Shown piece by piece: positions 1 to 53,493 of a stretch of DNA of 53,493 nucleotides. Within the stretch, counting starts at the first letter, position 1. Each line of letters opens with the position of its first letter. The notes under the pieces were generated by a model, which had not been told where the DNA came from, searched no databases, and saw nothing but the letters and a program-made list of their open reading frames with translations. The stretch comes from an uncultured Oscillospiraceae bacterium (GTDB taxonomy: Bacteria > Bacillota > Clostridia > Oscillospirales > Oscillospiraceae). The stretch covers positions 1 through 53,493 of the forward strand of contig CALWYP010000107.1 in NCBI GenBank assembly GCA_944385795.1, given 5' to 3'. A program made the position numbers and the translations under genes.

Positions 1-30
1 CAGGGAATATTTTGAGGCAGAATAGCTTTC

Positions 31-56
31 GCGCCCCGGAGGACCGGGGCGCGTCT
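31..56. terminator. GC-rich hairpin after murF
   Basis: A 9-bp inverted repeat (GCGCCCCGG / CCGGGGCGC) lies just past the murF stop. On the plus strand it is followed by a short T-rich stretch (60-62). It probably ends ddl-murF transcription and may also serve a plus-strand gene beyond the window edge. The T tract is weak on the minus strand. Confidence 0.55.
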
Positions 57-60
57 GCTT

Positions 61-1389
61 TTAAAGCTCAAGGGACATGAGCGCTTCAGTTACTTTCTCA
101 AACTCGAGCGCGTGGCTGGCCTTTACCAGCACGGTGTCGCCCGGGCGCAGGTAGCGGGGCAGGGCGGCGATGAGCGCGTCGCGCGTTTCAAAGTGTTCGC
201 CGCCCATGGCCCGGGCGGCCTCGCCGGCGGTGAGCAGCAGCGCGCCGAGGCCCAGGGCCTTCGCGCCGACCTCGCGGTGCATCTCCTCGCTGCCCGGGCC
301 GAGGTTGAGCATGTCGCCGAGCACGCAGACCAGCCGGCCGGGCAGGTCGGCGGCGGACTCGATCGCAAGGGAGGCGGAGTCCGGGGTGGAGTTGTAGCAG
401 TCGTCGACTATTGTCAGCGACGGCGTCTTGAGCACCCGCGTGCGGTGGCCGACGGGCGAATACTTGGAGAGCCCGGCCGCGATTTCGGCGTCGGTAAGGC
501 CGAGCTCCATGCCGACCGACGCGGCGGCGAGCGCGGCGAAGACCAGCTGGCGGCCGAAGGCGGGGATGCGGGCGCGTATGCGCCGCCCGCCGCGGACTAT
601 GTCGAAGCCGACGCCGCCGTCCGGAAGCAGCTCAAAGCCCCCGGCGTTCACGTCGCCGCGCCCGGCGGCGCTGTAGCTCAGCCGCCGCTGTACGGGGCGC
701 AGCCCGGCGAGCTTTTCGTCGTCGCCGTTCAATACTACGAGCGCGCCGGGGCGCATCTCGTCCAGGAGCTCCGTCTTGGCCTTGAGCACGCCGTCCAGGT
801 CGTGCAGGGAATTGAGGTGGGAACGGCCTATGAGGGTGTAGACCGCTATGTCCGGCTCCGCCATGCGGCCGAGGCGGGACATCTCGCCAAAGTCGCTGAT
901 GCCGAGCTCGATTACCGCCGCGCCATAGCTGCCGTCAAGGCGGAAGAGCGTCAGCGGCACGCCGAGCTCGTTGTTGAGGTTGCCCTCGGTGTAGAGCGTC
1001 TTGTAGCGCTCGGAGAGGACGCGCGCGGTCATCTCCTTGGTGGTCGTCTTGCCGGAGCTGCCCACAATGCCCACGACGGGGCCGGGGAAGCGGCGGCGCA
1101 CCTCGCGCGCGAGCGCGGCCATGGCCGCGGGCACGTCCGGGACCGTTATGACGGGGCCGCCGGCGCCTTCCGGCGCGCGCGCGGCGAGGCAGACGGGGCT
1201 GCCCTTGGCCAGGGCGGAGGCTATGTAGGCGTGGCCGTCCGTGCGCTCGCCCTTGAGCGCGCAGAACATCAGGCCCTCGCCGGCGGCGCGGCTGTCTATA
1301 ACCGCGCCCGTGACGGGCCTATCCCCGCCGCCGCCGTGCAGCTCTCCGCCAGTTATCCCCGCTATATCTTTTACCGTGAAGCCGGTCAT
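61..1389 (-). CDS. murF: UDP-N-acetylmuramoyl-tripeptide--D-Ala-D-Ala ligase
   Basis: MurF adds the D-Ala-D-Ala dipeptide to UDP-MurNAc-tripeptide, the last cytoplasmic step of the peptidoglycan precursor. The 442-aa protein has the usual Mur-ligase order: an N-terminal substrate domain, an ATP-binding central domain with P-loop GSSGKTT at residues 110-116 and the NNELG motif soon after, and a C-terminal ligase domain. Its length is normal for the family. The start ATG overlaps the stop of the upstream ddl gene by 4 bases (ATGA), so the two are probably translationally coupled. Ddl makes the dipeptide that MurF uses, which fits this pairing. No anomalies seen. Confidence 0.96.
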   Translation of the reverse strand: MTGFTVKDIAGITGGELHGGGGDRPVTGAVIDSRAAGEGLMFCALKGERTDGHAYIASALAKGSPVCLAARAPEGAGGPVITVPDVPAAMAALAREVRRRFPGPVVGIVGSSGKTTTKEMTARVLSERYKTLYTEGNLNNELGVPLTLFRLDGSYGAAVIELGISDFGEMSRLGRMAEPDIAVYTLIGRSHLNSLHDLDGVLKAKTELLDEMRPGALVVLNGDDEKLAGLRPVQRRLSYSAAGRGDVNAGGFELLPDGGVGFDIVRGGRRIRARIPAFGRQLVFAALAAASVGMELGLTDAEIAAGLSKYSPVGHRTRVLKTPSLTIVDDCYNSTPDSASLAIESAADLPGRLVCVLGDMLNLGPGSEEMHREVGAKALGLGALLLTAGEAARAMGGEHFETRDALIAALPRYLRPGDTVLVKASHALEFEKVTEALMSLEL

Positions 1390-2414
1390 ATGTTTTCCTC
1401 CTCAAAGGCCAGGTCAATAATCCTCTGGCACAGCTCTTCGTAGCTTATCCCCGCCGCCGCGGCCTCCTGCGGCGCCAGGCTGGTGGGCGTCATTCCGGGC
1501 AGGGCGTTGAATTCGAGGAACCAGAAGCGCCCGGCGCCGTCCATTATGAAGTCTGCGCGGGCCAGCCCCTTTAAATTGAACGACGCGTAAAGCGCCTCGG
1601 AAACAGAGGCCAGCTCCCGCTCGGCCTCCGCCGGTATTGGCGCGGGGGAGAGCTCCGCCGCCGCGCCGGGGACATACTTGCTCTCATAGTCGTAAAAGCC
1701 CGAGCGCGGGGCGATTTCTATGCTGGGCAGGGCCTTGCCGCCGAGCACGGAGCACTGTATCTCGCGCCCGGCTATGTAGTCCTCGGCCAGGGCGCGGCCG
1801 CCCCGCGCGGCCGCCTCCAGCGCGGGCGCGAGGGCCTCGCGCTCCCTGACGACAGAGACGCCCAGGCTGGAGCCCGAGGCGGCGGGCTTGACGACGCAGG
1901 GGAGGCGCACCGCGTCCGCCGCGCCGGCGGGCCAGGGGCCCGGGAAGCAGAGCCAGTCCGCCGTGCGCACGCCGAGCGAGCGAGCGGCGAGCTTGGAGAG
2001 GTTTTTGTCCATTGCCAGGGCGCAGGCGGCGGAGCCGCTGCCGGTAAAGCGTATGCCGAGCAGCTCAAAGGCGGCCTGGACGCGCCCGTCCTCGCCGCAG
2101 CCGCCGTGCAGGGCGTTGAAGACTATGTCCGCGCCGGAGCACAGCTCCAGCACTCCCTCGCCGAACAGGCCCTTCGAGCGGCCCCCGCGGGAGGCGCGCA
2201 GGGCCTCCAGGTCCGGGCCGGCGGCGGGTATGCAGCCCCCGCCGGGCAGGGGCAGGGCGTAGGCGGCCTCGGGCGGCCCGTCTAGGCCGAGATACATGTC
2301 TACCAGCGCAGCGCGGTGGCCGAGCGCCCGCAGCGCCGCGCATATCCTGCGCCCGCTGGAGAGCGAGACGTCGCGTTCAGGCGAGAAACCGCCGCAGAGC
2401 ACGGCTACTTTCAT
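1386..2414 (-). CDS. ddl: D-alanine--D-alanine ligase
   Basis: An ATP-grasp ligase joining two D-alanines for peptidoglycan synthesis in the cytoplasm. The 342-aa protein begins with the Ddl glycine-rich motif (GGFSPERDVSL, where the family usually has an E/H pair) and contains NALHGGCGEDG, the TGS..A..LAMDK segment and the C-terminal EFNALPGMTP metal/phosphate-binding motif. The ATG at 2414 follows a GAGGGGTG ribosome site and lies downstream of a TTCACA-17-TATAAT promoter. It is the first gene of a two-gene ddl-murF operon. Confidence 0.95.
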   Translation of the reverse strand: MKVAVLCGGFSPERDVSLSSGRRICAALRALGHRAALVDMYLGLDGPPEAAYALPLPGGGCIPAAGPDLEALRASRGGRSKGLFGEGVLELCSGADIVFNALHGGCGEDGRVQAAFELLGIRFTGSGSAACALAMDKNLSKLAARSLGVRTADWLCFPGPWPAGAADAVRLPCVVKPAASGSSLGVSVVREREALAPALEAAARGGRALAEDYIAGREIQCSVLGGKALPSIEIAPRSGFYDYESKYVPGAAAELSPAPIPAEAERELASVSEALYASFNLKGLARADFIMDGAGRFWFLEFNALPGMTPTSLAPQEAAAAGISYEELCQRIIDLAFEEENI

Positions 2415-2434
2415 GTAATCACCCCTCGCTTAGG

Positions 2435-2463
2435 ATTATATGATAGCACAGCGCGGGTGTGAA
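2435..2463 (-). promoter_or_regulatory. sigma-A promoter of ddl-murF
   Basis: On the minus strand TTCACA (2458-2463), a 17-bp spacer and TATAAT (2435-2440) lie about 20 bases before the ddl start. It is divergent from the exonuclease promoter at 2495-2523. Confidence 0.75.
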
Positions 2464-2494
2464 TGCAAAGGCTGTATTTATTTGCGTTGGATAA

Positions 2495-2523
2495 TTGCCA
2501 ATGCGGCGCGGCTATGCTATAAT
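2495..2523 (+). promoter_or_regulatory. sigma-A promoter of the exonuclease gene
   Basis: TTGCCA (2495-2500), 17-bp spacer, TATAAT (2518-2523). The -10 is perfect. It probably drives the exonuclease gene and perhaps trkA-trkH. Confidence 0.8.
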
Positions 2524-2558
2524 CAGAAAGATAGCTGGAAAAAGGGGACGGTTGACCA

Positions 2559-3530
2559 ATGAACTATGTAGTGGTGGACTTGGAGTGGAACCAGGCGATG
2601 AGCTCGAAGTCCTCCGTCTTTAACAAGCTGCCCATACATCTGCGCGGCGAAATTATCCAGATAGGCGCGGTCAAGCTGAACGCTGACATGAGCCCCGGCG
2701 ACGAGTTCCAGATCGACGTAAAGCCCGTCTGGTTCAAGCGTATGCACTACAAGGTCAAGAAGCTCACCGGCTTCGACAAGGAAAGGCTCAGCCACGGCGC
2801 GCCCTTTGCCGAGGCCTTCGCCCAGTTCCGCGAGTGGTGCGGCGAGGACGCGACCTTCCTCACCTGGGGCTTCGACGACCAGGGCATAATGGAGCAGAAC
2901 ATCATCATCCACGACCTCGACTGGGACTGGATAGCCGGATGGGTGAACCTTCAGCTCATATATAACTTGCAGACCGGCGGCGACAAGAACCAGAAGAGCC
3001 TTCAGACGGCGATGGAGCACTTCGGGATAGAGCAGACCCGCGTGGCGCACGACGCCCTGGGCGACGCCTACAACACTGCCCTCGTCTGCTCGCGCCTCGA
3101 CATGGCCTCCGGCCTCGCCCAGTACGCCGAGGCCCCGGAGATACTCGCCCGCCGCACGCCGAAGGCGGAAAAACAGCATGTGGACGGCCCGGAGCCCATA
3201 GCCCACGCCGCGCGCGGCGGCTACGCCTCCAAGGGCGACGCCTTTGCGGACAAGGAGCTGTCGGAGCCGCACTGCCCGCTCTGCGGAGCGGCCCTGGAGT
3301 TCTCCAAGTGGGTGAACCAGGGCGACCACAGGTATATGAACCTTGCCGAATGTCCCGCAGACGGCAAGCTGCTGCTGCGCATACGCTTCAAGCGGCAGCC
3401 CGACGGCGGCTACTCCGCCGCCTGCCTGGCCTACAGGGCGGACGAGCAGATGCAGGCGTATTACGCGGCGAAGGCCGCTCAGCCCAGGAGCCGCGGACGC
3501 AGAAGGCGCAAGAAAAAAGCGAATACTTAA
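2559..3530 (+). CDS. DEDDh 3'-5' exonuclease family protein
   Basis: An RNase T/DnaQ-like exonuclease domain (KapD-type) spans about residues 1-190. The first catalytic pair is in VVDLEWNQ at the N-terminus and the HD...D motif is in AHDALGDAYNTALV near residue 170. The C-terminal ~70 residues carry a separate module with CPLCG and a later AECP cysteine, followed by a basic tail (RGRRRRKKK), suggesting a zinc-binding, nucleic-acid-contacting extension. Length is 323 aa. The substrate (DNA or RNA) cannot be read from the sequence. It has its own strong promoter and is followed 56 bp later by trkA. Confidence 0.85.
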   Translation: MNYVVVDLEWNQAMSSKSSVFNKLPIHLRGEIIQIGAVKLNADMSPGDEFQIDVKPVWFKRMHYKVKKLTGFDKERLSHGAPFAEAFAQFREWCGEDATFLTWGFDDQGIMEQNIIIHDLDWDWIAGWVNLQLIYNLQTGGDKNQKSLQTAMEHFGIEQTRVAHDALGDAYNTALVCSRLDMASGLAQYAEAPEILARRTPKAEKQHVDGPEPIAHAARGGYASKGDAFADKELSEPHCPLCGAALEFSKWVNQGDHRYMNLAECPADGKLLLRIRFKRQPDGGYSAACLAYRADEQMQAYYAAKAAQPRSRGRRRRKKKANT

Positions 3531-3586
3531 AGCGTTAATCCTGATAATAATAGAATAATTATAGAGAAACAACGGGAGAGAGAGGC

Positions 3587-4948
3587 ATGAATATAGTTCT
3601 TGTCGGCGCGGGCCGTATGGGCAGGGAGATCGCCTTCAGGCTTGCGGACGAGGGCCATGACGTAACTGTCGTGGAAAACGACGCGGCCTGCCTTGAGCAA
3701 GTTGCCAACAGCGTGGACGTAATGACCCTGGAGGGCAACGGCGCGGACTACTCCGTGCTCAGCCAGGCGGGCGTGAGCGACGCGGACCTGCTCATAGCGG
3801 TTACAAACGACGACGCGGTGAACATGCTCTGCTGCCTTACTGGCAAGAAGCTGGGCGTGAAGAACACGGTCGCCCGCGTGCGCACCATGGAGTATTTCCG
3901 GCAGATGGTCTTCCTGAAGGACGAGCTGGGCCTGTCGCTGGTGCTGAACCCGGAGCAGGCCGCCGCGGCGGAGATATCGCGCATACTGCGCTTCCCCTCG
4001 GCCGCGAAGGTGGACTCCTTTGCCAAGGGACGCGCGGAGATGGTCGAGCACACCGTCAGCAATGGCTCGCCCCTCTGCGGGCTCAGGCTTGAAAAACTGC
4101 GCGGCAAGCTCGCCAGCGGCCTGCTTATCGCCGTGGTCGAGCGCGGGGAGCAGGTATTCATTCCACGCGGCGACTTCACCATACGCGAGGGCGACGTCAT
4201 CCATGTCGTGGGCTCGCCAAACGCGATAAGCGGCTTCTTCAAGGAGATAGGCGCGTACAAGCGCAGCGTGCGCAGCGCGATGCTGCTCGGCGGCGGGCGT
4301 ATTTCCCTCTACCTCGGCACATACCTGCTGGGCGCGGGCATCAAGGTCAAGATAGTCGAGCGCAGCGCCGAGCACTGCGAGATGCTCAAGGAGATACTGC
4401 CCAAGGCGGAGATACTCCTTGGCGACGGCACCGACCCGAACGTGCTTATAGAGGAGGGCATACGCAGCACCGACGCCTTTGTGGCCCTCACCGGCAGCGA
4501 CCAGGACAACATCATAACCGGCATGTTCGCCCAGCGCGAGGGCGTCGGCAAGGTCGTCGTCAAGGTAAACGAGGACAGCTTCCGCCTCATGGCCGGCGAC
4601 GCCAAGCTCGACAGCTTCGTGCTGCCAAAGAACAGCGCCGCGGAGATAGTCGTGAGCTATGTGCGCGCCGTGCAGCATTCGCTGGACACCGTGGGCATAG
4701 AGTCCCTGCACGACATAGCCTACGGCAAGGCCGAGGTGCTGGAGTTCTCAATAAACGGCGACGCGCCGAACCTGGGCGTCCCGATAAAGGACCTCGATAT
4801 ACGCCGCGACACCCTCATAGCCGCCATTATACGCGACAACCACTGCATTATCCCCGGCGGCAGCGACACTATGGAGAAGCACGACACTGTCATCGCCGTG
4901 ACGACCAAGTTCGGCATGAAGGGCTTTGAGGACATTTTTGAGGGCTGA
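3587..4948 (+). CDS. trkA: Trk potassium uptake regulatory protein TrkA
   Basis: The cytoplasmic NAD(H)-binding regulatory subunit of the Trk/Ktr K+ channel. The 453-aa protein is a tandem of two RCK_N-RCK_C units. The first Rossmann motif GAGRMGREIA is at the extreme N-terminus. The second Rossmann fold begins near residue 228 (LLGGGRISLYLG). Two TrkA_C domains follow the Rossmann halves. The double-RCK length distinguishes it from single-RCK KtrA. Its stop is 2 bases before the trkH start, so the pair forms one operon. The ribosome site GGGAGAGAGAG supports the ATG at 3587. Confidence 0.94.
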   Translation: MNIVLVGAGRMGREIAFRLADEGHDVTVVENDAACLEQVANSVDVMTLEGNGADYSVLSQAGVSDADLLIAVTNDDAVNMLCCLTGKKLGVKNTVARVRTMEYFRQMVFLKDELGLSLVLNPEQAAAAEISRILRFPSAAKVDSFAKGRAEMVEHTVSNGSPLCGLRLEKLRGKLASGLLIAVVERGEQVFIPRGDFTIREGDVIHVVGSPNAISGFFKEIGAYKRSVRSAMLLGGGRISLYLGTYLLGAGIKVKIVERSAEHCEMLKEILPKAEILLGDGTDPNVLIEEGIRSTDAFVALTGSDQDNIITGMFAQREGVGKVVVKVNEDSFRLMAGDAKLDSFVLPKNSAAEIVVSYVRAVQHSLDTVGIESLHDIAYGKAEVLEFSINGDAPNLGVPIKDLDIRRDTLIAAIIRDNHCIIPGGSDTMEKHDTVIAVTTKFGMKGFEDIFEG

Positions 4949-4950
4949 AG

Positions 4951-6390
4951 ATGAACTATCCGATCATAGCCAAAATCCTCGGCAGGGTCATGGGCCTGGA
5001 GGCCGTGCTGATGGTGCCGAGCATGATAACGGCGCTGTGCTACGGCGAAAGCCTGCTCTGGTATGCCGAGACGGCGGCGATCGCCGCCGCGCTGGCCCTG
5101 CTGCTGAACCTCCCGAAGGTAAAATACAAGGACTTCTACGCGCGCGAGGGCTTCGTCTCCGTCGCGCTGGCCTGGGTGCTCATGAGCGCCGTGGGCGCGC
5201 TGCCCTTCGTATTCTCCGGGGAGATACCGAGCTATACCGACGCCTTCTTTGAGATAGTCTCCGGCTTCACCACTACGGGCTCCACCATACTCACCAGCAT
5301 AGAGCCCATGAGCAAGGGCCTGCTTTTGTGGCGCAGCCTTTCGCACTGGATAGGCGGCATGGGCGTGCTGGTGTTCATCATGGCCGTGTTGCCCATGAGC
5401 GAGGACCGCAGCATGTATATCATGCGCGCCGAGGTGCCTGGCACTACCTTTGGCAAGCTCGTGCCCAGGATCCGCACCTCCAGCGCCATAACCTACCTCA
5501 TTTATATCGTGCTGACGGTCATACTTATCATCCTGCTCTGCGCCGGCGGTATGCCCTTCTTCGACTCCGTCAACCACGCAATGGCTACGGCCGGCACGGG
5601 CGGCTTCTCGGTGAGGACCCTCTCCATCGGCTACTATGACAGCCTGTATATAGACGTCGTGGTCAGCATATTCATGCTGCTGTTCGGCGTGAACTTCTCC
5701 ATATACTTCCTGCTGCTTGTCCGCAGGTTCAAGGACGCCCTGACGGACAGCGAGTTCCTGGGCTACTTCGGGATAGCGCTGGGGGCGGCCGTGCTCATTG
5801 CCCTGGACATCTGGGACGAATACGGCGGCTTCTGGAACGCCTTCAGGTACTCGCTCTTCCAAGTCTCGTCCCTGATGACGACGACGGGCTTCGCCACGGC
5901 GGACTTCACGCTATGGCCCGCCTTTTCAAAGAGCATTTTGATACTGGTGATGCTGATAGGCGCCAGCGCCGGCAGCACCGGCGGCGGGCTGAAGGTCTCG
6001 CGCGTCATAATCTTCTTCAAGAGCGCGGCGCAGGAGATAGGCAAGCAGCTCAACCCGCGGCGCACTACGAACGTGCGCGTCAACGGCAAGACCCTGCCCG
6101 CGGCGACGCTGCACAACACACTGGTGTTTATAGGGCTCTATTTCCTGCTGACCTTTGTCATAGTCGCGGTGGTCAGCCTGGACGGCTACGACTTTGAGAC
6201 TACTTTCGCCTCGGTGGTCAGCTGCATGTCGAACGTCGGCCCGGGCCTGGGCCCCGCCGGCCCCATGGGCAGCTACGACATCTTCTCCGACCTCTCCAAG
6301 TGGTTCCTGAGCTTCGCCATGCTCGCCGGCCGGCTGGAGATTTTCCCGATGCTCATCCTCTTCGCCCCCGCGACCTGGAAAAGGAAATAA
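4951..6390 (+). CDS. trkH: Trk/Ktr potassium channel membrane subunit TrkH
   Basis: An integral membrane K+ translocating subunit of 479 aa with the M1-P-M2 repeats of the TrkH/KtrB superfamily. Selectivity-filter-like segments include SGFTTTGSTI, MATAGTGGFS, LMTTTGFATAD and SNVGPGLG, and the conserved SAGSTGGGLK loop is present. It follows trkA with a 2-base gap and is closed by a strong terminator at 6395-6424. It works with TrkA as a complete K+ uptake system. Confidence 0.94.
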   Translation: MNYPIIAKILGRVMGLEAVLMVPSMITALCYGESLLWYAETAAIAAALALLLNLPKVKYKDFYAREGFVSVALAWVLMSAVGALPFVFSGEIPSYTDAFFEIVSGFTTTGSTILTSIEPMSKGLLLWRSLSHWIGGMGVLVFIMAVLPMSEDRSMYIMRAEVPGTTFGKLVPRIRTSSAITYLIYIVLTVILIILLCAGGMPFFDSVNHAMATAGTGGFSVRTLSIGYYDSLYIDVVVSIFMLLFGVNFSIYFLLLVRRFKDALTDSEFLGYFGIALGAAVLIALDIWDEYGGFWNAFRYSLFQVSSLMTTTGFATADFTLWPAFSKSILILVMLIGASAGSTGGGLKVSRVIIFFKSAAQEIGKQLNPRRTTNVRVNGKTLPAATLHNTLVFIGLYFLLTFVIVAVVSLDGYDFETTFASVVSCMSNVGPGLGPAGPMGSYDIFSDLSKWFLSFAMLAGRLEIFPMLILFAPATWKRK

Positions 6391-6394
6391 TTTA

Positions 6395-6424
6395 AGCCGC
6401 CCCGGCAGCCCGGGGCGGCTTTTC
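6395..6424 (+). terminator. Terminator of trkA-trkH
   Basis: A perfect 11-bp stem (6395-6405 / 6410-6420) with a 4-base loop and TTTT at 6420-6423. Because the bofA stop is at 6434, the hairpin may also end the convergent yaaL-bofA transcript. Confidence 0.85.
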
Positions 6425-6433
6425 ATATGTAAT

Positions 6434-6712
6434 TCACAGGAAATTCTGCACCAGCACCAGCAATATTACGCCGGGTATGCCGAGCACGCCGGCTACCAGG
6501 GCGGTCACGGCGTTGACGCCGAGCGAAAAGCCGAAGAAACCGCCGATGAAGTTGAAGACGAAGAGCAGCACGATGCCGCTCGCCATATTCAGCAGCAGCC
6601 GGAAGATGAGCTTGAGCGGCAGGCGCAGTATCGTCAGCAGCAGCCAGAGCAGCAGGACGCAGACGGCGATTACGACGATGGCGGCGACGGATTCGGGTAT
6701 GGCTATGGGCAT
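6434..6712 (-). CDS. bofA: BofA-family pro-sigma-K processing inhibitor
   Basis: A 92-aa membrane protein with three hydrophobic segments and the BofA pattern of spaced Asn/Gly residues (LLNMASGIVLLFVFN, then GFSLGVNAVT and GVLGIPGVILL). In Bacillus, BofA holds the SpoIVFB protease inactive in the forespore outer membrane until the SpoIVB signal. Here it follows a YaaL/DUF2508 gene by 9 bases, as in the recR-yaaL-bofA cluster of Bacillus, but recR and dnaX are absent upstream. It suggests sporulation capacity, although BofA-like proteins also occur in non-spore-formers. Confidence 0.85.
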   Translation of the reverse strand: MPIAIPESVAAIVVIAVCVLLLWLLLTILRLPLKLIFRLLLNMASGIVLLFVFNFIGGFFGFSLGVNAVTALVAGVLGIPGVILLVLVQNFL

Positions 6713-6721
6713 ATTTACCTC

Positions 6722-6934
6722 CTATTGGCTCAGCGCTTTTACGGCGCGGTAGGCGCAGTTATATTTGCTTTGAAGCGCGCTTATTTCATATATGCAGGTC
6801 TCGAGCACGGCGGGGTCGGTTACGGCGTTGAAGCGGCTGTAGGTTTCGCCGAGGAGCAGCCGGACGTCGGCGAGCTCCGCCTTGGCGGCCTCCAGCTCCG
6901 CCAGGCGCGCCCGTTTTTGCTTCCGTTTGGACAA
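6722..6934 (-). CDS. yaaL: YaaL-type DUF2508 protein
   Basis: A 70-aa soluble, mostly helical charged protein starting from a TTG with GAGGTGATT upstream. The Y.E...L...Y..A.RA pattern near the C-terminus (residues 49-66) and the position directly before bofA identify it as DUF2508/YaaL. No biochemical function is established that I know of. A weak TTTAAA-16-TAAAAT promoter may lie upstream on the minus strand near 6954-6981. Confidence 0.75.
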   Translation of the reverse strand: MSKRKQKRARLAELEAAKAELADVRLLLGETYSRFNAVTDPAVLETCIYEISALQSKYNCAYRAVKALSQ

Positions 6935-7244
6935 AGTAAATCACCTCGTCCATATTTTATTCAGATCCCGCGCGTTTTAAACAGGCATAAGACGCCGCGG
7001 GATGGAAAGATGTTCCGCGCATTTCCGCCCGCGCCCTGCGCAAAATAGTACCGACGCGGCAGAGACGGCGGAGCCGAGAAAGAGAAAAAGCTCAAGGCCG
7101 GTGCCGGACGCGCGAAAGCGTCATACGGCGGATGGCCGCCCGTGTGGGCAGCCGTCGGACTTGCCGGGTCGAGCGCGGGTTCCGCGCGGCGGGGGAGAGT
7201 TATCTCCCCCGTTTTTCACGTCCCGGACGCCGCGGCGGCGGGGC
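6935..7244. other. Gene-free stretch with structured potential
   Basis: I see no credible coding region here on either strand. The plus strand contains several self-complementary segments: GACGC..GCGTC near 7108-7122, ACGGC..GCCGT around 7123-7156, and GCGCGG..CCGCGC around 7173-7188. These are followed by the intrinsic terminator at 7190-7216. This looks like a short structured RNA or an upstream terminated leader. I could not match it to SRP RNA, RNase P RNA, 6S RNA, a T-box or a common riboswitch by eye. Confidence 0.35.
7190..7216 (+). terminator. Orphan intrinsic terminator upstream of topoisomerase genes
   Basis: A 9-bp stem CGGGGGAGA/TCTCCCCCG with a GTTA loop and TTTTT at 7212-7216. 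There is no plus-strand gene between it and trkH (more than 750 bp, and trkH has its own terminator). It therefore most likely ends an untranslated or antisense transcript from 6935-7190. Confidence 0.75.
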
Positions 7245-7273
7245 TTGAAAAATCCGGAGAAATAATATATAGT
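7245..7273 (+). promoter_or_regulatory. sigma-A promoter of the topoisomerase operon
   Basis: TTGAAA (7245-7250), 17-bp spacer, TATAGT (7268-7273). The predicted start near 7280 lies downstream of the orphan terminator and upstream of the chosen ATG at 7328. Confidence 0.75.
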
Positions 7274-7327
7274 ATACTGGAGTGAATAGCTGACAACATA
7301 TTGCGATATGCGAGGGAAAACCGTTAC

Positions 7328-9313
7328 ATGGCAAAAAGGACTAACCCCGAATACGGGAACGAAAGCATCTCCCAGCTCAAGGGGGAGGACAGGGTGCGGA
7401 AGCGCCCGGCGGTCATATTCGGCTCGGACGGGCTGGAGGGCTGCGAGCACGCGGTGTTCGAGATACTGTCGAACGCCATCGACGAGGCCAGGGCCGGAAA
7501 CGGCAACATTATAACACTCACGCGCTATCTCGACAAGAGCATAGAGTGCGAGGATTTCGGCCGGGGCTGCCCCGTGGACTGGAACCCGGTGGAGCAGCGC
7601 TGGAACTGGGAGCTCGTCTTCTGCGAGCTCTACGCCGGAGGCAAGTACAGGAACAACGACGGCGGCGATTACGAGTACTCCCTGGGCCTCAACGGCCTGG
7701 GCAGCTGCGCCACGCAGTACGCGAGCGAGTACATGGACGTGGTTGTCCGCCGCGACGGGAAGAAGTATACTCTGCACTTTGAAAAGGGCCGCATAGCCGG
7801 CGAATTGAAGACGGAGCCGGCCGACAGGAAAAAGACCGGCACGGACATACGCTGGAGGCCTGACCTCGACGTTTTCACGGACATAGACATCCCGCTGGAG
7901 TATTACCGCGACACGCTCCGCCGCCAGGCCGTCGTAAACGCCGGGGTGACGTTCAGGCTCAAGAACGAAGTCGCCGCCGGGAAGTATGAGAGCGAGGACT
8001 TCTATTACGAAAACGGGATACTCGACTATGTACGCGAGACGGCGGGGGAGGAGACGCTATCCACGCCCTGCTTTATCTCCGCCGAGCGCAAGGGCCGGGA
8101 CAGGCCGGACAAGCCCGAATACAAGGTCAAGCTCTCGGCCGCCTTCTGCTTCTCACGCACGGTGAACATGATCGAGTACTACCACAACAGCTCCTGGCTG
8201 GAGCACGGCGGCGCGCCGGAAAAGGCCGTGCGCAGCGCCTTCGTCTCCGCTGTGGACGCCTATATCAAGCAGGCCGGCAAGTACCAGAAGAACGAGAGCA
8301 AGATAACCTTCCAGGACGTGGCCGACTGCCTTGTGCTGGTTACGAACTGCTTTTCCACCCAGACGAGCTATGAGAACCAGACGAAGAAGGCCATCACCAA
8401 CCGGTTCATACAGGAGGCCATGACGGATTTCCTGCGCGAACAGCTGGGCATCTACTTCATAGAGCACAAGGCCGAGGCCGACCGTGCGGCCGACCAGGTG
8501 CTTATAAACAAGCGCTCGCGCGAGCAGGCCGAGAGCTCCAGGCTCAATATAAAGAAGAAGCTCACGGGCAGCATGGACATCTCCAACCGCGTGCAGAAGT
8601 TCGTCGACTGCCGCAGCCGCGACGTCTCGAAGCGTGAGATATACATCGTCGAGGGCGACAGCGCCATGAGCTCGTGCAAAATGAGCCGCGACGCCGAATT
8701 CCAGGGCATCATGCCCGTGCGCGGCAAGATACTCAACTGCCTCAAGGCCGATTACAGCCGCATCTTCAAAAGCGACGTCATAACCGACCTCGTCAAGGTC
8801 CTCGGCTGCGGGGTGGAGACGCAAAAGCACGTCAAGGAGCTGCCCGCCTTCGAGCTGGACAACCTGCGCTGGAGCAAGATTATAATCTGCACCGACGCGG
8901 ACGTCGACGGCTTCCAGATACGCACGCTGATACTCACAATGCTCTACCGCCTCGCGCCGACGCTGATAAAGGAGGGCTACGTCTACATCGCAGAGAGCCC
9001 GCTCTATGAGATTGAGTCCGGCGGCAGGACCTGGTTTGCGTACTCCGACCGCGAAAAGGCGCAGATAGTGGAGGAGCTGCACGGCGCGAAGGCCAGCATC
9101 AACCGCTCAAAGGGCCTGGGCGAGAACGACCCGGAGATGATGTGGCTGACCACCATGAACCCGGAGACGCGGCGGCTTATCCGCGTAATGCCCGAGGACG
9201 CCGAGCGCACGGCGCAGGTCTTCGACCTGCTGCTGGGCGACGACCTGCAGGGCAGGAAAAGGCACATATCCGAATTCGGCAGCCAGTATCTTGACCTGGC
9301 TGACATATCCTGA
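7328..9313 (+). CDS. parE: Type IIA topoisomerase B subunit (topoisomerase IV ParE-like)
   Basis: The ATPase/TOPRIM subunit of a type IIA topoisomerase that decatenates or relaxes DNA. The GHKL ATPase domain is N-terminal (EILSNAIDEA). The TOPRIM domain has VEGDSA with its Glu at about residue 442 and TDADVDG at 522-528, so both metal-binding motifs are intact. The family motifs RKRPGMYIGS and GGLHGVG are altered to RKRPAVIFGSDG and LGLNGLG, marking a divergent clade. The 661-aa length is normal. The ATG at 7328 is preferred over an in-frame TTG at 7301 because GAGGG lies 11 bases upstream. It is co-directional with its partner A subunit at 9623. Confidence 0.88.
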   Translation: MAKRTNPEYGNESISQLKGEDRVRKRPAVIFGSDGLEGCEHAVFEILSNAIDEARAGNGNIITLTRYLDKSIECEDFGRGCPVDWNPVEQRWNWELVFCELYAGGKYRNNDGGDYEYSLGLNGLGSCATQYASEYMDVVVRRDGKKYTLHFEKGRIAGELKTEPADRKKTGTDIRWRPDLDVFTDIDIPLEYYRDTLRRQAVVNAGVTFRLKNEVAAGKYESEDFYYENGILDYVRETAGEETLSTPCFISAERKGRDRPDKPEYKVKLSAAFCFSRTVNMIEYYHNSSWLEHGGAPEKAVRSAFVSAVDAYIKQAGKYQKNESKITFQDVADCLVLVTNCFSTQTSYENQTKKAITNRFIQEAMTDFLREQLGIYFIEHKAEADRAADQVLINKRSREQAESSRLNIKKKLTGSMDISNRVQKFVDCRSRDVSKREIYIVEGDSAMSSCKMSRDAEFQGIMPVRGKILNCLKADYSRIFKSDVITDLVKVLGCGVETQKHVKELPAFELDNLRWSKIIICTDADVDGFQIRTLILTMLYRLAPTLIKEGYVYIAESPLYEIESGGRTWFAYSDREKAQIVEELHGAKASINRSKGLGENDPEMMWLTTMNPETRRLIRVMPEDAERTAQVFDLLLGDDLQGRKRHISEFGSQYLDLADIS

Positions 9314-9325
9314 GGGGGTATACAT

Positions 9326-9622
9326 ATGGACATCAAAACTACGCGCAAGGTCGTGCTGGTGGGCTTCACCGTCTGCATCTTCGCAAGCATCATAGGCCTG
9401 CTTTTCGGAGCGGGCAACCCGGAGCTCTCCAATTATATGCTGATAGTGGCGGTAATAGTGCTGCTTTTCACGGCGGCCGTAATCATGAAGTACGCGCGCT
9501 GCCCCTGGTGCGGCGGCTCGCTGCTGCGCAAGTTCTTCAAGCTGGAGGTCTGCCCGCACTGCCACCGCAACCTGACCACGGGCAAGAAGAAAAAAGGCCA
9601 CGGCGGCAGGGGAAGGAAGTAA
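9326..9622 (+). CDS. Small membrane protein with zinc ribbon
   Basis: A 98-aa protein with two transmembrane helices (about residues 10-30 and 37-55) followed by a cytoplasmic zinc ribbon, CPWC..(about 15)..CPHC, and a lysine/glycine-rich basic tail. I do not recognise a named family. It sits between the topoisomerase B and A genes, 12 bases after the first and directly abutting the second (stop TAA, then ATG). It is therefore co-transcribed with both, but a role in topology is not shown. A paralogue-like architecture (membrane helices plus zinc ribbon) recurs at 16150-16554. Confidence 0.8.
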   Translation: MDIKTTRKVVLVGFTVCIFASIIGLLFGAGNPELSNYMLIVAVIVLLFTAAVIMKYARCPWCGGSLLRKFFKLEVCPHCHRNLTTGKKKKGHGGRGRK

Positions 9623-11872
9623 ATGGCTCGCAAAAGCAAGAAAACGCCCGAAACGCAAAAGAGGGGCGCGGCGGCCGGAAACGTCATGGGCCTGAGGGCG
9701 GAGGTGCTCGAGCAGCCGATAACCGAGACGCTTGAGACTAACTATATGCCCTACGCCATGAGCGTGATAGTCTCCCGCGCCATACCCGAGATAGACGGCT
9801 TCAAGCCCAGCCACCGCAAGCTGCTCTACACCATGTACAAGATGGGGCTGCTGAGCGGCGCGCGCACGAAGAGCGCCAACATCGTCGGCCAGACCATGCG
9901 CCTGAACCCTCACGGCGACGCGGCCATATACGAGACTATGGTGCGCCTCACGCGCGGCTGCGAGGCGCTGAACGTGCCCTTCGTGGACAGCAAGGGCAGC
10001 TTCGGCAAGGTCTACTCGCGCGACATGGCCTACGCCGCCTCGCGCTATACCGAGGCCAAGCTCGCGCCTATCTGCGCGGAGCTCTTCGGCGACATAGACA
10101 AGGATACGGTGGACTTCGCCGACAACTACGACGGCACGATGAAGGAGCCGGCGCTGCTGCCAACCGCCTTTCCCAACGTGCTGGTGAGCGCCAACACGGG
10201 CATCGCCGTCGGCATGGCCAGCCAGATCTGCGGCTTCAACCTCACCGAAGTCTGCGAGACGGCGATAAACTACATCCGCGACCCGGACTGCGACCTCATG
10301 ACCACTCTGCCCGCCCCGGATTTCCCGACGGGCGGCGAGATAGTCATGGACACGGAGGCCATGCGCGAGATATACCGCACGGGCCGCGGCAGCTTCAAGG
10401 TACGCGCGCGCTGGCGCTATGACGCCAAGTCCAATATCATCGAGGTCTATGAGATACCATACACCGCTACGGTGGAGGCCATCATGGACAAGGTGGCGGA
10501 GCTCGTCAAGGCCGGCAAATGCAAGGAGATCGCCGACATGCGCGACGAGACCGACCTCGGCGGCCTAAAGCTCGCCATAGACCTAAAGCGCGGCGCGGAC
10601 CCGGATAAGCTCATGGCGAAGCTCTTTAAGCTCACGCCGCTGATGGATTCCTTCCCCTGCAATTTCAATATCCTGATCGCCGGCACGCCGCGGGTCATGG
10701 GCGTGAGGGAGATACTCGCCGAGTGGACCGCCTGGCGCGCAGAGTGCGTCAAGCGCCGCATATATTTCGACCTCAAGCGCAAGCGCGAGAAGCTGCACCT
10801 GCTCAAGGGCCTGGGGAAGATACTCCTCGACATAGACAAGGCCATCGCCGTAATCCGCGGCACGGAGCGCGAGAGCGACGTGGTGCCCAACCTCATGGAG
10901 GGCTTCGGCATAGACAAGGTCCAGGCCGAATACGTCGCCGAGATCAAGCTCAGGAACATAAACCGCGAGTATATACTCAAGCGCACAGGCGAGACAGAGG
11001 CCCTGGAGGCCGAAATAGCCGCCCTTGAGGACACGCTCTCGAGCAGGCGGAAGATATACGCGGTAATTATAGGCGAGCTCAAGCGCATAATCAAGCAGTA
11101 CCCCTCGCCGCGCAGGACGGGCATCGTCTTCGCCGGGGAACTGCCCGACGACGAAGAGGACGAGGGCGCGCCGGACTACCCCGTGAACGTCTTCATATCC
11201 CGGGAGGGATATCTGAAGAAGATCACGCCGCAGTCCCTGCGCATGTCCTCGGAGCAGAAATACAAGGAGGGCGACGGCCCGCTGCTGCAGTTCGAGGCCA
11301 CAAACAGGGGCGAGATACTTGTCTTCACGGACAAACAGCAGGTCTATAAGGCCCGCCTCGCCGACTTTGAAGACACGAAGGCCAGCCAGCTCGGCGCCTT
11401 CCTCGCCAGCCGCCTCGGCATGGACGAGGGCGAGAGCTTCAAGACCGCGCTCTACGTCGGCGGCTATTCCGGCCAGGCGCTGCTGTGCTTTGAAAACGGT
11501 AAAATAGCGCGCCTGCCGATGAGCGTATACGAGACGAAGACGAACCGCAGGAAACTTGTCAACGCCTATTCGGACAAGAGCCCGCTCGTCAAGGCGCTGC
11601 CGCTCGCGGGCGAGATAGAGTGCGCCGCAATCTCCACCGAGGGAAGGGCGCTCATTTTCAACACCGCTCTCCTGGCCCCGAAGGCCAGCCGCTCCACTCA
11701 GGGCGTCGGCGTTATGACGCTCAAGCCGCGCTACCGCCTCGCGGACGTCGTGCCGCTCTCCGAGACGGGGATAAAGAACCTCGCGCGTTACCGCGTGCGT
11801 TCGCTGCCGGCCGCCGGGGCGCTGCTGAAGGACGAGGACAGGGGAGAGGAGCAAATGTCACTGGAGGTATGA
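9623..11872 (+). CDS. parC: Type IIA topoisomerase A subunit (topoisomerase IV ParC-like)
   Basis: The DNA-cleaving subunit that pairs with the ParE-like protein upstream. The N-terminal winged-helix/tower domains carry the quinolone-region motif GDAAIYETMVRL and the catalytic tyrosine at residue 142 within RYTEAKL. A coiled-coil gate (about 420-500) and a C-terminal beta-pinwheel-like region follow. No clear GyrA-box (QRRGGKG) is visible, which favours topoisomerase IV over gyrase. The 749-aa length fits ParC. The extra basic N-terminus (MARKSKKTPETQKR) is unusual. It begins immediately at the stop of the zinc-ribbon gene. Confidence 0.88.
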   Translation: MARKSKKTPETQKRGAAAGNVMGLRAEVLEQPITETLETNYMPYAMSVIVSRAIPEIDGFKPSHRKLLYTMYKMGLLSGARTKSANIVGQTMRLNPHGDAAIYETMVRLTRGCEALNVPFVDSKGSFGKVYSRDMAYAASRYTEAKLAPICAELFGDIDKDTVDFADNYDGTMKEPALLPTAFPNVLVSANTGIAVGMASQICGFNLTEVCETAINYIRDPDCDLMTTLPAPDFPTGGEIVMDTEAMREIYRTGRGSFKVRARWRYDAKSNIIEVYEIPYTATVEAIMDKVAELVKAGKCKEIADMRDETDLGGLKLAIDLKRGADPDKLMAKLFKLTPLMDSFPCNFNILIAGTPRVMGVREILAEWTAWRAECVKRRIYFDLKRKREKLHLLKGLGKILLDIDKAIAVIRGTERESDVVPNLMEGFGIDKVQAEYVAEIKLRNINREYILKRTGETEALEAEIAALEDTLSSRRKIYAVIIGELKRIIKQYPSPRRTGIVFAGELPDDEEDEGAPDYPVNVFISREGYLKKITPQSLRMSSEQKYKEGDGPLLQFEATNRGEILVFTDKQQVYKARLADFEDTKASQLGAFLASRLGMDEGESFKTALYVGGYSGQALLCFENGKIARLPMSVYETKTNRRKLVNAYSDKSPLVKALPLAGEIECAAISTEGRALIFNTALLAPKASRSTQGVGVMTLKPRYRLADVVPLSETGIKNLARYRVRSLPAAGALLKDEDRGEEQMSLEV

Positions 11873-11876
11873 GCCT

Positions 11877-12743
11877 ATGCAGCACCGCTCCGCAAAGGAA
11901 ATAGCCCGCGAATGGGCGCTTATAGCGCTGGGCGCGGCCAGCTACGCCGTGGGCTACAGCTTTTTCTTCTACCCGAACGGCATAGTGCCCGGCGGCGTCA
12001 CGGGCATAGCCACGATTGTCAACTACCTCACCGGCGCGCCGGTCGGCGTTGTCAGCATGGTGATAAACCTGCCGCTCTTCGCCTTTGGCTGGAAGCACTT
12101 TGGACGGCGGTTCATTCTCTTCAGCTTTGCCGCGACAGTGCTCATCTACGCCTTTGTGGACTCCTTCGCCCTGCTTGACGCCGCGGCGACGGACAATATC
12201 CTCCTGGCGGCGACAATAGGCGCCTGCCTGAACGGCATGGGCCTGGGCTGCTGCTACCTCACCGGCGCGACCACCGGCGGCGTGGACATCGTGGCCAAGG
12301 TGCTCAGGCAGAAGTATCCGTATGTGAACTTCGGCACGCTCATAATGTGCATCAACGTCGTGATTATAGGCGCCTACGGCCTCATCTTCAAGAACTGGGA
12401 GGCCGTGATGTACACAATTATCGCCCAGTTCGTCGTCTCGCGCGCCATAGACACGGTGCTCTACGGCCTGAATACAAGCAAGGTCTGCTACCTCATAAGC
12501 CAGGGCAAGAGCGCGGAGATAGACGACGCCGTAACCAGCACCATGCACCGCGGCGTGACCATACTCTCCGGCCGCGGCGGCTACACCGGCCAGTCGCACG
12601 ACGTGCTTATGTGCGTCATCAAAAAGCGCGAGATAACCGCCCTGCGCAAAATCGTCAAGGCGATAGACCCGGACGCCTTTTTCATCGTCACCGACGCGAG
12701 GGACGTCATAGGGAACGGCTTCGGGAACATAAACGAGGCGTAA
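11877..12743 (+). CDS. YitT family membrane protein (DUF2179)
   Basis: A 288-aa protein with an N-terminal membrane domain of five to six helices and a C-terminal cytoplasmic DUF2179 domain (about residues 200-288, ending in FFIVTDARDVIGNGF). The membrane part contains the glycine-rich PGGVTGIATI and GATTGGVDIVAKVL repeats typical of YitT proteins. Function is not established for the family. The start is 4 bases after the topoisomerase A stop, so it is likely in the same transcript. Confidence 0.9.
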   Translation: MQHRSAKEIAREWALIALGAASYAVGYSFFFYPNGIVPGGVTGIATIVNYLTGAPVGVVSMVINLPLFAFGWKHFGRRFILFSFAATVLIYAFVDSFALLDAAATDNILLAATIGACLNGMGLGCCYLTGATTGGVDIVAKVLRQKYPYVNFGTLIMCINVVIIGAYGLIFKNWEAVMYTIIAQFVVSRAIDTVLYGLNTSKVCYLISQGKSAEIDDAVTSTMHRGVTILSGRGGYTGQSHDVLMCVIKKREITALRKIVKAIDPDAFFIVTDARDVIGNGFGNINEA

Positions 12744-12805
12744 TACGCCGCGGCGGCCGCGGAACGTATTTCAGATTGACCGCGAAGAATCGAGGAGGAA
12801 TGAAA

Positions 12806-13408
12806 ATGGAGACAACGAAGCTGCAAAAGAGCGTGGAATCCCGCGGCTGGAGCTTTAAGAGCTTCGCCACGGGCGCCGAGGCGGCGGAATACCTGACGGG
12901 CGAGCTCGCGGGCGAGACCGTCGGCATAGGCGGCTGCGGCACGGCCGAGGCCATCGGCCTCTACGACAGGCTAAAGGCCGTATGCCCCGACGTGGCCTGG
13001 CACTGGAAGGAAGAGGACATGTACGCCGCGCGCGTGCGCGCCATGAGGGGCGACGCCTACGTCTGCTCCGCCAACGCCGTCGCCGAGACGGGCGAGATCG
13101 TGAATATAGACGGCATGGGCAACCGCCTGGCCGCCACGCTCTTCGGCCACAAGCGCGTGTACATAATAGCCGGGCGCAACAAGCTCTGCCCCGACCTGGA
13201 CGCGGCCATCTACCGCGCGCGCAACGTCGCCGCGCCCCTGCGCGCGCGCAGCATGAACAAGAAGACGCCCTGCGCCGTGGGGGAACTAAAGTGCCACGAC
13301 TGCCGCGCCCCGGAGCGCGTCTGCTGCGGCATGACCATACTGATGTATAAGATGATGGGCATGGAGAAGTGCGAGCTCATCATGATAGACGAGGACCTGG
13401 GCATGTAA
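12806..13408 (+). CDS. LUD domain protein (YkgG/LutC-like)
   Basis: A 200-aa LUD-domain protein with the fold of the LutB/LutC lactate-utilisation family: an N-terminal helical part, the conserved GIGGCGTAEAIGLYD segment and VGELKCHDCRAPERVCCG near the C-terminus. The cysteine cluster (four Cys within about 16 residues) could bind a metal or Fe-S centre. There is no lutA or lutB neighbour, so lactate oxidation cannot be inferred. The second of two adjacent ATGs (12806) is chosen because the GAGGAGG at 12793-12799 is 7 bases away; the ATG at 12800 would be too close. Confidence 0.82.
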   Translation: METTKLQKSVESRGWSFKSFATGAEAAEYLTGELAGETVGIGGCGTAEAIGLYDRLKAVCPDVAWHWKEEDMYAARVRAMRGDAYVCSANAVAETGEIVNIDGMGNRLAATLFGHKRVYIIAGRNKLCPDLDAAIYRARNVAAPLRARSMNKKTPCAVGELKCHDCRAPERVCCGMTILMYKMMGMEKCELIMIDEDLGM

Positions 13409-13443
13409 CACGCCCGCGAGGGCTTTAAGGAAGGAGGCGCGGC

Positions 13444-14643
13444 ATGAAAAGGGCGGCGGCGTTGATATTGGCCATAGCGGCGGCGCTTGCGCTTTCGGGC
13501 TGCGCCTCCATTTTCGACAAGGTGTATTTCCAGAGCGAGGAATTTATCAGCGCGCCGGAAGAGAGCCCGGCGGACGCCGGCCGGGTGGAGGTGGGCAGCT
13601 ACCTCCAGCTCACGCTCGCCATTAACAACCTGGTCAGCGAGCATGGGGAGAGCGTGGTGATACACTTCACCGGCTACGAGGGCGACATAGCCGAGGACCT
13701 GGCCGCCGCATGCCGCGAGGTGAGCACGGGCACGGCCCTGGGCGAGTACGGAGTGGACTATATAAGCTACGACCTGGACAGGATTGTAGCCTACTACGAG
13801 GCGGAGGTGTACGTCTACTATAAGCGCACAGCCGTGGAGTTTGACGAAATCGTCAGCGTGAATACCGAGACAGGGCTCTACGACGCCATTTGCGAGACCC
13901 TGGCGGATATGGGGACGAGCCTCGTCGCCATGGTCGGCGCGTCCAGCGTGGACGAGCAGGCCGTGCTTGACTTCGTGAGCCTGGCCTTCCGCTCCAACCC
14001 CATGGCCTGCGTGGAGGAGCCGGAGGCGGAGGCGAACGTCTACACGGGCGGGGGCTTCCAGCGCATAGTAGAGCTTGAGCTCGACTATGGGGCCACGCCG
14101 GCGGCCATGGCCTCGCGCCAGAGCGTGCTTGAAAACGCTATAGGGCGTATGCTGGACTCTACCGGCAGCGGCGGCGGGGCGCACCTCGCCCTGCAATGCG
14201 CCGTGGCGCTCACCTCCGAGTGCAGGTGGGACGAGGGCGCGCCGGGCACGCTGTGGAGCGCGCTTATGGCCGGGAGCGCGGACAGCGAGGGCATGGCCCT
14301 CGCCTACAAGGCCCTGTGCGACGCCGCGGGCATAGAGTGCCAGGTGGTCGCGGGCAGGTTCGACCGCGCGGAGCACTATTGGAATATTATAACCTTGGAT
14401 TCGGAGAGCTACCACGTCGACGTCTCGCGCGCCGGCGAGCTCGGCTTCGGCGCGACCTTCCTCATGAGCGACGCGCAGATGTGGGGCAGCTATTGGTGGG
14501 ACGACCAGTATTACCCTGAATGTTCCGGCAGCCTCAGCTATTCCGCACTGGTTGGCGGAGGCCCGGCCGAAAGCGCCGGGCCGGAGGAGAGCCCGCCGCC
14601 GGAGACGCCGGCGGAGGAGAGCGCGCCGCCGCAGGAGGCTTGA
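13444..14643 (+). CDS. Lipoprotein with degenerate transglutaminase-like domain
   Basis: A 399-aa secreted lipoprotein with a signal peptide ending in the lipobox LSGC (Cys20), a mostly unassigned middle, and a transglutaminase-like core at about residues 255-345. In that core His311 (EHYWN) and Asp326 (YHVDVS) occupy the expected catalytic positions. The nucleophile position in the DSEGMALAYKAL helix is Ser281 instead of Cys. The tail is Pro/Glu-rich low complexity. It is therefore a pseudo-enzyme or a serine variant, perhaps a wall-associated binding protein. It follows the LUD gene by 35 bases after an AAGGAGG site. Confidence 0.78.
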   Translation: MKRAAALILAIAAALALSGCASIFDKVYFQSEEFISAPEESPADAGRVEVGSYLQLTLAINNLVSEHGESVVIHFTGYEGDIAEDLAAACREVSTGTALGEYGVDYISYDLDRIVAYYEAEVYVYYKRTAVEFDEIVSVNTETGLYDAICETLADMGTSLVAMVGASSVDEQAVLDFVSLAFRSNPMACVEEPEAEANVYTGGGFQRIVELELDYGATPAAMASRQSVLENAIGRMLDSTGSGGGAHLALQCAVALTSECRWDEGAPGTLWSALMAGSADSEGMALAYKALCDAAGIECQVVAGRFDRAEHYWNIITLDSESYHVDVSRAGELGFGATFLMSDAQMWGSYWWDDQYYPECSGSLSYSALVGGGPAESAGPEESPPPETPAEESAPPQEA

Positions 14644-14668
14644 CATTTCCCCGCAAATATGTTTAAAT
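14640..14668 (+). promoter_or_regulatory. Promoter of a 19-codon mini-ORF
   Basis: A perfect -35 TTGACA (14640-14645) overlaps the stop codon of the lipoprotein gene. It is followed by a 17-bp spacer and TTAAAT (14663-14668). The -10 is imperfect (4 of 6). Confidence 0.5.
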
Positions 14669-14683
14669 GTGCCCAAAGGAGAA

Positions 14684-14743
14684 ATGGCAAGCGCTATGGA
14701 CGACGGCTCATCTAACTGTCATCAAATTGAACACCGCTTATGA
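14684..14743 (+). CDS. 19-aa mini-ORF, possible leader peptide
   Basis: An ATG preceded by AAAGGAG (14675-14681) opens a 19-codon frame ending in TGA at 14741-14743. The peptide is rich in polar residues (two Asp, three Ser, two His) with a single Cys and ends in HRL. The terminator stem begins on the next base. Promoter, ribosome site, tiny frame and terminator fit a leader-peptide attenuator for the downstream CNNM gene, or a free-standing micropeptide gene. There is no run of a single amino acid that would name a signal. Confidence 0.45.
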   Translation: MASAMDDGSSNCHQIEHRL

Positions 14744-14780
14744 CGCGCGCGCCCCTGGCTCCAGGGGGGCGGGCGTTTTT
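14744..14780 (+). terminator. Terminator directly after the mini-ORF
   Basis: The stem CGCGCGCCCCTGG pairs with CCAGG..GCGGGCG with a small bulge and is followed by TTTTT at 14776-14780. It starts immediately after the mini-ORF stop and lies 140 bases before the CNNM start. The remaining 14781-14919 holds a palindromic GC hairpin (near 14859-14876) and the AGGAGG ribosome site of the next gene. Confidence 0.75.
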
Positions 14781-14919
14781 GCGCTTTTTAGCGGGCTGGC
14801 CGCCCCGGAAAGGGAGGCGCGCGGGCGTGGCCGCCGGGGTTTATTTTACGCCGTTCCCGCCGGGATCCCGGCGGATAATTTAAATAGTTTTGTTTTGATC
14901 ACTCAGGAGGGTAAATAAT

Positions 14920-16029
14920 TTGGACACCACATTGATTTGGCAGCTGGTTCTTCAGGTCGTGCTCATCGCCTGCAACGCGGTATTCGCCTGCGCGGAAATC
15001 GCGGTCATATCTGTCAAGGACGCCAGGCTCGACCAGCTCATAGCCGACGGCAGCAAGGCCGCCGTAAAGCTCAAAAAGCTGACGGAACAGCCCGAGCGTT
15101 TCCTCTCGACCATCCAGATAGCGATAACGCTTTCCGGCTACCTCGGCTCCGCCGCCGCGGCGACCAATTTCGCGGGCATGATAGCCGACGGGCTCATATC
15201 GCTCGGCGTGGGGATAAACCGCGCCACGCTGGTGAGCATAGGCGTAGTCCTGGTTACCATTATCCTCTCCTACATTACGCTCATATTCGGCGAGCTGGTG
15301 CCCAAGCGCCTGGCCATGAAGAACCCGGAGGGCGTGTCGCTCAAGCTGGCCGGTATGCTCTACGGCATAAGCAAGGTTTTCAAGCCCATAGTCAGCCTGC
15401 TCAGCGTCTCTGTGAACGGCGTGCTCCGGCTCATCGGCGTAGACCCGCACAGCGAGGAGGACGAGTACAGCGAAGAGGAGATACGCATGATGGCCGTCGC
15501 CGGGAGCCAGAAGGGCTCCATAGGCGAGGAGGAGAACGAGTTCATCCAGAACATATTCGAGTTCGACGACCAGAGCGCCGAGGCCTTCTGCACCCACCGC
15601 ACGCAGATGAGCGTGCTGTGGGCCGAAGAGGGCACGGAGGAATGGGAGAAGGAGATTTTCTCCTCCCGCCACTCCCTCTACCCGGTTTGCCAGGATACGA
15701 CCGACAAGGTCGTGGGCGTGCTGGACATCAAGGACTATTTCGCCCTCTCGCCGCGCAGCGCCGAGCGCGCTATGGCCGAGTGCGTAAAGCCCGCCTACTT
15801 CGTGCCGGACTCCATAAAGGCCGACGTGCTTTTCGAGCGTATGCGCCGGCTCAAGAAACGCCTCGCCGTGGTGCTTGACGAGTACGGCGGCGTGACCGGC
15901 ATAGTCACGATCAACGACCTGCTGGAGCTGCTTGTCGGCGACCTGGAGGGCGGGGACGCGGAGAAGCCCGCGGCCCGGGAGGGCGTAAATACGCAGACGG
16001 CGGAAATCCGGCAGGGCGAAGAAGAGTAA
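14920..16029 (+). CDS. CNNM/HlyC-CorC family membrane protein, truncated C-terminus
   Basis: A 369-aa protein with an N-terminal CNNM (DUF21) membrane domain (about residues 1-190, four helices with the FGELVPKRLA signature). The acidic linker EEDEYSEEEI follows, and then a CBS pair (about 205-340) with GGVTGIVTINDLLELLVG. The family usually ends in a CorC_HlyC domain of about 80 residues. Here only a ~27-residue charged tail follows the second CBS, so that domain is missing. Relatives are linked to Mg2+/Co2+ transport. The TTG start is supported by AGGAGG 9 bases upstream. Confidence 0.88.
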   Translation: MDTTLIWQLVLQVVLIACNAVFACAEIAVISVKDARLDQLIADGSKAAVKLKKLTEQPERFLSTIQIAITLSGYLGSAAAATNFAGMIADGLISLGVGINRATLVSIGVVLVTIILSYITLIFGELVPKRLAMKNPEGVSLKLAGMLYGISKVFKPIVSLLSVSVNGVLRLIGVDPHSEEDEYSEEEIRMMAVAGSQKGSIGEEENEFIQNIFEFDDQSAEAFCTHRTQMSVLWAEEGTEEWEKEIFSSRHSLYPVCQDTTDKVVGVLDIKDYFALSPRSAERAMAECVKPAYFVPDSIKADVLFERMRRLKKRLAVVLDEYGGVTGIVTINDLLELLVGDLEGGDAEKPAAREGVNTQTAEIRQGEEE

Positions 16030-16149
16030 ATTCACAGATTATTGATAAATAATCCCGCTCCCGGTGCTATCATATTTTAGTTGATAATTGCGCCTTTGCG
16101 CCCCGGCACTCCTGCGCCGGCTGGCGGCGAAGCGTTGAAAGGTGATACG

Positions 16150-16554
16150 ATGCGGGAGAAATTCGCAAGATTTATGGCTGGGCGCAACGGCGTGGACCAG
16201 CTCGGCAGGGCCGCGATGTTCTCGGCGATGCTGTTGTTCCTGGCCTCGGTGCTTACCGGCGGGAAGCTCTCTCAAATACTGCTGCTCCTGGCTGTGGCGG
16301 CCGTCATATACGTCTACTTCCGCATGTTTTCGCGCAATACGGGCAAGCGGCGCGCCGAGAACGGTCAGTATCTCAGCCGCACCGCCTCCCTCAGGAATTA
16401 TTTCCGCAGCCTTGGCGAGCGCTGGCGGCAGAGGCGCGACTATAAGTTCTTCCGCTGCCCCGGCTGCGGCACCCTGCTCAGGGTCCCGCGCGGCAAGGGG
16501 AAGATAAGGATAGTTTGCCGGAAGTGCGGCAACTCTTTCATAAGGAACACCTGA
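16150..16554 (+). CDS. Membrane protein with C-terminal zinc ribbon
   Basis: A 134-aa protein with two transmembrane helices (about residues 22-58), a basic stretch, and a zinc ribbon CPGC..(about 18)..CRKC near the C-terminus. Function is unknown. It resembles in layout the protein at 9326-9622. The ATG at 16150 follows GAAAGGTG; an upstream in-frame extension lacks a ribosome site. The stop overlaps the next start (TGATG), so it is translationally coupled to the DUF5685 gene. Confidence 0.78.
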   Translation: MREKFARFMAGRNGVDQLGRAAMFSAMLLFLASVLTGGKLSQILLLLAVAAVIYVYFRMFSRNTGKRRAENGQYLSRTASLRNYFRSLGERWRQRRDYKFFRCPGCGTLLRVPRGKGKIRIVCRKCGNSFIRNT

Positions 16555-17417
16555 TGTTCGGCTACGTTATAGCAAACCCCGACGCGCTCACGCCGGAGCA
16601 GCTTGCAAGGTACAAGGGCGCGTACTGCGGCCTGTGCCGCACGCTCAAGGCGCGCCACGGCTCTTTGAGCCGGCTGACGCTGACCTACGACATGACCTTC
16701 CTCATCCTCCTGCTCGAGAGCATGTATGAGCCGGAGACGGATTCCGGCAGCGAGCGCTGCGCCGTCCACCCGCTGCGCGCCCACGCCTATACCCACAGCG
16801 CTGTGACGGATTACGCCGCGGATATGAACCTCGCCCTGGCGTATCAGAACTGCCTGGACGACTGGAAGGATGAAAAACGGCTCGCCTCCCGCGCGGAGGC
16901 CGCGCTCCTGCGGCGGGGCTACGACGCCGTCAAGGAGCTGTACCCGGAGAAATGCGCTTTTATCGAGCGCTGCCTTGCGGAGCTCGCGGAGATCGAGGCG
17001 AGGGGCGAGGCGAAGCCCGACGCCGGGGCGGAGCGCTTCGGCGCGCTCATGGGCGAGCTTTTCGCCTACGGCGGCCGGGAGGACGTCTGGACCGGCAGGC
17101 TGCGGCGCTTCGGCTGCGAGCTGGGCGAGTTCATATACATAATGGACGCTGTGCTCGACCTGGACGCGGACATGGCGGCGGGGCGTTACAACCCATTGGC
17201 CGCGACGGCGGCCGGGAAGACGGATGAGGAGCTGCGCGGGCTGTTGAACATGCTGGCCGCCGGCTTTTCCGAGGCCTTCGAGCTCCTGCCCGTGGTGCAG
17301 GACGCGGATATAATGCGCAGCATACTTTACTCCGGCGTATGGATACGCTACAACGCCGAGATGTCCCGCAGGCGGGACGGCGGCCGCGGAGCGCGGCCGC
17401 AAACGAAGGGAGAATAA
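16554..17417 (+). CDS. DUF5685 family protein
   Basis: A 287-aa soluble, mostly alpha-helical protein. The N-terminus MFGYV..N.D.L with the early [10 protein letters not shown] motif and the D..LDLDAD.A.G.YNP segment near the C-terminus (about residues 200-218) match DUF5685. Together with the conserved Asp-rich helices this recalls all-alpha enzymes, but no reaction is established. It is coupled to the upstream zinc-ribbon gene by a TGATG overlap and lies 4 bases before the J-domain gene. Confidence 0.75.
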
Positions 17418-17421
17418 GCCG

Positions 17422-18090
17422 GTGAACCGTGACCCCTATGAGGTCCTCGGCGTCTCGCACGACGCCACCGACGAGGAAATAAAAACCGCTTACCGAAGGC
17501 TTGCAAAGAAATACCACCCCGACCGCAACCCGGGCAACCAGGCCGCGGCGGAGAAGATGAACGAGATAAACGCCGCCTACGACGCCATCAAGTCCGGCGA
17601 GGCCCGCCGCGGCGCCTACGGCCAGGGCGGCTACCAGCAGAGCTACGGCCAGGCGGGCTGGGACCCCTTCTCGGGGGCCTGGGGCGGCTGGCAGCAGCAG
17701 GGCTATCAGGGCGGGTACCAGTCCAACGAGCCCAACGAGATACGCGCCGCTGAGAACTATATCCGCGCCGGGCACTTCCAGGAGGCGCTCACCGCGCTCT
17801 CGCAGGTCTCCCAGGCGGAGCGCAGCGCGCGCTGGTACTATCTGGCCGGGCTTGCGAACAGCGCGCTCGGCAACCGCATTACGGCCATGGAATACGCCCA
17901 GACCGCCGTGCAGATGGAGCCGGACAACGCCGAATACCGCCAGTTCCTCGACGAACTGCAATACGGCGGCACGATGTACACCCGCCGAGCGGGCGGCTTC
18001 CCGCAGACCGGGAACATTGGCCGCATCTGCCTGGGCCTCTGCGCGCTCGAGCTGTGCATAGGCAGCGGCTGGCGCTTTTTCTGGTGCTGA
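17422..18090 (+). CDS. J-domain protein with TPR-like C-terminus
   Basis: A 222-aa protein with an N-terminal J domain (residues 1-65) carrying the HPD tripeptide in [10 protein letters not shown], which stimulates DnaK ATPase. A Gly/Gln/Tyr-rich linker ([12 protein letters not shown]) follows, then a helical repeat region resembling TPRs (about 105-180). It lacks the zinc fingers and substrate domains of DnaJ, so it is a class C co-chaperone. It ends in a hydrophobic segment. The start is GTG with AGGGAG upstream. It is the last gene before the terminator at 18125. Confidence 0.88.
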
Positions 18091-18113
18091 GCGCGGCGCT
18101 TTAACTAATGCTG

Positions 18114-18143
18114 TCGACAAGGCCGGCGGCCCGGATTTAAAAT
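18114..18143 (+). promoter_or_regulatory. Candidate larE promoter overlapping a terminator
   Basis: TCGACA (18114-18119), 18-bp spacer, TAAAAT (18138-18143). The -10 falls in the loop of the preceding terminator. Only about 36 bases separate the terminator from larE, so the lar operon either uses this overlapping promoter or depends on read-through. Confidence 0.45.
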
Positions 18144-18162
18144 TATCTGGGCCGCCCTTTTT
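18125..18162 (+). terminator. Terminator after the J-domain gene
   Basis: The stem GGCGGCCC/GGGCCGCC is extended by four further pairs including one wobble. It encloses an AT-rich loop and is followed by CTTTTT at 18157-18162. Confidence 0.8.
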
Positions 18163-18198
18163 ATGGACGCGCCATGGCGCGCGAATGTGAGGTCACTT

Positions 18199-18945
18199 AT
18201 GGAACTGCGCGATTTTTTTAAGCTGCACCCGCGCTGCGCCCTGGGCTTTTCCGGCGGGGCGGACAGCGCCTACCTGCTCGCCGAGGGCCTGCGCCTGGGC
18301 GCGGACATCAAGCCGTATTTCGTAAAAACGGCCTTTCAGCCGGCCTTTGAGCTCGAGGACGCGAAGCGCCTGTGCGGCGAGCTCGGCGCGGACCTGGCCG
18401 TGCTGGAGCTGGACATACTCGCCCTGCCCGAGGTGAGGGCGAACCCGCCCGAGCGCTGCTATTACTGCAAGCGCGCTATATTTTCCCTAATAGCCGGACG
18501 GGCGGCCCGCGACGGCTACGGCGCCGTCATAGACGGCACAAACGCCTCGGACGACATATCCGACCGCCCCGGCTGGCGCGCGATAACCGAGCTGGGCGTG
18601 CTCAGCCCATTGCGGGACTGCGGCATCTCCAAGCCCGAGCTGCGGGAAAGGAGCGCGGCACTGGGCCTGTTCACGGCGGGAAAGCCCGCCTACGCCTGCC
18701 TCGCCACGCGCGTTCCCACGGGCACGGCGATAAGCGAGGACGGCCTCGAGAGGGTGGAGAGGTCCGAGGAAGCGCTCGCGGCCATGGGCTATACGGACTT
18801 CCGCGTGCGCCTCACCGCGGAGGGCGGCGCGCGTATAGAGCTGCCTGACGGCCAGCTTGAGCGCGCTGTCCGGGAGCGCCGCGAGGTACTGGCCCGGCTC
18901 AAGGGCCTTTTCAGGAATGTGACAGTGAATCTGGAGGGGAGATAA
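18199..18945 (+). CDS. larE: Sacrificial sulfur transferase LarE
   Basis: LarE is a PP-loop enzyme that adenylates pyridinium-3,5-biscarboxylate mononucleotide and donates a cysteine sulfur to make the thiocarboxylates of the nickel-pincer cofactor. The PP-loop SGGADS is at residues 18-23, a CYYC motif is mid-protein, and the sulfur-donor cysteine of Lactobacillus LarE corresponds to Cys167 (YACLATR). The 248-aa length fits. The ATG at 18199 is chosen over 18163 because GAGG lies 6 bases upstream, whereas 18163 lies on the terminator T tract. LarB begins on the next base after the stop. Confidence 0.92.
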   Translation: MELRDFFKLHPRCALGFSGGADSAYLLAEGLRLGADIKPYFVKTAFQPAFELEDAKRLCGELGADLAVLELDILALPEVRANPPERCYYCKRAIFSLIAGRAARDGYGAVIDGTNASDDISDRPGWRAITELGVLSPLRDCGISKPELRERSAALGLFTAGKPAYACLATRVPTGTAISEDGLERVERSEEALAAMGYTDFRVRLTAEGGARIELPDGQLERAVRERREVLARLKGLFRNVTVNLEGR

Positions 18946-19692
18946 TTGAAAAAACAGGCTGTGCTGGACATACTCAAGGCCGTTGAAAGCGGCGCTCTGA
19001 GCGCGGAGGACGCGCTCACCAGGCTTAAAATAGCGCCCTTCGAGGACCTGGGCTTCGCCAAGGTGGATTTGCACCGCGAGCTGCGTCAGGGCGTGGCCGA
19101 AGTGATCTACGGCCAGGGCAAGACTAGCGAACAGATCGCCTCCATCGCCGCCTCGCTCATCAAGGGCGACGAGGATGTGGTGCTGATAACCCGCATGTCG
19201 CCTGAAGCGGCGGAGTATGTGGGGGAGAGGTTTAAATTGAACTATGATCCAACGAGCAAAGTGGGGATTATAGGGGAAATACCCGAACCCGACGGCAAGG
19301 GCGTGATAGTCGTCGCCACCGGCGGTACGACGGACATACCTGTGGCCGAGGAGGCCGCGCTGACGGCGGCGTGCCTGGGCAACAGCGTAAAGAGGCTCTA
19401 CGACGTGGGCGTTTCAGGTATGCACAGGCTGCTTGAGCACGCCGGGGACATAATGACGGCGCGCTGCATTGTGGCCGTGGCGGGCATGGAGGGCGCGCTG
19501 CCAAGCGTCATAGGCGGCCTCGCCGACTGCCCGGTCATAGCCGTGCCTACCAGCGTGGGTTACGGCGCGGCCTTCGGCGGCGTCGCTGCGCTGCTGAGTA
19601 TGCTCAACTCCTGCGCAAGCGGGCTCTCCGTCGTGAACATAGACAACGGTTTCGGCGCGGGCTACCTTGCCAGCATGATAAACCACCTGTAA
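18946..19692 (+). CDS. larB: Nickel-pincer cofactor biosynthesis carboxylase LarB
   Basis: LarB carboxylates the pyridinium ring of nicotinic acid adenine dinucleotide and hydrolyses it to the biscarboxylate mononucleotide. The 248-aa protein has the PurE/AIR-carboxylase-like C-terminal domain with ATGGTTDIPVAEEA, VAGMEGALPSVIGGL and PTSVGYGAAFGG. The TTG start directly abuts the larE stop and has GGAGGGGA (18932-18939) upstream. It is the second gene of larE-larB-larC. Confidence 0.93.
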   Translation: MKKQAVLDILKAVESGALSAEDALTRLKIAPFEDLGFAKVDLHRELRQGVAEVIYGQGKTSEQIASIAASLIKGDEDVVLITRMSPEAAEYVGERFKLNYDPTSKVGIIGEIPEPDGKGVIVVATGGTTDIPVAEEAALTAACLGNSVKRLYDVGVSGMHRLLEHAGDIMTARCIVAVAGMEGALPSVIGGLADCPVIAVPTSVGYGAAFGGVAALLSMLNSCASGLSVVNIDNGFGAGYLASMINHL

Positions 19693-19702
19693 GGAAGATG
19701 TT

Positions 19703-20974
19703 ATGAAGATACTTTATCTGGATTGCGGTATGGGCGCGGCGGGCGATATGCTCTGCGCCGCGCTATTGGAGCTGCTGCCCGAAGCGGGGCGCGGGGCCTT
19801 CATTGAGCGGGTCAACGCGCTGGGCATACCCGGCGTGCGCGTCTCGCTGGAGAGCGCGGTTAAATGCGGCATTTGCGGCAGCCGCCTGCGCGTGACCGTC
19901 CACGGAGCGGACGAGGAGGAGCTGGCGCAGGAGCCCCATGGCGCGCACGGCCACGACCATAACCATGAGCATAACCATGAACATAACCACGAACACGGCC
20001 ACGAGCACGGCGGAGGGCACCGCCACGCTTCGCTGGCGGACATTTACGCGATTATCGGCGCGCTGGACATCCCGGAAGAGGCGCGTTCCAGGGCGAAGGC
20101 CGTGTACGCGGCCATAGCCGGGGCCGAGGGGCGCGTGCACGGCCGTGAAGCCGGCGAGGTACACTTCCACGAGGTGGGGGCCATGGACGCCGTGGCGGAC
20201 GTGGTGACGGCCTGCCTGCTGCTGCATGAGCTTGCGCCCGGCAGGGTCGTGTGCTCGCCGCTGCGCACCGGCTACGGCACGGTGAAATGCGCCCACGGCA
20301 TACTGCCCGTGCCCGCGCCGGCGACGGCGCTCCTGCTGGAGGGCGTGCCGGCCTTCGCGGGCGACATAGCGGGGGAGATGACTACGCCGACGGGCGCGGC
20401 GCTCGTAAAGGCCTTCGCGGACGGCTTTGGGACCATGCCGCCCATGTCCATAGAGCGCGTGGGCTACGGTATGGGCAGCCGGGACTTCCCGGCCGCCAAC
20501 TGCGTGAGGGCGATGCTGGGCGAGGCCCTGGAGGGCGCTTCGCCGGAGCATGACGTCTCCGAGCTGTTCTGCACCATAGACGACGCCACAGCCGAGGACT
20601 TGGGCTACGCGCAGGAGGCGCTGCTCGCCGCCGGCGCGCTGGACGTCTTCACCGTGCCCGTGGGCATGAAGAAGGGCAGGCCCGGCACGCTGCTGTGCTG
20701 CCTGTGCGAGTACGCGAGGCGCGAGGAATTTGCAAAGCTGATGCTGTTCCACACCCCGACCATAGGCGTGCGCTGCTACGCGCCGGAGCGCTATAAGCTC
20801 TCCCGCCGCGTGGAAGAGGCGGAGACGCCGTTCGGGAAGCTCCGGGTTAAGCGCTCCGCCGGATACGGCATAGAAAAGAGCAAGCCCGAGTACGAGGACA
20901 TAGCCCGCTTCGCGCGCGAGAGCGGCCGGACGCTGGCGGATATACGGCGCGAGCTGGCCGGATATATCGACTAA
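19703..20974 (+). CDS. larC: Nickel insertion protein LarC (single-frame)
   Basis: LarC is the CTP-dependent cyclometallase that inserts nickel into the pincer nucleotide. The 423-aa protein starts with YLDCGMGAAGDM, has GEVHFHEVGAMDAVADV and GTPTG-like MTTPTGAAL motifs, and a C-terminal domain ending in KPEYEDIARFARE. A histidine-rich insert at residues 79-108 has 14 His in alternating His-Asn/His-Glu repeats and is likely nickel-binding. In Lactiplantibacillus plantarum larC is split and joined by ribosomal frameshifting. Here it is one continuous frame. No larA-like racemase lies in the window. Confidence 0.93.
   Translation: MKILYLDCGMGAAGDMLCAALLELLPEAGRGAFIERVNALGIPGVRVSLESAVKCGICGSRLRVTVHGADEEELAQEPHGAHGHDHNHEHNHEHNHEHGHEHGGGHRHASLADIYAIIGALDIPEEARSRAKAVYAAIAGAEGRVHGREAGEVHFHEVGAMDAVADVVTACLLLHELAPGRVVCSPLRTGYGTVKCAHGILPVPAPATALLLEGVPAFAGDIAGEMTTPTGAALVKAFADGFGTMPPMSIERVGYGMGSRDFPAANCVRAMLGEALEGASPEHDVSELFCTIDDATAEDLGYAQEALLAAGALDVFTVPVGMKKGRPGTLLCCLCEYARREEFAKLMLFHTPTIGVRCYAPERYKLSRRVEEAETPFGKLRVKRSAGYGIEKSKPEYEDIARFARESGRTLADIRRELAGYID
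19958..20010 (+). repeat. Tandem His/Glu codon repeats in larC
   Basis: Near-identical 12-base units (CATAACCATGAG type) repeat about four times, encoding the alternating His-Asn-His-Glu metal-binding stretch. Repeat number could vary between strains by slippage. Confidence 0.7.
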
Positions 20975-20978
20975 GCCC

Positions 20979-21007
20979 TTGCCTTCACGGGATATTTATG
21001 AGATAAT
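20979..21007 (+). promoter_or_regulatory. Promoter of the CoA-transferase gene
   Basis: TTGCCT (20979-20984), 17-bp spacer, GATAAT (21002-21007), right after the larC stop and about 37 bases before the CoA-transferase ATG. Confidence 0.55.
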
Positions 21008-21043
21008 CCTTTAGTGCGATATTATAAATACGGAGGACAGTCT

Positions 21044-22378
21044 ATGGATTTCATCGCTGAATACAAGAGCAAGCTGAGCACTCCTGAGCAGGCCGCCGCG
21101 CTGGTAAAGAGCGGCGACTGGGTCGAGTACGGCAACGGCACCACCTTCGCCAGCCTCTGCGACGCGGCCCTGGCCAAGAGGCGCGACGAGCTCTTCGACG
21201 TAAATATCCGCGGCCAGATCATGTACGGGCCCATAGAGGCCGTGGAGTGCGACCCCAGCGGCGAGCACTTCACCTATAACTGCTGGCACGCCTCCGGCTA
21301 CGAGCGCAAGCTCATGGACCAGGGCCGCGCCTACTTTTCCCCGATGATTTTCCGCAACCTCGCCTGGTACCACGAGGAGTTCCTGCACGTCAACGTGGCC
21401 TTTGTCTGCGCCACGCCGATGGACAAGCACGGCTACTTCAACTTCTCCGTATCGGCGGGCACGAGCCTCGATATGATAGGCCGCGCGGACAAGATAGTGC
21501 TTGAGATTAACCCCAACCTCCCGAGGATATACGGCGCGTGGAACGAGGGCATACATATCTCCGACGTGGCCATGGTGGTGGAGGGGCACAACGACCCCGT
21601 CCCGACCGTCGCCAAGAAGACGCCCTCCGCCGAGGACGTGGCGATAGCCAATAACGTGCTGCCGTACATTGTGGACGGCTCCACGCTCCAGCTCGGCATA
21701 GGCGGCACGCCCGACGCCCTGGGCAGCATCCTGGCCCAGAGCGACCTCAAGGACCTGGGTATGCACACGGAGCTGTGCACCGACGGCTTCCTCGACCTCT
21801 ATAACGCCGGGAAGCTCACGAACAAGCGCAAATCCATCTTCCGCGGCAAGGGCGTCCTCGGCCTCGCCACCGGTTCCCGCGCCCTCTATGACTGGCTGGA
21901 CGAGAACCCCGGCGTCATCGCCCTGCCCATCGCCTATGTCAACAACCCGGACGTGATTGCCAGCATGGACAATTTCGTATCGCTCAACAGCTGCGTCTCC
22001 GTCGACCTCTACGGCCAGATAAATTCCGAGAGCGCGGGCCTGAGGCACATATCCGGCACGGGCGGCCAGCTCGACTTCCTGACCGGCGCCGCCAGGAGCC
22101 GCGGCGGCAAGTCATTTATCTGCATGGCCTCTTCCCGCGTGGGCAAGGACGGCGTGCGCCGCAGCAACATAGTCCCGCACTTCAACGGCGAAATCATAAC
22201 TTCCCCGCGCAGCCAGGCCTACTACATCGCCACGGAGAACGGCGTCGCCAACATGGCCGGGCGCTCCAGCTGGGAGAGGGCGGAAATGCTTGTGAACCTC
22301 GCCCACCCCGATTTCCGCGACGGGCTAATAAAGGCCGCCGGGGAGCAGCGCATCTGGCGCAGGAGCAACAAGCGCTGA
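21044..22378 (+). CDS. Butyryl-CoA:acetate / 4-hydroxybutyrate CoA-transferase family
   Basis: A family I CoA-transferase of 444 aa. It moves CoA between an acyl-CoA and acetate through a glutamyl-CoA thioester. The likely catalytic Glu is E243 in MHTELCTDG. Other family motifs are GIGGTPDALG, the HISGTGGQLDF segment and the C-terminal AHPDFRDGL. The N-terminus (about 25-45: VKSGDWVEYG) resembles the butyrate-pathway enzyme But, so a role as the last step of butyrate formation is plausible. 4-hydroxybutyrate CoA-transferase is the alternative. The ATG at 21044 follows GGAGGAC. It is a monocistronic gene with its own promoter and terminator. Confidence 0.87.
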   Translation: MDFIAEYKSKLSTPEQAAALVKSGDWVEYGNGTTFASLCDAALAKRRDELFDVNIRGQIMYGPIEAVECDPSGEHFTYNCWHASGYERKLMDQGRAYFSPMIFRNLAWYHEEFLHVNVAFVCATPMDKHGYFNFSVSAGTSLDMIGRADKIVLEINPNLPRIYGAWNEGIHISDVAMVVEGHNDPVPTVAKKTPSAEDVAIANNVLPYIVDGSTLQLGIGGTPDALGSILAQSDLKDLGMHTELCTDGFLDLYNAGKLTNKRKSIFRGKGVLGLATGSRALYDWLDENPGVIALPIAYVNNPDVIASMDNFVSLNSCVSVDLYGQINSESAGLRHISGTGGQLDFLTGAARSRGGKSFICMASSRVGKDGVRRSNIVPHFNGEIITSPRSQAYYIATENGVANMAGRSSWERAEMLVNLAHPDFRDGLIKAAGEQRIWRRSNKR

Positions 22379-22396
22379 ACGTATAGAACGCAAAAT

Positions 22397-22425
22397 AGAG
22401 CCCGGAGGCAGCGCCTCCGGGCTCT
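22397..22425. terminator. Bidirectional terminator
   Basis: A perfect 13-bp stem (22397-22409 / 22413-22425) with a 3-base loop. On the minus strand it is followed by ATTTT, serving the convergent CBS gene; on the plus strand the T tract is poor. Confidence 0.75.
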
Positions 22426-22449
22426 GATCCCATTTATTCAAGCTGCGTC

Positions 22450-22902
22450 TCAGTCGCCGACCGCGGCGTAGCTGTTCTCGGCTTTGGCCCGGCTGTGCGC
22501 GCGGCGGCGCGTGGACGCCAGGGCGGCTATGACGCTGCGGCGCGTGACTATACCGCAGAAGCAGCCGCGGTCGTCCACGATAGGTACAAAGTTCTGCTGC
22601 AAAACGGCGTTCACGACCTCTTCCTCCCCGGCGGCTATGCCAAGCGGCGGGCAGAAATCGGAGCGCACGAGGTCGCGTATCCGGTAGCGCTCCTGGTTCT
22701 TGAGCGTGCAGCTCCCGCAGGAGAGCAGGTGCCAGAGGAAGTCGCCCTCGGTAATGCAGCCTATGTATTCGCCGTGCTCGCCAAGCACGGGTATCGCCGT
22801 GTAGCCATGGCGGCGCATGACCTCCAGGCCCTGCCGGACGGTGTCGTCAGCGCCTATGTAGGCGGTCATGGCCTTGGGTGTGAGAATTTTAGGTATGTTC
22901 AT
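22450..22902 (-). CDS. CBS-pair protein (DarB/YkuL-like)
   Basis: A 150-aa protein made almost entirely of two CBS motifs (about residues 8-60 and 72-128), with characteristic GYTAIPVLGEHGEYIGCITEGD and VPIVDDRGCFCGIVTRRSVI strands split around the pair, plus a basic C-terminal tail. Stand-alone CBS pairs of this size include the c-di-AMP-binding DarB (YkuL) of Bacillus, which contacts Rel and pyruvate carboxylase. That assignment is an inference from size and motifs. The start has GGAAGG upstream. The promoter is preceded by two tandem 11-bp repeats. Confidence 0.8.
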   Translation of the reverse strand: MNIPKILTPKAMTAYIGADDTVRQGLEVMRRHGYTAIPVLGEHGEYIGCITEGDFLWHLLSCGSCTLKNQERYRIRDLVRSDFCPPLGIAAGEEEVVNAVLQQNFVPIVDDRGCFCGIVTRRSVIAALASTRRRAHSRAKAENSYAAVGD

Positions 22903-23010
22903 GCCTTACCTTCCAGATCGGTTATTGACCGCCGCCGTGCAGACAGGAACGCCCACCTCCTTTGACATATTGCGCAAAGCGGACGGCCTATGTTCTCATT
23001 CCTTATATAT

Positions 23011-23039
23011 AATATAACCTATAACCCTGGCAAATGCAA
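23011..23039 (-). promoter_or_regulatory. Promoter of the CBS gene
   Basis: On the minus strand TTGCAT (23034-23039), 17-bp spacer and TATATT (23011-23016). The leader to the ATG at 22902 is about 100 bases. Confidence 0.65.
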
Positions 23040-23044
23040 GGCGG

Positions 23045-23076
23045 AAATTGTAAATTGCGGCGGGCAAATTGTAAAT
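23045..23076 (-). promoter_or_regulatory. Tandem direct repeats, likely activator site
   Basis: Two identical 11-bp direct repeats (ATTTACAATTT on the minus strand) at 23045-23055 and 23066-23076. They are 21 bp apart start to start, and the promoter-proximal copy ends 5 bases before the -35. Their centres fall at about -46 and -67, an arrangement typical of activators that bind direct repeats on one DNA face. Confidence 0.5.
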
Positions 23077-23111
23077 AATCCGGAAAGGCAGAAAGTGCCG
23101 TGGATATACAT

Positions 23112-23143
23112 ATCCCCGGCCGGGCGCGCGCCGGGCCGGGGAT
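23112..23143 (-). terminator. Hairpin ending the ABC importer operon
   Basis: A 10-bp stem (ATCCCCGGCC/GGCCGGGGAT) just downstream of the second binding-protein stop on the minus strand. The U tract is weak, so it may act mainly as a 3' stabiliser. Confidence 0.55.
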
Positions 23144-23154
23144 TTGCAGCGGGA

Positions 23155-24105
23155 TTACTCCACAGGCGCGTAGCCTTCAGGGATGTCAACGCCCAGAAGC
23201 TCGCAGTTGGCGGCGTTATAGAGCTTTTGCATAGCGCCGTACTCTACCGGCATGGAGGAGATTTCCGCCTCGCCGCGCAGGATCTTCGCGGCCATCTCGC
23301 CGGTGATGCGGCCGAGCTCGTAGTAGTCGGTGGCTATAGTCGCTACCCCGCAGCCGCCGCAGATGCCAGAGTCTCCGCCCACGACCGGCACGCCCGCGGC
23401 GAGCACGACGTTGGCTACGGCCTCGGTGTTGGCCGCGACGGTGTTGTCCGTTGGGATATAGATGACGTCGGCCCACTCGCAGGCGCTCTGCGCCACGCTG
23501 GCCAGGTCGTTGACGTCGGTGAAGGCGTAGGGCTCGCAGGCGTAGCCCATGCCCTCCAGCTCAGCGCGGACGGTTTCAATCTGGTAGACGCTGTTGGGTT
23601 CGCCGGAGCAGTAGAAGAGGGCGACGTTTTCGGCCTCGGGGAAGAGTTCCCGTATCACCTCCGCCTGGGCGGCGAGGTCGACAAGGTCGCTGGTGCCGGA
23701 TATGTTGCGGCCAACCGTACCGCTGAAGCCGTCGATGTTGAGGGCGGTGCCGTAGTCGGTGACGGAGGTGCCGAGTATGGGTATCTCGGTCGTGGCGCTG
23801 GCGGCGGCCTGCAGCGGCCAGGTGGCGTTGGCGAGTATCAGGTCCGCGCCGTCGGAAATGAAGCCGTCGATTATCGTAGTGCAGTTCGTTTGCTCCCCGA
23901 GCGCGTTCCCCTCTTTGAATTCCACGGCGTCTTCGCCGAGAATCTCGGTGAGCGCGTCCTTAAAGCCGCGCGTGGCCTCGCTGAGGGAGACGTGTTCCAT
24001 CTGTTCGCAAATCCCGACGGTGTAGCCGGCCGAGGGGCCGCCGCAGCCGGACAGGGCGAGCGCCAGTGTGGCCACAAGCGCGGCGGAGAGCAGTTTCTTG
24101 TGCAT
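23155..24105 (-). CDS. TrpX-type ABC importer substrate-binding lipoprotein (second copy)
   Basis: A 316-aa periplasmic-binding-like lipoprotein with signal peptide and lipobox LSGC. It contains the ABC_sub_bind (PF04392) motifs TVGICEQMEHVSL, CTTIIDGFISDGADLILAN, GTSVTDYG and DVIYIPTDNTVAANTEAV. It is clearly paralogous to the first-gene product at 26134-27156 along its whole length but lacks that protein's Ala/Glu-rich linker. It is last in the operon, separated from the ATPase gene by 197 bases holding a 12-bp hairpin. The ATG at 24105 has TGGAGGAAA upstream. The substrate is probably an aromatic amino acid, inferred from family and from the operon leader peptide. Confidence 0.85.
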   Translation of the reverse strand: MHKKLLSAALVATLALALSGCGGPSAGYTVGICEQMEHVSLSEATRGFKDALTEILGEDAVEFKEGNALGEQTNCTTIIDGFISDGADLILANATWPLQAAASATTEIPILGTSVTDYGTALNIDGFSGTVGRNISGTSDLVDLAAQAEVIRELFPEAENVALFYCSGEPNSVYQIETVRAELEGMGYACEPYAFTDVNDLASVAQSACEWADVIYIPTDNTVAANTEAVANVVLAAGVPVVGGDSGICGGCGVATIATDYYELGRITGEMAAKILRGEAEISSMPVEYGAMQKLYNAANCELLGVDIPEGYAPVE

Positions 24106-24222
24106 TTTGTGTTTCCTCCATTTTGAAAAATTGCTGTATGGCCTCAAAAAAGGCCGCAAAAATACACCCCCACCCCGCGAAAGGCGAGGGCGCATAGCTG
24201 CTGAAGCTATAAATCTCATCCG

Positions 24223-24249
24223 TCGAGCCGGGGCTTTGCCCCGGCTCGA
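24223..24249 (-). repeat. Intercistronic 12-bp inverted repeat
   Basis: A perfect stem TCGAGCCGGGGC/GCCCCGGCTCGA with a 3-base loop between the ATPase gene and the second binding-protein gene, with no U tract. It probably shapes mRNA processing or partial termination within the operon. Confidence 0.6.
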
Positions 24250-24302
24250 TACCCTATCCTGCGCCGCGACCTTGGCCGCGTATCCAGGGGGACGAGGTGC
24301 TT

Positions 24303-25100
24303 TTAGGCGCCGAGCAGCACGCGGTCGGTGAGGAGGTCCTCGCCGGCGGCCATGGAGAAGCGGGCGAGCAGGCTGTCGACGGTGAGGCGCTTTTTCTCCT
24401 CGCCGGAGATGTCGAGGACAATGCGGCCCTCGCTCATCATGATGAGCCGGTTGCCGTGCTCTATGGCGTCGCGCATGTTGTGGGTGACCATGAGGGTGGT
24501 GAGGTGGTTCTCTTCAACTATCTCGTCGCTGAGCTCGAGGACGCGCGCGGCGGTGGCGGGGTCGAGCGCGGCGGTGTGCTCGTCGAGGAGCAGGAGCCTG
24601 TGCTGCACCATGCTCGCCATGAGCAGGGTGAGGGCCTGGCGCTGGCCGCCGGAGAGCAGGCCGGCGCGGGAGGTCATGCGGTCCTCAAGGCCGAGGCCCA
24701 GCCGGGCGAGCTGGTCGCGGAAGCGCTCGCGCTCGCTCTTCCTTATGCCGGGGGCGAGGGTGCGCCGCCTGCCGCGGCGGGCGGCGAGGGCCCGGTTCTC
24801 CTCGATCGTCATTGTGGGCGCGGTGCCCATCATGGGGTCCTGGAAGACGCGGCCGATGCTGCCGGCGCGCTTGTGCTCGCTCTTGCGGGTGATATTCTCG
24901 CCGTCTATGCTTATGCTGCCGCAGTCAACGTCGAAGACGCCGGCTATGGCGTTGAGCATGGTGCTCTTGCCCGCGCCGTTGCCGCCTATAACGGTGACGA
25001 AGTCGCCGTCGTTGAGGCGCAGATCGACGCTGCGCAGGGCCGTCTTGGCGTTGATAGTGCCGGGGTTGAAGGTCTTGCAGACGTTTTTGAGTTCAAGCAT
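24303..25100 (-). CDS. ABC importer ATP-binding protein (TrpZ-type)
   Basis: A 265-aa ABC ATPase energising the importer: Walker A GGNGAGKST near residue 38, a Q-loop in RVFQDPMMGT, signature LSGGQRQAL, Walker B LLLLDEHTAALDP and the switch His in VTHNM. The start at 25100 overlaps the permease stop by 8 bases and has AAGGAGG just upstream; a longer in-frame extension would overlap the permease and has no ribosome site. It pairs with the single permease, so the transporter probably uses homodimers of each. Confidence 0.9.
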   Translation of the reverse strand: MLELKNVCKTFNPGTINAKTALRSVDLRLNDGDFVTVIGGNGAGKSTMLNAIAGVFDVDCGSISIDGENITRKSEHKRAGSIGRVFQDPMMGTAPTMTIEENRALAARRGRRRTLAPGIRKSERERFRDQLARLGLGLEDRMTSRAGLLSGGQRQALTLLMASMVQHRLLLLDEHTAALDPATAARVLELSDEIVEENHLTTLMVTHNMRDAIEHGNRLIMMSEGRIVLDISGEEKKRLTVDSLLARFSMAAGEDLLTDRVLLGA

Positions 25101-26058
25101 TGTTCTTTTCCTCCTTGCTGGCGGCGCGTCTGGCCGCGGCGGCTGCGGCTTTGCCCTTCCAGTACGGTATGGCCAGGAAGAGCGCAACTATGAGCGCGGT
25201 GAAGAGTTTGAGGTCGTTCGTGCCCAGGCCGAGCCGGAGCACAATCTGGATAACGAAGTAGTAGGCTATCGCGCCGACCGTGCAGCCGATCAGCCCGGTC
25301 AGCACCCTGCCCTTGTTGCGCAGGAGCACTTCGCCGATTATCACGGCGGCGAGGCCGATCACTATAGCGCCGCGGCCCATGTCCACGGAGCTGCTGCCCT
25401 GGTACTGGGCGAGCAGGCCGCCGGCCAGGCCGACCATGCCGTTTGAAATCATTAAGCCTACGACGGTGGCGCTCGCCGTGTTTATGCCCTGGGCCCTGGC
25501 CATCTGCCTGTTCGCGCCCGTGGCGCGCAGGGCGCTGCCGTGCTCGGTGTTGAAGTACCAGCACAGCAGGGCTACAACCACGACGGTGATGGGTATCATT
25601 ATAACGATGGGGTTCTGAAGTATGTTCTCCGCGAAGTCGCGCACATAGCGGCTGGAATGTATCAGCGTGAATTTGTCCACGCTTATGGCCAGGGTGGCCT
25701 GGGTCCCGGCGCTGGTGCCCCAGCCCATTATCCGGAGGTTGATTGAATAGAGGGCAAGCTGTGTCAGGATACCTGCCAGTATCGCGGGTATGCCGCACTT
25801 TGTGTGGAAGAGGCCGGTGACCAGGCCGGCTACCATCCCGGCGAGCATGGCGATAAGCGTTGCGAGCCAGACGTTTACCCCGTTGAGCGTGAGCAGGACG
25901 CAGACCGCGCCGCCGAGGCCCAGCGTGCCGTCGACCGTGAGGTCGGCAATGTCCAGCACGCGGAAGGTTATATACACGCCCATGGCCATCAGGCCCCAGA
26001 TAAGCCCCTGTCCGGCGACGCCCGGCAGGGAATTGATTAGCGATTGCAGGAAATCCAT
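25093..26058 (-). CDS. ABC importer permease (TrpY-type, BPD_transp_2)
   Basis: A 321-aa integral membrane protein with eight to nine hydrophobic helices and the branched-chain-type permease segments RVLDIADLTVDGTLGLGG, GIPAILAGILTQLALYSIN and RATGANRQMARAQGI (the coupling loop before ISNGMVGLAGGLLAQYQG). It ends in a basic Ala-rich tail. It lies between the first binding-protein gene and the ATPase gene. Family members act with PF04392 binding proteins. Confidence 0.9.
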   Translation of the reverse strand: MDFLQSLINSLPGVAGQGLIWGLMAMGVYITFRVLDIADLTVDGTLGLGGAVCVLLTLNGVNVWLATLIAMLAGMVAGLVTGLFHTKCGIPAILAGILTQLALYSINLRIMGWGTSAGTQATLAISVDKFTLIHSSRYVRDFAENILQNPIVIMIPITVVVVALLCWYFNTEHGSALRATGANRQMARAQGINTASATVVGLMISNGMVGLAGGLLAQYQGSSSVDMGRGAIVIGLAAVIIGEVLLRNKGRVLTGLIGCTVGAIAYYFVIQIVLRLGLGTNDLKLFTALIVALFLAIPYWKGKAAAAAARRAASKEEKNNA

Positions 26059-26088
26059 CAGTTATTAGTCCTCTTTTCCCGCCCAACG

Positions 26089-26108
26089 GGGGAGGCCTCA
26101 GCCTCCCC
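26089..26108 (-). repeat. Intercistronic hairpin after the first binding-protein gene
   Basis: A perfect 8-bp stem (GGGGAGGC/GCCTCCCC) with a 4-base loop between binding-protein and permease genes and no U tract. Such hairpins often stabilise the upstream mRNA segment so that binding protein exceeds membrane components. Confidence 0.6.
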
Positions 26109-26133
26109 TGGGCGTATGGGTTGTGGTGATTGT

Positions 26134-27156
26134 TCAGGCGATGGGCTCGTAGCCCTCGGGAATCGTGATGCCCAGCGCCTCGCAGTTGGCGGCGTTGTAC
26201 ATCTTGGTGACGGTCTCGTCGTAGCCTATGGCCATCTCGCTGACGTCGGCCTCGCCGGTCAGGATCTGCACGGCCATCTCGCCGGTGATCTGGCCCAGCT
26301 CGTAGTAGTCGATCGAGAGGGTGGCGACGCCGCAGCCGGAGCAGATGCCGCTCTCGCCGGCGATTACGGGGACGCCCGCGGCGAGGACTACGTTGGCTAT
26401 GGCCTCGGTGTTGTTGGCGGCGGTGTTGTCGGTCGGGATGTAGATGACGTCGGAGTTGTCGCAGGCGGTCTGGGTTATGGACGCGAGGTCGTTGGCGTCG
26501 GTGAAGGCGTAGATCTCGGTGGCGTAGCCGAGGGCCTCGAGCTCGGCCTGGACGACTTCAACCTGGTAGACGCTGTTCGCCTCGGCGGAGCAGTAGAGCA
26601 GGCCGACGGTCCCGGCGTCGGGGAAGAGCTCCTTGACCATCGCGGCCTGCTGGTCGAGCGGGGCGAGGTCGCTGGTGCCGGAGATGTTGCTGCCGAGCAC
26701 CTCGACCATGGTGTCGTCCTGGCCGAGAGCGATGGCGTAGTTGGTGACCGCGGTGCCGAGCACGGGGATCTCGGCGGTGGCGGAGGCGGCGGCCTGGAGG
26801 GCGCCGGTGGCGTTGGCGAGGATGAGGTCCACGCCCTCGGAGACGTAGCCGTCTATTATCGTGACGCAGTTGGGCTGCTCGCCGCCGGCGTTGTTGTTCT
26901 TGATCTCGACGTCGTCGCCGAGCGCCTCGGTCAGGGTGTCGATGAAGCCCTGGGTGGCGGCGTCGAGCGCGGTGTGCGGGGCGAGCTGGCAGATGCCGAC
27001 GGTGTACTTGGCGCCGGCGGCTTCCCCGGCGGGGGCGGTTTCCTCAGCGCCGGCGGGCTCCGTGGCGGGGGCGGTCTCTTCGGTCCCGGCTTCGCCGCAG
27101 GCGGCCAGTGCGAGGACCATCATAAGCGCAAGGACTATGCAAAGCAGTTTCTTCAT
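26134..27156 (-). CDS. TrpX-type ABC importer substrate-binding lipoprotein (first copy)
   Basis: A 340-aa binding lipoprotein: signal peptide with lipobox LAAC, an Ala/Glu/Pro/Thr-rich linker (about residues 22-48), then the PF04392 domain with TVGICQLAPHTALDAATQG, CVTIIDGYVSEGVDLILAN, GTAVTNYAIAL and DVIYIPTDNTAANNTEAI. It is the first structural gene of the importer operon, 120 bases downstream of a Phe/Tyr-rich leader peptide and its terminator. The family includes TrpX, predicted to bind tryptophan. The leader suggests phenylalanine or tyrosine here. The ATG at 27156 follows GGGAG and is preferred to 27174. Confidence 0.9.
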   Translation of the reverse strand: MKKLLCIVLALMMVLALAACGEAGTEETAPATEPAGAEETAPAGEAAGAKYTVGICQLAPHTALDAATQGFIDTLTEALGDDVEIKNNNAGGEQPNCVTIIDGYVSEGVDLILANATGALQAAASATAEIPVLGTAVTNYAIALGQDDTMVEVLGSNISGTSDLAPLDQQAAMVKELFPDAGTVGLLYCSAEANSVYQVEVVQAELEALGYATEIYAFTDANDLASITQTACDNSDVIYIPTDNTAANNTEAIANVVLAAGVPVIAGESGICSGCGVATLSIDYYELGQITGEMAVQILTGEADVSEMAIGYDETVTKMYNAANCEALGITIPEGYEPIA

Positions 27157-27224
27157 CTTTTTTCTCCCTTTCATTTTTCGTTTTGCCCTTTTCCTCCGAA
27201 GCGTTCTCAAACGCCCCGTGCAAC

Positions 27225-27257
27225 AAAAAAACGGCCCCGCCTTTCAAGGCAGGGCCG
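27225..27257 (-). terminator. Attenuator terminator in the aromatic importer leader
   Basis: On the minus strand CGGCCCTGCCTT pairs with AAGGCGGGGCCG (one G-U pair) and is followed by seven T residues (27225-27231). It lies between the leader peptide stop (27277) and the first binding-protein start (27156), as expected for a conditional terminator. Confidence 0.85.
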
Positions 27258-27276
27258 TCGTTGCTGGTTTAAACGC

Positions 27277-27435
27277 TCAGCAGGCCGCTTGTCTTGTCAG
27301 GCTTCTCTGGAATGTCTGGTAAAAAAAGTAAAAGTAAAAATAGACAAAGCCAAAGAAGCCCGCAAAGGAATTGCGAGCCTGGGCGCAGAGGGAGACGGAG
27401 AGCATATTGCTGCGTACAGTGACGTTGCTGGCCAT
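27277..27435 (-). CDS. Phe/Tyr-rich leader peptide
   Basis: A 52-codon frame with a near-ideal ribosome site (GGAAAGGAG, about 8 bases from the ATG). Within residues 24-42, nine Phe and four Tyr make up 13 of 19 residues; the densest part is YFYFYFFY (32-39). The peptide is not an obvious signal or toxin and ends 20 bases before an intrinsic terminator that precedes an aromatic-type ABC importer. By analogy with the pheL and trp leaders of enterobacteria, ribosome stalling on Phe/Tyr codons should prevent the terminator. The competing antiterminator fold is not clear by eye. The alternative is a small membrane peptide. Confidence 0.72.
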   Translation of the reverse strand: MASNVTVRSNMLSVSLCAQARNSFAGFFGFVYFYFYFFYQTFQRSLTRQAAC

Positions 27436-27477
27436 GCTTTCAATCTCCTTTCCGGCTTGCGCCGAGTTCTTGCAACT

Positions 27478-27506
27478 AAAATAACGCTTTGTGGTGCAAA
27501 AGTCAA
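27478..27506 (-). promoter_or_regulatory. Promoter of the leader peptide and importer operon
   Basis: On the minus strand TTGACT (27501-27506), 17-bp spacer, TATTTT (27478-27483). The predicted start near 27471 leaves about 35 bases before the leader ATG, a typical attenuator layout. Confidence 0.75.
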
Positions 27507-27625
27507 CGCGGAATAATTCACAATATCCGTCCGGGGCCGGGCGCATTATTCTACTCTATGCACAACATAGCGCCTGCCTTACGTTGAAAACCGCCGCGCA
27601 GTGAGCCCAGACGCCGTCCTCGCTC

Positions 27626-27654
27626 TTGACGGGAGGGGCCGCAGGCATTAGAAT
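27626..27654 (+). promoter_or_regulatory. Promoter of xpaC-telA-lemA-TPM operon
   Basis: TTGACG (27626-27631), 17-bp spacer, TAGAAT (27649-27654). Nothing else recognisable lies in 27507-27625. Confidence 0.65.
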
Positions 27655-27692
27655 AAACCATGTATAGCATAAGCATCCGGGGAGGGTGTAAT

Positions 27693-28406
27693 TTGAAACG
27701 CAAGGCAAAGAGATACTCGTGGGCGAAGGTGCTGCCCATATATATATTTGTGCTGGCCTGGCTTGTCTGCGCATTTATATTCCCCATGTATAAGATGTGG
27801 GGCCTTGCGGCGAGCCTGCTCGTCTCGGCACTGTGCTGCGGCGCCGCGGCGGCGCTGCTTCCGCGGTATATAAAGGAGCCGGAGCCGGAGCCCGAGCCGG
27901 AGAAGAGGGCGGAGCCCGCCGCGAAGCCCCTTGACCCGGAGACGGCGGCGGTGGTCGAGGAGGGGCGCGCGGCCATAAAGGAAATGGGCCGGCTCTACGC
28001 CTCCATACAGTCCGGCGAGGTGCGCAGCCGCATAAACGAGCTCATGCGCATTTCGGACAAGATAGTCCAGGACGCCGCCGACGACCCGTCCGACGTGCCG
28101 GAGATACGCCGCTTCCTCGACTACTACCTGCCCACGGTCATAAAGCTGCTGCACGCCTACGACCGCATGAGCGGGCAGGGCATTGACGGCGACAACCTCA
28201 GCAGGGGCATGAGCAGCATAGAGGAAATGCTGGATACGGCCGTCGACGCCTTCAAGAAGCAGCTCGACGGGCTGTTTGAGGACCAGGCCCTGGACATCGA
28301 GACCGACATAGAGGTCATGAACCGTATGCTCGAACGCGAAGGCCTTACTGGCGAGGACGGGCAGGACACTATAATAAAGGCGGCCCGTTCGGGGCAGAAC
28401 CAGTAA
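27693..28406 (+). CDS. xpaC: XpaC-family membrane protein (PF10112)
   Basis: A 237-aa protein with two N-terminal transmembrane helices (about residues 14-56), a Pro/Glu repeat linker (EPEPEPEPEK) and a helical cytoplasmic domain of the 5-bromo-4-chloroindolyl phosphate hydrolysis family, including RFLDYYLPTVIKLLHAYDRM. The TTG at 27693 is chosen because GGGGAGGG ends 8 bases upstream; an in-frame ATG at 27660 has no ribosome site and would lie at the predicted transcription start. XpaC genes are commonly beside telA, as here. The enzymatic role suggested by the name is doubtful. Confidence 0.85.
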   Translation: MKRKAKRYSWAKVLPIYIFVLAWLVCAFIFPMYKMWGLAASLLVSALCCGAAAALLPRYIKEPEPEPEPEKRAEPAAKPLDPETAAVVEEGRAAIKEMGRLYASIQSGEVRSRINELMRISDKIVQDAADDPSDVPEIRRFLDYYLPTVIKLLHAYDRMSGQGIDGDNLSRGMSSIEEMLDTAVDAFKKQLDGLFEDQALDIETDIEVMNRMLEREGLTGEDGQDTIIKAARSGQNQ

Positions 28407-28429
28407 ATTACCTGAAAGGATAAGATAGC

Positions 28430-29577
28430 ATGGACGAGAACAAGGAATTCATACCCTCCCTCACCCTTGACCCCAACGCCGCGGCCGTCCAGGCGGCCCC
28501 GGCCCCGGCCGCCCCCCCCAGCAGGAGGCGCCCGCCGAGAAGCTGGAGTTCGAGCGCCTCTCCAGCGCCGAACAGGCGGCGGTCAAGCAGTTTGCCGGTC
28601 AGATCGACGTCACCAACTCCGAGCAGATACTCAACTACGGCTCGGCGGCGCAGAAGAACATAGCGGACTTTTCCGGCGCCGCGCTGGGCAGCGTGCGCAC
28701 GAAGGACATGGGCGCCATAGGCGGCGAGCTCTCCGACCTTGTGGTCGAGCTCCAGGGCCTGGACTTCGACGAGAGCGAAAAGAAGGGCTTCCTGGGCTTT
28801 TTCAAGAAGCAGCGCCAGAGCATAGCCGCGCTCAAGGCCAGGTACGACAAGGCCGAGGACAATGTAGACAAGATAACCGCCGAGCTCGAGAAGCACGAGG
28901 TGGCGCTGATGAAGGATATCGCCATGCTCGACAAGATGTACGAGAAGAACCAGCAGTATTACAAGGAGCTGACCATGTACATCCTGGCCGGCAAGCTCAA
29001 GTGCAGGGAACTGCGCGAGACCGAGCTGCCAAAGCTCCAGGCCAAGGCCCAGGAGACGGGCAGCGCCGAGGACGCCCAGGCGGCCAACGACTTCGCCAAC
29101 ATGATAGGCCGCTTTGAGAAGAAGCTCTACGACCTGGAGCTGACGCGCACCATAAGCGTGCAGATGGCCCCCCAGATACGCATGATACAGTCGAACGACT
29201 CCGTCATGGCCGAGAAGATACGCTCCAGCATCGTCAACACAATCCCGCTCTGGAAGAGCCAGATGGTCATGGCCCTCACGCTGCACCACAGCCAGCAGGC
29301 GATGGAGGCGCAGAGGAGCGTCAACGACGTCACCAACCGCCTGCTGCAGCAGAACGCCGAGAAGCTGCACCAGGGCTCCGCCGAAATTGCGCGCGAGAGC
29401 GAGCGGGGCATAGTGGACATAGAGACGCTGAAAAAGACGAACCAGGAGCTCATAAGCACGCTCGAAGAGGTTCGGCAGATCCAGGCCGACGGCGCGGCGA
29501 AGCGCGCCGAGGCCGAGCTCGAGCTCGGGCGCATAGAGGGCGAGCTCAAACAGAAGCTGCTGGAGCTGAGGGGCTGA
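28430..29577 (+). pseudogene. telA: telA toxic-anion resistance gene, frameshifted at a C8 run
   Basis: TelA-family helical protein. The ATG at 28430 opens the correct N-terminus (MDENKEFIPSLTLD), but reading is thrown out of frame at the eight-C run 28512-28519. From there the correct family sequence (QQEAPAEKLEFERLSS onward) continues in another frame to the stop at 29577. One additional C would give an uninterrupted protein of about 382 aa, the usual family length. The lesion could be a real mutation, a phase-variable tract or a sequencing error. Downstream of it the frame is intact, with the conserved YFK-like helices and the MAPQIRMIQ and IPLWKSQMVMALTLHHSQ motifs. An internal ATG at 28693 would give only a truncated protein. 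Confidence 0.85.
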
Positions 29578-29578
29578 G

Positions 29579-30127
29579 ATGAATTTCTTTAAAAAACCCG
29601 TGGGCGCGGTCATCTGCGCCGTAATACTCTGCGCCGGCATACTCATATTCAATACGCAGAGCAAGCTGGGCGGGGAGATAAGCGCCGTCGAGGACGAATT
29701 CTTTGAGAACGCAGACGGCCAGAGGAGCATATACTCCCGGCTCCAGGAGAAGATACAGGCGGCGAACGGCCTCTGGACCGTGCTCGTGAACTATGACGAG
29801 GCCGCGGCAAGAGACCTGGAGTACGAGCGCGATTACCTCGTCTGGGCCTGCGAAGACGCGCATATAAGCTCAATGAAGTACGCGAACGACGACCTGAACG
29901 ACGAATTCGCCCGCGTCGTCCGCCTGCTGGACACATATGAGCTTACGGACAGGGAGCAGGAGCTTGTCAATGAGTACGAGACCAACTTTAACGGCGCCCA
30001 GAAGATGATAGACGAAAACGGCTATAACAGCTCGGTGCTGGAGTTCATGCGTTCGACCTATAACAAGTTCCCCACGCGCGCCCTGGCCGAGTTCGCGGGC
30101 GTATACCCGCCGGAGACCTTCAACTGA
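29579..30127 (+). CDS. LemA-family protein
   Basis: A 182-aa protein with one N-terminal membrane helix (about residues 8-25) and a LemA-like helical bundle: RSIYSRLQEKIQAANGLWTVL, then NDEFARVV and a C-terminal YNKFPTRALAEFAGVYPPETF, which matches the LemA ending. Compared with the 190-aa family it is typical in length. The start is one base after the telA stop. LemA genes are regularly followed by TPM-domain genes, as here. Function is unknown; membrane-stress roles have been suggested for the pair. Confidence 0.85.
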   Translation: MNFFKKPVGAVICAVILCAGILIFNTQSKLGGEISAVEDEFFENADGQRSIYSRLQEKIQAANGLWTVLVNYDEAAARDLEYERDYLVWACEDAHISSMKYANDDLNDEFARVVRLLDTYELTDREQELVNEYETNFNGAQKMIDENGYNSSVLEFMRSTYNKFPTRALAEFAGVYPPETFN

Positions 30128-30128
30128 T

Positions 30129-30971
30129 ATGAAAAAAACGCTTTGCGCGGTGTTCGCGCTCATATTTGCCCTTGCGCTCAGCCCGGCCGCCCTCGCGCTG
30201 GACGTTATAGAGCCGGGGCCGGACTTCTATGTCACGGACAACGCCGGGACGCTCTCGGCGGATACAAAGGAACTCATCCTGGACGCCTCGGGCCCGCTGG
30301 AGCGCGATTGCGAGGGGGCTCAGATCTGCGTCGTCACGATCAACTACCTGCCCCAGGGCGTGGACAGCGAGCAGTATTCCTGGCTGCTCATGAACGAGTG
30401 GGGCGTGGGCGGAAAGGACGCCAATAACGGCATGTTATTGCTGCACGTCGTCAGGGAGGACCGGGGCTGGCTCGCGCTGGGCGCGGGGCTCGCAAGCCGC
30501 GTCTCCACGGACGACGTCAACGCCCTGCTGGACGAGTATTTCTGGCCGTATTCCGACGCCGGCGAGTACGACGAGGCCGTCGCCTCGCTCTTCCCGCACC
30601 TCATAGACGTCTATGAGGGCGTCTACGGCGTCGACCTCTACGGCGGCAGCTCGGACGGGGTACAGCCCCTGCCCGGCGGCCAGGGCATGGCCCATGTCGC
30701 CGTCTTCGCCGTCTTCGTCGTGCTGTTCTTTGTGCTTGTGCTGCTGGTTTTCGCCGGCGCCGGGAGCTACCGGAGGCGGCGGTACGGCGGCGTGCCAATG
30801 TTCTTCTTCTGCGGCGGGCCGCGCGGCCCGCGGCCGCCCAGGGGCCCGCGGCCGCCGTTCGGCGGCGGCGGCGGCTTCCACGGCGGCGGCGGAGGCTTCG
30901 GCGGAGGCGGCTTCCACGGCGGAGGCTTCGGAGGAGGCGGCTTCGCCGGAGGCGGGGGCGGCAGAAGGTGA
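30129..30971 (+). CDS. TPM-domain membrane protein (YgcG-like)
   Basis: A 280-aa protein with a signal peptide (residues 1-23, cut after ALA), an extracytoplasmic TPM domain (about 30-165: FYVTDNAGTLS..., NNGMLLLHVVREDRGWLALG) and one transmembrane helix (about 195-215). The C-terminus is extremely Gly-rich with GGGG-F/H repeats. The TPM domain has been linked to photosystem II repair in plants and to membrane proteins of unknown role in bacteria. It starts 1 base after the lemA stop and ends the operon. Confidence 0.88.
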   Translation: MKKTLCAVFALIFALALSPAALALDVIEPGPDFYVTDNAGTLSADTKELILDASGPLERDCEGAQICVVTINYLPQGVDSEQYSWLLMNEWGVGGKDANNGMLLLHVVREDRGWLALGAGLASRVSTDDVNALLDEYFWPYSDAGEYDEAVASLFPHLIDVYEGVYGVDLYGGSSDGVQPLPGGQGMAHVAVFAVFVVLFFVLVLLVFAGAGSYRRRRYGGVPMFFFCGGPRGPRPPRGPRPPFGGGGGFHGGGGGFGGGGFHGGGFGGGGFAGGGGGRR

Positions 30972-30995
30972 GCCGCCCGCGGCAGTAAACAAACA

Positions 30996-31024
30996 GGCCG
31001 CCCGTCAACCGGCGGGCGGCCTTT
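30996..31024. terminator. Bidirectional terminator between TPM gene and hypA
   Basis: A 9-bp stem (30996-31004 / 31013-31021) followed by TTT on the plus strand and by TGTTTGTTT on the minus strand. It serves both convergent transcripts. Confidence 0.75.
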
Positions 31025-31042
31025 CCATGCCCTGGCGCGAGG

Positions 31043-31384
31043 CTAGGGCACTACTATTTCCTTGATTACGAAGTCGCGGCCGCTGATAATTTCCGCGTCG
31101 CGCTTTCCACAGCGCGGGCAGTAGCCCTCGTTCTTTACAATGGGGAAGACGCGCTTGCAGTTCCGGCAGACCCCGCGGCCCTCCACCGTCTCTATGCAGA
31201 GCTCGGTGCGCTCAAAGCGCGTGCCGCGTGCGACGAGGGGGTATAGCTCCTCCACATACTGCGGAATGACCATGGAGAGCTCGCCTATCTCCAGCACTAT
31301 GCTCACGACCTCGTCAATATTGTTCTCCCTGGCGAAGCCCTCCACCGTGCGGAGGACCTGCCTAACGACGCCTATCTCGTGCAT
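31043..31384 (-). CDS. hypA: HypA-like nickel metallochaperone
   Basis: A 113-aa HypA: the N-terminal nickel-binding MHE tripeptide is intact, and a zinc site of two CxxC pairs (CRNC and CPRC, about residues 73-92) is present. HypA passes Ni2+ to hydrogenase or urease with HypB. No hypB or hydrogenase genes are adjacent. The gene stands alone with its own promoter. Together with larEBC it shows that this organism handles nickel, but the target enzyme is not in the window. Confidence 0.9.
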   Translation of the reverse strand: MHEIGVVRQVLRTVEGFARENNIDEVVSIVLEIGELSMVIPQYVEELYPLVARGTRFERTELCIETVEGRGVCRNCKRVFPIVKNEGYCPRCGKRDAEIISGRDFVIKEIVVP

Positions 31385-31407
31385 GTCCGCGCCTCCCTTC
31401 GCCGAAT

Positions 31408-31436
31408 ATCATAGCACGCGGGGGCGCGTTGGTCAA
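31408..31436 (-). promoter_or_regulatory. Promoter of hypA
   Basis: On the minus strand TTGACC (31431-31436), 17-bp spacer, TATGAT (31408-31413). Confidence 0.7.
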
Positions 31437-31521
31437 TGCCGCCGAAAATCCAAGCTGGTTAGACCACGTCCATCTGGTATTATGTACAAAAGCGGCCGCT
31501 CCTGTTATACGAAGCTGTTAA

Positions 31522-31550
31522 TTGAATAACGTTAGCGTCTCGTCTATAAT
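31522..31550 (+). promoter_or_regulatory. Promoter of the FAD/Fe-S oxidoreductase gene
   Basis: TTGAAT (31522-31527), 17-bp spacer, perfect TATAAT (31545-31550). Confidence 0.8.
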
Positions 31551-31592
31551 TGTTACAGTATACCCGATTTTGCGTTTACGGGAGGGAAAACC

Positions 31593-34286
31593 ATGGCTTT
31601 CAGGAAGAAGATACTCGCGCTCGCTACCAAGATAAGCCTTGAGTGCGGGACGTACATGGGCGTGACGCCCACAGACCCGGAGTACATGATACTCGACCCC
31701 ATCGTCACCGACGAGATGGCGGACATAGGTATGCACATAAAGGTGCGCTGCCCGCGCCCCATTGGCGTCATCGCGGAGAAGGCCGGGGTGGGGGTGGATT
31801 ACGCCCAGGAGATGGTGGACAAGCTGGTCGACTGCGGCATTGTCCGCTGCATTTTCAATGAAGCCGGGAAGAACTACTACTACCCGATCTGGGTACCCGG
31901 CATCATGGAGGGCATACTCTCCGTCAAGGAGCAGTGCGAGAAGCATCCCGTGCTGGCCGAGTGCTTTGAGCGCTACACGCGCTACCGCACGCCCATACTC
32001 GTGGCCAACTTCCCGGCGGGCATGGGCCCCATGCGCGTTATGCCCGTTGGCAGCGCCATCAAGAACGACACGCACGCCGCGTCCTACGACGAGGTGGAGG
32101 GCATTATAGACAAGGCCTGGGCCGTCTCCGTCGGGCCCTGCTCCTGCCGCCGCACCCGCCGCCTGATGGGCGAGGGCTGCGGGCACCTTGAAGACGACAT
32201 GTGCATGTACATAAACGACAACGCCAAGCTGTTCTCGGAGCTTGGCCGCCACCGCCTCGTGAGCAAGGAGGAGGCCAAGGAGATCCTAAAGCGCGCCGAG
32301 GACAACGGGCTCGTCCACGAGATAAACGCGGCCGAGGGCATAGACGGGCCGACGGCAATCTGCAACTGCTGCGGCTGCTCCTGCCTCGCGCTGCGCTTCG
32401 GCGAATACTTCAACGAGCCTGACATGCTGCGCACGAACTATGTCGCGCGCGTAGACGCGGACAAGTGCGTCGCCTGCGGCCAGTGCGTGGAGAACTGCCA
32501 GCTCGGCGCGCTGAAGCTGGGCTCCAAGCTCTGCGGGAACACCGATACGGAGAAGGAGAAGCGCCCCGACCCCTTCGGCACGCTCTGGACGAAGAAGCAG
32601 TACAACGTCGACTACCGCACGAACCGCCGCCAGGTGCTCGAGAGCGGCACGGCGCCCTGCAAGATGGAGTGCCCGGCGCACATACCCGTGCAGGGCTATA
32701 TAAAGCTCGCCAGCCAGGGCAGGTATCTTGAGGCGCTGGAGCTTATCAAGAAGGAGAACCCCTTCCCGGCTGTCTGCGGGCGCATCTGCTCGCGCCAGTG
32801 CGAGGATGCCTGCACGCGCGGGAACGTGGATTCCCCAGTGGCAATAGACGACATTAAGAAGTTCATCGCCGACAAGGAGCTCGCCTCCGAGACGCGCTTT
32901 GTCCCGCCGATGCTCAACCAGACCGGCAAGCCCTTCACCAATAAGATCGCCGTCATAGGCGGCGGCCCGGGCGGCCTGAGCTGCGCATACTACCTCGCCG
33001 TCAAGGGCTATCCCGTCACGGTGTTTGAGAAGGCGGACAGGGTCGGCGGTATGCTCACTCGCGTAATACCCGGGTTCCGGCTCGAGAAGGACGTCGTGGA
33101 GGCCGAGATAGACGTGCTGCGCGCCCTGGGCGTGGAGTTCCGCTGCGGCGTGGACGTGGGCCGCGACGTCACGATACGCGAGCTGAGGAAAGAGGGCTAC
33201 GAGGCCTTCTATCTGGCCGTCGGCGCGTGGAAGAGCGTCATGCCCGGCGTGCCCGGCGAGGATAAGCGCGGCTTCTGGGGCTCGCTCGAATTCCTTGAGG
33301 CCGTCAACTCCGGCAAGGCCCCCGAGGTTGGGGCGCGCTGCGTGGTGCTGGGCGGCGGCAACACCGCCATGGACTGCGCCCGCGCGGCGCTGCGCCTCGG
33401 CGCGGCCGAAGCCACCGTGGTTTACCGCCGCGGCAGGGAGGAAATGCCCGCCTCGGCCGAAGAGATTGCGGAGGCGGAGCGTGAGGGCGTTAAATTCAAG
33501 TTCCTCAGCGCCCCGGCGGAGATAACGGGCGGCGAGGCCGTCACGGGCATAAAGCTCCGCCCCATGCGCCTTGCGGAGCCGGACGCGGGCGGCAGGCGCG
33601 CCGCCGTGCCCACGGGCGAAGCGGACGAGCTCCTCGAATGCGACAGCGTCATAGCGGCCCTGGGCCAGCGCACCGACCTCGGCGGTATGCTGATAGGCAC
33701 GGGCGTCAACCTCACCCGCCGCGGTACCGTGGAGGCGGACCCCGTCACGCTTCAGACCGGCGAGAGCGACATCTTCGCCGGCGGCGACGTGGTCACCGGC
33801 CCGCGCTTCGCCATAGACGCCATCGCCGCGGGCAAGGAGGCCGCCATATCCATCCACAGGTTTGTGCACAAGGGCCAGAACCTCTTCTACGGGCGCGCGG
33901 TCAAGGAATACCTCTCCATCGACCCTGACAGCGTGACCCTGCCGGCGAGCATGACGAACGCCCCGCGCCAGCGCGCGGCGGGGCCGGACGCCGCCGAGGC
34001 CGTGAAGACCTTCCGCGACCTCCGGGGCACCTTCACGGAGGAGCAGATGAGGGCCGAGACCGAGCGCTGCCTCGGCTGCGGCGCCGTGGTGCTCGACGAA
34101 TACCTCTGCGTGGGCTGCGGCATATGCACGACCAAGTGCAAGTTTGACGCCATTCACCTCGAGCGCGTGCGCGACGTCGAGGGCCTCGACTACGATAAGC
34201 TGGTGCCCAGCCTCGCCCCCCATGTGCTCAAGCGCTATGGCAACATAGCCGTGAAGAGCCTTGGCAAGCTGGCCGGAAAGCGCTGA
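31593..34286 (+). CDS. Large FAD-dependent, Fe-S-rich NAD(P) oxidoreductase (GltD-like core)
   Basis: An 897-aa multi-domain flavoprotein. Residues 1-290 hold a winged-helix-like start and cysteine clusters (PCSCRRTRR, CGHLEDDMC, CNCCGCSC). A ferredoxin-like CxxCxxCxxxC motif (CVACGQCVENC) is near 295. The GltD-type Fer4_20 domain (CKMECPAHIPVQGYI, CGRICSRQCEDAC) spans about 360-430. FAD- and NAD(P)-binding Rossmann motifs lie near 452 (GGGPGG) and 587 (LGGGNTAMD), and another ferredoxin motif (CVGCGICTTKC) is at about 845. The layout resembles glutamate synthase small subunit and related electron-transfer proteins. The actual electron acceptor is unknown. It is monocistronic with its own promoter and terminator; GGGAGGG precedes the ATG. 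Confidence 0.85.
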   Translation: MAFRKKILALATKISLECGTYMGVTPTDPEYMILDPIVTDEMADIGMHIKVRCPRPIGVIAEKAGVGVDYAQEMVDKLVDCGIVRCIFNEAGKNYYYPIWVPGIMEGILSVKEQCEKHPVLAECFERYTRYRTPILVANFPAGMGPMRVMPVGSAIKNDTHAASYDEVEGIIDKAWAVSVGPCSCRRTRRLMGEGCGHLEDDMCMYINDNAKLFSELGRHRLVSKEEAKEILKRAEDNGLVHEINAAEGIDGPTAICNCCGCSCLALRFGEYFNEPDMLRTNYVARVDADKCVACGQCVENCQLGALKLGSKLCGNTDTEKEKRPDPFGTLWTKKQYNVDYRTNRRQVLESGTAPCKMECPAHIPVQGYIKLASQGRYLEALELIKKENPFPAVCGRICSRQCEDACTRGNVDSPVAIDDIKKFIADKELASETRFVPPMLNQTGKPFTNKIAVIGGGPGGLSCAYYLAVKGYPVTVFEKADRVGGMLTRVIPGFRLEKDVVEAEIDVLRALGVEFRCGVDVGRDVTIRELRKEGYEAFYLAVGAWKSVMPGVPGEDKRGFWGSLEFLEAVNSGKAPEVGARCVVLGGGNTAMDCARAALRLGAAEATVVYRRGREEMPASAEEIAEAEREGVKFKFLSAPAEITGGEAVTGIKLRPMRLAEPDAGGRRAAVPTGEADELLECDSVIAALGQRTDLGGMLIGTGVNLTRRGTVEADPVTLQTGESDIFAGGDVVTGPRFAIDAIAAGKEAAISIHRFVHKGQNLFYGRAVKEYLSIDPDSVTLPASMTNAPRQRAAGPDAAEAVKTFRDLRGTFTEEQMRAETERCLGCGAVVLDEYLCVGCGICTTKCKFDAIHLERVRDVEGLDYDKLVPSLAPHVLKRYGNIAVKSLGKLAGKR

Positions 34287-34303
34287 CACAATATCCCGCA
34301 ACA

Positions 34304-34336
34304 GGAAAATCCCCCGGTTTACCCGGGGGATTTTCC
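34304..34336. terminator. Bidirectional terminator overlapping the end of the DMT gene
   Basis: A perfect 14-bp stem (34304-34317 / 34323-34336) with T-rich flanks on both strands. The stop codon of the minus-strand transporter (34319-34321) lies inside the loop, so the stem encodes its last residues. Confidence 0.85.
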
Positions 34337-35236
34337 GCATTCCGTCCCGCCGCCCTTCGCCGAGAGGAAGACCGTAAGCATTATCAGCGCGAAGCCCGCG
34401 AGCTCCGCCGCGCCGAAGCTGGTGCCCAACCATAGCGCCGAGCCGGCGGCGGCGGTGGCCGGCTCTATGCAGCCTATGAGCGTCGCCTTTTCCGGGCCTA
34501 TGTATTTGACGCCCTGAAGGAAGACGGAGAAACCGCCCGCCGTGCCGACGAGGACTATGACGGCTATGAGGGCGGCGGCGCGCAGGTCGAGCCCCTCGGG
34601 CAAAATCCAGGCCCTCTCCAATACGCCCGGGACGGCCCCGCCGAGGAGCATACCCCAGCCCGTGACCAGGGCGCTGCCGTATTTCGCCGTGATGGGCCGC
34701 GAAAACAGGGTATAGGTCACGACGCCCAGGGCGGAGATAAGCCCGAAGGCCAGCCCGGCGGGGGAGAGGGCCAGCTCACCCGGCCGCCCGTGCGTGGCCA
34801 CGAGGAAGGTGCCCGCCAGCGCGCAGGCGAGGGAGGCGAGCTGCCGCGGCCCGGGCCATTGCCGCCGCCTTGCAGACATGAAGAGCGCCATCATGACGAC
34901 GTTGAGGCTCTGCAGCACCGTGCCTGTGGCGGAGTTGGAGCGCTCTATTGCGGCAAGATATGTGAACTGGCAGAGCAGCAGGCCCGCGAAGGCATAGGCC
35001 AAAAGCCAAAGCAGATCAACACGGAAACGAAAAATGTCTAATATCCGCCCCGGCCCGCGGAGCGAGGCGAAGGCCAGCAGCGCGGCGCCCGAGAGGAGCA
35101 TGCGCACCGCCGTAAGCCACGCGGGGCCGACGGCGTAATGTGAAAAGAGATATTGGCTGCAAAGCCCTGAAAAGCCCCAGCCGACGGCGCCTGCGGCCGA
35201 ATAAAGCACGCCCTTTGCCAACGCGCGCGCATCCAT
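34319..35236 (-). CDS. DMT-superfamily (EamA) transporter
   Basis: A 305-aa membrane protein with about ten transmembrane helices arranged as two EamA repeats; helices end with the typical AAIERSNSATGTVLQSLN and YIGPEKATLIGCIEPATAA motifs. EamA members export amino acids, metabolites or drugs, and the substrate cannot be predicted. The last residues are encoded within the terminator stem. It is divergent from uvrB and has a promoter of its own. Confidence 0.88.
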   Translation of the reverse strand: MDARALAKGVLYSAAGAVGWGFSGLCSQYLFSHYAVGPAWLTAVRMLLSGAALLAFASLRGPGRILDIFRFRVDLLWLLAYAFAGLLLCQFTYLAAIERSNSATGTVLQSLNVVMMALFMSARRRQWPGPRQLASLACALAGTFLVATHGRPGELALSPAGLAFGLISALGVVTYTLFSRPITAKYGSALVTGWGMLLGGAVPGVLERAWILPEGLDLRAAALIAVIVLVGTAGGFSVFLQGVKYIGPEKATLIGCIEPATAAAGSALWLGTSFGAAELAGFALIMLTVFLSAKGGGTECGKSPG

Positions 35237-35265
35237 ACCCCAGCCCCCTTCCTTGCGGTAAAAAG

Positions 35266-35294
35266 AGTATAAATTGAAAGGAGGCCGAAGTCAA
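35266..35294 (-). promoter_or_regulatory. Promoter of the DMT transporter gene
   Basis: On the minus strand TTGACT (35289-35294), 17-bp spacer, TATACT (35266-35271). It is back to back with the uvrB promoter. Confidence 0.75.
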
Positions 35295-35312
35295 GCGAAG
35301 CTCATTTGGCTC

Positions 35313-35341
35313 TTTTCATTTATGAATAAACGTGCTAAAAT
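35313..35341 (+). promoter_or_regulatory. Candidate promoter of the uvrB operon
   Basis: TTTTCA (35313-35318), 17-bp spacer, TAAAAT (35336-35341). No obvious LexA (SOS) operator is visible in the 142-base divergent intergenic region. Confidence 0.5.
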
Positions 35342-35378
35342 AAAACTTAAATATATCGACTGATTTTAAGGAGAAACA

Positions 35379-37349
35379 ATGCCTGAATTCCATGTTGTGA
35401 GCGAATACGCCCCCTCCGGCGACCAGCCGGAGGCCATAGACGCGCTTGCGCGCGGGCTTGAGGCCGGGATTGACGAGCAGACCCTTCTCGGCGTCACCGG
35501 CTCCGGCCAGACCTATACGATGGCGAAGGTGATCGAGCGCATACAGCGCCCCACGCTGGTGCTCGCCCACAATAAGACGCTCGCGGCCCAGCTCTGCTCG
35601 GAGTTCCGCGAGTTTTTTCCGGATAACGCCGTGGAATATTTCGTCTCCTACTACGACTACTACCAGCCCGAGGCCTATATACCCACCACCGACACCTATA
35701 TAGAAAAGGACGCCGCCACGAACGAGGAGATAGACCGGCTCCGCCTTTCCGCGACTGCCTCGCTTATAGAGCGGCGCGACGTCGTGGTCGTCTCCTCTGT
35801 GAGCTGTATCTACGGCCTCGGCGAGCCCGAGGACTTCGCCAATATGATGGTGCCGATACGCGCCGGCATGGAGATAAGCCGCGACAAGCTGCTAAGGCAG
35901 CTCATAGGCATACGCTACGAGCGCAACGACATCGCCTTCGAGCGCAATATGATAAGGGTGCGCGGGGACACGCTGGAGGTCTGGCCCGCGTATTATAAAG
36001 GCAGCGCCATAAGGGTGGAGTTTTTCGGCGACGAGATAGACCGCGTGAGCGAGTTCGACCCGGTTACGGGCCGCGTGATACGCCGGCTGACGAATATCCC
36101 GATTTTCCCGGCGAGCCACTATATAACGCCCAAGGAGAAGCTGGACCGCGCCGTCAAGGAGATACGGCGCGAGTGCGACGAGCGCGTGGCCTTCTTCAAG
36201 GGCCAGGGCAAGTACCTCGAGGCCCAGAGGATAGACCAGCGCACGAACTTTGACATAGAGATGATTAACGAGCTCGGCTATTGCTCGGGCATAGAGAACT
36301 ATTCGCGCATAATCTCCGGGCGGGAACCCGGCAGCGCGCCGATGACGCTGCTCGACTACTTCCCGAAGGACTTTGTGCTCTTCATAGACGAGAGCCACGT
36401 CACGCTCCCGCAGGTGCGCGCCATGTACCGCGGCGACCGCGCCAGGAAGGAGGCGCTGGTGGAGTACGGCTTCCGCCTGCCCAGCGCCTTCGACAACCGC
36501 CCGCTCAAGTTCGAGGAATTCCAGCAGCGCATAGGCCAGACCATATACGTCTCCGCCACGCCGGGGGAGTATGAGCGCACGCGCTCCGGCCAGATAGTCG
36601 AGCAGATCATACGCCCCACCGGGCTGCTGGACCCCGAGGTCGAGGTGCGGCCCGTGGAGGGGCAGATAGACGACCTCATGGACGAGGTGAAGGCCAGGAT
36701 AGCCAAAAACGAGCGCAGCCTGGTCACCACGCTCACAAAGAAGATGGCCGAGGATTTGAGCGCATATCTTGCCAACGCGGGGATAAAATGCCGCTATATG
36801 CACCACGACATCGGCGCGATAGAGCGCATGGAGATTATACGCGACCTGCGCCTCGGCGAATTCGACGTGCTCGTCGGCATAAACCTCCTGCGCGAGGGCC
36901 TGGACTTGCCCGAGGTCAGCCTCGTGGCCATACTGGACGCCGACAAGGAGGGCTTCCTGAGAAGCGAGACAAGCCTCATCCAGACCATAGGCCGCGCCGC
37001 CCGCAACGCCGAGGGCAAGGTCATAATGTACGCCGACACGGTAACGCCCAGCATGCGCGCCGCCATCGGCGAGACGGAGCGCCGCCGCGCAAAACAGGAC
37101 GCGTTCAACAAGGCCCACGGCATAGTGCCGCGCACAATAAAGAAGGATGTGCGCAGCATAATCGAGCTCGGCGCGGAGACGGACAAGGCCTCCCGCCGCA
37201 AGGACGGCGTGCGCATGACGGAGGCCGAGCGCCGCGCCGAGATAGAGAAGCTAGAAAAGAAGATGCGCGAGGCGGCGAAGATGCTTGAGTTTGAGTACGC
37301 CGCCGTATTGCGCGACCAGCTTATAAAGCTCAGGGGTGAGAAGAAATGA
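35379..37349 (+). CDS. uvrB: Excinuclease ABC subunit B with altered Walker A
   Basis: UvrB verifies damage and loads UvrC in nucleotide excision repair. The 656-aa protein has every expected part: the [10 protein letters not shown] beta-hairpin, DESH Walker B (about residue 337), motif [11 protein letters not shown] and a C-terminal UVR domain with paired [21 protein letters not shown] helices. The exception is Walker A, which reads GSGQT with Gln at residue 44 (codon CAG, 35508-35510) where the invariant Lys belongs. A single-base change would account for it. Loss of the lysine abolishes ATPase activity in E. coli UvrB (K45). AAGGAG precedes the ATG. Confidence 0.93.
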
Positions 37350-38620
37350 AAAGGACGGCCGCCGCGCTGCTCAGCATAGCGCTAATATTCGCCATCGCCG
37401 CCTGCGGGACGGACCCCGGCCCCGGCCTGCCCGAGCCCATCGCGCCCAGCGCCGGGGCCGTGCCGGCCGGCTCGCCCGAGCCCACGCCGGAGCCGGAGCC
37501 GAGCACCGTGACGCTCACCCTCGCCGGCGACCTCGTCATGCACACCCCGCTGAACGCCGAGGCCGCCCTGCCCGGCGGAGGCTATGATTTCAGCGTGCTC
37601 TTCGAGGATGTGGCGCACTATGTCTCCGGCGCGGACTACGCCCTCTGCTGCCTCGAGAGCCCCTTAACCGGCGGCGCGCCCTCGGGATACCCGCTCTTTT
37701 CCTCGCCGGACGACCTAGCCTATTCCCTGAAGGACGTGGGCTTCGACCTCATAAACATGGCCAGCAACCACAGCGTGGACGGCTTCAAGGGCGGCGTACT
37801 GCGCACGCTGGACGTGCTCGACGCCGCGGGGCTCGACCACGCGGGCACCTACCGTTCGCCGGAGGAACGCGCGGAGAACAACGGCATACTCGTCAAGGAG
37901 ATCAACGGCATAAGCATAGCCTTCCTCGACTATACCTACGGCACGAACGGCATACCCATAGACGGCTATGAATACGCCGTGAACGTGTATAATAACGACT
38001 ATATGACGACGCTCGTGGACGTGAACTACGAGCTGCTGGACGCCGATATGGCCGCCGCCCGCGCGCTTGGCGCCGACGTCATAGCCGTCAGCGTCCACTG
38101 GGGCGCGGAATACATGACCTCGCCCAATGTGTACCAGCAGGACCTTGCCGACTACTTCTTCGCCCAGGGGGCCGACCTCGTCATCGGCGGGCATCCCCAC
38201 GTCCCGCAGCCCATGGAGATACGCGAAATAGATAACGGCGACGGGACGACGCGCAAGGGCTTCCTGTGCTACTGCCTCGGCAACCTGCTCTCCTGCCAGA
38301 GCAGGCAGTACACCGACCTCACGGCCATGGTGCGCCTCGAGCTCAGCAAGGACCCTGTGAGCGGCGTCACAGAGATAAGCGCCTGCGAATACATACCCAT
38401 GATAATGATAAATCTCCCGAGCTACGGCGTGGCCCGTTCTCCCGAGGGCTGGCAGCGCCGGCTCTGGGACCTGAGGGCGGCCATAAGCGACTACGAGGCC
38501 GGCGACGACCGCGGGGTTATAACGCCGTATATGTACAACTGCCTTGTGCAGGCCCTGGCGGACTGCGAGCGCATTTTCGGTACGGAGCTGCTGGCGGGGG
38601 AAAGCGAGGATACGCCATGA
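37346..38620 (+). CDS. CapA-family secreted metallophosphatase lipoprotein
   Basis: A 424-aa lipoprotein (lipobox IAAC, then a Pro/Glu-rich linker) with a PGA_cap/CapA calcineurin-like fold: LAGDLVMH near residue 57, [15 protein letters not shown] and GGHPHVPQ metal-ligand motifs. CapA proteins take part in poly-gamma-glutamate capsule synthesis, but no capBC neighbours are present, so another role is likely. Its start overlaps the uvrB stop by 4 bases and its stop overlaps the polA start by 4. Confidence 0.87.
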
Positions 38621-41166
38621 AGCTAATGATACTTGACGGCAACAGCATAGTTAACCGCGCATATTACGGCGTCCGTATGCTCAACGCCCCGGACGGGACG
38701 CCGACGAACGCGGTATACGGCTTTCTCGCCATATTGCAGCGGCTGCTGGACGCGGACGCGCCCGACGCCCTCTGCGTGGCCTTTGACCTCGCCGCGCCGA
38801 CTTTCCGCCACAAGCGCTACGCCGGCTATAAAGCGCAGCGCAAGCCCATGCCGGAGGAGCTCGCCATACAGATGCCGCTGCTCAAGGAGCTGCTCTCCGC
38901 CATGGGCGTAAAGCAGCTCGCCGCCGAGGGCTGGGAGGCCGACGACGTGCTGGGCACCGTGGCCGGGATATGCGAGGCCGCTGGCTGGGACTGCGACATA
39001 GTTACCGGCGACCGGGACAGCTTCCAGCTCATCACGGCCAAGACCGGCGTCATCCATATAAAGACGGCCAAGGGCCATACTGAAACCATAACCTATGACC
39101 TCAAGCTCTTTGAGGAGGAGTACGGCTTCGCCCCGCCGCAGATGGTGGACCTCAAGGCCCTGATGGGCGACGCCTCGGACAACATCCCCGGCGTGCCGGG
39201 GATAGGGGAGAAGACCGCGCTCGACCTTGTACGCCGTTTCGGCACGGTGGAGAACATCTATTCCTCGCTCGATACGCTGGACATAAAGGACTCCGTGCGC
39301 AAAAAGCTCGCCGCCGGGGAGGGCTCCGCCCGCCTCAGCTACGAGCTCGCCACAATAAGCCGCGACGCGCCGGTGGAGTTCTCGCCTGACGGGGCCGTGT
39401 GGAAGCTCACGGGCTCGCCTGAGCTCTACTCCGCGCTCAAGCGCCTGGGTTTCAACCGCTTTATCGAGAAGTGGGGCCTGGAGGGCTCGGCGGCGCCGGC
39501 CGTTTCCACGGCCGGGATAAGCCCGCTGCCTGAAATAGAGGCGGGCGCCGAAGAGGCGCTGCGGCGCATAAACAGCGCCGGATACGTCTCCGTCCTTGCC
39601 GGCGAGGGCGTCTCGAGGCTCGATATCTGCGACGGCGAGGCGGTTTTCAGCGTCTCCCAGCTCACGGCCGGGGAGGACTGGGACAAACTCGTGGACGCGC
39701 TCTTTTCCGCAAAGGTCAGGAAGGCCGCCCACGGCCTGAAGGATTTAATGGGCCTCGCGCTTGCGGAAAACATATCGCCGGAGGGCTTTGTCTTCGACAC
39801 CGAGCTCGCCGCCTATGTGCTCAACCCGACGGAGAGCGCTTATCCGGTGGAACGCCTTTCCATGGGCTTCCTCGGCTGTGAATTGCCGGCGGCGCAGGCC
39901 GTGTGGCTTTTGTACCCGATGCTTGAAGGGCGGCTGGAGGAGGCCGGGGCCAAGCGCCTTTATTACGATATCGAGCTGCCGCTCTGCCGCGTGCTCGCGG
40001 ACATGGAGCGCGCGGGCTTCCTTGTCGACCGCGCCGCGCTGGCCGCCTACGGCGAGAGCATGGTCGGCGGGATAAACGCGCTGCAGGAGCAGATTTACGC
40101 CCTGGCCGGGCGCGAGTTCAATATAAATTCGCCCAAGCAGCTCGGCGAGGTCCTTTTCGGCGAGCTCATGCTGCCGGCCGGGAAGAAGACCAAGACCGGC
40201 TGGAGCACCAACGCCGACGTGCTGGAGAAACTTGCGGGCCGCTATCCCATAGTCCAGGACATATTGGACTACCGTATGCTGGCCAAGCTGAAAAGCACCT
40301 ACGCCGACGGGCTCATCAAGGTCATATCCCCCGACGGGCGCATACACACGAACTTCAAGATGACAGTCACCGCCACAGGCCGCCTGTCGTCTACGGAGCC
40401 CAACTTGCAGAATATACCCATACGCCGGGAACTGGGCGGCGAGATACGCAAGATGTTCGTAGCCGCGCCCGGCTGCCTGCTGGTGGATGCGGACTACAGC
40501 CAGATTGAGCTCAGGCTGCTCGCGCACATATCCGGCGACAGGACGATGCAGGAGGCCTTCCTGGATGGGGAAGACATACACGCCGTCACGGCCTCACAGG
40601 TTTTCGGCGTCCCGCTTTCGGAGGTTACGCCGCAGCAGCGCAGCCACGCCAAGGCCGTCAACTTCGGCATTGTCTACGGCATATCCGCCTTCTCCCTGGC
40701 CCAGGACATAGGCGTCAGGCCCAAGGAGGCGCAGGCGTATATCGACGCCTACCTTGAGAAGTACCACGGCGTGCGCGAGTATATGGAGCGGGTCATAGCC
40801 CAGGCCAAGGAAAAAGGCTATGTAGAGACGCTCTTCGGCCGCCGCCGGCCGCTGCCGGAGCTGAAGAGCTCCAACTTCAACACCCGCTCCTTTGGCGAGC
40901 GCGTGGCGAGGAATATGCCGATACAGGGCACGGCGGCGGACATAATAAAGCTGGCGATGGTGAACGTATACCGGCGCATGAAGGCGGAGGGCCTGAAGAG
41001 TCGCCTGCTGCTGCAGGTGCACGACGAGCTCATCGCCGAGTGCCCGGAGGACGAGGCCGAATATGTGAAGGCCCTGCTCACGGAGGAGATGTCCGGCGCG
41101 GCCAAGCTCTCCGTGCCGCTGACGGCGAACGCCAAGACGGGCAGGACATGGGCGGAGGCGCACTGA
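38617..41166 (+). CDS. polA: DNA polymerase I
   Basis: An 849-aa polymerase for Okazaki-fragment processing and repair. The N-terminal 5'-3' exonuclease (residues 1-290) has LDGNSIVNRAYYG and GDASDNIPGVPGIGEKTA. The middle 3'-5' exonuclease-like domain lacks the DxE proofreading motif (its first strand reads YVSVLAGEG), so it is probably inactive, as in Bacillus and Thermus enzymes. The polymerase domain has motif A DADYSQIELRLLAH, motif B AKAVNFGIVYG and motif C VHDEL. The ATG at 38617 overlaps the capA stop; a longer in-frame extension into capA is rejected. Confidence 0.96.
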   Translation: MKLMILDGNSIVNRAYYGVRMLNAPDGTPTNAVYGFLAILQRLLDADAPDALCVAFDLAAPTFRHKRYAGYKAQRKPMPEELAIQMPLLKELLSAMGVKQLAAEGWEADDVLGTVAGICEAAGWDCDIVTGDRDSFQLITAKTGVIHIKTAKGHTETITYDLKLFEEEYGFAPPQMVDLKALMGDASDNIPGVPGIGEKTALDLVRRFGTVENIYSSLDTLDIKDSVRKKLAAGEGSARLSYELATISRDAPVEFSPDGAVWKLTGSPELYSALKRLGFNRFIEKWGLEGSAAPAVSTAGISPLPEIEAGAEEALRRINSAGYVSVLAGEGVSRLDICDGEAVFSVSQLTAGEDWDKLVDALFSAKVRKAAHGLKDLMGLALAENISPEGFVFDTELAAYVLNPTESAYPVERLSMGFLGCELPAAQAVWLLYPMLEGRLEEAGAKRLYYDIELPLCRVLADMERAGFLVDRAALAAYGESMVGGINALQEQIYALAGREFNINSPKQLGEVLFGELMLPAGKKTKTGWSTNADVLEKLAGRYPIVQDILDYRMLAKLKSTYADGLIKVISPDGRIHTNFKMTVTATGRLSSTEPNLQNIPIRRELGGEIRKMFVAAPGCLLVDADYSQIELRLLAHISGDRTMQEAFLDGEDIHAVTASQVFGVPLSEVTPQQRSHAKAVNFGIVYGISAFSLAQDIGVRPKEAQAYIDAYLEKYHGVREYMERVIAQAKEKGYVETLFGRRRPLPELKSSNFNTRSFGERVARNMPIQGTAADIIKLAMVNVYRRMKAEGLKSRLLLQVHDELIAECPEDEAEYVKALLTEEMSGAAKLSVPLTANAKTGRTWAEAH

Positions 41167-41167
41167 T

Positions 41168-41986
41168 ATGATAAGCTATGAGGAAGCCGGAAGGGTGCTG
41201 GACGAGGCCGTCGACGGCCTTCCAGAGGAGATATTCCGCGAGCTGAACGGCGGCGTGAACCTCATCCGCCGCAGCCGCACGGACGAGCACGGCCTGCTTG
41301 TGATGGGCACCTACAACGTGAACCAGATGGGGCGGTATATAGAGATATACTACGGCTCCTTCAAGCTCAAATTCCGCGACGCTTCGCCGGAGAAGTGCGC
41401 GCGCGAGCTTGTCCACACGCTCAAGCACGAGCTCACCCACCATGTGGAGAGCCTGGCCATGGACCGCAGCCTGGAGAAATGGGACGAGCAGCATGTCGCC
41501 GAGCTCCTGGCCGGGCTAGGTGACGGCGCCGAGCCGCTGGAGGTGAGTTCCCTGCTGTTTGTGGACGCCGACGGCGCCGGCCTGGCCGAGATGGCCCTGT
41601 CCATGTTCCTCAAGGCAGCTTCGGACGCGGGACTCGAGGACGTCAGCGCCGCCTGCGCCTCGCTGGAGCCAGGCGCGCTCAGCCTCAAGGCGGCCAAGGC
41701 GGCCGCCAGGTACGGCGTGACCATATCCGCCGGCGGGGCGCCTCTGAAGCTCACGCGGGAGCTCTGCGAGGGCGTGGACGCGGTGCTGTGCATGGACGAG
41801 GAGATGGCGGACGCCCTGGCCGGGCGCTGGCCTGAACTAGACGAGAGGTTCATGTGCGTCGGCGAGTCGGACATTATAAAGCCGCGCTTTGACTCGCAGA
41901 TGAGCTGGAACCGCACGGCCGACGCCATGGCCTCCGAGATAAACGGGCTTATAGCCGAGCTCACGGCGGAGGACGGCGATGATTGA
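41168..41986 (+). CDS. Minimal zincin metallopeptidase fused to a degenerate LMW-phosphatase domain
   Basis: A 272-aa two-domain protein. Residues 1-115 match the small bacterial metallopeptidase family (PF06262-like) with HELTH at 87-91. Residues 125-272 follow the low-molecular-weight tyrosine/arginine phosphatase fold (compare YwlE): LLFVDADGAGLAEMALSMFL replaces the CxxxxxR P-loop, and DIIKPRF replaces the DPF general-acid motif. The second domain should therefore be catalytically dead and perhaps binds phospho-ligands. It starts 1 base after polA and overlaps rimI by 8 bases. Confidence 0.75.
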   Translation: MISYEEAGRVLDEAVDGLPEEIFRELNGGVNLIRRSRTDEHGLLVMGTYNVNQMGRYIEIYYGSFKLKFRDASPEKCARELVHTLKHELTHHVESLAMDRSLEKWDEQHVAELLAGLGDGAEPLEVSSLLFVDADGAGLAEMALSMFLKAASDAGLEDVSAACASLEPGALSLKAAKAAARYGVTISAGGAPLKLTRELCEGVDAVLCMDEEMADALAGRWPELDERFMCVGESDIIKPRFDSQMSWNRTADAMASEINGLIAELTAEDGDD

Positions 41987-42446
41987 GCTCAGAAGCGCCG
42001 CGGAGCGCGACCTGGACTGGATAGCCTGCCTCGAGGCGGCAAATTTCAGCGGCGGCTGTACCCGGGAAATGCTCGGGAAGTTTATTTTAGATTCGAACAG
42101 GCGCGTAACCGTCGCCATGGCGGACGGGGAGCGCGCCGGCTACCTGATATTTTCCAGCGTGCTGGACGAGGGCAGCGTGGACAGCGTCTGCACAGCCGCC
42201 GGCTTCCGCCGCCGGGGGGCCGGGGACGCGCTAATGCGCGCTGCGGACGCCGCCGCCGCGGAGCTGGGCCTTGCCAGCGTAACGCTGGAGGTGCGCGCGT
42301 CCAACGCCGCGGCCATCGCCCTGTATGGGAAACACGGCTATATTTACGCCGGCCGGCGCCCGGGCTACTATGAGAGGCCCAGGGAGGACGCCGTCATAAT
42401 GACAAAGTATTTTAAGGAGCACGGAAATGATTATACTTGCAGTTGA
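41979..42446 (+). CDS. rimI: GNAT acetyltransferase, RimI-type
   Basis: A 155-aa GNAT enzyme with the acetyl-CoA loop RRRGAGDALM (about residues 77-86) and the YGKHGYIYAGRRPGYY ending typical of RimI, which acetylates the N-terminal alanine of ribosomal protein S18. It overlaps the start of tsaD by 20 bases; rimI-tsaD pairing is common. The usual third partner, tsaB, is absent from this window. Confidence 0.88.
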   Translation: MIELRSAAERDLDWIACLEAANFSGGCTREMLGKFILDSNRRVTVAMADGERAGYLIFSSVLDEGSVDSVCTAAGFRRRGAGDALMRAADAAAAELGLASVTLEVRASNAAAIALYGKHGYIYAGRRPGYYERPREDAVIMTKYFKEHGNDYTCS

Positions 42447-43428
42447 ATCCTCCTGCGACGAGACGGCCGTGGCGCTGGTGCGCGACGGCCGGGAAGTGCT
42501 GACCGACCAGGTCTTCTCCCAGGCGGACCTCCACGCTGTCTACGGCGGCGTGGTGCCGGAAATCGCCTCGCGCAGCCACATCGAGGTAATATACCAGCTC
42601 GCCGACAGGGCCCTCGCCGTCGCCGGGCTCACGCGCGGCGACATAGACGCCGTAGCGGTGACCTATGCGCCCGGGCTCATCGGCGCGCTGCTGGTGGGCG
42701 TGAACTTCGCAAAGAGCCTCGCCTTCGGCCTCGGCGTCCCGCTCATACCCGTACACCATATCCGCGGGCACATTGCGGCCAATTATCTCGCCTTCCCGGA
42801 GCTAGAGCCGCCCTTCCTCTGCCTCGCCATATCCGGCGGGAACACGCTCATAGCCGATGTGCGCGGCTACACCGATTTGCGCGTGCTGGGCTCTACGCGG
42901 GACGACGCGGCGGGCGAGTGCTTCGACAAGACCGCGCGCGTGCTCGGCCTGCCCTATCCCGGCGGGAAGCCGCTGGACGAGCTCAGCCAGGGCGGGGACG
43001 ACACGAAGTACCGTATGCCCGTTTCCCACGTCGAAGGCAACCCCTATGACATGAGCTTTTCCGGGCTGAAGACCGCCGTGATAAACCTCGCCCACGGCGC
43101 CGGGCAGCGCGGGGAGGAGCTTGACAGGGCCGGCCTCGCGGCCAGCTTCTGCCGTGCGGTAAGCGAAAGCCTCGTGCCCCGCACCATGCAGGCCCTGGCC
43201 GAGCTGGGCTATGACAAGCTCGCCGTGGCAGGCGGCGTCGCCGCCAACTCGCGCATACGCCGGGACTTCACCGCGGCCGCCGAAGCGGCCGGGGCCAGGC
43301 TCTACATACCGCCGTTGAAGCTCTGCGGCGACAACGCGGCCATGATAGGCGCGCAGGCCTACTACGAGTACCTGGCCGGGCACACGGCCGGCTCGGAGCT
43401 CAACGCCTACGCCACGCTTGAAATCTGA
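42427..43428 (+). CDS. tsaD: tRNA threonylcarbamoyladenosine biosynthesis protein TsaD
   Basis: TsaD transfers threonylcarbamoyl to A37 of ANN-decoding tRNAs. The 333-aa ASKHA-fold protein has ESSCDETAVA at the N-terminus, the metal-binding HHIRGH motif (about residues 110-115), and GGVAANSRIR and CGDNAAMIG near the C-terminus. Its length is standard. The start lies within the 3' end of rimI with AAGGAG 8 bases upstream. This essential tRNA modifier is not followed by the usual groES-groEL but by radC. Confidence 0.96.
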   Translation: MIILAVESSCDETAVALVRDGREVLTDQVFSQADLHAVYGGVVPEIASRSHIEVIYQLADRALAVAGLTRGDIDAVAVTYAPGLIGALLVGVNFAKSLAFGLGVPLIPVHHIRGHIAANYLAFPELEPPFLCLAISGGNTLIADVRGYTDLRVLGSTRDDAAGECFDKTARVLGLPYPGGKPLDELSQGGDDTKYRMPVSHVEGNPYDMSFSGLKTAVINLAHGAGQRGEELDRAGLAASFCRAVSESLVPRTMQALAELGYDKLAVAGGVAANSRIRRDFTAAAEAAGARLYIPPLKLCGDNAAMIGAQAYYEYLAGHTAGSELNAYATLEI

Positions 43429-43461
43429 CAGGGCGGCTCTGTACGGAAGGGGCGGCGGACC

Positions 43462-44133
43462 ATGGGAATTCACGACGGCCACAGGGAGAGGCTGAGGAAA
43501 AAGTTCATAGCGGCCGGGCTGCGCGGCTTCAGCGAGGTTAACATACTCGAGCTGCTGCTGTTTTTCGCCGTGCCGAGGCGGGATACCAACCCCACCGCGC
43601 ATGCCCTGCTGGAGCGTTTCAACTCGCTGGAGGGCGTGTTTTCCGCCAGCCTGGCGGAGCTTTGCAGCGTCAAGGGCGTGGGCGAGAGCGCGGCTGTGCT
43701 GCTGCGCCTGGTGGGCGATATACGGACCAGGCCCAGCGCGGACGACGTGGATATTAAGATCAACCTCAGCCGGCCGAGAGAAGTGGAGCGGTTTATTGAG
43801 CCGTTTTTCCTCGGCCAGAGCTCGGAGTCCCTGCTGCTTATCTGCACCGACGCGGACATGAACGTGCTCAGCGCGCGCATACTCTCCACGGGCAGCACCG
43901 CCAGCGTTGAAATAGACCCCGCCGTCATTGCGCGCGAGGCCCTGCTCCACCGCGCCCACGCCGTCATACTCGCCCATAACCACATTAAGGGCCTGCCAAC
44001 CCCGTCCTATGAGGACATAGCCTCCACAAAGCGCCTTTCGGAAATGCTCTCGACGCTCAATATCCGCCTGGCCGACCACATCATCTTCTCCGAGCACGGC
44101 TGCGTCTCCGTCCTCGCCGGTTTCATCGTCTGA
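43462..44133 (+). CDS. radC: RadC-family JAB1/MPN protein
   Basis: A 223-aa protein with an N-terminal HhH-like region (VKGVGESAAVLL, about residues 70-81) and a C-terminal RadC/JAMM domain whose metal motif is AHNHIKGLPTPSYEDIAST. The canonical family signature is HNHPSGxxxPSxxD; here PSG is replaced by IKG, while both His and the Ser/Asp are kept. The name RadC is historical, and a DNA-repair role is unsupported. A GGAAGGGG site precedes the ATG. It begins 33 bases after tsaD. Confidence 0.87.
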   Translation: MGIHDGHRERLRKKFIAAGLRGFSEVNILELLLFFAVPRRDTNPTAHALLERFNSLEGVFSASLAELCSVKGVGESAAVLLRLVGDIRTRPSADDVDIKINLSRPREVERFIEPFFLGQSSESLLLICTDADMNVLSARILSTGSTASVEIDPAVIAREALLHRAHAVILAHNHIKGLPTPSYEDIASTKRLSEMLSTLNIRLADHIIFSEHGCVSVLAGFIV

Positions 44134-44556
44134 TTGCAGGAGACGATTCACGCCCGGCGCCGTATATTCAGGAATAAGGACTTATGTAAATCCGGCTTAA
44201 CCTGATTTTAAGCCGCCGCCGCTTTCAAGCCGCCTGGAACGCGCTGTTATAGCCCGGAAAAGCCCGCGCTGCAAGGCGGCGCCTGTTGAAAACCCTGTTG
44301 GAAATGTCTATAACTCTTTGCAATCAATTTCCGCGTTAAAATTATGTAAAGGATATTCTCGCGGCTTCGACGAAAGGTCGCACAAAGTTTTAGCGCGCTT
44401 GGCGGCGCAATTCTAAAAATTGCACCATACTGCGCATGAATTCTGCATAAGGCGCGCGGTATATGCCGGACGGGGACGAATATTGTCGGAAGGTTTCAAT
44501 TCATAATTACAAGATGTAATCAAAAACAGCGCAAAGAAATAATTTCAAATGCCGAG
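44134..44556. other. AT-rich gene-free region upstream of tRNA-Thr
   Basis: About 420 bases, visibly less GC-rich than the coding regions on either side, with no credible frame. It holds two copies of TTATGTAAA (44183-44191 and 44342-44350), the inverted repeats GCAATT..AATTGC near 44408-44425 and ATTACA-AGA-TGTAAT at 44506-44520. No function is evident. TTATGTAAA resembles half of a Firmicute dif site, but the other half does not match. Confidence 0.4.
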
Positions 44557-44585
44557 TTGACAAACTCCTTCCGTTCTGTTAGAAT
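44557..44585 (+). promoter_or_regulatory. Promoter of tRNA-Thr
   Basis: Perfect TTGACA (44557-44562), 17-bp spacer, TAGAAT (44580-44585), about 10 bases before the mature tRNA 5' end. Confidence 0.85.
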
Positions 44586-44601
44586 AATCGAGCACGCAAA
44601 C

Positions 44602-44677
44602 GCTGGCATAGCTCAGTCGGTAGAGCAGCTGATTCGTAATCAGCAGGTCGTGTGTTCGAGTCACATTGCCAGCTCCA
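44602..44677 (+). tRNA. tRNA-Thr (anticodon CGT)
   Basis: A full cloverleaf: acceptor GCTGGCA/TGCCAGC, D arm GCTC..GAGC, anticodon stem CTGAT/ATCAG around the loop TTCGTAA (anticodon CGT, reading ACG), T arm with GTTCGAG, discriminator T and encoded CCA. It is a single tRNA, 76 nt, with its own promoter and terminator. Confidence 0.96.
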
Positions 44678-44705
44678 GGGCCGGTCCGGAAGGGACCGGC
44701 CCTTT
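44678..44705 (+). terminator. Terminator of tRNA-Thr
   Basis: A 10-bp stem (GGGCCGGTCC/GGACCGGCCC) directly after the encoded CCA, followed by TTT at 44703-44705. Confidence 0.85.
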
Positions 44706-44782
44706 GCCATACCCGCTGAAAATACCCGGGTGTTTTTCCGCCGTGATATAAGGGGCGAAGATATCTGAAAGGGGAGAAGGAC

Positions 44783-45655
44783 ATGGAACTCAGGGTCTTG
44801 AAATACTTCCTTGCGGCGGCGCAGGAGGGGAGCGTAACCCGCGCGGCGCAGCTGCTGCACATAACCCAGCCTACGCTCTCCCGCCAGCTCATGCAGCTTG
44901 AGGACGAGCTGGGCGTCAAACTTTTCAGCCGCGGCGGCCGCCGCCTTGCGCTGACCGAGGACGGTATGCTGCTCCGCCGCCGCGCCCGGGAGATAGTCGG
45001 CCTGGCCGACAGGACGGAGCGGGAGTTCACCGGGCGCAGGGCGGAGCTGTCCGGCGAGGTGGCCATAGGCAGCGCCGAGACGAACTCAATGGGCCTGCTC
45101 TCCGAGCGCATCGCGGCCTTCAGGCGCGGGCACCCGGCCGTCAGCTTCAGCATATACAGCGCCACGGCGGACGACATAAAGGAGAGGCTTGAAAAGGGCC
45201 TGCTGGACCTCGGGCTGCTCTCGGAGCCCGTTGGGACAGAGGGCTACGAATACATACGCCTGCCGCGCGAGGACGTCTGGGGCGCGCTGGTGCGCGAGGA
45301 TTCTCCGCTGGCCGCGCTGGAGTCCGTGGGCCCGGCGGAGCTCGCGGGCGTACCGCTCATTATCGGCCGGAGGCGCGAGGTAAAGGACGAGCTCCTGGCC
45401 TGGCTGGGCGAGTACGGCGCCACGGCGGAGATTGCGGCCACATATAACCTTATCCTGAACGCCGCCAACATGGTGCTGCACGGCGTGGGCGCCGCCCTCT
45501 GCTTCGGCCTGGCCGGTATCCCGCGCGAGCTGCGCTTTATACCCCTCCGGCCGGAGCTGCGCACCGGGACGGTCCTGGCCTGGAAAAAGGGCGAGGCCTG
45601 CTCCCTGGCCGCCGGGGCGTTCATACGCGAGCTGAGGGATGCTTTCAGGGCATGA
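44783..45655 (+). CDS. LysR-family transcriptional regulator
   Basis: A 290-aa regulator with the N-terminal LysR winged helix (residues 3-60; GSVTRAAQLLHITQPTLSRQLMQLEDELGVKLF) and a C-terminal LysR substrate-binding domain (about 90-288). The effector is unknown. It is co-directional with the cupin gene 98 bases downstream, which is a plausible target. GGGGAGAAGG precedes the ATG. Confidence 0.92.
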   Translation: MELRVLKYFLAAAQEGSVTRAAQLLHITQPTLSRQLMQLEDELGVKLFSRGGRRLALTEDGMLLRRRAREIVGLADRTEREFTGRRAELSGEVAIGSAETNSMGLLSERIAAFRRGHPAVSFSIYSATADDIKERLEKGLLDLGLLSEPVGTEGYEYIRLPREDVWGALVREDSPLAALESVGPAELAGVPLIIGRRREVKDELLAWLGEYGATAEIAATYNLILNAANMVLHGVGAALCFGLAGIPRELRFIPLRPELRTGTVLAWKKGEACSLAAGAFIRELRDAFRA

Positions 45656-45675
45656 AATAGCCTGCAATAAAGGTA

Positions 45676-45705
45676 TTGGACATCTGTGGGCTCTGGCGTT
45701 AAAAT
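45676..45705 (+). promoter_or_regulatory. Promoter and 5' hairpin of the cupin gene
   Basis: TTGGAC (45676-45681), 18-bp spacer, TAAAAT (45700-45705). A GC-rich hairpin (CCGCCCG..CGGGCGG, 45719-45738) would sit at the very 5' end of the mRNA, just before the AGGGAG ribosome site. Confidence 0.5.
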
Positions 45706-45753
45706 TTAATAAAATTAACCGCCCGCTTCATCGGGCGGGAAGGGAGCTGTATT

Positions 45754-46161
45754 ATGGACGAATTCAGCACTATTTTCCCCCGTGGGGAAGAGAACTCGGC
45801 CTACGCGCAGTACTTCACGGGCAAAAGCTGGCTCTGCCCGCTCAGCCGCGAGCAGGTTTCCATCTCCAACGTCACCTTCGAGCCGGGCTGCCGCAACAAC
45901 TGGCACATCCACCACGCCGAAAAGGGCGGCGGGCAGATCCTGCTCGTCACCGGCGGGCGCGGCTGGTATCAGGAATGGGGCTCTCCCGCGCGCGCTCTGA
46001 AGGCCGGCGACGTGGTCAACATAGCGCCGGGGGTCAAGCACTGGCACGGCGCAGCCAAAGACAGCTGGTTCGCCCACCTCGCCATAGAGGTGCCCGGCGA
46101 GGGGAACCGCAACGAGTGGCTCGAGCCCGTGGACGGCGGGCAGTATTTGAAGCTGGATTAA
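45754..46161 (+). CDS. Cupin-domain protein
   Basis: A 135-aa single-domain cupin with motif 1 WHIHHAEKGGGQILLVTGGRGWYQ (about residues 50-73) and motif 2 PGVKHWHGAAKDSWFAHLAI (about 93-112). The His and Glu metal ligands are present. Such small cupins are often linked to carboxymuconolactone decarboxylase-type or quinone chemistry. The substrate is unknown. The adjacent LysR gene may regulate it. A good terminator follows. Confidence 0.87.
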   Translation: MDEFSTIFPRGEENSAYAQYFTGKSWLCPLSREQVSISNVTFEPGCRNNWHIHHAEKGGGQILLVTGGRGWYQEWGSPARALKAGDVVNIAPGVKHWHGAAKDSWFAHLAIEVPGEGNRNEWLEPVDGGQYLKLD

Positions 46162-46166
46162 AAATA

Positions 46167-46196
46167 CCGGCCGCGTTATACGCGGCCGGCGCTTTA
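46167..46196 (+). terminator. Terminator of the cupin gene
   Basis: A 9-bp perfect stem CCGGCCGCG/CGCGGCCGG with a TTATA loop, followed by a modest T tract (CTTTAA). Confidence 0.6.
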
Positions 46197-46204
46197 AGAG
46201 AGAT

Positions 46205-46239
46205 AAAAATGGAGCGGCGCGAGAGCGCCGCTCCATTTT
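46205..46239 (-). terminator. Terminator of secG
   Basis: A perfect 15-bp stem (46206-46220 / 46225-46239) with GAGA loop. On the minus strand its 3' arm runs into TTTTTATCTC. Confidence 0.8.
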
Positions 46240-46247
46240 ACTCAACA

Positions 46248-46475
46248 TCAGACAAAGTGCAGCGCCAGCGTCAGGATGACGAAGACGAGGCCGACCCACT
46301 TGGTGGCCTTGGCCAGCTTCGCGTCCCAGGTCTTGGCCTTGCCCTTGCTCAGGAAGGTGTCCGCGCCGCCGGCGATGGCGCCGGACAGGCCGGAGCGCTT
46401 ACCGGACTGGCTGAGGACAATAACAGTGACCGCGACGGCACTGAGAAGCTGCAGGATGGTGAGTACGAGCGTCAT
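46248..46475 (-). CDS. secG: Preprotein translocase subunit SecG
   Basis: A 75-aa SecG with two membrane helices (about residues 3-20 and 55-74) joined by a loop containing the conserved SGLSGAIAGGADTFLSKGKAKTWDAKLAKAT-type sequence. It assists SecYE-mediated export. It is a single gene with its own promoter. GAAAGGG precedes the ATG. The frequent neighbours rnr and smpB are not present. Confidence 0.94.
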   Translation of the reverse strand: MTLVLTILQLLSAVAVTVIVLSQSGKRSGLSGAIAGGADTFLSKGKAKTWDAKLAKATKWVGLVFVILTLALHFV

Positions 46476-46515
46476 GATATATCGACCCTTTCAGTTTTCA
46501 TACACAGTACTTGAT

Positions 46516-46544
46516 ACTATAGCACACAAGTCCTTGTATTGCAA
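46516..46544 (-). promoter_or_regulatory. Promoter of secG
   Basis: On the minus strand TTGCAA (46539-46544), 17-bp spacer, TATAGT (46516-46521). Confidence 0.75.
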
Positions 46545-46579
46545 GTGTTTTTTTAACACAAGCCCTGTTCCGGCCGGGG

Positions 46580-49144
46580 CTATTCCATGAAGCCGCACTC
46601 CGCCCGGTTGTTCACGGGATCCAGCCAGAAGCGCAGGCCCTCGGGCTCCGTCACGCTTATCATGCCCGCGAGCGCGGCCATGTCCGGGCAGTACTCGGCA
46701 AAGCGGTTGGGCAGGCTGCCCAGCAGCGCCGGGTTATAGTTGAGCGTGCGCCTGTCGTTCCAGATGGCGCAGTAGAATATGCCAGCCTCGACAAGGTCCT
46801 GGAACATATGGCTGCCGTAGCTGAGCTCGGGCATGTATCCGGCGCGGTCGTCGCTCACCTCGCAGACCCCGGCAAAGCCGCTGATGTCGGCGAAGGAGCA
46901 GGGGACGCCGAGCTCCGGCGAGCTGGTGCCCAGCCTGCCCGGCGCGAGCAGCAGGATCTTCTTGCCGCTGTCCTTCAGGGCGCGGTTGAGAAGGCCCACG
47001 GCGTTCGCAACCAGCCTCTTCCGGGAATAGGGGTACTCGTAGTAGGCCAGGGCGTCAATATTTATGACGACGTCTATCGGCGTGCTGGTGGCGAAGCCCA
47101 TTGACGAATCCCTGAGCTTGAAGAGGGCCCTGCCTTCGGGCAGGTCAGGCACGCTCACCCGCCCGCCCGGCTGGCCCACATGCAGCGGGCGGCATTGGAG
47201 CAGGTTTATTGAGAAGTCGCCGGCGTCAGAGGTGTTAACGGCGTACTCTATATCCACAGGCACGCCGTACACGTTCTCCAGCGTCTTGAGCAGCGAGCGC
47301 ATTATGCGCGGGAAGGGCGTGCGCTCCAGCAGGCCCTGGCAGCTCACATACCAGACCTCTTCGCGGTAGCCCGCGTCGAGCAGCGCGGCCTCCGCCTCGG
47401 CGTCCCGCTCGTACATGAGCGACCAGAACCAGCGCGGCAGGCACTGGCGGACGTTCTCCGCGTCCACGCTGTGGAAGGAGCGGTTAGTACGGTCGATGAC
47501 GTCTATGCTGTGCTGGGAGTACTTGTGGCGTTCGGCCGGGCTCGAGTGGCTGCGGGCCGTGGGGCGGTCCAGGCTGACCAGCCGGGGGTAGTCGTCCTCC
47601 GTCCTGTCGACGGCCTTCGTGCCGAGGCCCACGACCAGCCTGAGCATGCCCGCCTCGGGGTCGGCGTCCTGGCTGGTGCGGTAGAGGCTGCGCGAAAAGC
47701 CCACTCCGGCCGCCCCCGGCATGTAGTAGGGCCCGGCCCAGGAGCCGGAGACGCGCTGGACAAGTATGCTCATCTGCTCGTCTAGCTTTTGCAGGCCCCT
47801 CTGGCGGCGGTATTCAAGCGCGCTCGGGTCCATGGTGGAGGCGTAAACCCTGCGCACGGCCTGTTCAAATTCGCGCAGCCGCTCGCTGGGCGAGCCGAAA
47901 TTAGTGCAGAATACGCTCTCATACTTGCCCGCGAAGGCGTTGCCAAAGCCGTCCTCAAGGAAGCTCGAGGAGCGGACGATGATTGGGCTGTTGCCGTAAT
48001 AGGCGAGCATCTGCTTGAACTGGTCGCGTATTTCCTCGGAAAAGGAGCCGTGCAGCAGGGCCTCGCGCAGTTCTGGGGCCTTGGTGAAAAAGCCCTCGGG
48101 AGTGCGCTGCTCCACGCGCAGCTTCCAGCAGTTGTTGTTGACTATATATGTGTAGAAGACGTCGGAGCCTATAAAGAAGGAGTCGTGCGGCTCGGAGTGC
48201 TCGCGGAATTCGGGCAGGCAGGCGTCGGCTATCTTGCGCGCGAGCAGCATGCCGCAGGCTTTGCCGCCTATGGCCCCCGCGCCTATCATGCGGTCGCGCA
48301 CGGCGAAGTAGTCCTTGGGCTCGAACATCTGCCTGATGAGCTTCTGTATAAGCGGGTCGCGGCTCATCATGCTCTCAAGGAGCACCTTTTCCGTGTCGTT
48401 GTGGAAGCGGCCCTGGCCGAGCTCGGCCTTGGCGTGCGCGAAGAAGCGGTCGTGGCTGTCGTAATTCTGGTCCTGGCCGTGCGCGGAGAGGTCGTCCACC
48501 AGGCGGTAGTAACGGCTGAGCGACAAGCCGCCGCCCAGGGGGATGAAGGGCCCGCCGCGCACGCTGACATGGGGCAGGAAGATGTTGTTTGAAGTGCGGC
48601 CCTGGGCCTTGAGCGTGTGGACGTACAGGGTTGAGTTCGTATTGCAGACGTCTATCATGAGCTGCGTCGTCTCGCGTATGCGCGCCATCTCCTCGTAGCT
48701 GTGCCGGCCGCGCAGCAGCGGGAAATAGGCCACTGTCTCCAGCTCGTAGAGGTAGGGGCAGGTCACGCGGAAAAAGTTGCCCATCATCTGGTCCGTGTAC
48801 CAGGCCGTCTGGAGCTCGCTTAGGCTGTCGAAGACGTAGAACGTCCCCGGGCCTTCCTCGGTTATCCGGTTATATATGGCGACGGTGAAGGGCTCAAACC
48901 CGGCGTCGGGGTCGAACTCGTATATCTTGAGCCCGGGCCGCTCGGAAAAGAGCCGCTCGTGCCTGGCGAAATGTATGTACACCATGTTGCGCCCATCGGC
49001 TATGGCCTGCTCGGCGAAGGGGAGGGCGAAAAGTTTGTAGCCTTCGAGGTTGGTGACCTGCCAGACCACGTTGTCGCCTATGCGGATGTAGTCGAAGACC
49101 TCGTCCGCTCCCGGGTAGCCGCTCTTTATCCTGTCGAATAACAT
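46580..49144 (-). CDS. PEP/pyruvate-binding (PPDK_N) domain protein with RecA/KaiC-like N-terminus
   Basis: An 854-aa protein. Residues ~10-215 look like a RecA/KaiC-type fold: DNVVWQVTNLEGYKLFALPFAEQA stands where a Walker A would be but has no GxxxxGKT, whereas a Walker-B-like FYVFDSLSEL is kept. From about 285 the ATP-grasp PEP/pyruvate-binding domain follows (GGKACGM near 295, VRSSSFLEDGFGNAFAGKYESVF, RTEDDYPRLVSLDRP). The phosphohistidine swivel and the TIM-barrel domains of PEP synthase/PPDK are absent, so it cannot run the normal reaction. The role is unknown. It is monocistronic with promoter and AAAGGAGG site. Confidence 0.82.
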   Translation of the reverse strand: MLFDRIKSGYPGADEVFDYIRIGDNVVWQVTNLEGYKLFALPFAEQAIADGRNMVYIHFARHERLFSERPGLKIYEFDPDAGFEPFTVAIYNRITEEGPGTFYVFDSLSELQTAWYTDQMMGNFFRVTCPYLYELETVAYFPLLRGRHSYEEMARIRETTQLMIDVCNTNSTLYVHTLKAQGRTSNNIFLPHVSVRGGPFIPLGGGLSLSRYYRLVDDLSAHGQDQNYDSHDRFFAHAKAELGQGRFHNDTEKVLLESMMSRDPLIQKLIRQMFEPKDYFAVRDRMIGAGAIGGKACGMLLARKIADACLPEFREHSEPHDSFFIGSDVFYTYIVNNNCWKLRVEQRTPEGFFTKAPELREALLHGSFSEEIRDQFKQMLAYYGNSPIIVRSSSFLEDGFGNAFAGKYESVFCTNFGSPSERLREFEQAVRRVYASTMDPSALEYRRQRGLQKLDEQMSILVQRVSGSWAGPYYMPGAAGVGFSRSLYRTSQDADPEAGMLRLVVGLGTKAVDRTEDDYPRLVSLDRPTARSHSSPAERHKYSQHSIDVIDRTNRSFHSVDAENVRQCLPRWFWSLMYERDAEAEAALLDAGYREEVWYVSCQGLLERTPFPRIMRSLLKTLENVYGVPVDIEYAVNTSDAGDFSINLLQCRPLHVGQPGGRVSVPDLPEGRALFKLRDSSMGFATSTPIDVVINIDALAYYEYPYSRKRLVANAVGLLNRALKDSGKKILLLAPGRLGTSSPELGVPCSFADISGFAGVCEVSDDRAGYMPELSYGSHMFQDLVEAGIFYCAIWNDRRTLNYNPALLGSLPNRFAEYCPDMAALAGMISVTEPEGLRFWLDPVNNRAECGFME

Positions 49145-49174
49145 GCCTGACCCTCCTTTGAAGTTTTTTATTCC

Positions 49175-49203
49175 AGTATAACAAGTATTTTACCCCTTGT
49201 CTA
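49175..49203 (-). promoter_or_regulatory. Promoter of the PPDK_N-domain gene
   Basis: On the minus strand TAGACA (49198-49203), 17-bp spacer, TATACT (49175-49180). Confidence 0.7.
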
Positions 49204-49219
49204 CGCCGTAATAGCGCGC

Positions 49220-49248
49220 TTGACAAACTTTGATTTAGAATTTATCAT
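49220..49248 (+). promoter_or_regulatory. Promoter of the alpha/beta hydrolase gene
   Basis: Perfect TTGACA (49220-49225), 17-bp spacer, TATCAT (49243-49248). It is divergent from, and 16 bp away from, the -35 of the PPDK_N-domain gene promoter. Confidence 0.75.
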
Positions 49249-49281
49249 AGCTAATTGAATTGAGCCAAGGAGACAGGGACA

Positions 49282-50049
49282 TTGGGGAATTATATTGTCG
49301 AGGAGCGGCGCTTCGGGCCGGCGGGCAGGAGCATTTACGGCAAGCTCTGGCTGCCCGTGGACGTGGAGCACCCGCAGCTTATAATATATGCGCACGAGAT
49401 CGGCTGCACGCACAGGCGCGCCGAGCCGTATGCGAAGCACCTGGCGGAGCGCGGCCTCGCCGTCTTCGCGCCGGATTTCCGCGGCGGCGGCGAGCGCTCC
49501 AGGAGCGAGGGAGGCACGGTGGACATGTCCGTGCTCACCGAGGTGGAGGACCTGGCGGACGTGGCCGCCGAGGCCGGGGGCTGGAGCTTTGTATCCGGCT
49601 CGGCGCCCATACTCATGGGCGGGAGCCAGGGCGGCTTCGTCTGCGCGATATTCGCCGGGAGGAACCCCGGGGCCGTGGCCGCGCAAATCCTGCTGTATCC
49701 GGCCTTCGATATCCCGGACGCCATAAAAAGGGGGCTCGCCAGCCCCATGGACGCGCCTGAAAAGCAGTATTTTCACGGCTGGCTCTGGATGGGCCGGCGC
49801 TATTTTGTAGATATGTGGGATTACGAGCCTTACTCGGAGCCCATGCGATACGGCGGCCCGGTGCTGATACTCCACGGGGACAGGGACGGGATCGTCCCGC
49901 TCGCCTATGCGAGGAAGGCGGCGGAGCTCTACAAGGACGCGCGTCTCGAGGTCATACCCGGGGCGGAGCACATGTTCAAGGGCGGGGAGATCGAGACGGC
50001 CCTGGGCCACATCGACGGCTTCCTCAGTGGATTGGGATATTTAAAATAA
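49282..50049 (+). CDS. Alpha/beta hydrolase
   Basis: A 255-aa serine hydrolase with nucleophile elbow GGSQGG (about residue 114), the Asp in HGDRDGIVP (about 197) and catalytic His in GAEHMF (about 231). The oxyanion-region AHEIGC is near residue 38. It resembles small carboxylesterase/feruloyl-esterase-like enzymes; the substrate is unknown. The TTG start is supported by AAGGAGA about 11 bases upstream. A single-gene unit with clear promoter and terminator. Confidence 0.88.
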   Translation: MGNYIVEERRFGPAGRSIYGKLWLPVDVEHPQLIIYAHEIGCTHRRAEPYAKHLAERGLAVFAPDFRGGGERSRSEGGTVDMSVLTEVEDLADVAAEAGGWSFVSGSAPILMGGSQGGFVCAIFAGRNPGAVAAQILLYPAFDIPDAIKRGLASPMDAPEKQYFHGWLWMGRRYFVDMWDYEPYSEPMRYGGPVLILHGDRDGIVPLAYARKAAELYKDARLEVIPGAEHMFKGGEIETALGHIDGFLSGLGYLK

Positions 50050-50053
50050 GAAA

Positions 50054-50094
50054 GCGCGCAGCGCCCCGGGATTTCCCGGGGCGCTGCGCTTTGG
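50054..50094. terminator. Bidirectional terminator between hydrolase and trxA
   Basis: A near-perfect 16-bp stem (50056-50071 / 50074-50089). It is one of the strongest hairpins in the window and serves both convergent genes. Confidence 0.8.
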
Positions 50095-50141
50095 GGTTTA
50101 GAGTGAAAAGAAAAGAGAGAAGAGAAGGGAAGAACCAGGGC

Positions 50142-50456
50142 TTACCTGTTGAGGAGGGCCTCTATGCGGGACTTGGGCACGAAGCCCACGGAGCCGGCGA
50201 CGGCCTCGCCGTTTTTGAAGAGCACTACGGTCGGGATGCTCGAGACGCCGTAGCGGCCGGCAAGGCCGGGCTCGTCGTCCACGTTCACCTTGCCCACCTT
50301 TACCTTGCCGGCGTATTCGTCGGCGACCTCGCTGATAACGGGGGCGAGCATACGGCAGGGGCCGCACCAGGAGGCCCAGAAGTCCACGAGCACGGGGATA
50401 TCGCTGTTCATAACCTCGTCGTTGAAGTTGGAGGAAGTGATAGTAATTTCGGCCAT
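50142..50456 (-). CDS. trxA: Thioredoxin
   Basis: A 104-aa thioredoxin with the redox motif WCGPC at residues 30-34 and the cis-proline in SSIPTVVLF. It reduces protein disulfides with thioredoxin reductase; trxB is not adjacent. AAAGGAGAT precedes the ATG. The promoter (TAATAT at 50499-50504) has no recognisable -35 but has a palindrome at about -41, so it looks activator-dependent. The Crp/Fnr-type gene just upstream is the obvious candidate activator. Confidence 0.96.
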
Positions 50457-50498
50457 TTCATTATCTCCTTTCGCCGGGCGTTTTTTCTTTGTGGGCTT

Positions 50499-50539
50499 AT
50501 ATTACCCCAAAGCGCGCGGAAATAATGTGACGCGGTCAC
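50499..50539 (-). promoter_or_regulatory. trxA promoter with Crp/Fnr-type operator
   Basis: On the minus strand a -10 TAATAT (50499-50504) lacks a proper -35 (CATTAT at 17 bp). The palindrome GTGAC-GCG-GTCAC (50527-50539) is centred at 50533, about -41 from the predicted start at 50492. That is the classic position for class II activation by Crp/Fnr proteins. Confidence 0.55.
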
Positions 50540-50552
50540 GTTGGCGGAAAAA

Positions 50553-51221
50553 TTATTCCGCCAGGGCGCGCAGGGCGGGGATGTCCACGAGGCGTATGGC
50601 CCCGCGCCGCATCTCCACGAGCCCGTCGGAAGCGAAACGCTTCAGCATACGCGCGACGACTTCGCGCGCGCTGGAGGTGTTCTGCGCTATCTGCTCGTGC
50701 GTCATGCGTATCTCCGGCGAACCGCCGCTGCCGTACTCCTCCAGCAGGAAGCCCGCAAGCCGCGAGTCAAAGCGCCGGAACAGCACGTTTTGCATCGACC
50801 ACATCACGTCGGAAAAGCGCGACACGGCCTGCTCGTACATGTACAGCTTCACATTTACGTTCCCCTCGGCGAGCTCGCCGAACGCTCCGCCGGGGACAAT
50901 AAGCAGTCTGGTGTCCCGCTCGGCGGCGAGGAAGGTGTCGAAGGTTATCTCGCTCAGGACGCAGCTCGCCGTGAGCACGCAGCTCTCGCCCTCATAGAGG
51001 CGGAAGAGCGTGACCTCGCGCCCCTCGCCGCTGAGCACATAGGCGCGCCCGAGGCCGGAGAGCACAAGGGACATGCCGAGACATTCCGTGCCGCCGCCGT
51101 GTATAATGCCGCCGCGGGGGTACTCGCGCAGCAGCGCCGAGCGCCGCAGGACGTCCCTTTCGGCGTCGCTAAGCGCGCCGTAATAGGGGAGACGCGCCAA
51201 AATTTCTTCGTTTACAGCCAT
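50553..51221 (-). CDS. Crp/Fnr-family transcriptional regulator
   Basis: A 222-aa regulator: an N-terminal cyclic-nucleotide-binding-like beta-roll (about residues 15-115), a dimer helix, and a C-terminal winged helix (about 150-215). The recognition helix [11 protein letters not shown] carries R186-E187-xxx-R191, the same pattern CRP uses to read GTGA half-sites. Two cysteines (Cys81, Cys87) in the beta-roll could sense redox state; the CRP cAMP-binding signature is not evident. The ATG at 51221 follows AGGAGGG. It lies 96 bases upstream of trxA on the same strand. Confidence 0.88.
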
Positions 51222-51266
51222 AATGATCCCTCCTGACCGCAGTTGTTGGCTCCGGCGCAAATGCAA

Positions 51267-51292
51267 GCGGCCCGGACGCAGGTCCGGGCCGC
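51267..51292 (-). terminator. Terminator of the M20 peptidase gene
   Basis: A 10-bp stem GCGGCCCGGA/TCCGGGCCGC just downstream of the peptidase stop on the minus strand, with a weak T-rich tail (TTGCATTT). Confidence 0.55.
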
Positions 51293-51301
51293 GCACATGC
51301 C

Positions 51302-52669
51302 TTACAGCTTGGGCATGGAGGGCTGACGGTCGGTGGGCATCAGGGTGTGGTACTTGCGCCCGGCGTGCGCGGCGTCAAAGTCCTCGCGCACCTTCGCCAG
51401 CAGAGCCTCGTCGGTGAAGAGCTCGAGCAGGGCGCCAGCCATGACGCGGGCCGCCGTGTGCATACCCTTGTGGGCGATGGAGCTCTTGCCCTGCGCCGTG
51501 TTGGCCCAGCCGTGCGCCACGGTGCCGATGGCGGTGGTTGCGACGCGGACCTGGCTTATGGCCGTCACATGGCTGACGTCGGCGACGTCGGTGGAGCCGG
51601 TGGCCTCGCGGCGGGTGTTTTCGTCAACGCTGCTGTCAATGGCTTCGGCGGCGCCGGGCATACTGCCAAAGGGCTTGAACTGCTCGGCGTAGGCCAGCTC
51701 CTCGGGCGTGTAGTCCATGGGCATGAGGGCCTTGAGGTTTTTAAGCAGCAGCTTGTCCATGGCGTCGTTGCGGACAAAGTCGGAGTAGGAGCTGATGATG
51801 TTGGGGCCGCGGAACGACGTCTCGGTCATGAGCGCCGCGCCCTCGCAAATCTTCAGTATGCGCGCGTACAGCTCCTCCATGTACTCGGAGGTGGCGGCGC
51901 GGATTATGAACTGGGCCTCGGCGTGCTGGGGCACGACGTTGCCCATGCCGCCGCCGGTGTCGGTGATGGCGTAGTGTATGCGGGAGCTGGGCAGGACGTG
52001 CTCGCGCAGGTACTGGGTGCCGGTGCAGAGCAGCTCGACGGCGTCCAGCGCGCTGCGCCCGTTCCAGGGCTCGGCGGCCGCGTGGGCCGCGCGGCCCTCG
52101 AAGGGGAAGCGGACGGTGACGCAGGCGAGGCCGGCGTTGTCGACGCAGTTCTCCGCGGCGGGGTGCCAGCAGACGGCGGCGTCCACGTCGTCAAAGGCCC
52201 CGGAGGCCGCGAGGTACACCTTGCCGCCGCCGCCCTCTTCAGCCGGGCAGGCGTAGTAGCGCAGGGTGCCCTTGACGCCGTTGGCCTCCATATAGCGCTT
52301 GAGGCCGCAGGCCGCCTCTATGCTGCCTGAGCCGAGCAGGTTGTGCCCGCAGGCGTGGCCGTTAGCGCCCGGCGCCTCGGGCCTCTCCTCGGGCACGTCG
52401 GCCGCCTGGCTCTGCCCGGCGAGGGCGTCGTTCTCGCCGAGTATGGCGAGTACGGGGCTGCCGGAGCCGTATTCGGCGATAAAGGCAGTGTCCATCCTCG
52501 CCACCGGCGTGGTTATGCGGAAGCCCTCGCGCTCCATATACTCGCGCTGCAGGGCCGTAGACTTATACTCGTTAAAACAGAGCTCGGCGAAGCCCCAAAC
52601 GGCGTCGCTCATGCCCTCAAAATCCTTCTCCCGCTCTTTCATCAGGGAGTATAGCTGTTCCTTGCTCAC
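51302..52669 (-). CDS. M20 family amidohydrolase, AbgB-like
   Basis: A 455-aa metal-dependent amidohydrolase of the M20D group. Metal-ligand motifs include GHACGHNLLG (about residues 103-112) and ACPAEEGGGGKV (about 140), and the WHPAAENCVDNAG and HGWANTAQGKSSIAHKGM segments match p-aminobenzoyl-glutamate hydrolase subunit B (AbgB). The substrate could be aminobenzoyl-glutamate or another N-acyl amino acid; abgA and abgT are not present. The GTG start at 52669 follows GGAGCTGG. A -10 TATAAT lies upstream with a weak -35. Confidence 0.87.
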   Translation of the reverse strand: MSKEQLYSLMKEREKDFEGMSDAVWGFAELCFNEYKSTALQREYMEREGFRITTPVARMDTAFIAEYGSGSPVLAILGENDALAGQSQAADVPEERPEAPGANGHACGHNLLGSGSIEAACGLKRYMEANGVKGTLRYYACPAEEGGGGKVYLAASGAFDDVDAAVCWHPAAENCVDNAGLACVTVRFPFEGRAAHAAAEPWNGRSALDAVELLCTGTQYLREHVLPSSRIHYAITDTGGGMGNVVPQHAEAQFIIRAATSEYMEELYARILKICEGAALMTETSFRGPNIISSYSDFVRNDAMDKLLLKNLKALMPMDYTPEELAYAEQFKPFGSMPGAAEAIDSSVDENTRREATGSTDVADVSHVTAISQVRVATTAIGTVAHGWANTAQGKSSIAHKGMHTAARVMAGALLELFTDEALLAKVREDFDAAHAGRKYHTLMPTDRQPSMPKL

Positions 52670-52733
52670 ATTACCAGCTCCTTTGCCTTTTGATTGTGGT
52701 GCCGTGTTCGCTTTTCAATGCGGAACCAAACAT

Positions 52734-52762
52734 ATTATAGCAGCGGCGCCGCGGAAATTCCA
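52734..52762 (-). promoter_or_regulatory. Promoter of the M20 peptidase gene
   Basis: On the minus strand a perfect TATAAT (52734-52739) with a weak TGGAAT (52757-52762) 17 bp upstream. Confidence 0.5.
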
Positions 52763-52765
52763 TAG

Positions 52766-52795
52766 CAAAATAAAATCCCCCCGGTTTCCCGGGGG
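52766..52795 (-). terminator. Terminator of the ABC exporter gene
   Basis: A 7-bp GC stem (52778-52784 / 52789-52795) followed on the minus strand by ATTTTATTTT. Confidence 0.75.
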
Positions 52796-52814
52796 AATCG
52801 GCCCGTTATGAGAT

Positions 52815-53493
52815 TCAGGCGCCGGCTGCGTCAGACTTTTCCTCCTTGACGAAGTTGCCGGTGTAGAGCTGGTAGTACCTGCCCTGCTTGGCGATGAGTT
52901 CGTCGTGGGTGCCGCGCTCTATTATCCTGCCGAGCTCCATGACCATGATGCAGTCGGCGTTCTGGACGGTGGAGAGCCGGTGGGCGATGACGAAGGTCGT
53001 GCGTCCGGTCATAAGCGCGTCCATGCCGCCCTGGACCAGCTTCTCGGTGCGGGTGTCGATGGAGCTCGTGGCCTCGTCGAGTATCAGCACCGGGGGATCG
53101 GCGACCGCCGCGCGGGCGATTGCAAGCAGCTGCCTCTGGCCCTGGCTGAGGTTGGCGCCGTCGCCGGTCAGCATGGTCTGGTAGCCGTCGGGCAGGCGGC
53201 GGATAAAGCCGTCGGCGTTGGCGAGCTGGGCCGCCGCGATGCACTCCTCGTCGGTGGCGTCCAGGTTGCCGTAACGGATGTTGTCCATGACGGTGCCGGT
53301 GAAGAGGTGGGTGTCCTGGAGCACCATGCCGAGGCTGCGGCGCAGGTCCTGCTTCTTTATCTTGTTGATATTTATCCCGTCGTAGCGTATCTTGCCGTCG
53401 GCGATGTCGTAGAAGCGGTTTATGAGGTTCGTTATCGTGGTCTTGCCCGCGCCGGTCGCGCCGACGAAGGCTATCTTCTGGCCGGGCTTTGCC
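52815..53493 (-). CDS. ABC exporter ATP-binding/permease protein, C-terminal part (partial)
   Basis: The nucleotide-binding domain of an MdlB/LmrA-type ABC exporter; the gene runs off the window edge, so the N-terminal membrane domain is not seen. Walker A GATGAGKTT is near 53446-53472. Then come the Q-loop LGMVLQDTHLF, signature LSQGQRQLLAIARA, Walker B VLILDEATSSID and switch IAHRLSTV, with a short C-terminal tail ending in DAAGA. Genes of this type often occur as heterodimer pairs. The substrate is unknown. Confidence 0.92.
   Translation of the reverse strand, partial: AKPGQKIAFVGATGAGKTTITNLINRFYDIADGKIRYDGININKIKKQDLRRSLGMVLQDTHLFTGTVMDNIRYGNLDATDEECIAAAQLANADGFIRRLPDGYQTMLTGDGANLSQGQRQLLAIARAAVADPPVLILDEATSSIDTRTEKLVQGGMDALMTGRTTFVIAHRLSTVQNADCIMVMELGRIIERGTHDELIAKQGRYYQLYTGNFVKEEKSDAAGA

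What the first reader, a model, noticed from the sequence alone, without database searches (positions are those of the whole stretch)
27225..27506. Phe/Tyr-rich leader peptide and terminator controlling a TrpX-type ABC importer
In order on the minus strand: a TTGACT-17-TATTTT promoter, a 52-codon frame with an excellent ribosome site and 13 Phe/Tyr within 19 residues, a 12-bp terminator with seven T, then the operon for a PF04392/BPD_transp_2 importer. These parts are seen directly. It is the layout of classical ribosome-mediated attenuation (pheL, trpL). Firmicutes more often regulate aromatic transporters with T-boxes, and none is visible. The inferred ligand is phenylalanine and/or tyrosine, which would also assign the transporter's substrate. 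I know of no description of this element, but I cannot search.
Basis: partly seen in the sequence, partly recalled or inferred. Interest (0 to 1): 0.88.

Follow-up and report, generated by a model that had tools for sequence, protein, structure and literature searches.

The report
Phe/Tyr leader-peptide switch for importer
Just before the genes for an amino-acid importer, this gut bacterium carries a short leader gene packed with phenylalanine and tyrosine codons and an RNA stop signal, which very probably lets the cell switch the importer on when charged Phe or Tyr tRNA runs short; similar devices turn up before related importers in other Clostridia.

Summary
In detail: promoter, 52-codon Phe/Tyr ORF with a good ribosome site, strong terminator and a PF04392/BPD_transp_2 ABC operon lie in that order. 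The reading is supported. In the genus (Candidatus Scatomorpha) 12 of 12 genomes with assembled upstream DNA carry the leader before the importer. F/Y-rich short ORFs precede 20 of 112 distinct importer genes (5 in the genus, 15 outside, of which 2 look spurious), against 1 antisense and 0.45 in shuffles. The ORF's end is complementary to the terminator: 33 of 33 leaders beat the shuffle mean, 21 at p<=0.05 (a cruder test gave 10). An in-frame hairpin shows a compensatory change that alters two amino acids. No T-box was found here, though the same genome has T-box matches elsewhere, one before pheS. The nearest solved binding protein binds tyrosine; its Tyr-contacting Glu is kept. Prephenate dehydratase was not found in 13 genus genomes. 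Nothing was tested at the bench. I rate it a new variant of a known kind: ribosome-mediated amino-acid attenuation.

The parts
27478..27506 (-). sigma-A type promoter TTGACT-17-TATTTT
   Evidence: similar promoters 220-370 nt before the SBP gene in relatives with leaders
27487..27502 (-). CTTT-N8-AAAG inverted repeat overlapping the -35 box and spacer; candidate operator
   Evidence: pattern in 20 of 61 promoter-like sites before importer genes against 0 of 65 elsewhere in the same 79 loci; pattern chosen after seeing these promoters
27277..27435 (-). leader ORF, 52 codons, 13 Phe/Tyr in residues 24-42, SD AAAGGAG
   Evidence: conserved in the genus
27376..27381 (-). region 1, CAGGCT (codons Gln19-Ala20), complementary to region 2
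27358..27378 (-). hairpin P1 inside the ORF, GCTCGC/GCGGGC, candidate pause hairpin
   Evidence: all six pairs kept in 14 of 14 genus leaders; G-C to U-A double change in 3
27280..27303 (-). region 2, AGCCTGACAAGACAAGCGGCCTGC, last eight codons of the ORF
   Evidence: complementary to region 1 and to the terminator
27239..27250 (-). region 3, terminator loop and apex, partner of region 2
   Evidence: 8-11 of 12 positions pair in each of 14 leaders
27225..27259 (-). intrinsic terminator and U-tract
   Evidence: a terminator was found after 33 of 33 leaders examined
26134..27156 (-). SBP1, PF04392 protein with a lipoprotein-like signal, Tyr-type pocket (E268, Y284)
25093..26058 (-). permease, PF02653 BPD_transp_2
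24303..25106 (-). ABC ATPase, PF00005
23155..24105 (-). SBP2, PF04392, Asp in place of the Tyr-contacting Glu
22450..22902 (-). CBS-domain protein at the end of the gene run
   Evidence: operon membership inferred from strand and order

Best explanation
It is a ribosome-mediated transcription attenuator that senses charging of Phe and Tyr tRNA and controls an aromatic amino-acid ABC importer. RNA polymerase starts near 27471 (inferred) and transcribes the leader ORF. With enough Phe- and Tyr-tRNA the ribosome runs to the stop codon and covers region 2, so the terminator forms and the importer stays off. When either tRNA is short the ribosome stalls at the first Phe codons (24-30) or the first Tyr codon (32), keeps region 1 from region 2 and leaves region 2 free to pair with the terminator's 5' arm, loop and apex, so transcription reads through. 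If the leader is not translated, region 1 pairs with region 2 and termination results. SHOWN by sequence: the parts, their conservation, the complementarities, the terminator, the downstream operon. INFERRED: transcript, stalling, read-through, ligand, and P1 as a pause hairpin that synchronises polymerase and ribosome.
For: Leader before the importer gene in 12 of 12 genus genomes with assembled upstream DNA, 14 leaders counting two tandem ones. F/Y-rich leaders in other Clostridia; of ten residue groups only F/Y exceeds the maximum of its shuffles. Terminator after 33 of 33. Region 2 against the unfinished terminator: 33 of 33 below the shuffle mean, p<=0.05 in 21. Folding with a ribosome footprint: a stall at the first F/Y of the densest run gives more region 2:terminator pairing than a ribosome at the stop codon in 32 of 33; for the window, 14 pairs at F27 against 0 at the stop and 0.3 with no ribosome. 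P1 compensatory change. Best-matching solved protein binds Tyr. No T-box here. PF00800 not found in 13 of 13 and chorismate synthase in 12 of 13 genus genomes, so import should be vital.
Against: No transcript, read-through or binding data. With helices spanning the ribosome allowed, F/Y codons beat other codons in only 21 of 33 leaders, a first-F/Y stall beats the no-ribosome state in only 24 of 33, and in the window stalls at codons 35-38 favour termination. In 12 of 33 leaders, tandem G009a, G009b and G002b among them, the untranslated RNA already gives 12 or more region 2:terminator pairs. 12 of 33 pairings do not reach p<=0.05, and a first test against the whole terminator reached p<0.05 in only 10 of 33, two with z above 0. 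Cognate 2:3 pairing exceeds swapped pairing only slightly (9.36 against 9.03 of 12); pairs 6, 7 and 11 form in 5, 7 and 5 of 14. 92 of 112 importer upstream regions show no such leader by the filter used. Related sequences are not independent trials.
Confidence: 0.85

Rival explanations
1. The nascent peptide is an arrest peptide: the F/Y-rich chain stalls the ribosome in response to a ligand or drug, and tRNA charging does not matter.
For: Within the genus the core FAGFF[GS]Y.YFYFYF is well conserved.
Against: Outside the genus the F/Y content stays but the sequence does not (YYYYYY, FYYYFYF, RYYRYYFF, FAAYRFSYYF). Conserved non-aromatic residues coincide with RNA arms (QAR..AG with P1, SLTRQ with region 2), and P1 changes both strands at the cost of two residues.
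Confidence: 0.06
2. The ORF is an untranslated by-product: the U-rich stretch is an RNA element (for example a protein or small-molecule switch), and UUU/UAU codons are incidental.
For: RNA arms are conserved; in G004 region 2 keeps its bases although the reading frame differs there.
Against: Start codon and open frame are kept in 14 of 14 genus leaders, with an AAGGAG-like site in 12 and a weaker GTGAGG in the two Phe-biased tandem ones; the F/Y signal is nearly confined to sense-strand SD-preceded ORFs; no Rfam match.
Confidence: 0.05
3. The F/Y ORF encodes a functional small (membrane) protein of the importer.
For: Hydrophobic stretch; conserved start.
Against: Leaders in other clades are as short as 18-19 codons, and all 33 examined are followed by a terminator before the importer gene.
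Confidence: 0.03

Closest known systems
Classical amino-acid attenuators (trpL, pheL, ilvL and others; recalled)
   Same: Leader peptide rich in the regulatory amino acid, competing hairpins, intrinsic terminator, stop codon next to region 2
   Different: Here both Phe and Tyr codons, an importer instead of a biosynthetic operon, in Clostridia; the antiterminator also uses the terminator loop and apex
Leader-peptide attenuators in Firmicutes: His leaders of bacilli hisS*/hisZ (PMC2965389); predicted His attenuators of his operons in the B. cereus group, Peptostreptococcaceae and Erysipelotrichales (PMC9413887); Leu-rich ilv attenuator of S. aureus (PMC5794164); passages read
   Same: Ribosome-mediated attenuation predicted or supported in Gram-positive bacteria, Clostridia included
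   Different: Other amino acids; biosynthetic or synthetase genes instead of an importer; sequences not compared
uORFC-13-1 motif before aroF in Acholeplasma (PMC8632094; passages read)
   Same: Proposed Phe-codon uORF before a terminator, aromatic pathway
   Different: Biosynthesis gene, different lineage, run of U coding at least one Phe; sequences not compared
S. suis trpXYZ with a Trp T-box (PMC9382623; passages read)
   Same: TrpX-type importer with leader-RNA control by the amino acid it imports
   Different: T-box instead of leader peptide, Trp instead of Phe/Tyr
CD0873 tyrosine-binding lipoprotein of C. difficile (PMC6816091; passages read); an ABC transporter whose loss lowers Tyr and Phe uptake in C. 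difficile (PMC5951980; passages read)
   Same: SBP1's best-matching solved protein; Glu and Tyr pocket residues conserved; Tyr/Phe import
   Different: Regulation of those genes not examined here; that both papers concern the same locus is my inference

Membership tests
Ribosome-mediated amino-acid attenuator | Translatable leader ORF with a run of regulatory codons | tested here: met
   translation itself not observed
Ribosome-mediated amino-acid attenuator | Intrinsic terminator between leader and first structural gene | tested here: met
   (33 of 33)
Ribosome-mediated amino-acid attenuator | Mutually exclusive antiterminator using region 2 | tested here: met
   computed pairing only, not significant in 12 of 33; weaker in the cruder test
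Ribosome-mediated amino-acid attenuator | Regulatory codons placed so that a stalled ribosome masks region 1 and one at the stop masks region 2 | tested here: met
   for the window; in 12 of 33 leaders the no-ribosome state is not terminating by this model
Ribosome-mediated amino-acid attenuator | Read-through rises when the cognate tRNA is uncharged | not testable with these tools
   needs expression data
T-box | Match to the T-box covariance model upstream of the gene | tested here: not met
   (window contig); in relatives none on the gene's strand directly upstream in 71 of 79 loci, at the curated cut-off only
PF04392 aromatic amino-acid importer (TrpX/CD0873 type) | PF04392 SBP with BPD_transp_2 permease and ABC ATPase | tested here: met
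PF04392 aromatic amino-acid importer (TrpX/CD0873 type) | Tyr-type pocket (Glu, Tyr) rather than Trp-type (Gln) | tested here: met
   SBP1 E268/Y284; no Gln in 145 aligned SBPs, duplicates included; residue roles from PMC6816091
PF04392 aromatic amino-acid importer (TrpX/CD0873 type) | Measured Tyr or Phe binding or uptake | not testable with these tools
   needs protein

The most novel reading that the evidence does not exclude
A widespread clostridial class of Phe/Tyr attenuators reads out importer specificity: paired binding proteins carry separate leaders with different codon mixes (Phe-biased before the Asp-type SBP, Phe/Tyr before the Glu-type SBP in G009 and G002), so leader codons predict ligands. 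It works in the same cells that seem to use a T-box for pheS, and its spread would mean that transcription and translation are tightly coupled at these genes in Clostridia.
Probability: 0.35. Interest if true: 0.78.

Novelty: new variant of a known kind. Interest (0 to 1): 0.62.

Why it matters
It adds aromatic amino-acid import in gut Clostridia to the operons that appear to be governed by leader-peptide attenuation, in a phylum better known for T-boxes. It points to substrates for otherwise vaguely named ABC importers. It also makes a general question testable: ribosome-mediated attenuation needs the ribosome to keep up with RNA polymerase, which is disputed for Firmicutes (recalled from work on B. 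subtilis, no call).

Tried and rejected
Leader-peptide profile search over 400 of the family's genomes gave 31 with a match at E<=0.1, but only the nine genus members reach E<0.003; distant leaders were found by going through the importer genes instead. A strict DNA pattern found only the window and G007 among 200 genomes. A first duplex test against the whole terminator was weak (10 of 33 at p<0.05, median z -1.05, two above 0), I think because GC-rich pieces also pair with the terminator's 3' arm; restricts the target to what is transcribed before the terminator is complete and was designed. In one search one gap in G006 was placed by hand. Among 25 distinct regions with a promoter-like site 200 nt or more upstream, 22 have an F/Y leader by my reading; L081, L119 and L130 have none that is clear. 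L117 has one (MKKRMTVQ...RFYFFTFIFTQPP...), missed by my ribosome-site filter and not in the set of 33. L078, L103, L110 and L134 in that set are weaker or use GTG starts. The 19 non-genus members of the set were picked because they had F/Y-rich frames, so the terminator and pairing counts are conditional on that. L123 is labelled a Spirochaetaceae MAG, possibly mis-binned. I aligned the genus leaders with a covariance model in mind but built none, and predicted no protein structure.

Full report
OBSERVATION. The only discrepancy is trivial: the scan counts 13 pairs in the terminator stem. The leader RNA folds 26 kcal/mol better than the mean of its shuffles (z -5.3, 0 of 200). No Rfam family reaches its cut-off here.

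ORGANISM AND CONSERVATION. The genus is inferred: same-genus contig G007:C14 (20214 bases) has the length, position and leader peptide of a named contig of Candidatus Scatomorpha intestinavium. The leader peptide was found at E<=4.5e-6 in 10 of 12 genus relatives; the profile added G010 and second, tandem leaders in G009 and G002. G008 has the importer gene cut by a contig end. So 12 of 12 genus genomes with assembled upstream DNA, the window's included, carry it, before a PF04392 gene each time (in G010 that gene is only about 48% identical). In G009 and G002 two PF04392 genes stand in tandem, each with its own leader: the first nearly pure Phe (RQARFFFAGFFGFTF), the second Phe/Tyr.

WIDER DISTRIBUTION. 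Their upstream DNA, and that of 30 and 21 loci from two further searches, showed SD-preceded F/Y-rich short ORFs followed by terminators in several Oscillospiraceae and other Clostridia. In a count on 112 distinct upstream regions (330 nt), 20 had at least 5 F/Y in 12 residues; antisense gave 1; shuffles 0.45 on average, at most 2. None of nine other residue groups exceeded the maximum of its shuffles; HQ and GA equalled it at 5 or more. Of the 20, five are genus members and 15 are not; L079 and L107 start upstream of the likely promoter, which leaves 13 plausible ones outside the genus. The filter also misses real cases (L117, GTG starts, weaker runs). Of 25 regions with a promoter-like site 200 nt or more upstream, 22 have an F/Y leader by my reading. 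Rfam scans of 71 of the 79 loci found no T-box directly upstream on the gene's strand; one in L105 lies close but on the other strand. These scans used the curated cut-off; six of seven T-box matches in the window's own genome lie below it, so weak T-boxes in relatives are not excluded.

RNA LOGIC. In the genus, the last eight codons (region 2, consensus GCCUGACAAGAC...GGCC) can pair with CAGGCU of codons Gln-Ala (region 1; the six core pairs form in 12-14 of 14) or with the terminator's 5' arm, loop and apex (region 3). Region 2:3 forms 8-11 of 12 column-consistent pairs in all 14 leaders; cognate pairing exceeds swapped pairing slightly (mean 9.36 against 9.03, permutation p 0.0024, not corrected for relatedness, one gap placed by hand). 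Across 33 leaders, duplex energy with the not-yet-complete terminator is better than the mean of dinucleotide shuffles in all 33 (21 at p<=0.05; genus 12 of 14, others 9 of 19). The earlier test against the whole terminator gave 10 of 33. Hairpin P1 (GCUCGC/GCGGGC) inside the ORF is fully paired in 14 of 14; in three genomes CGC/GCG became CUC/GAG, changing Arg to Leu and Ala to Glu. Similar hairpins (GYYCGC/GCGGGY) sit in 10 of the 19 other leaders.

MECHANISM MODEL. I folded each leader up to the start of the terminator's 3' arm with a ribosome footprint (P site -13 to +16). For the window: no ribosome, region 2 pairs upstream (about 20 pairs) and hardly with the terminator; A site at codons 24-33, about 14 pairs with the terminator; A site at codons 35-38, none; at the stop, none. 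Over 33 leaders a stall at the first F/Y codon of the densest run exceeds the stop-codon state in 32 of 33 in both versions of the model, and the no-ribosome state in 24 (helices spanning the ribosome allowed) or 30 (only RNA downstream of the ribosome pairs). F/Y codons exceed other codons in 21 and 28 of 33. In 12 of 33 the untranslated RNA already gives 12 or more antiterminator pairs. The model is crude, and part of the stop effect is simply that the ribosome covers region 2.

SUBSTRATE. SBP1's best-matching solved sequence is 6hni, CD0873, which binds tyrosine; the paper assigns Tyr specificity to a Glu that is Ala in the Phe and Trp binders, and Trp specificity to a Gln in place of Tyr (PMC6816091, passages). 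I matched the positions by the alignment. SBP1 has Glu and Tyr. Of 145 aligned SBPs, duplicates included, 139 have Glu/Tyr and 6 Asp/Tyr; none has the Trp-type Gln. The Asp type is the window's SBP2 (counted twice), the two proteins behind Phe-biased leaders (G009a, G002a), and L147/L148, whose leader is also Phe-rich. This is a suggestion from two or three independent cases.

PHYSIOLOGY. Prephenate dehydratase was found in 0 of 13 genus genomes and in 14 of 14 controls; PDH_N passes its cut-off in none, with one weak match in G010; chorismate synthase occurs only in G010. Genomes are 76-97% complete, so single absences mean little, but the pattern predicts aromatic auxotrophy. The window's genome has seven T-box matches at E<=0.001, one over the cut-off (before valS). 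The other six lie before a MetN-like ATPase, a tryptophanase/tyrosine phenol-lyase family enzyme, a TrpB-like enzyme, an ORF followed by cysS (it looks like cysE by recall, not scanned), thrS and pheS (63.9 bits). None is on the window's contig. The cell thus seems to use a T-box for pheS and a leader peptide for the importer.

NOVELTY. Ten paper searches and passages of nine papers gave no Phe/Tyr leader before this importer. No paper was read whole. Leader-peptide attenuation in Firmicutes is not new in itself (His, Leu). The library lacks most subscription papers.

One search split the count of 20 and named the Asp-type proteins; caveats on T-box cut-offs, the cruder duplex test and the no-ribosome state were made explicit.

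Noticed in passing
window 27487-27502 and upstream of importer genes in L056-L134: A CTTT-N8-AAAG inverted repeat at fixed spacing in the promoter, with or without leader: the pattern is in 20 of 61 promoter-like sites before importers against 0 of 65 elsewhere in the same loci (pattern chosen after seeing them). Candidate operator of an unknown regulator, giving a second layer of control.
   Followed up: partly
L021 (G009) and L022 (G002): Tandem PF04392 genes, each with its own attenuator: Phe-biased leader before an Asp-type pocket, Phe/Tyr leader before a Glu-type pocket.
   Followed up: partly
G000:C38:22422-22680 (L190): T-box match (below the curated cut-off) before a tryptophanase/tyrosine phenol-lyase family gene, in my judgement unusual for a catabolic enzyme; specifier codon not read.
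   Followed up: no
L072 6700-6943, L095 7091-7337, L110 6881-7126: T-boxes 2-3 kb downstream of importer genes that carry an F/Y leader; the genes they control were not identified.
   Followed up: no
window 27660-28406 (+): Divergent neighbour with Pfam PF10112.
   Followed up: no
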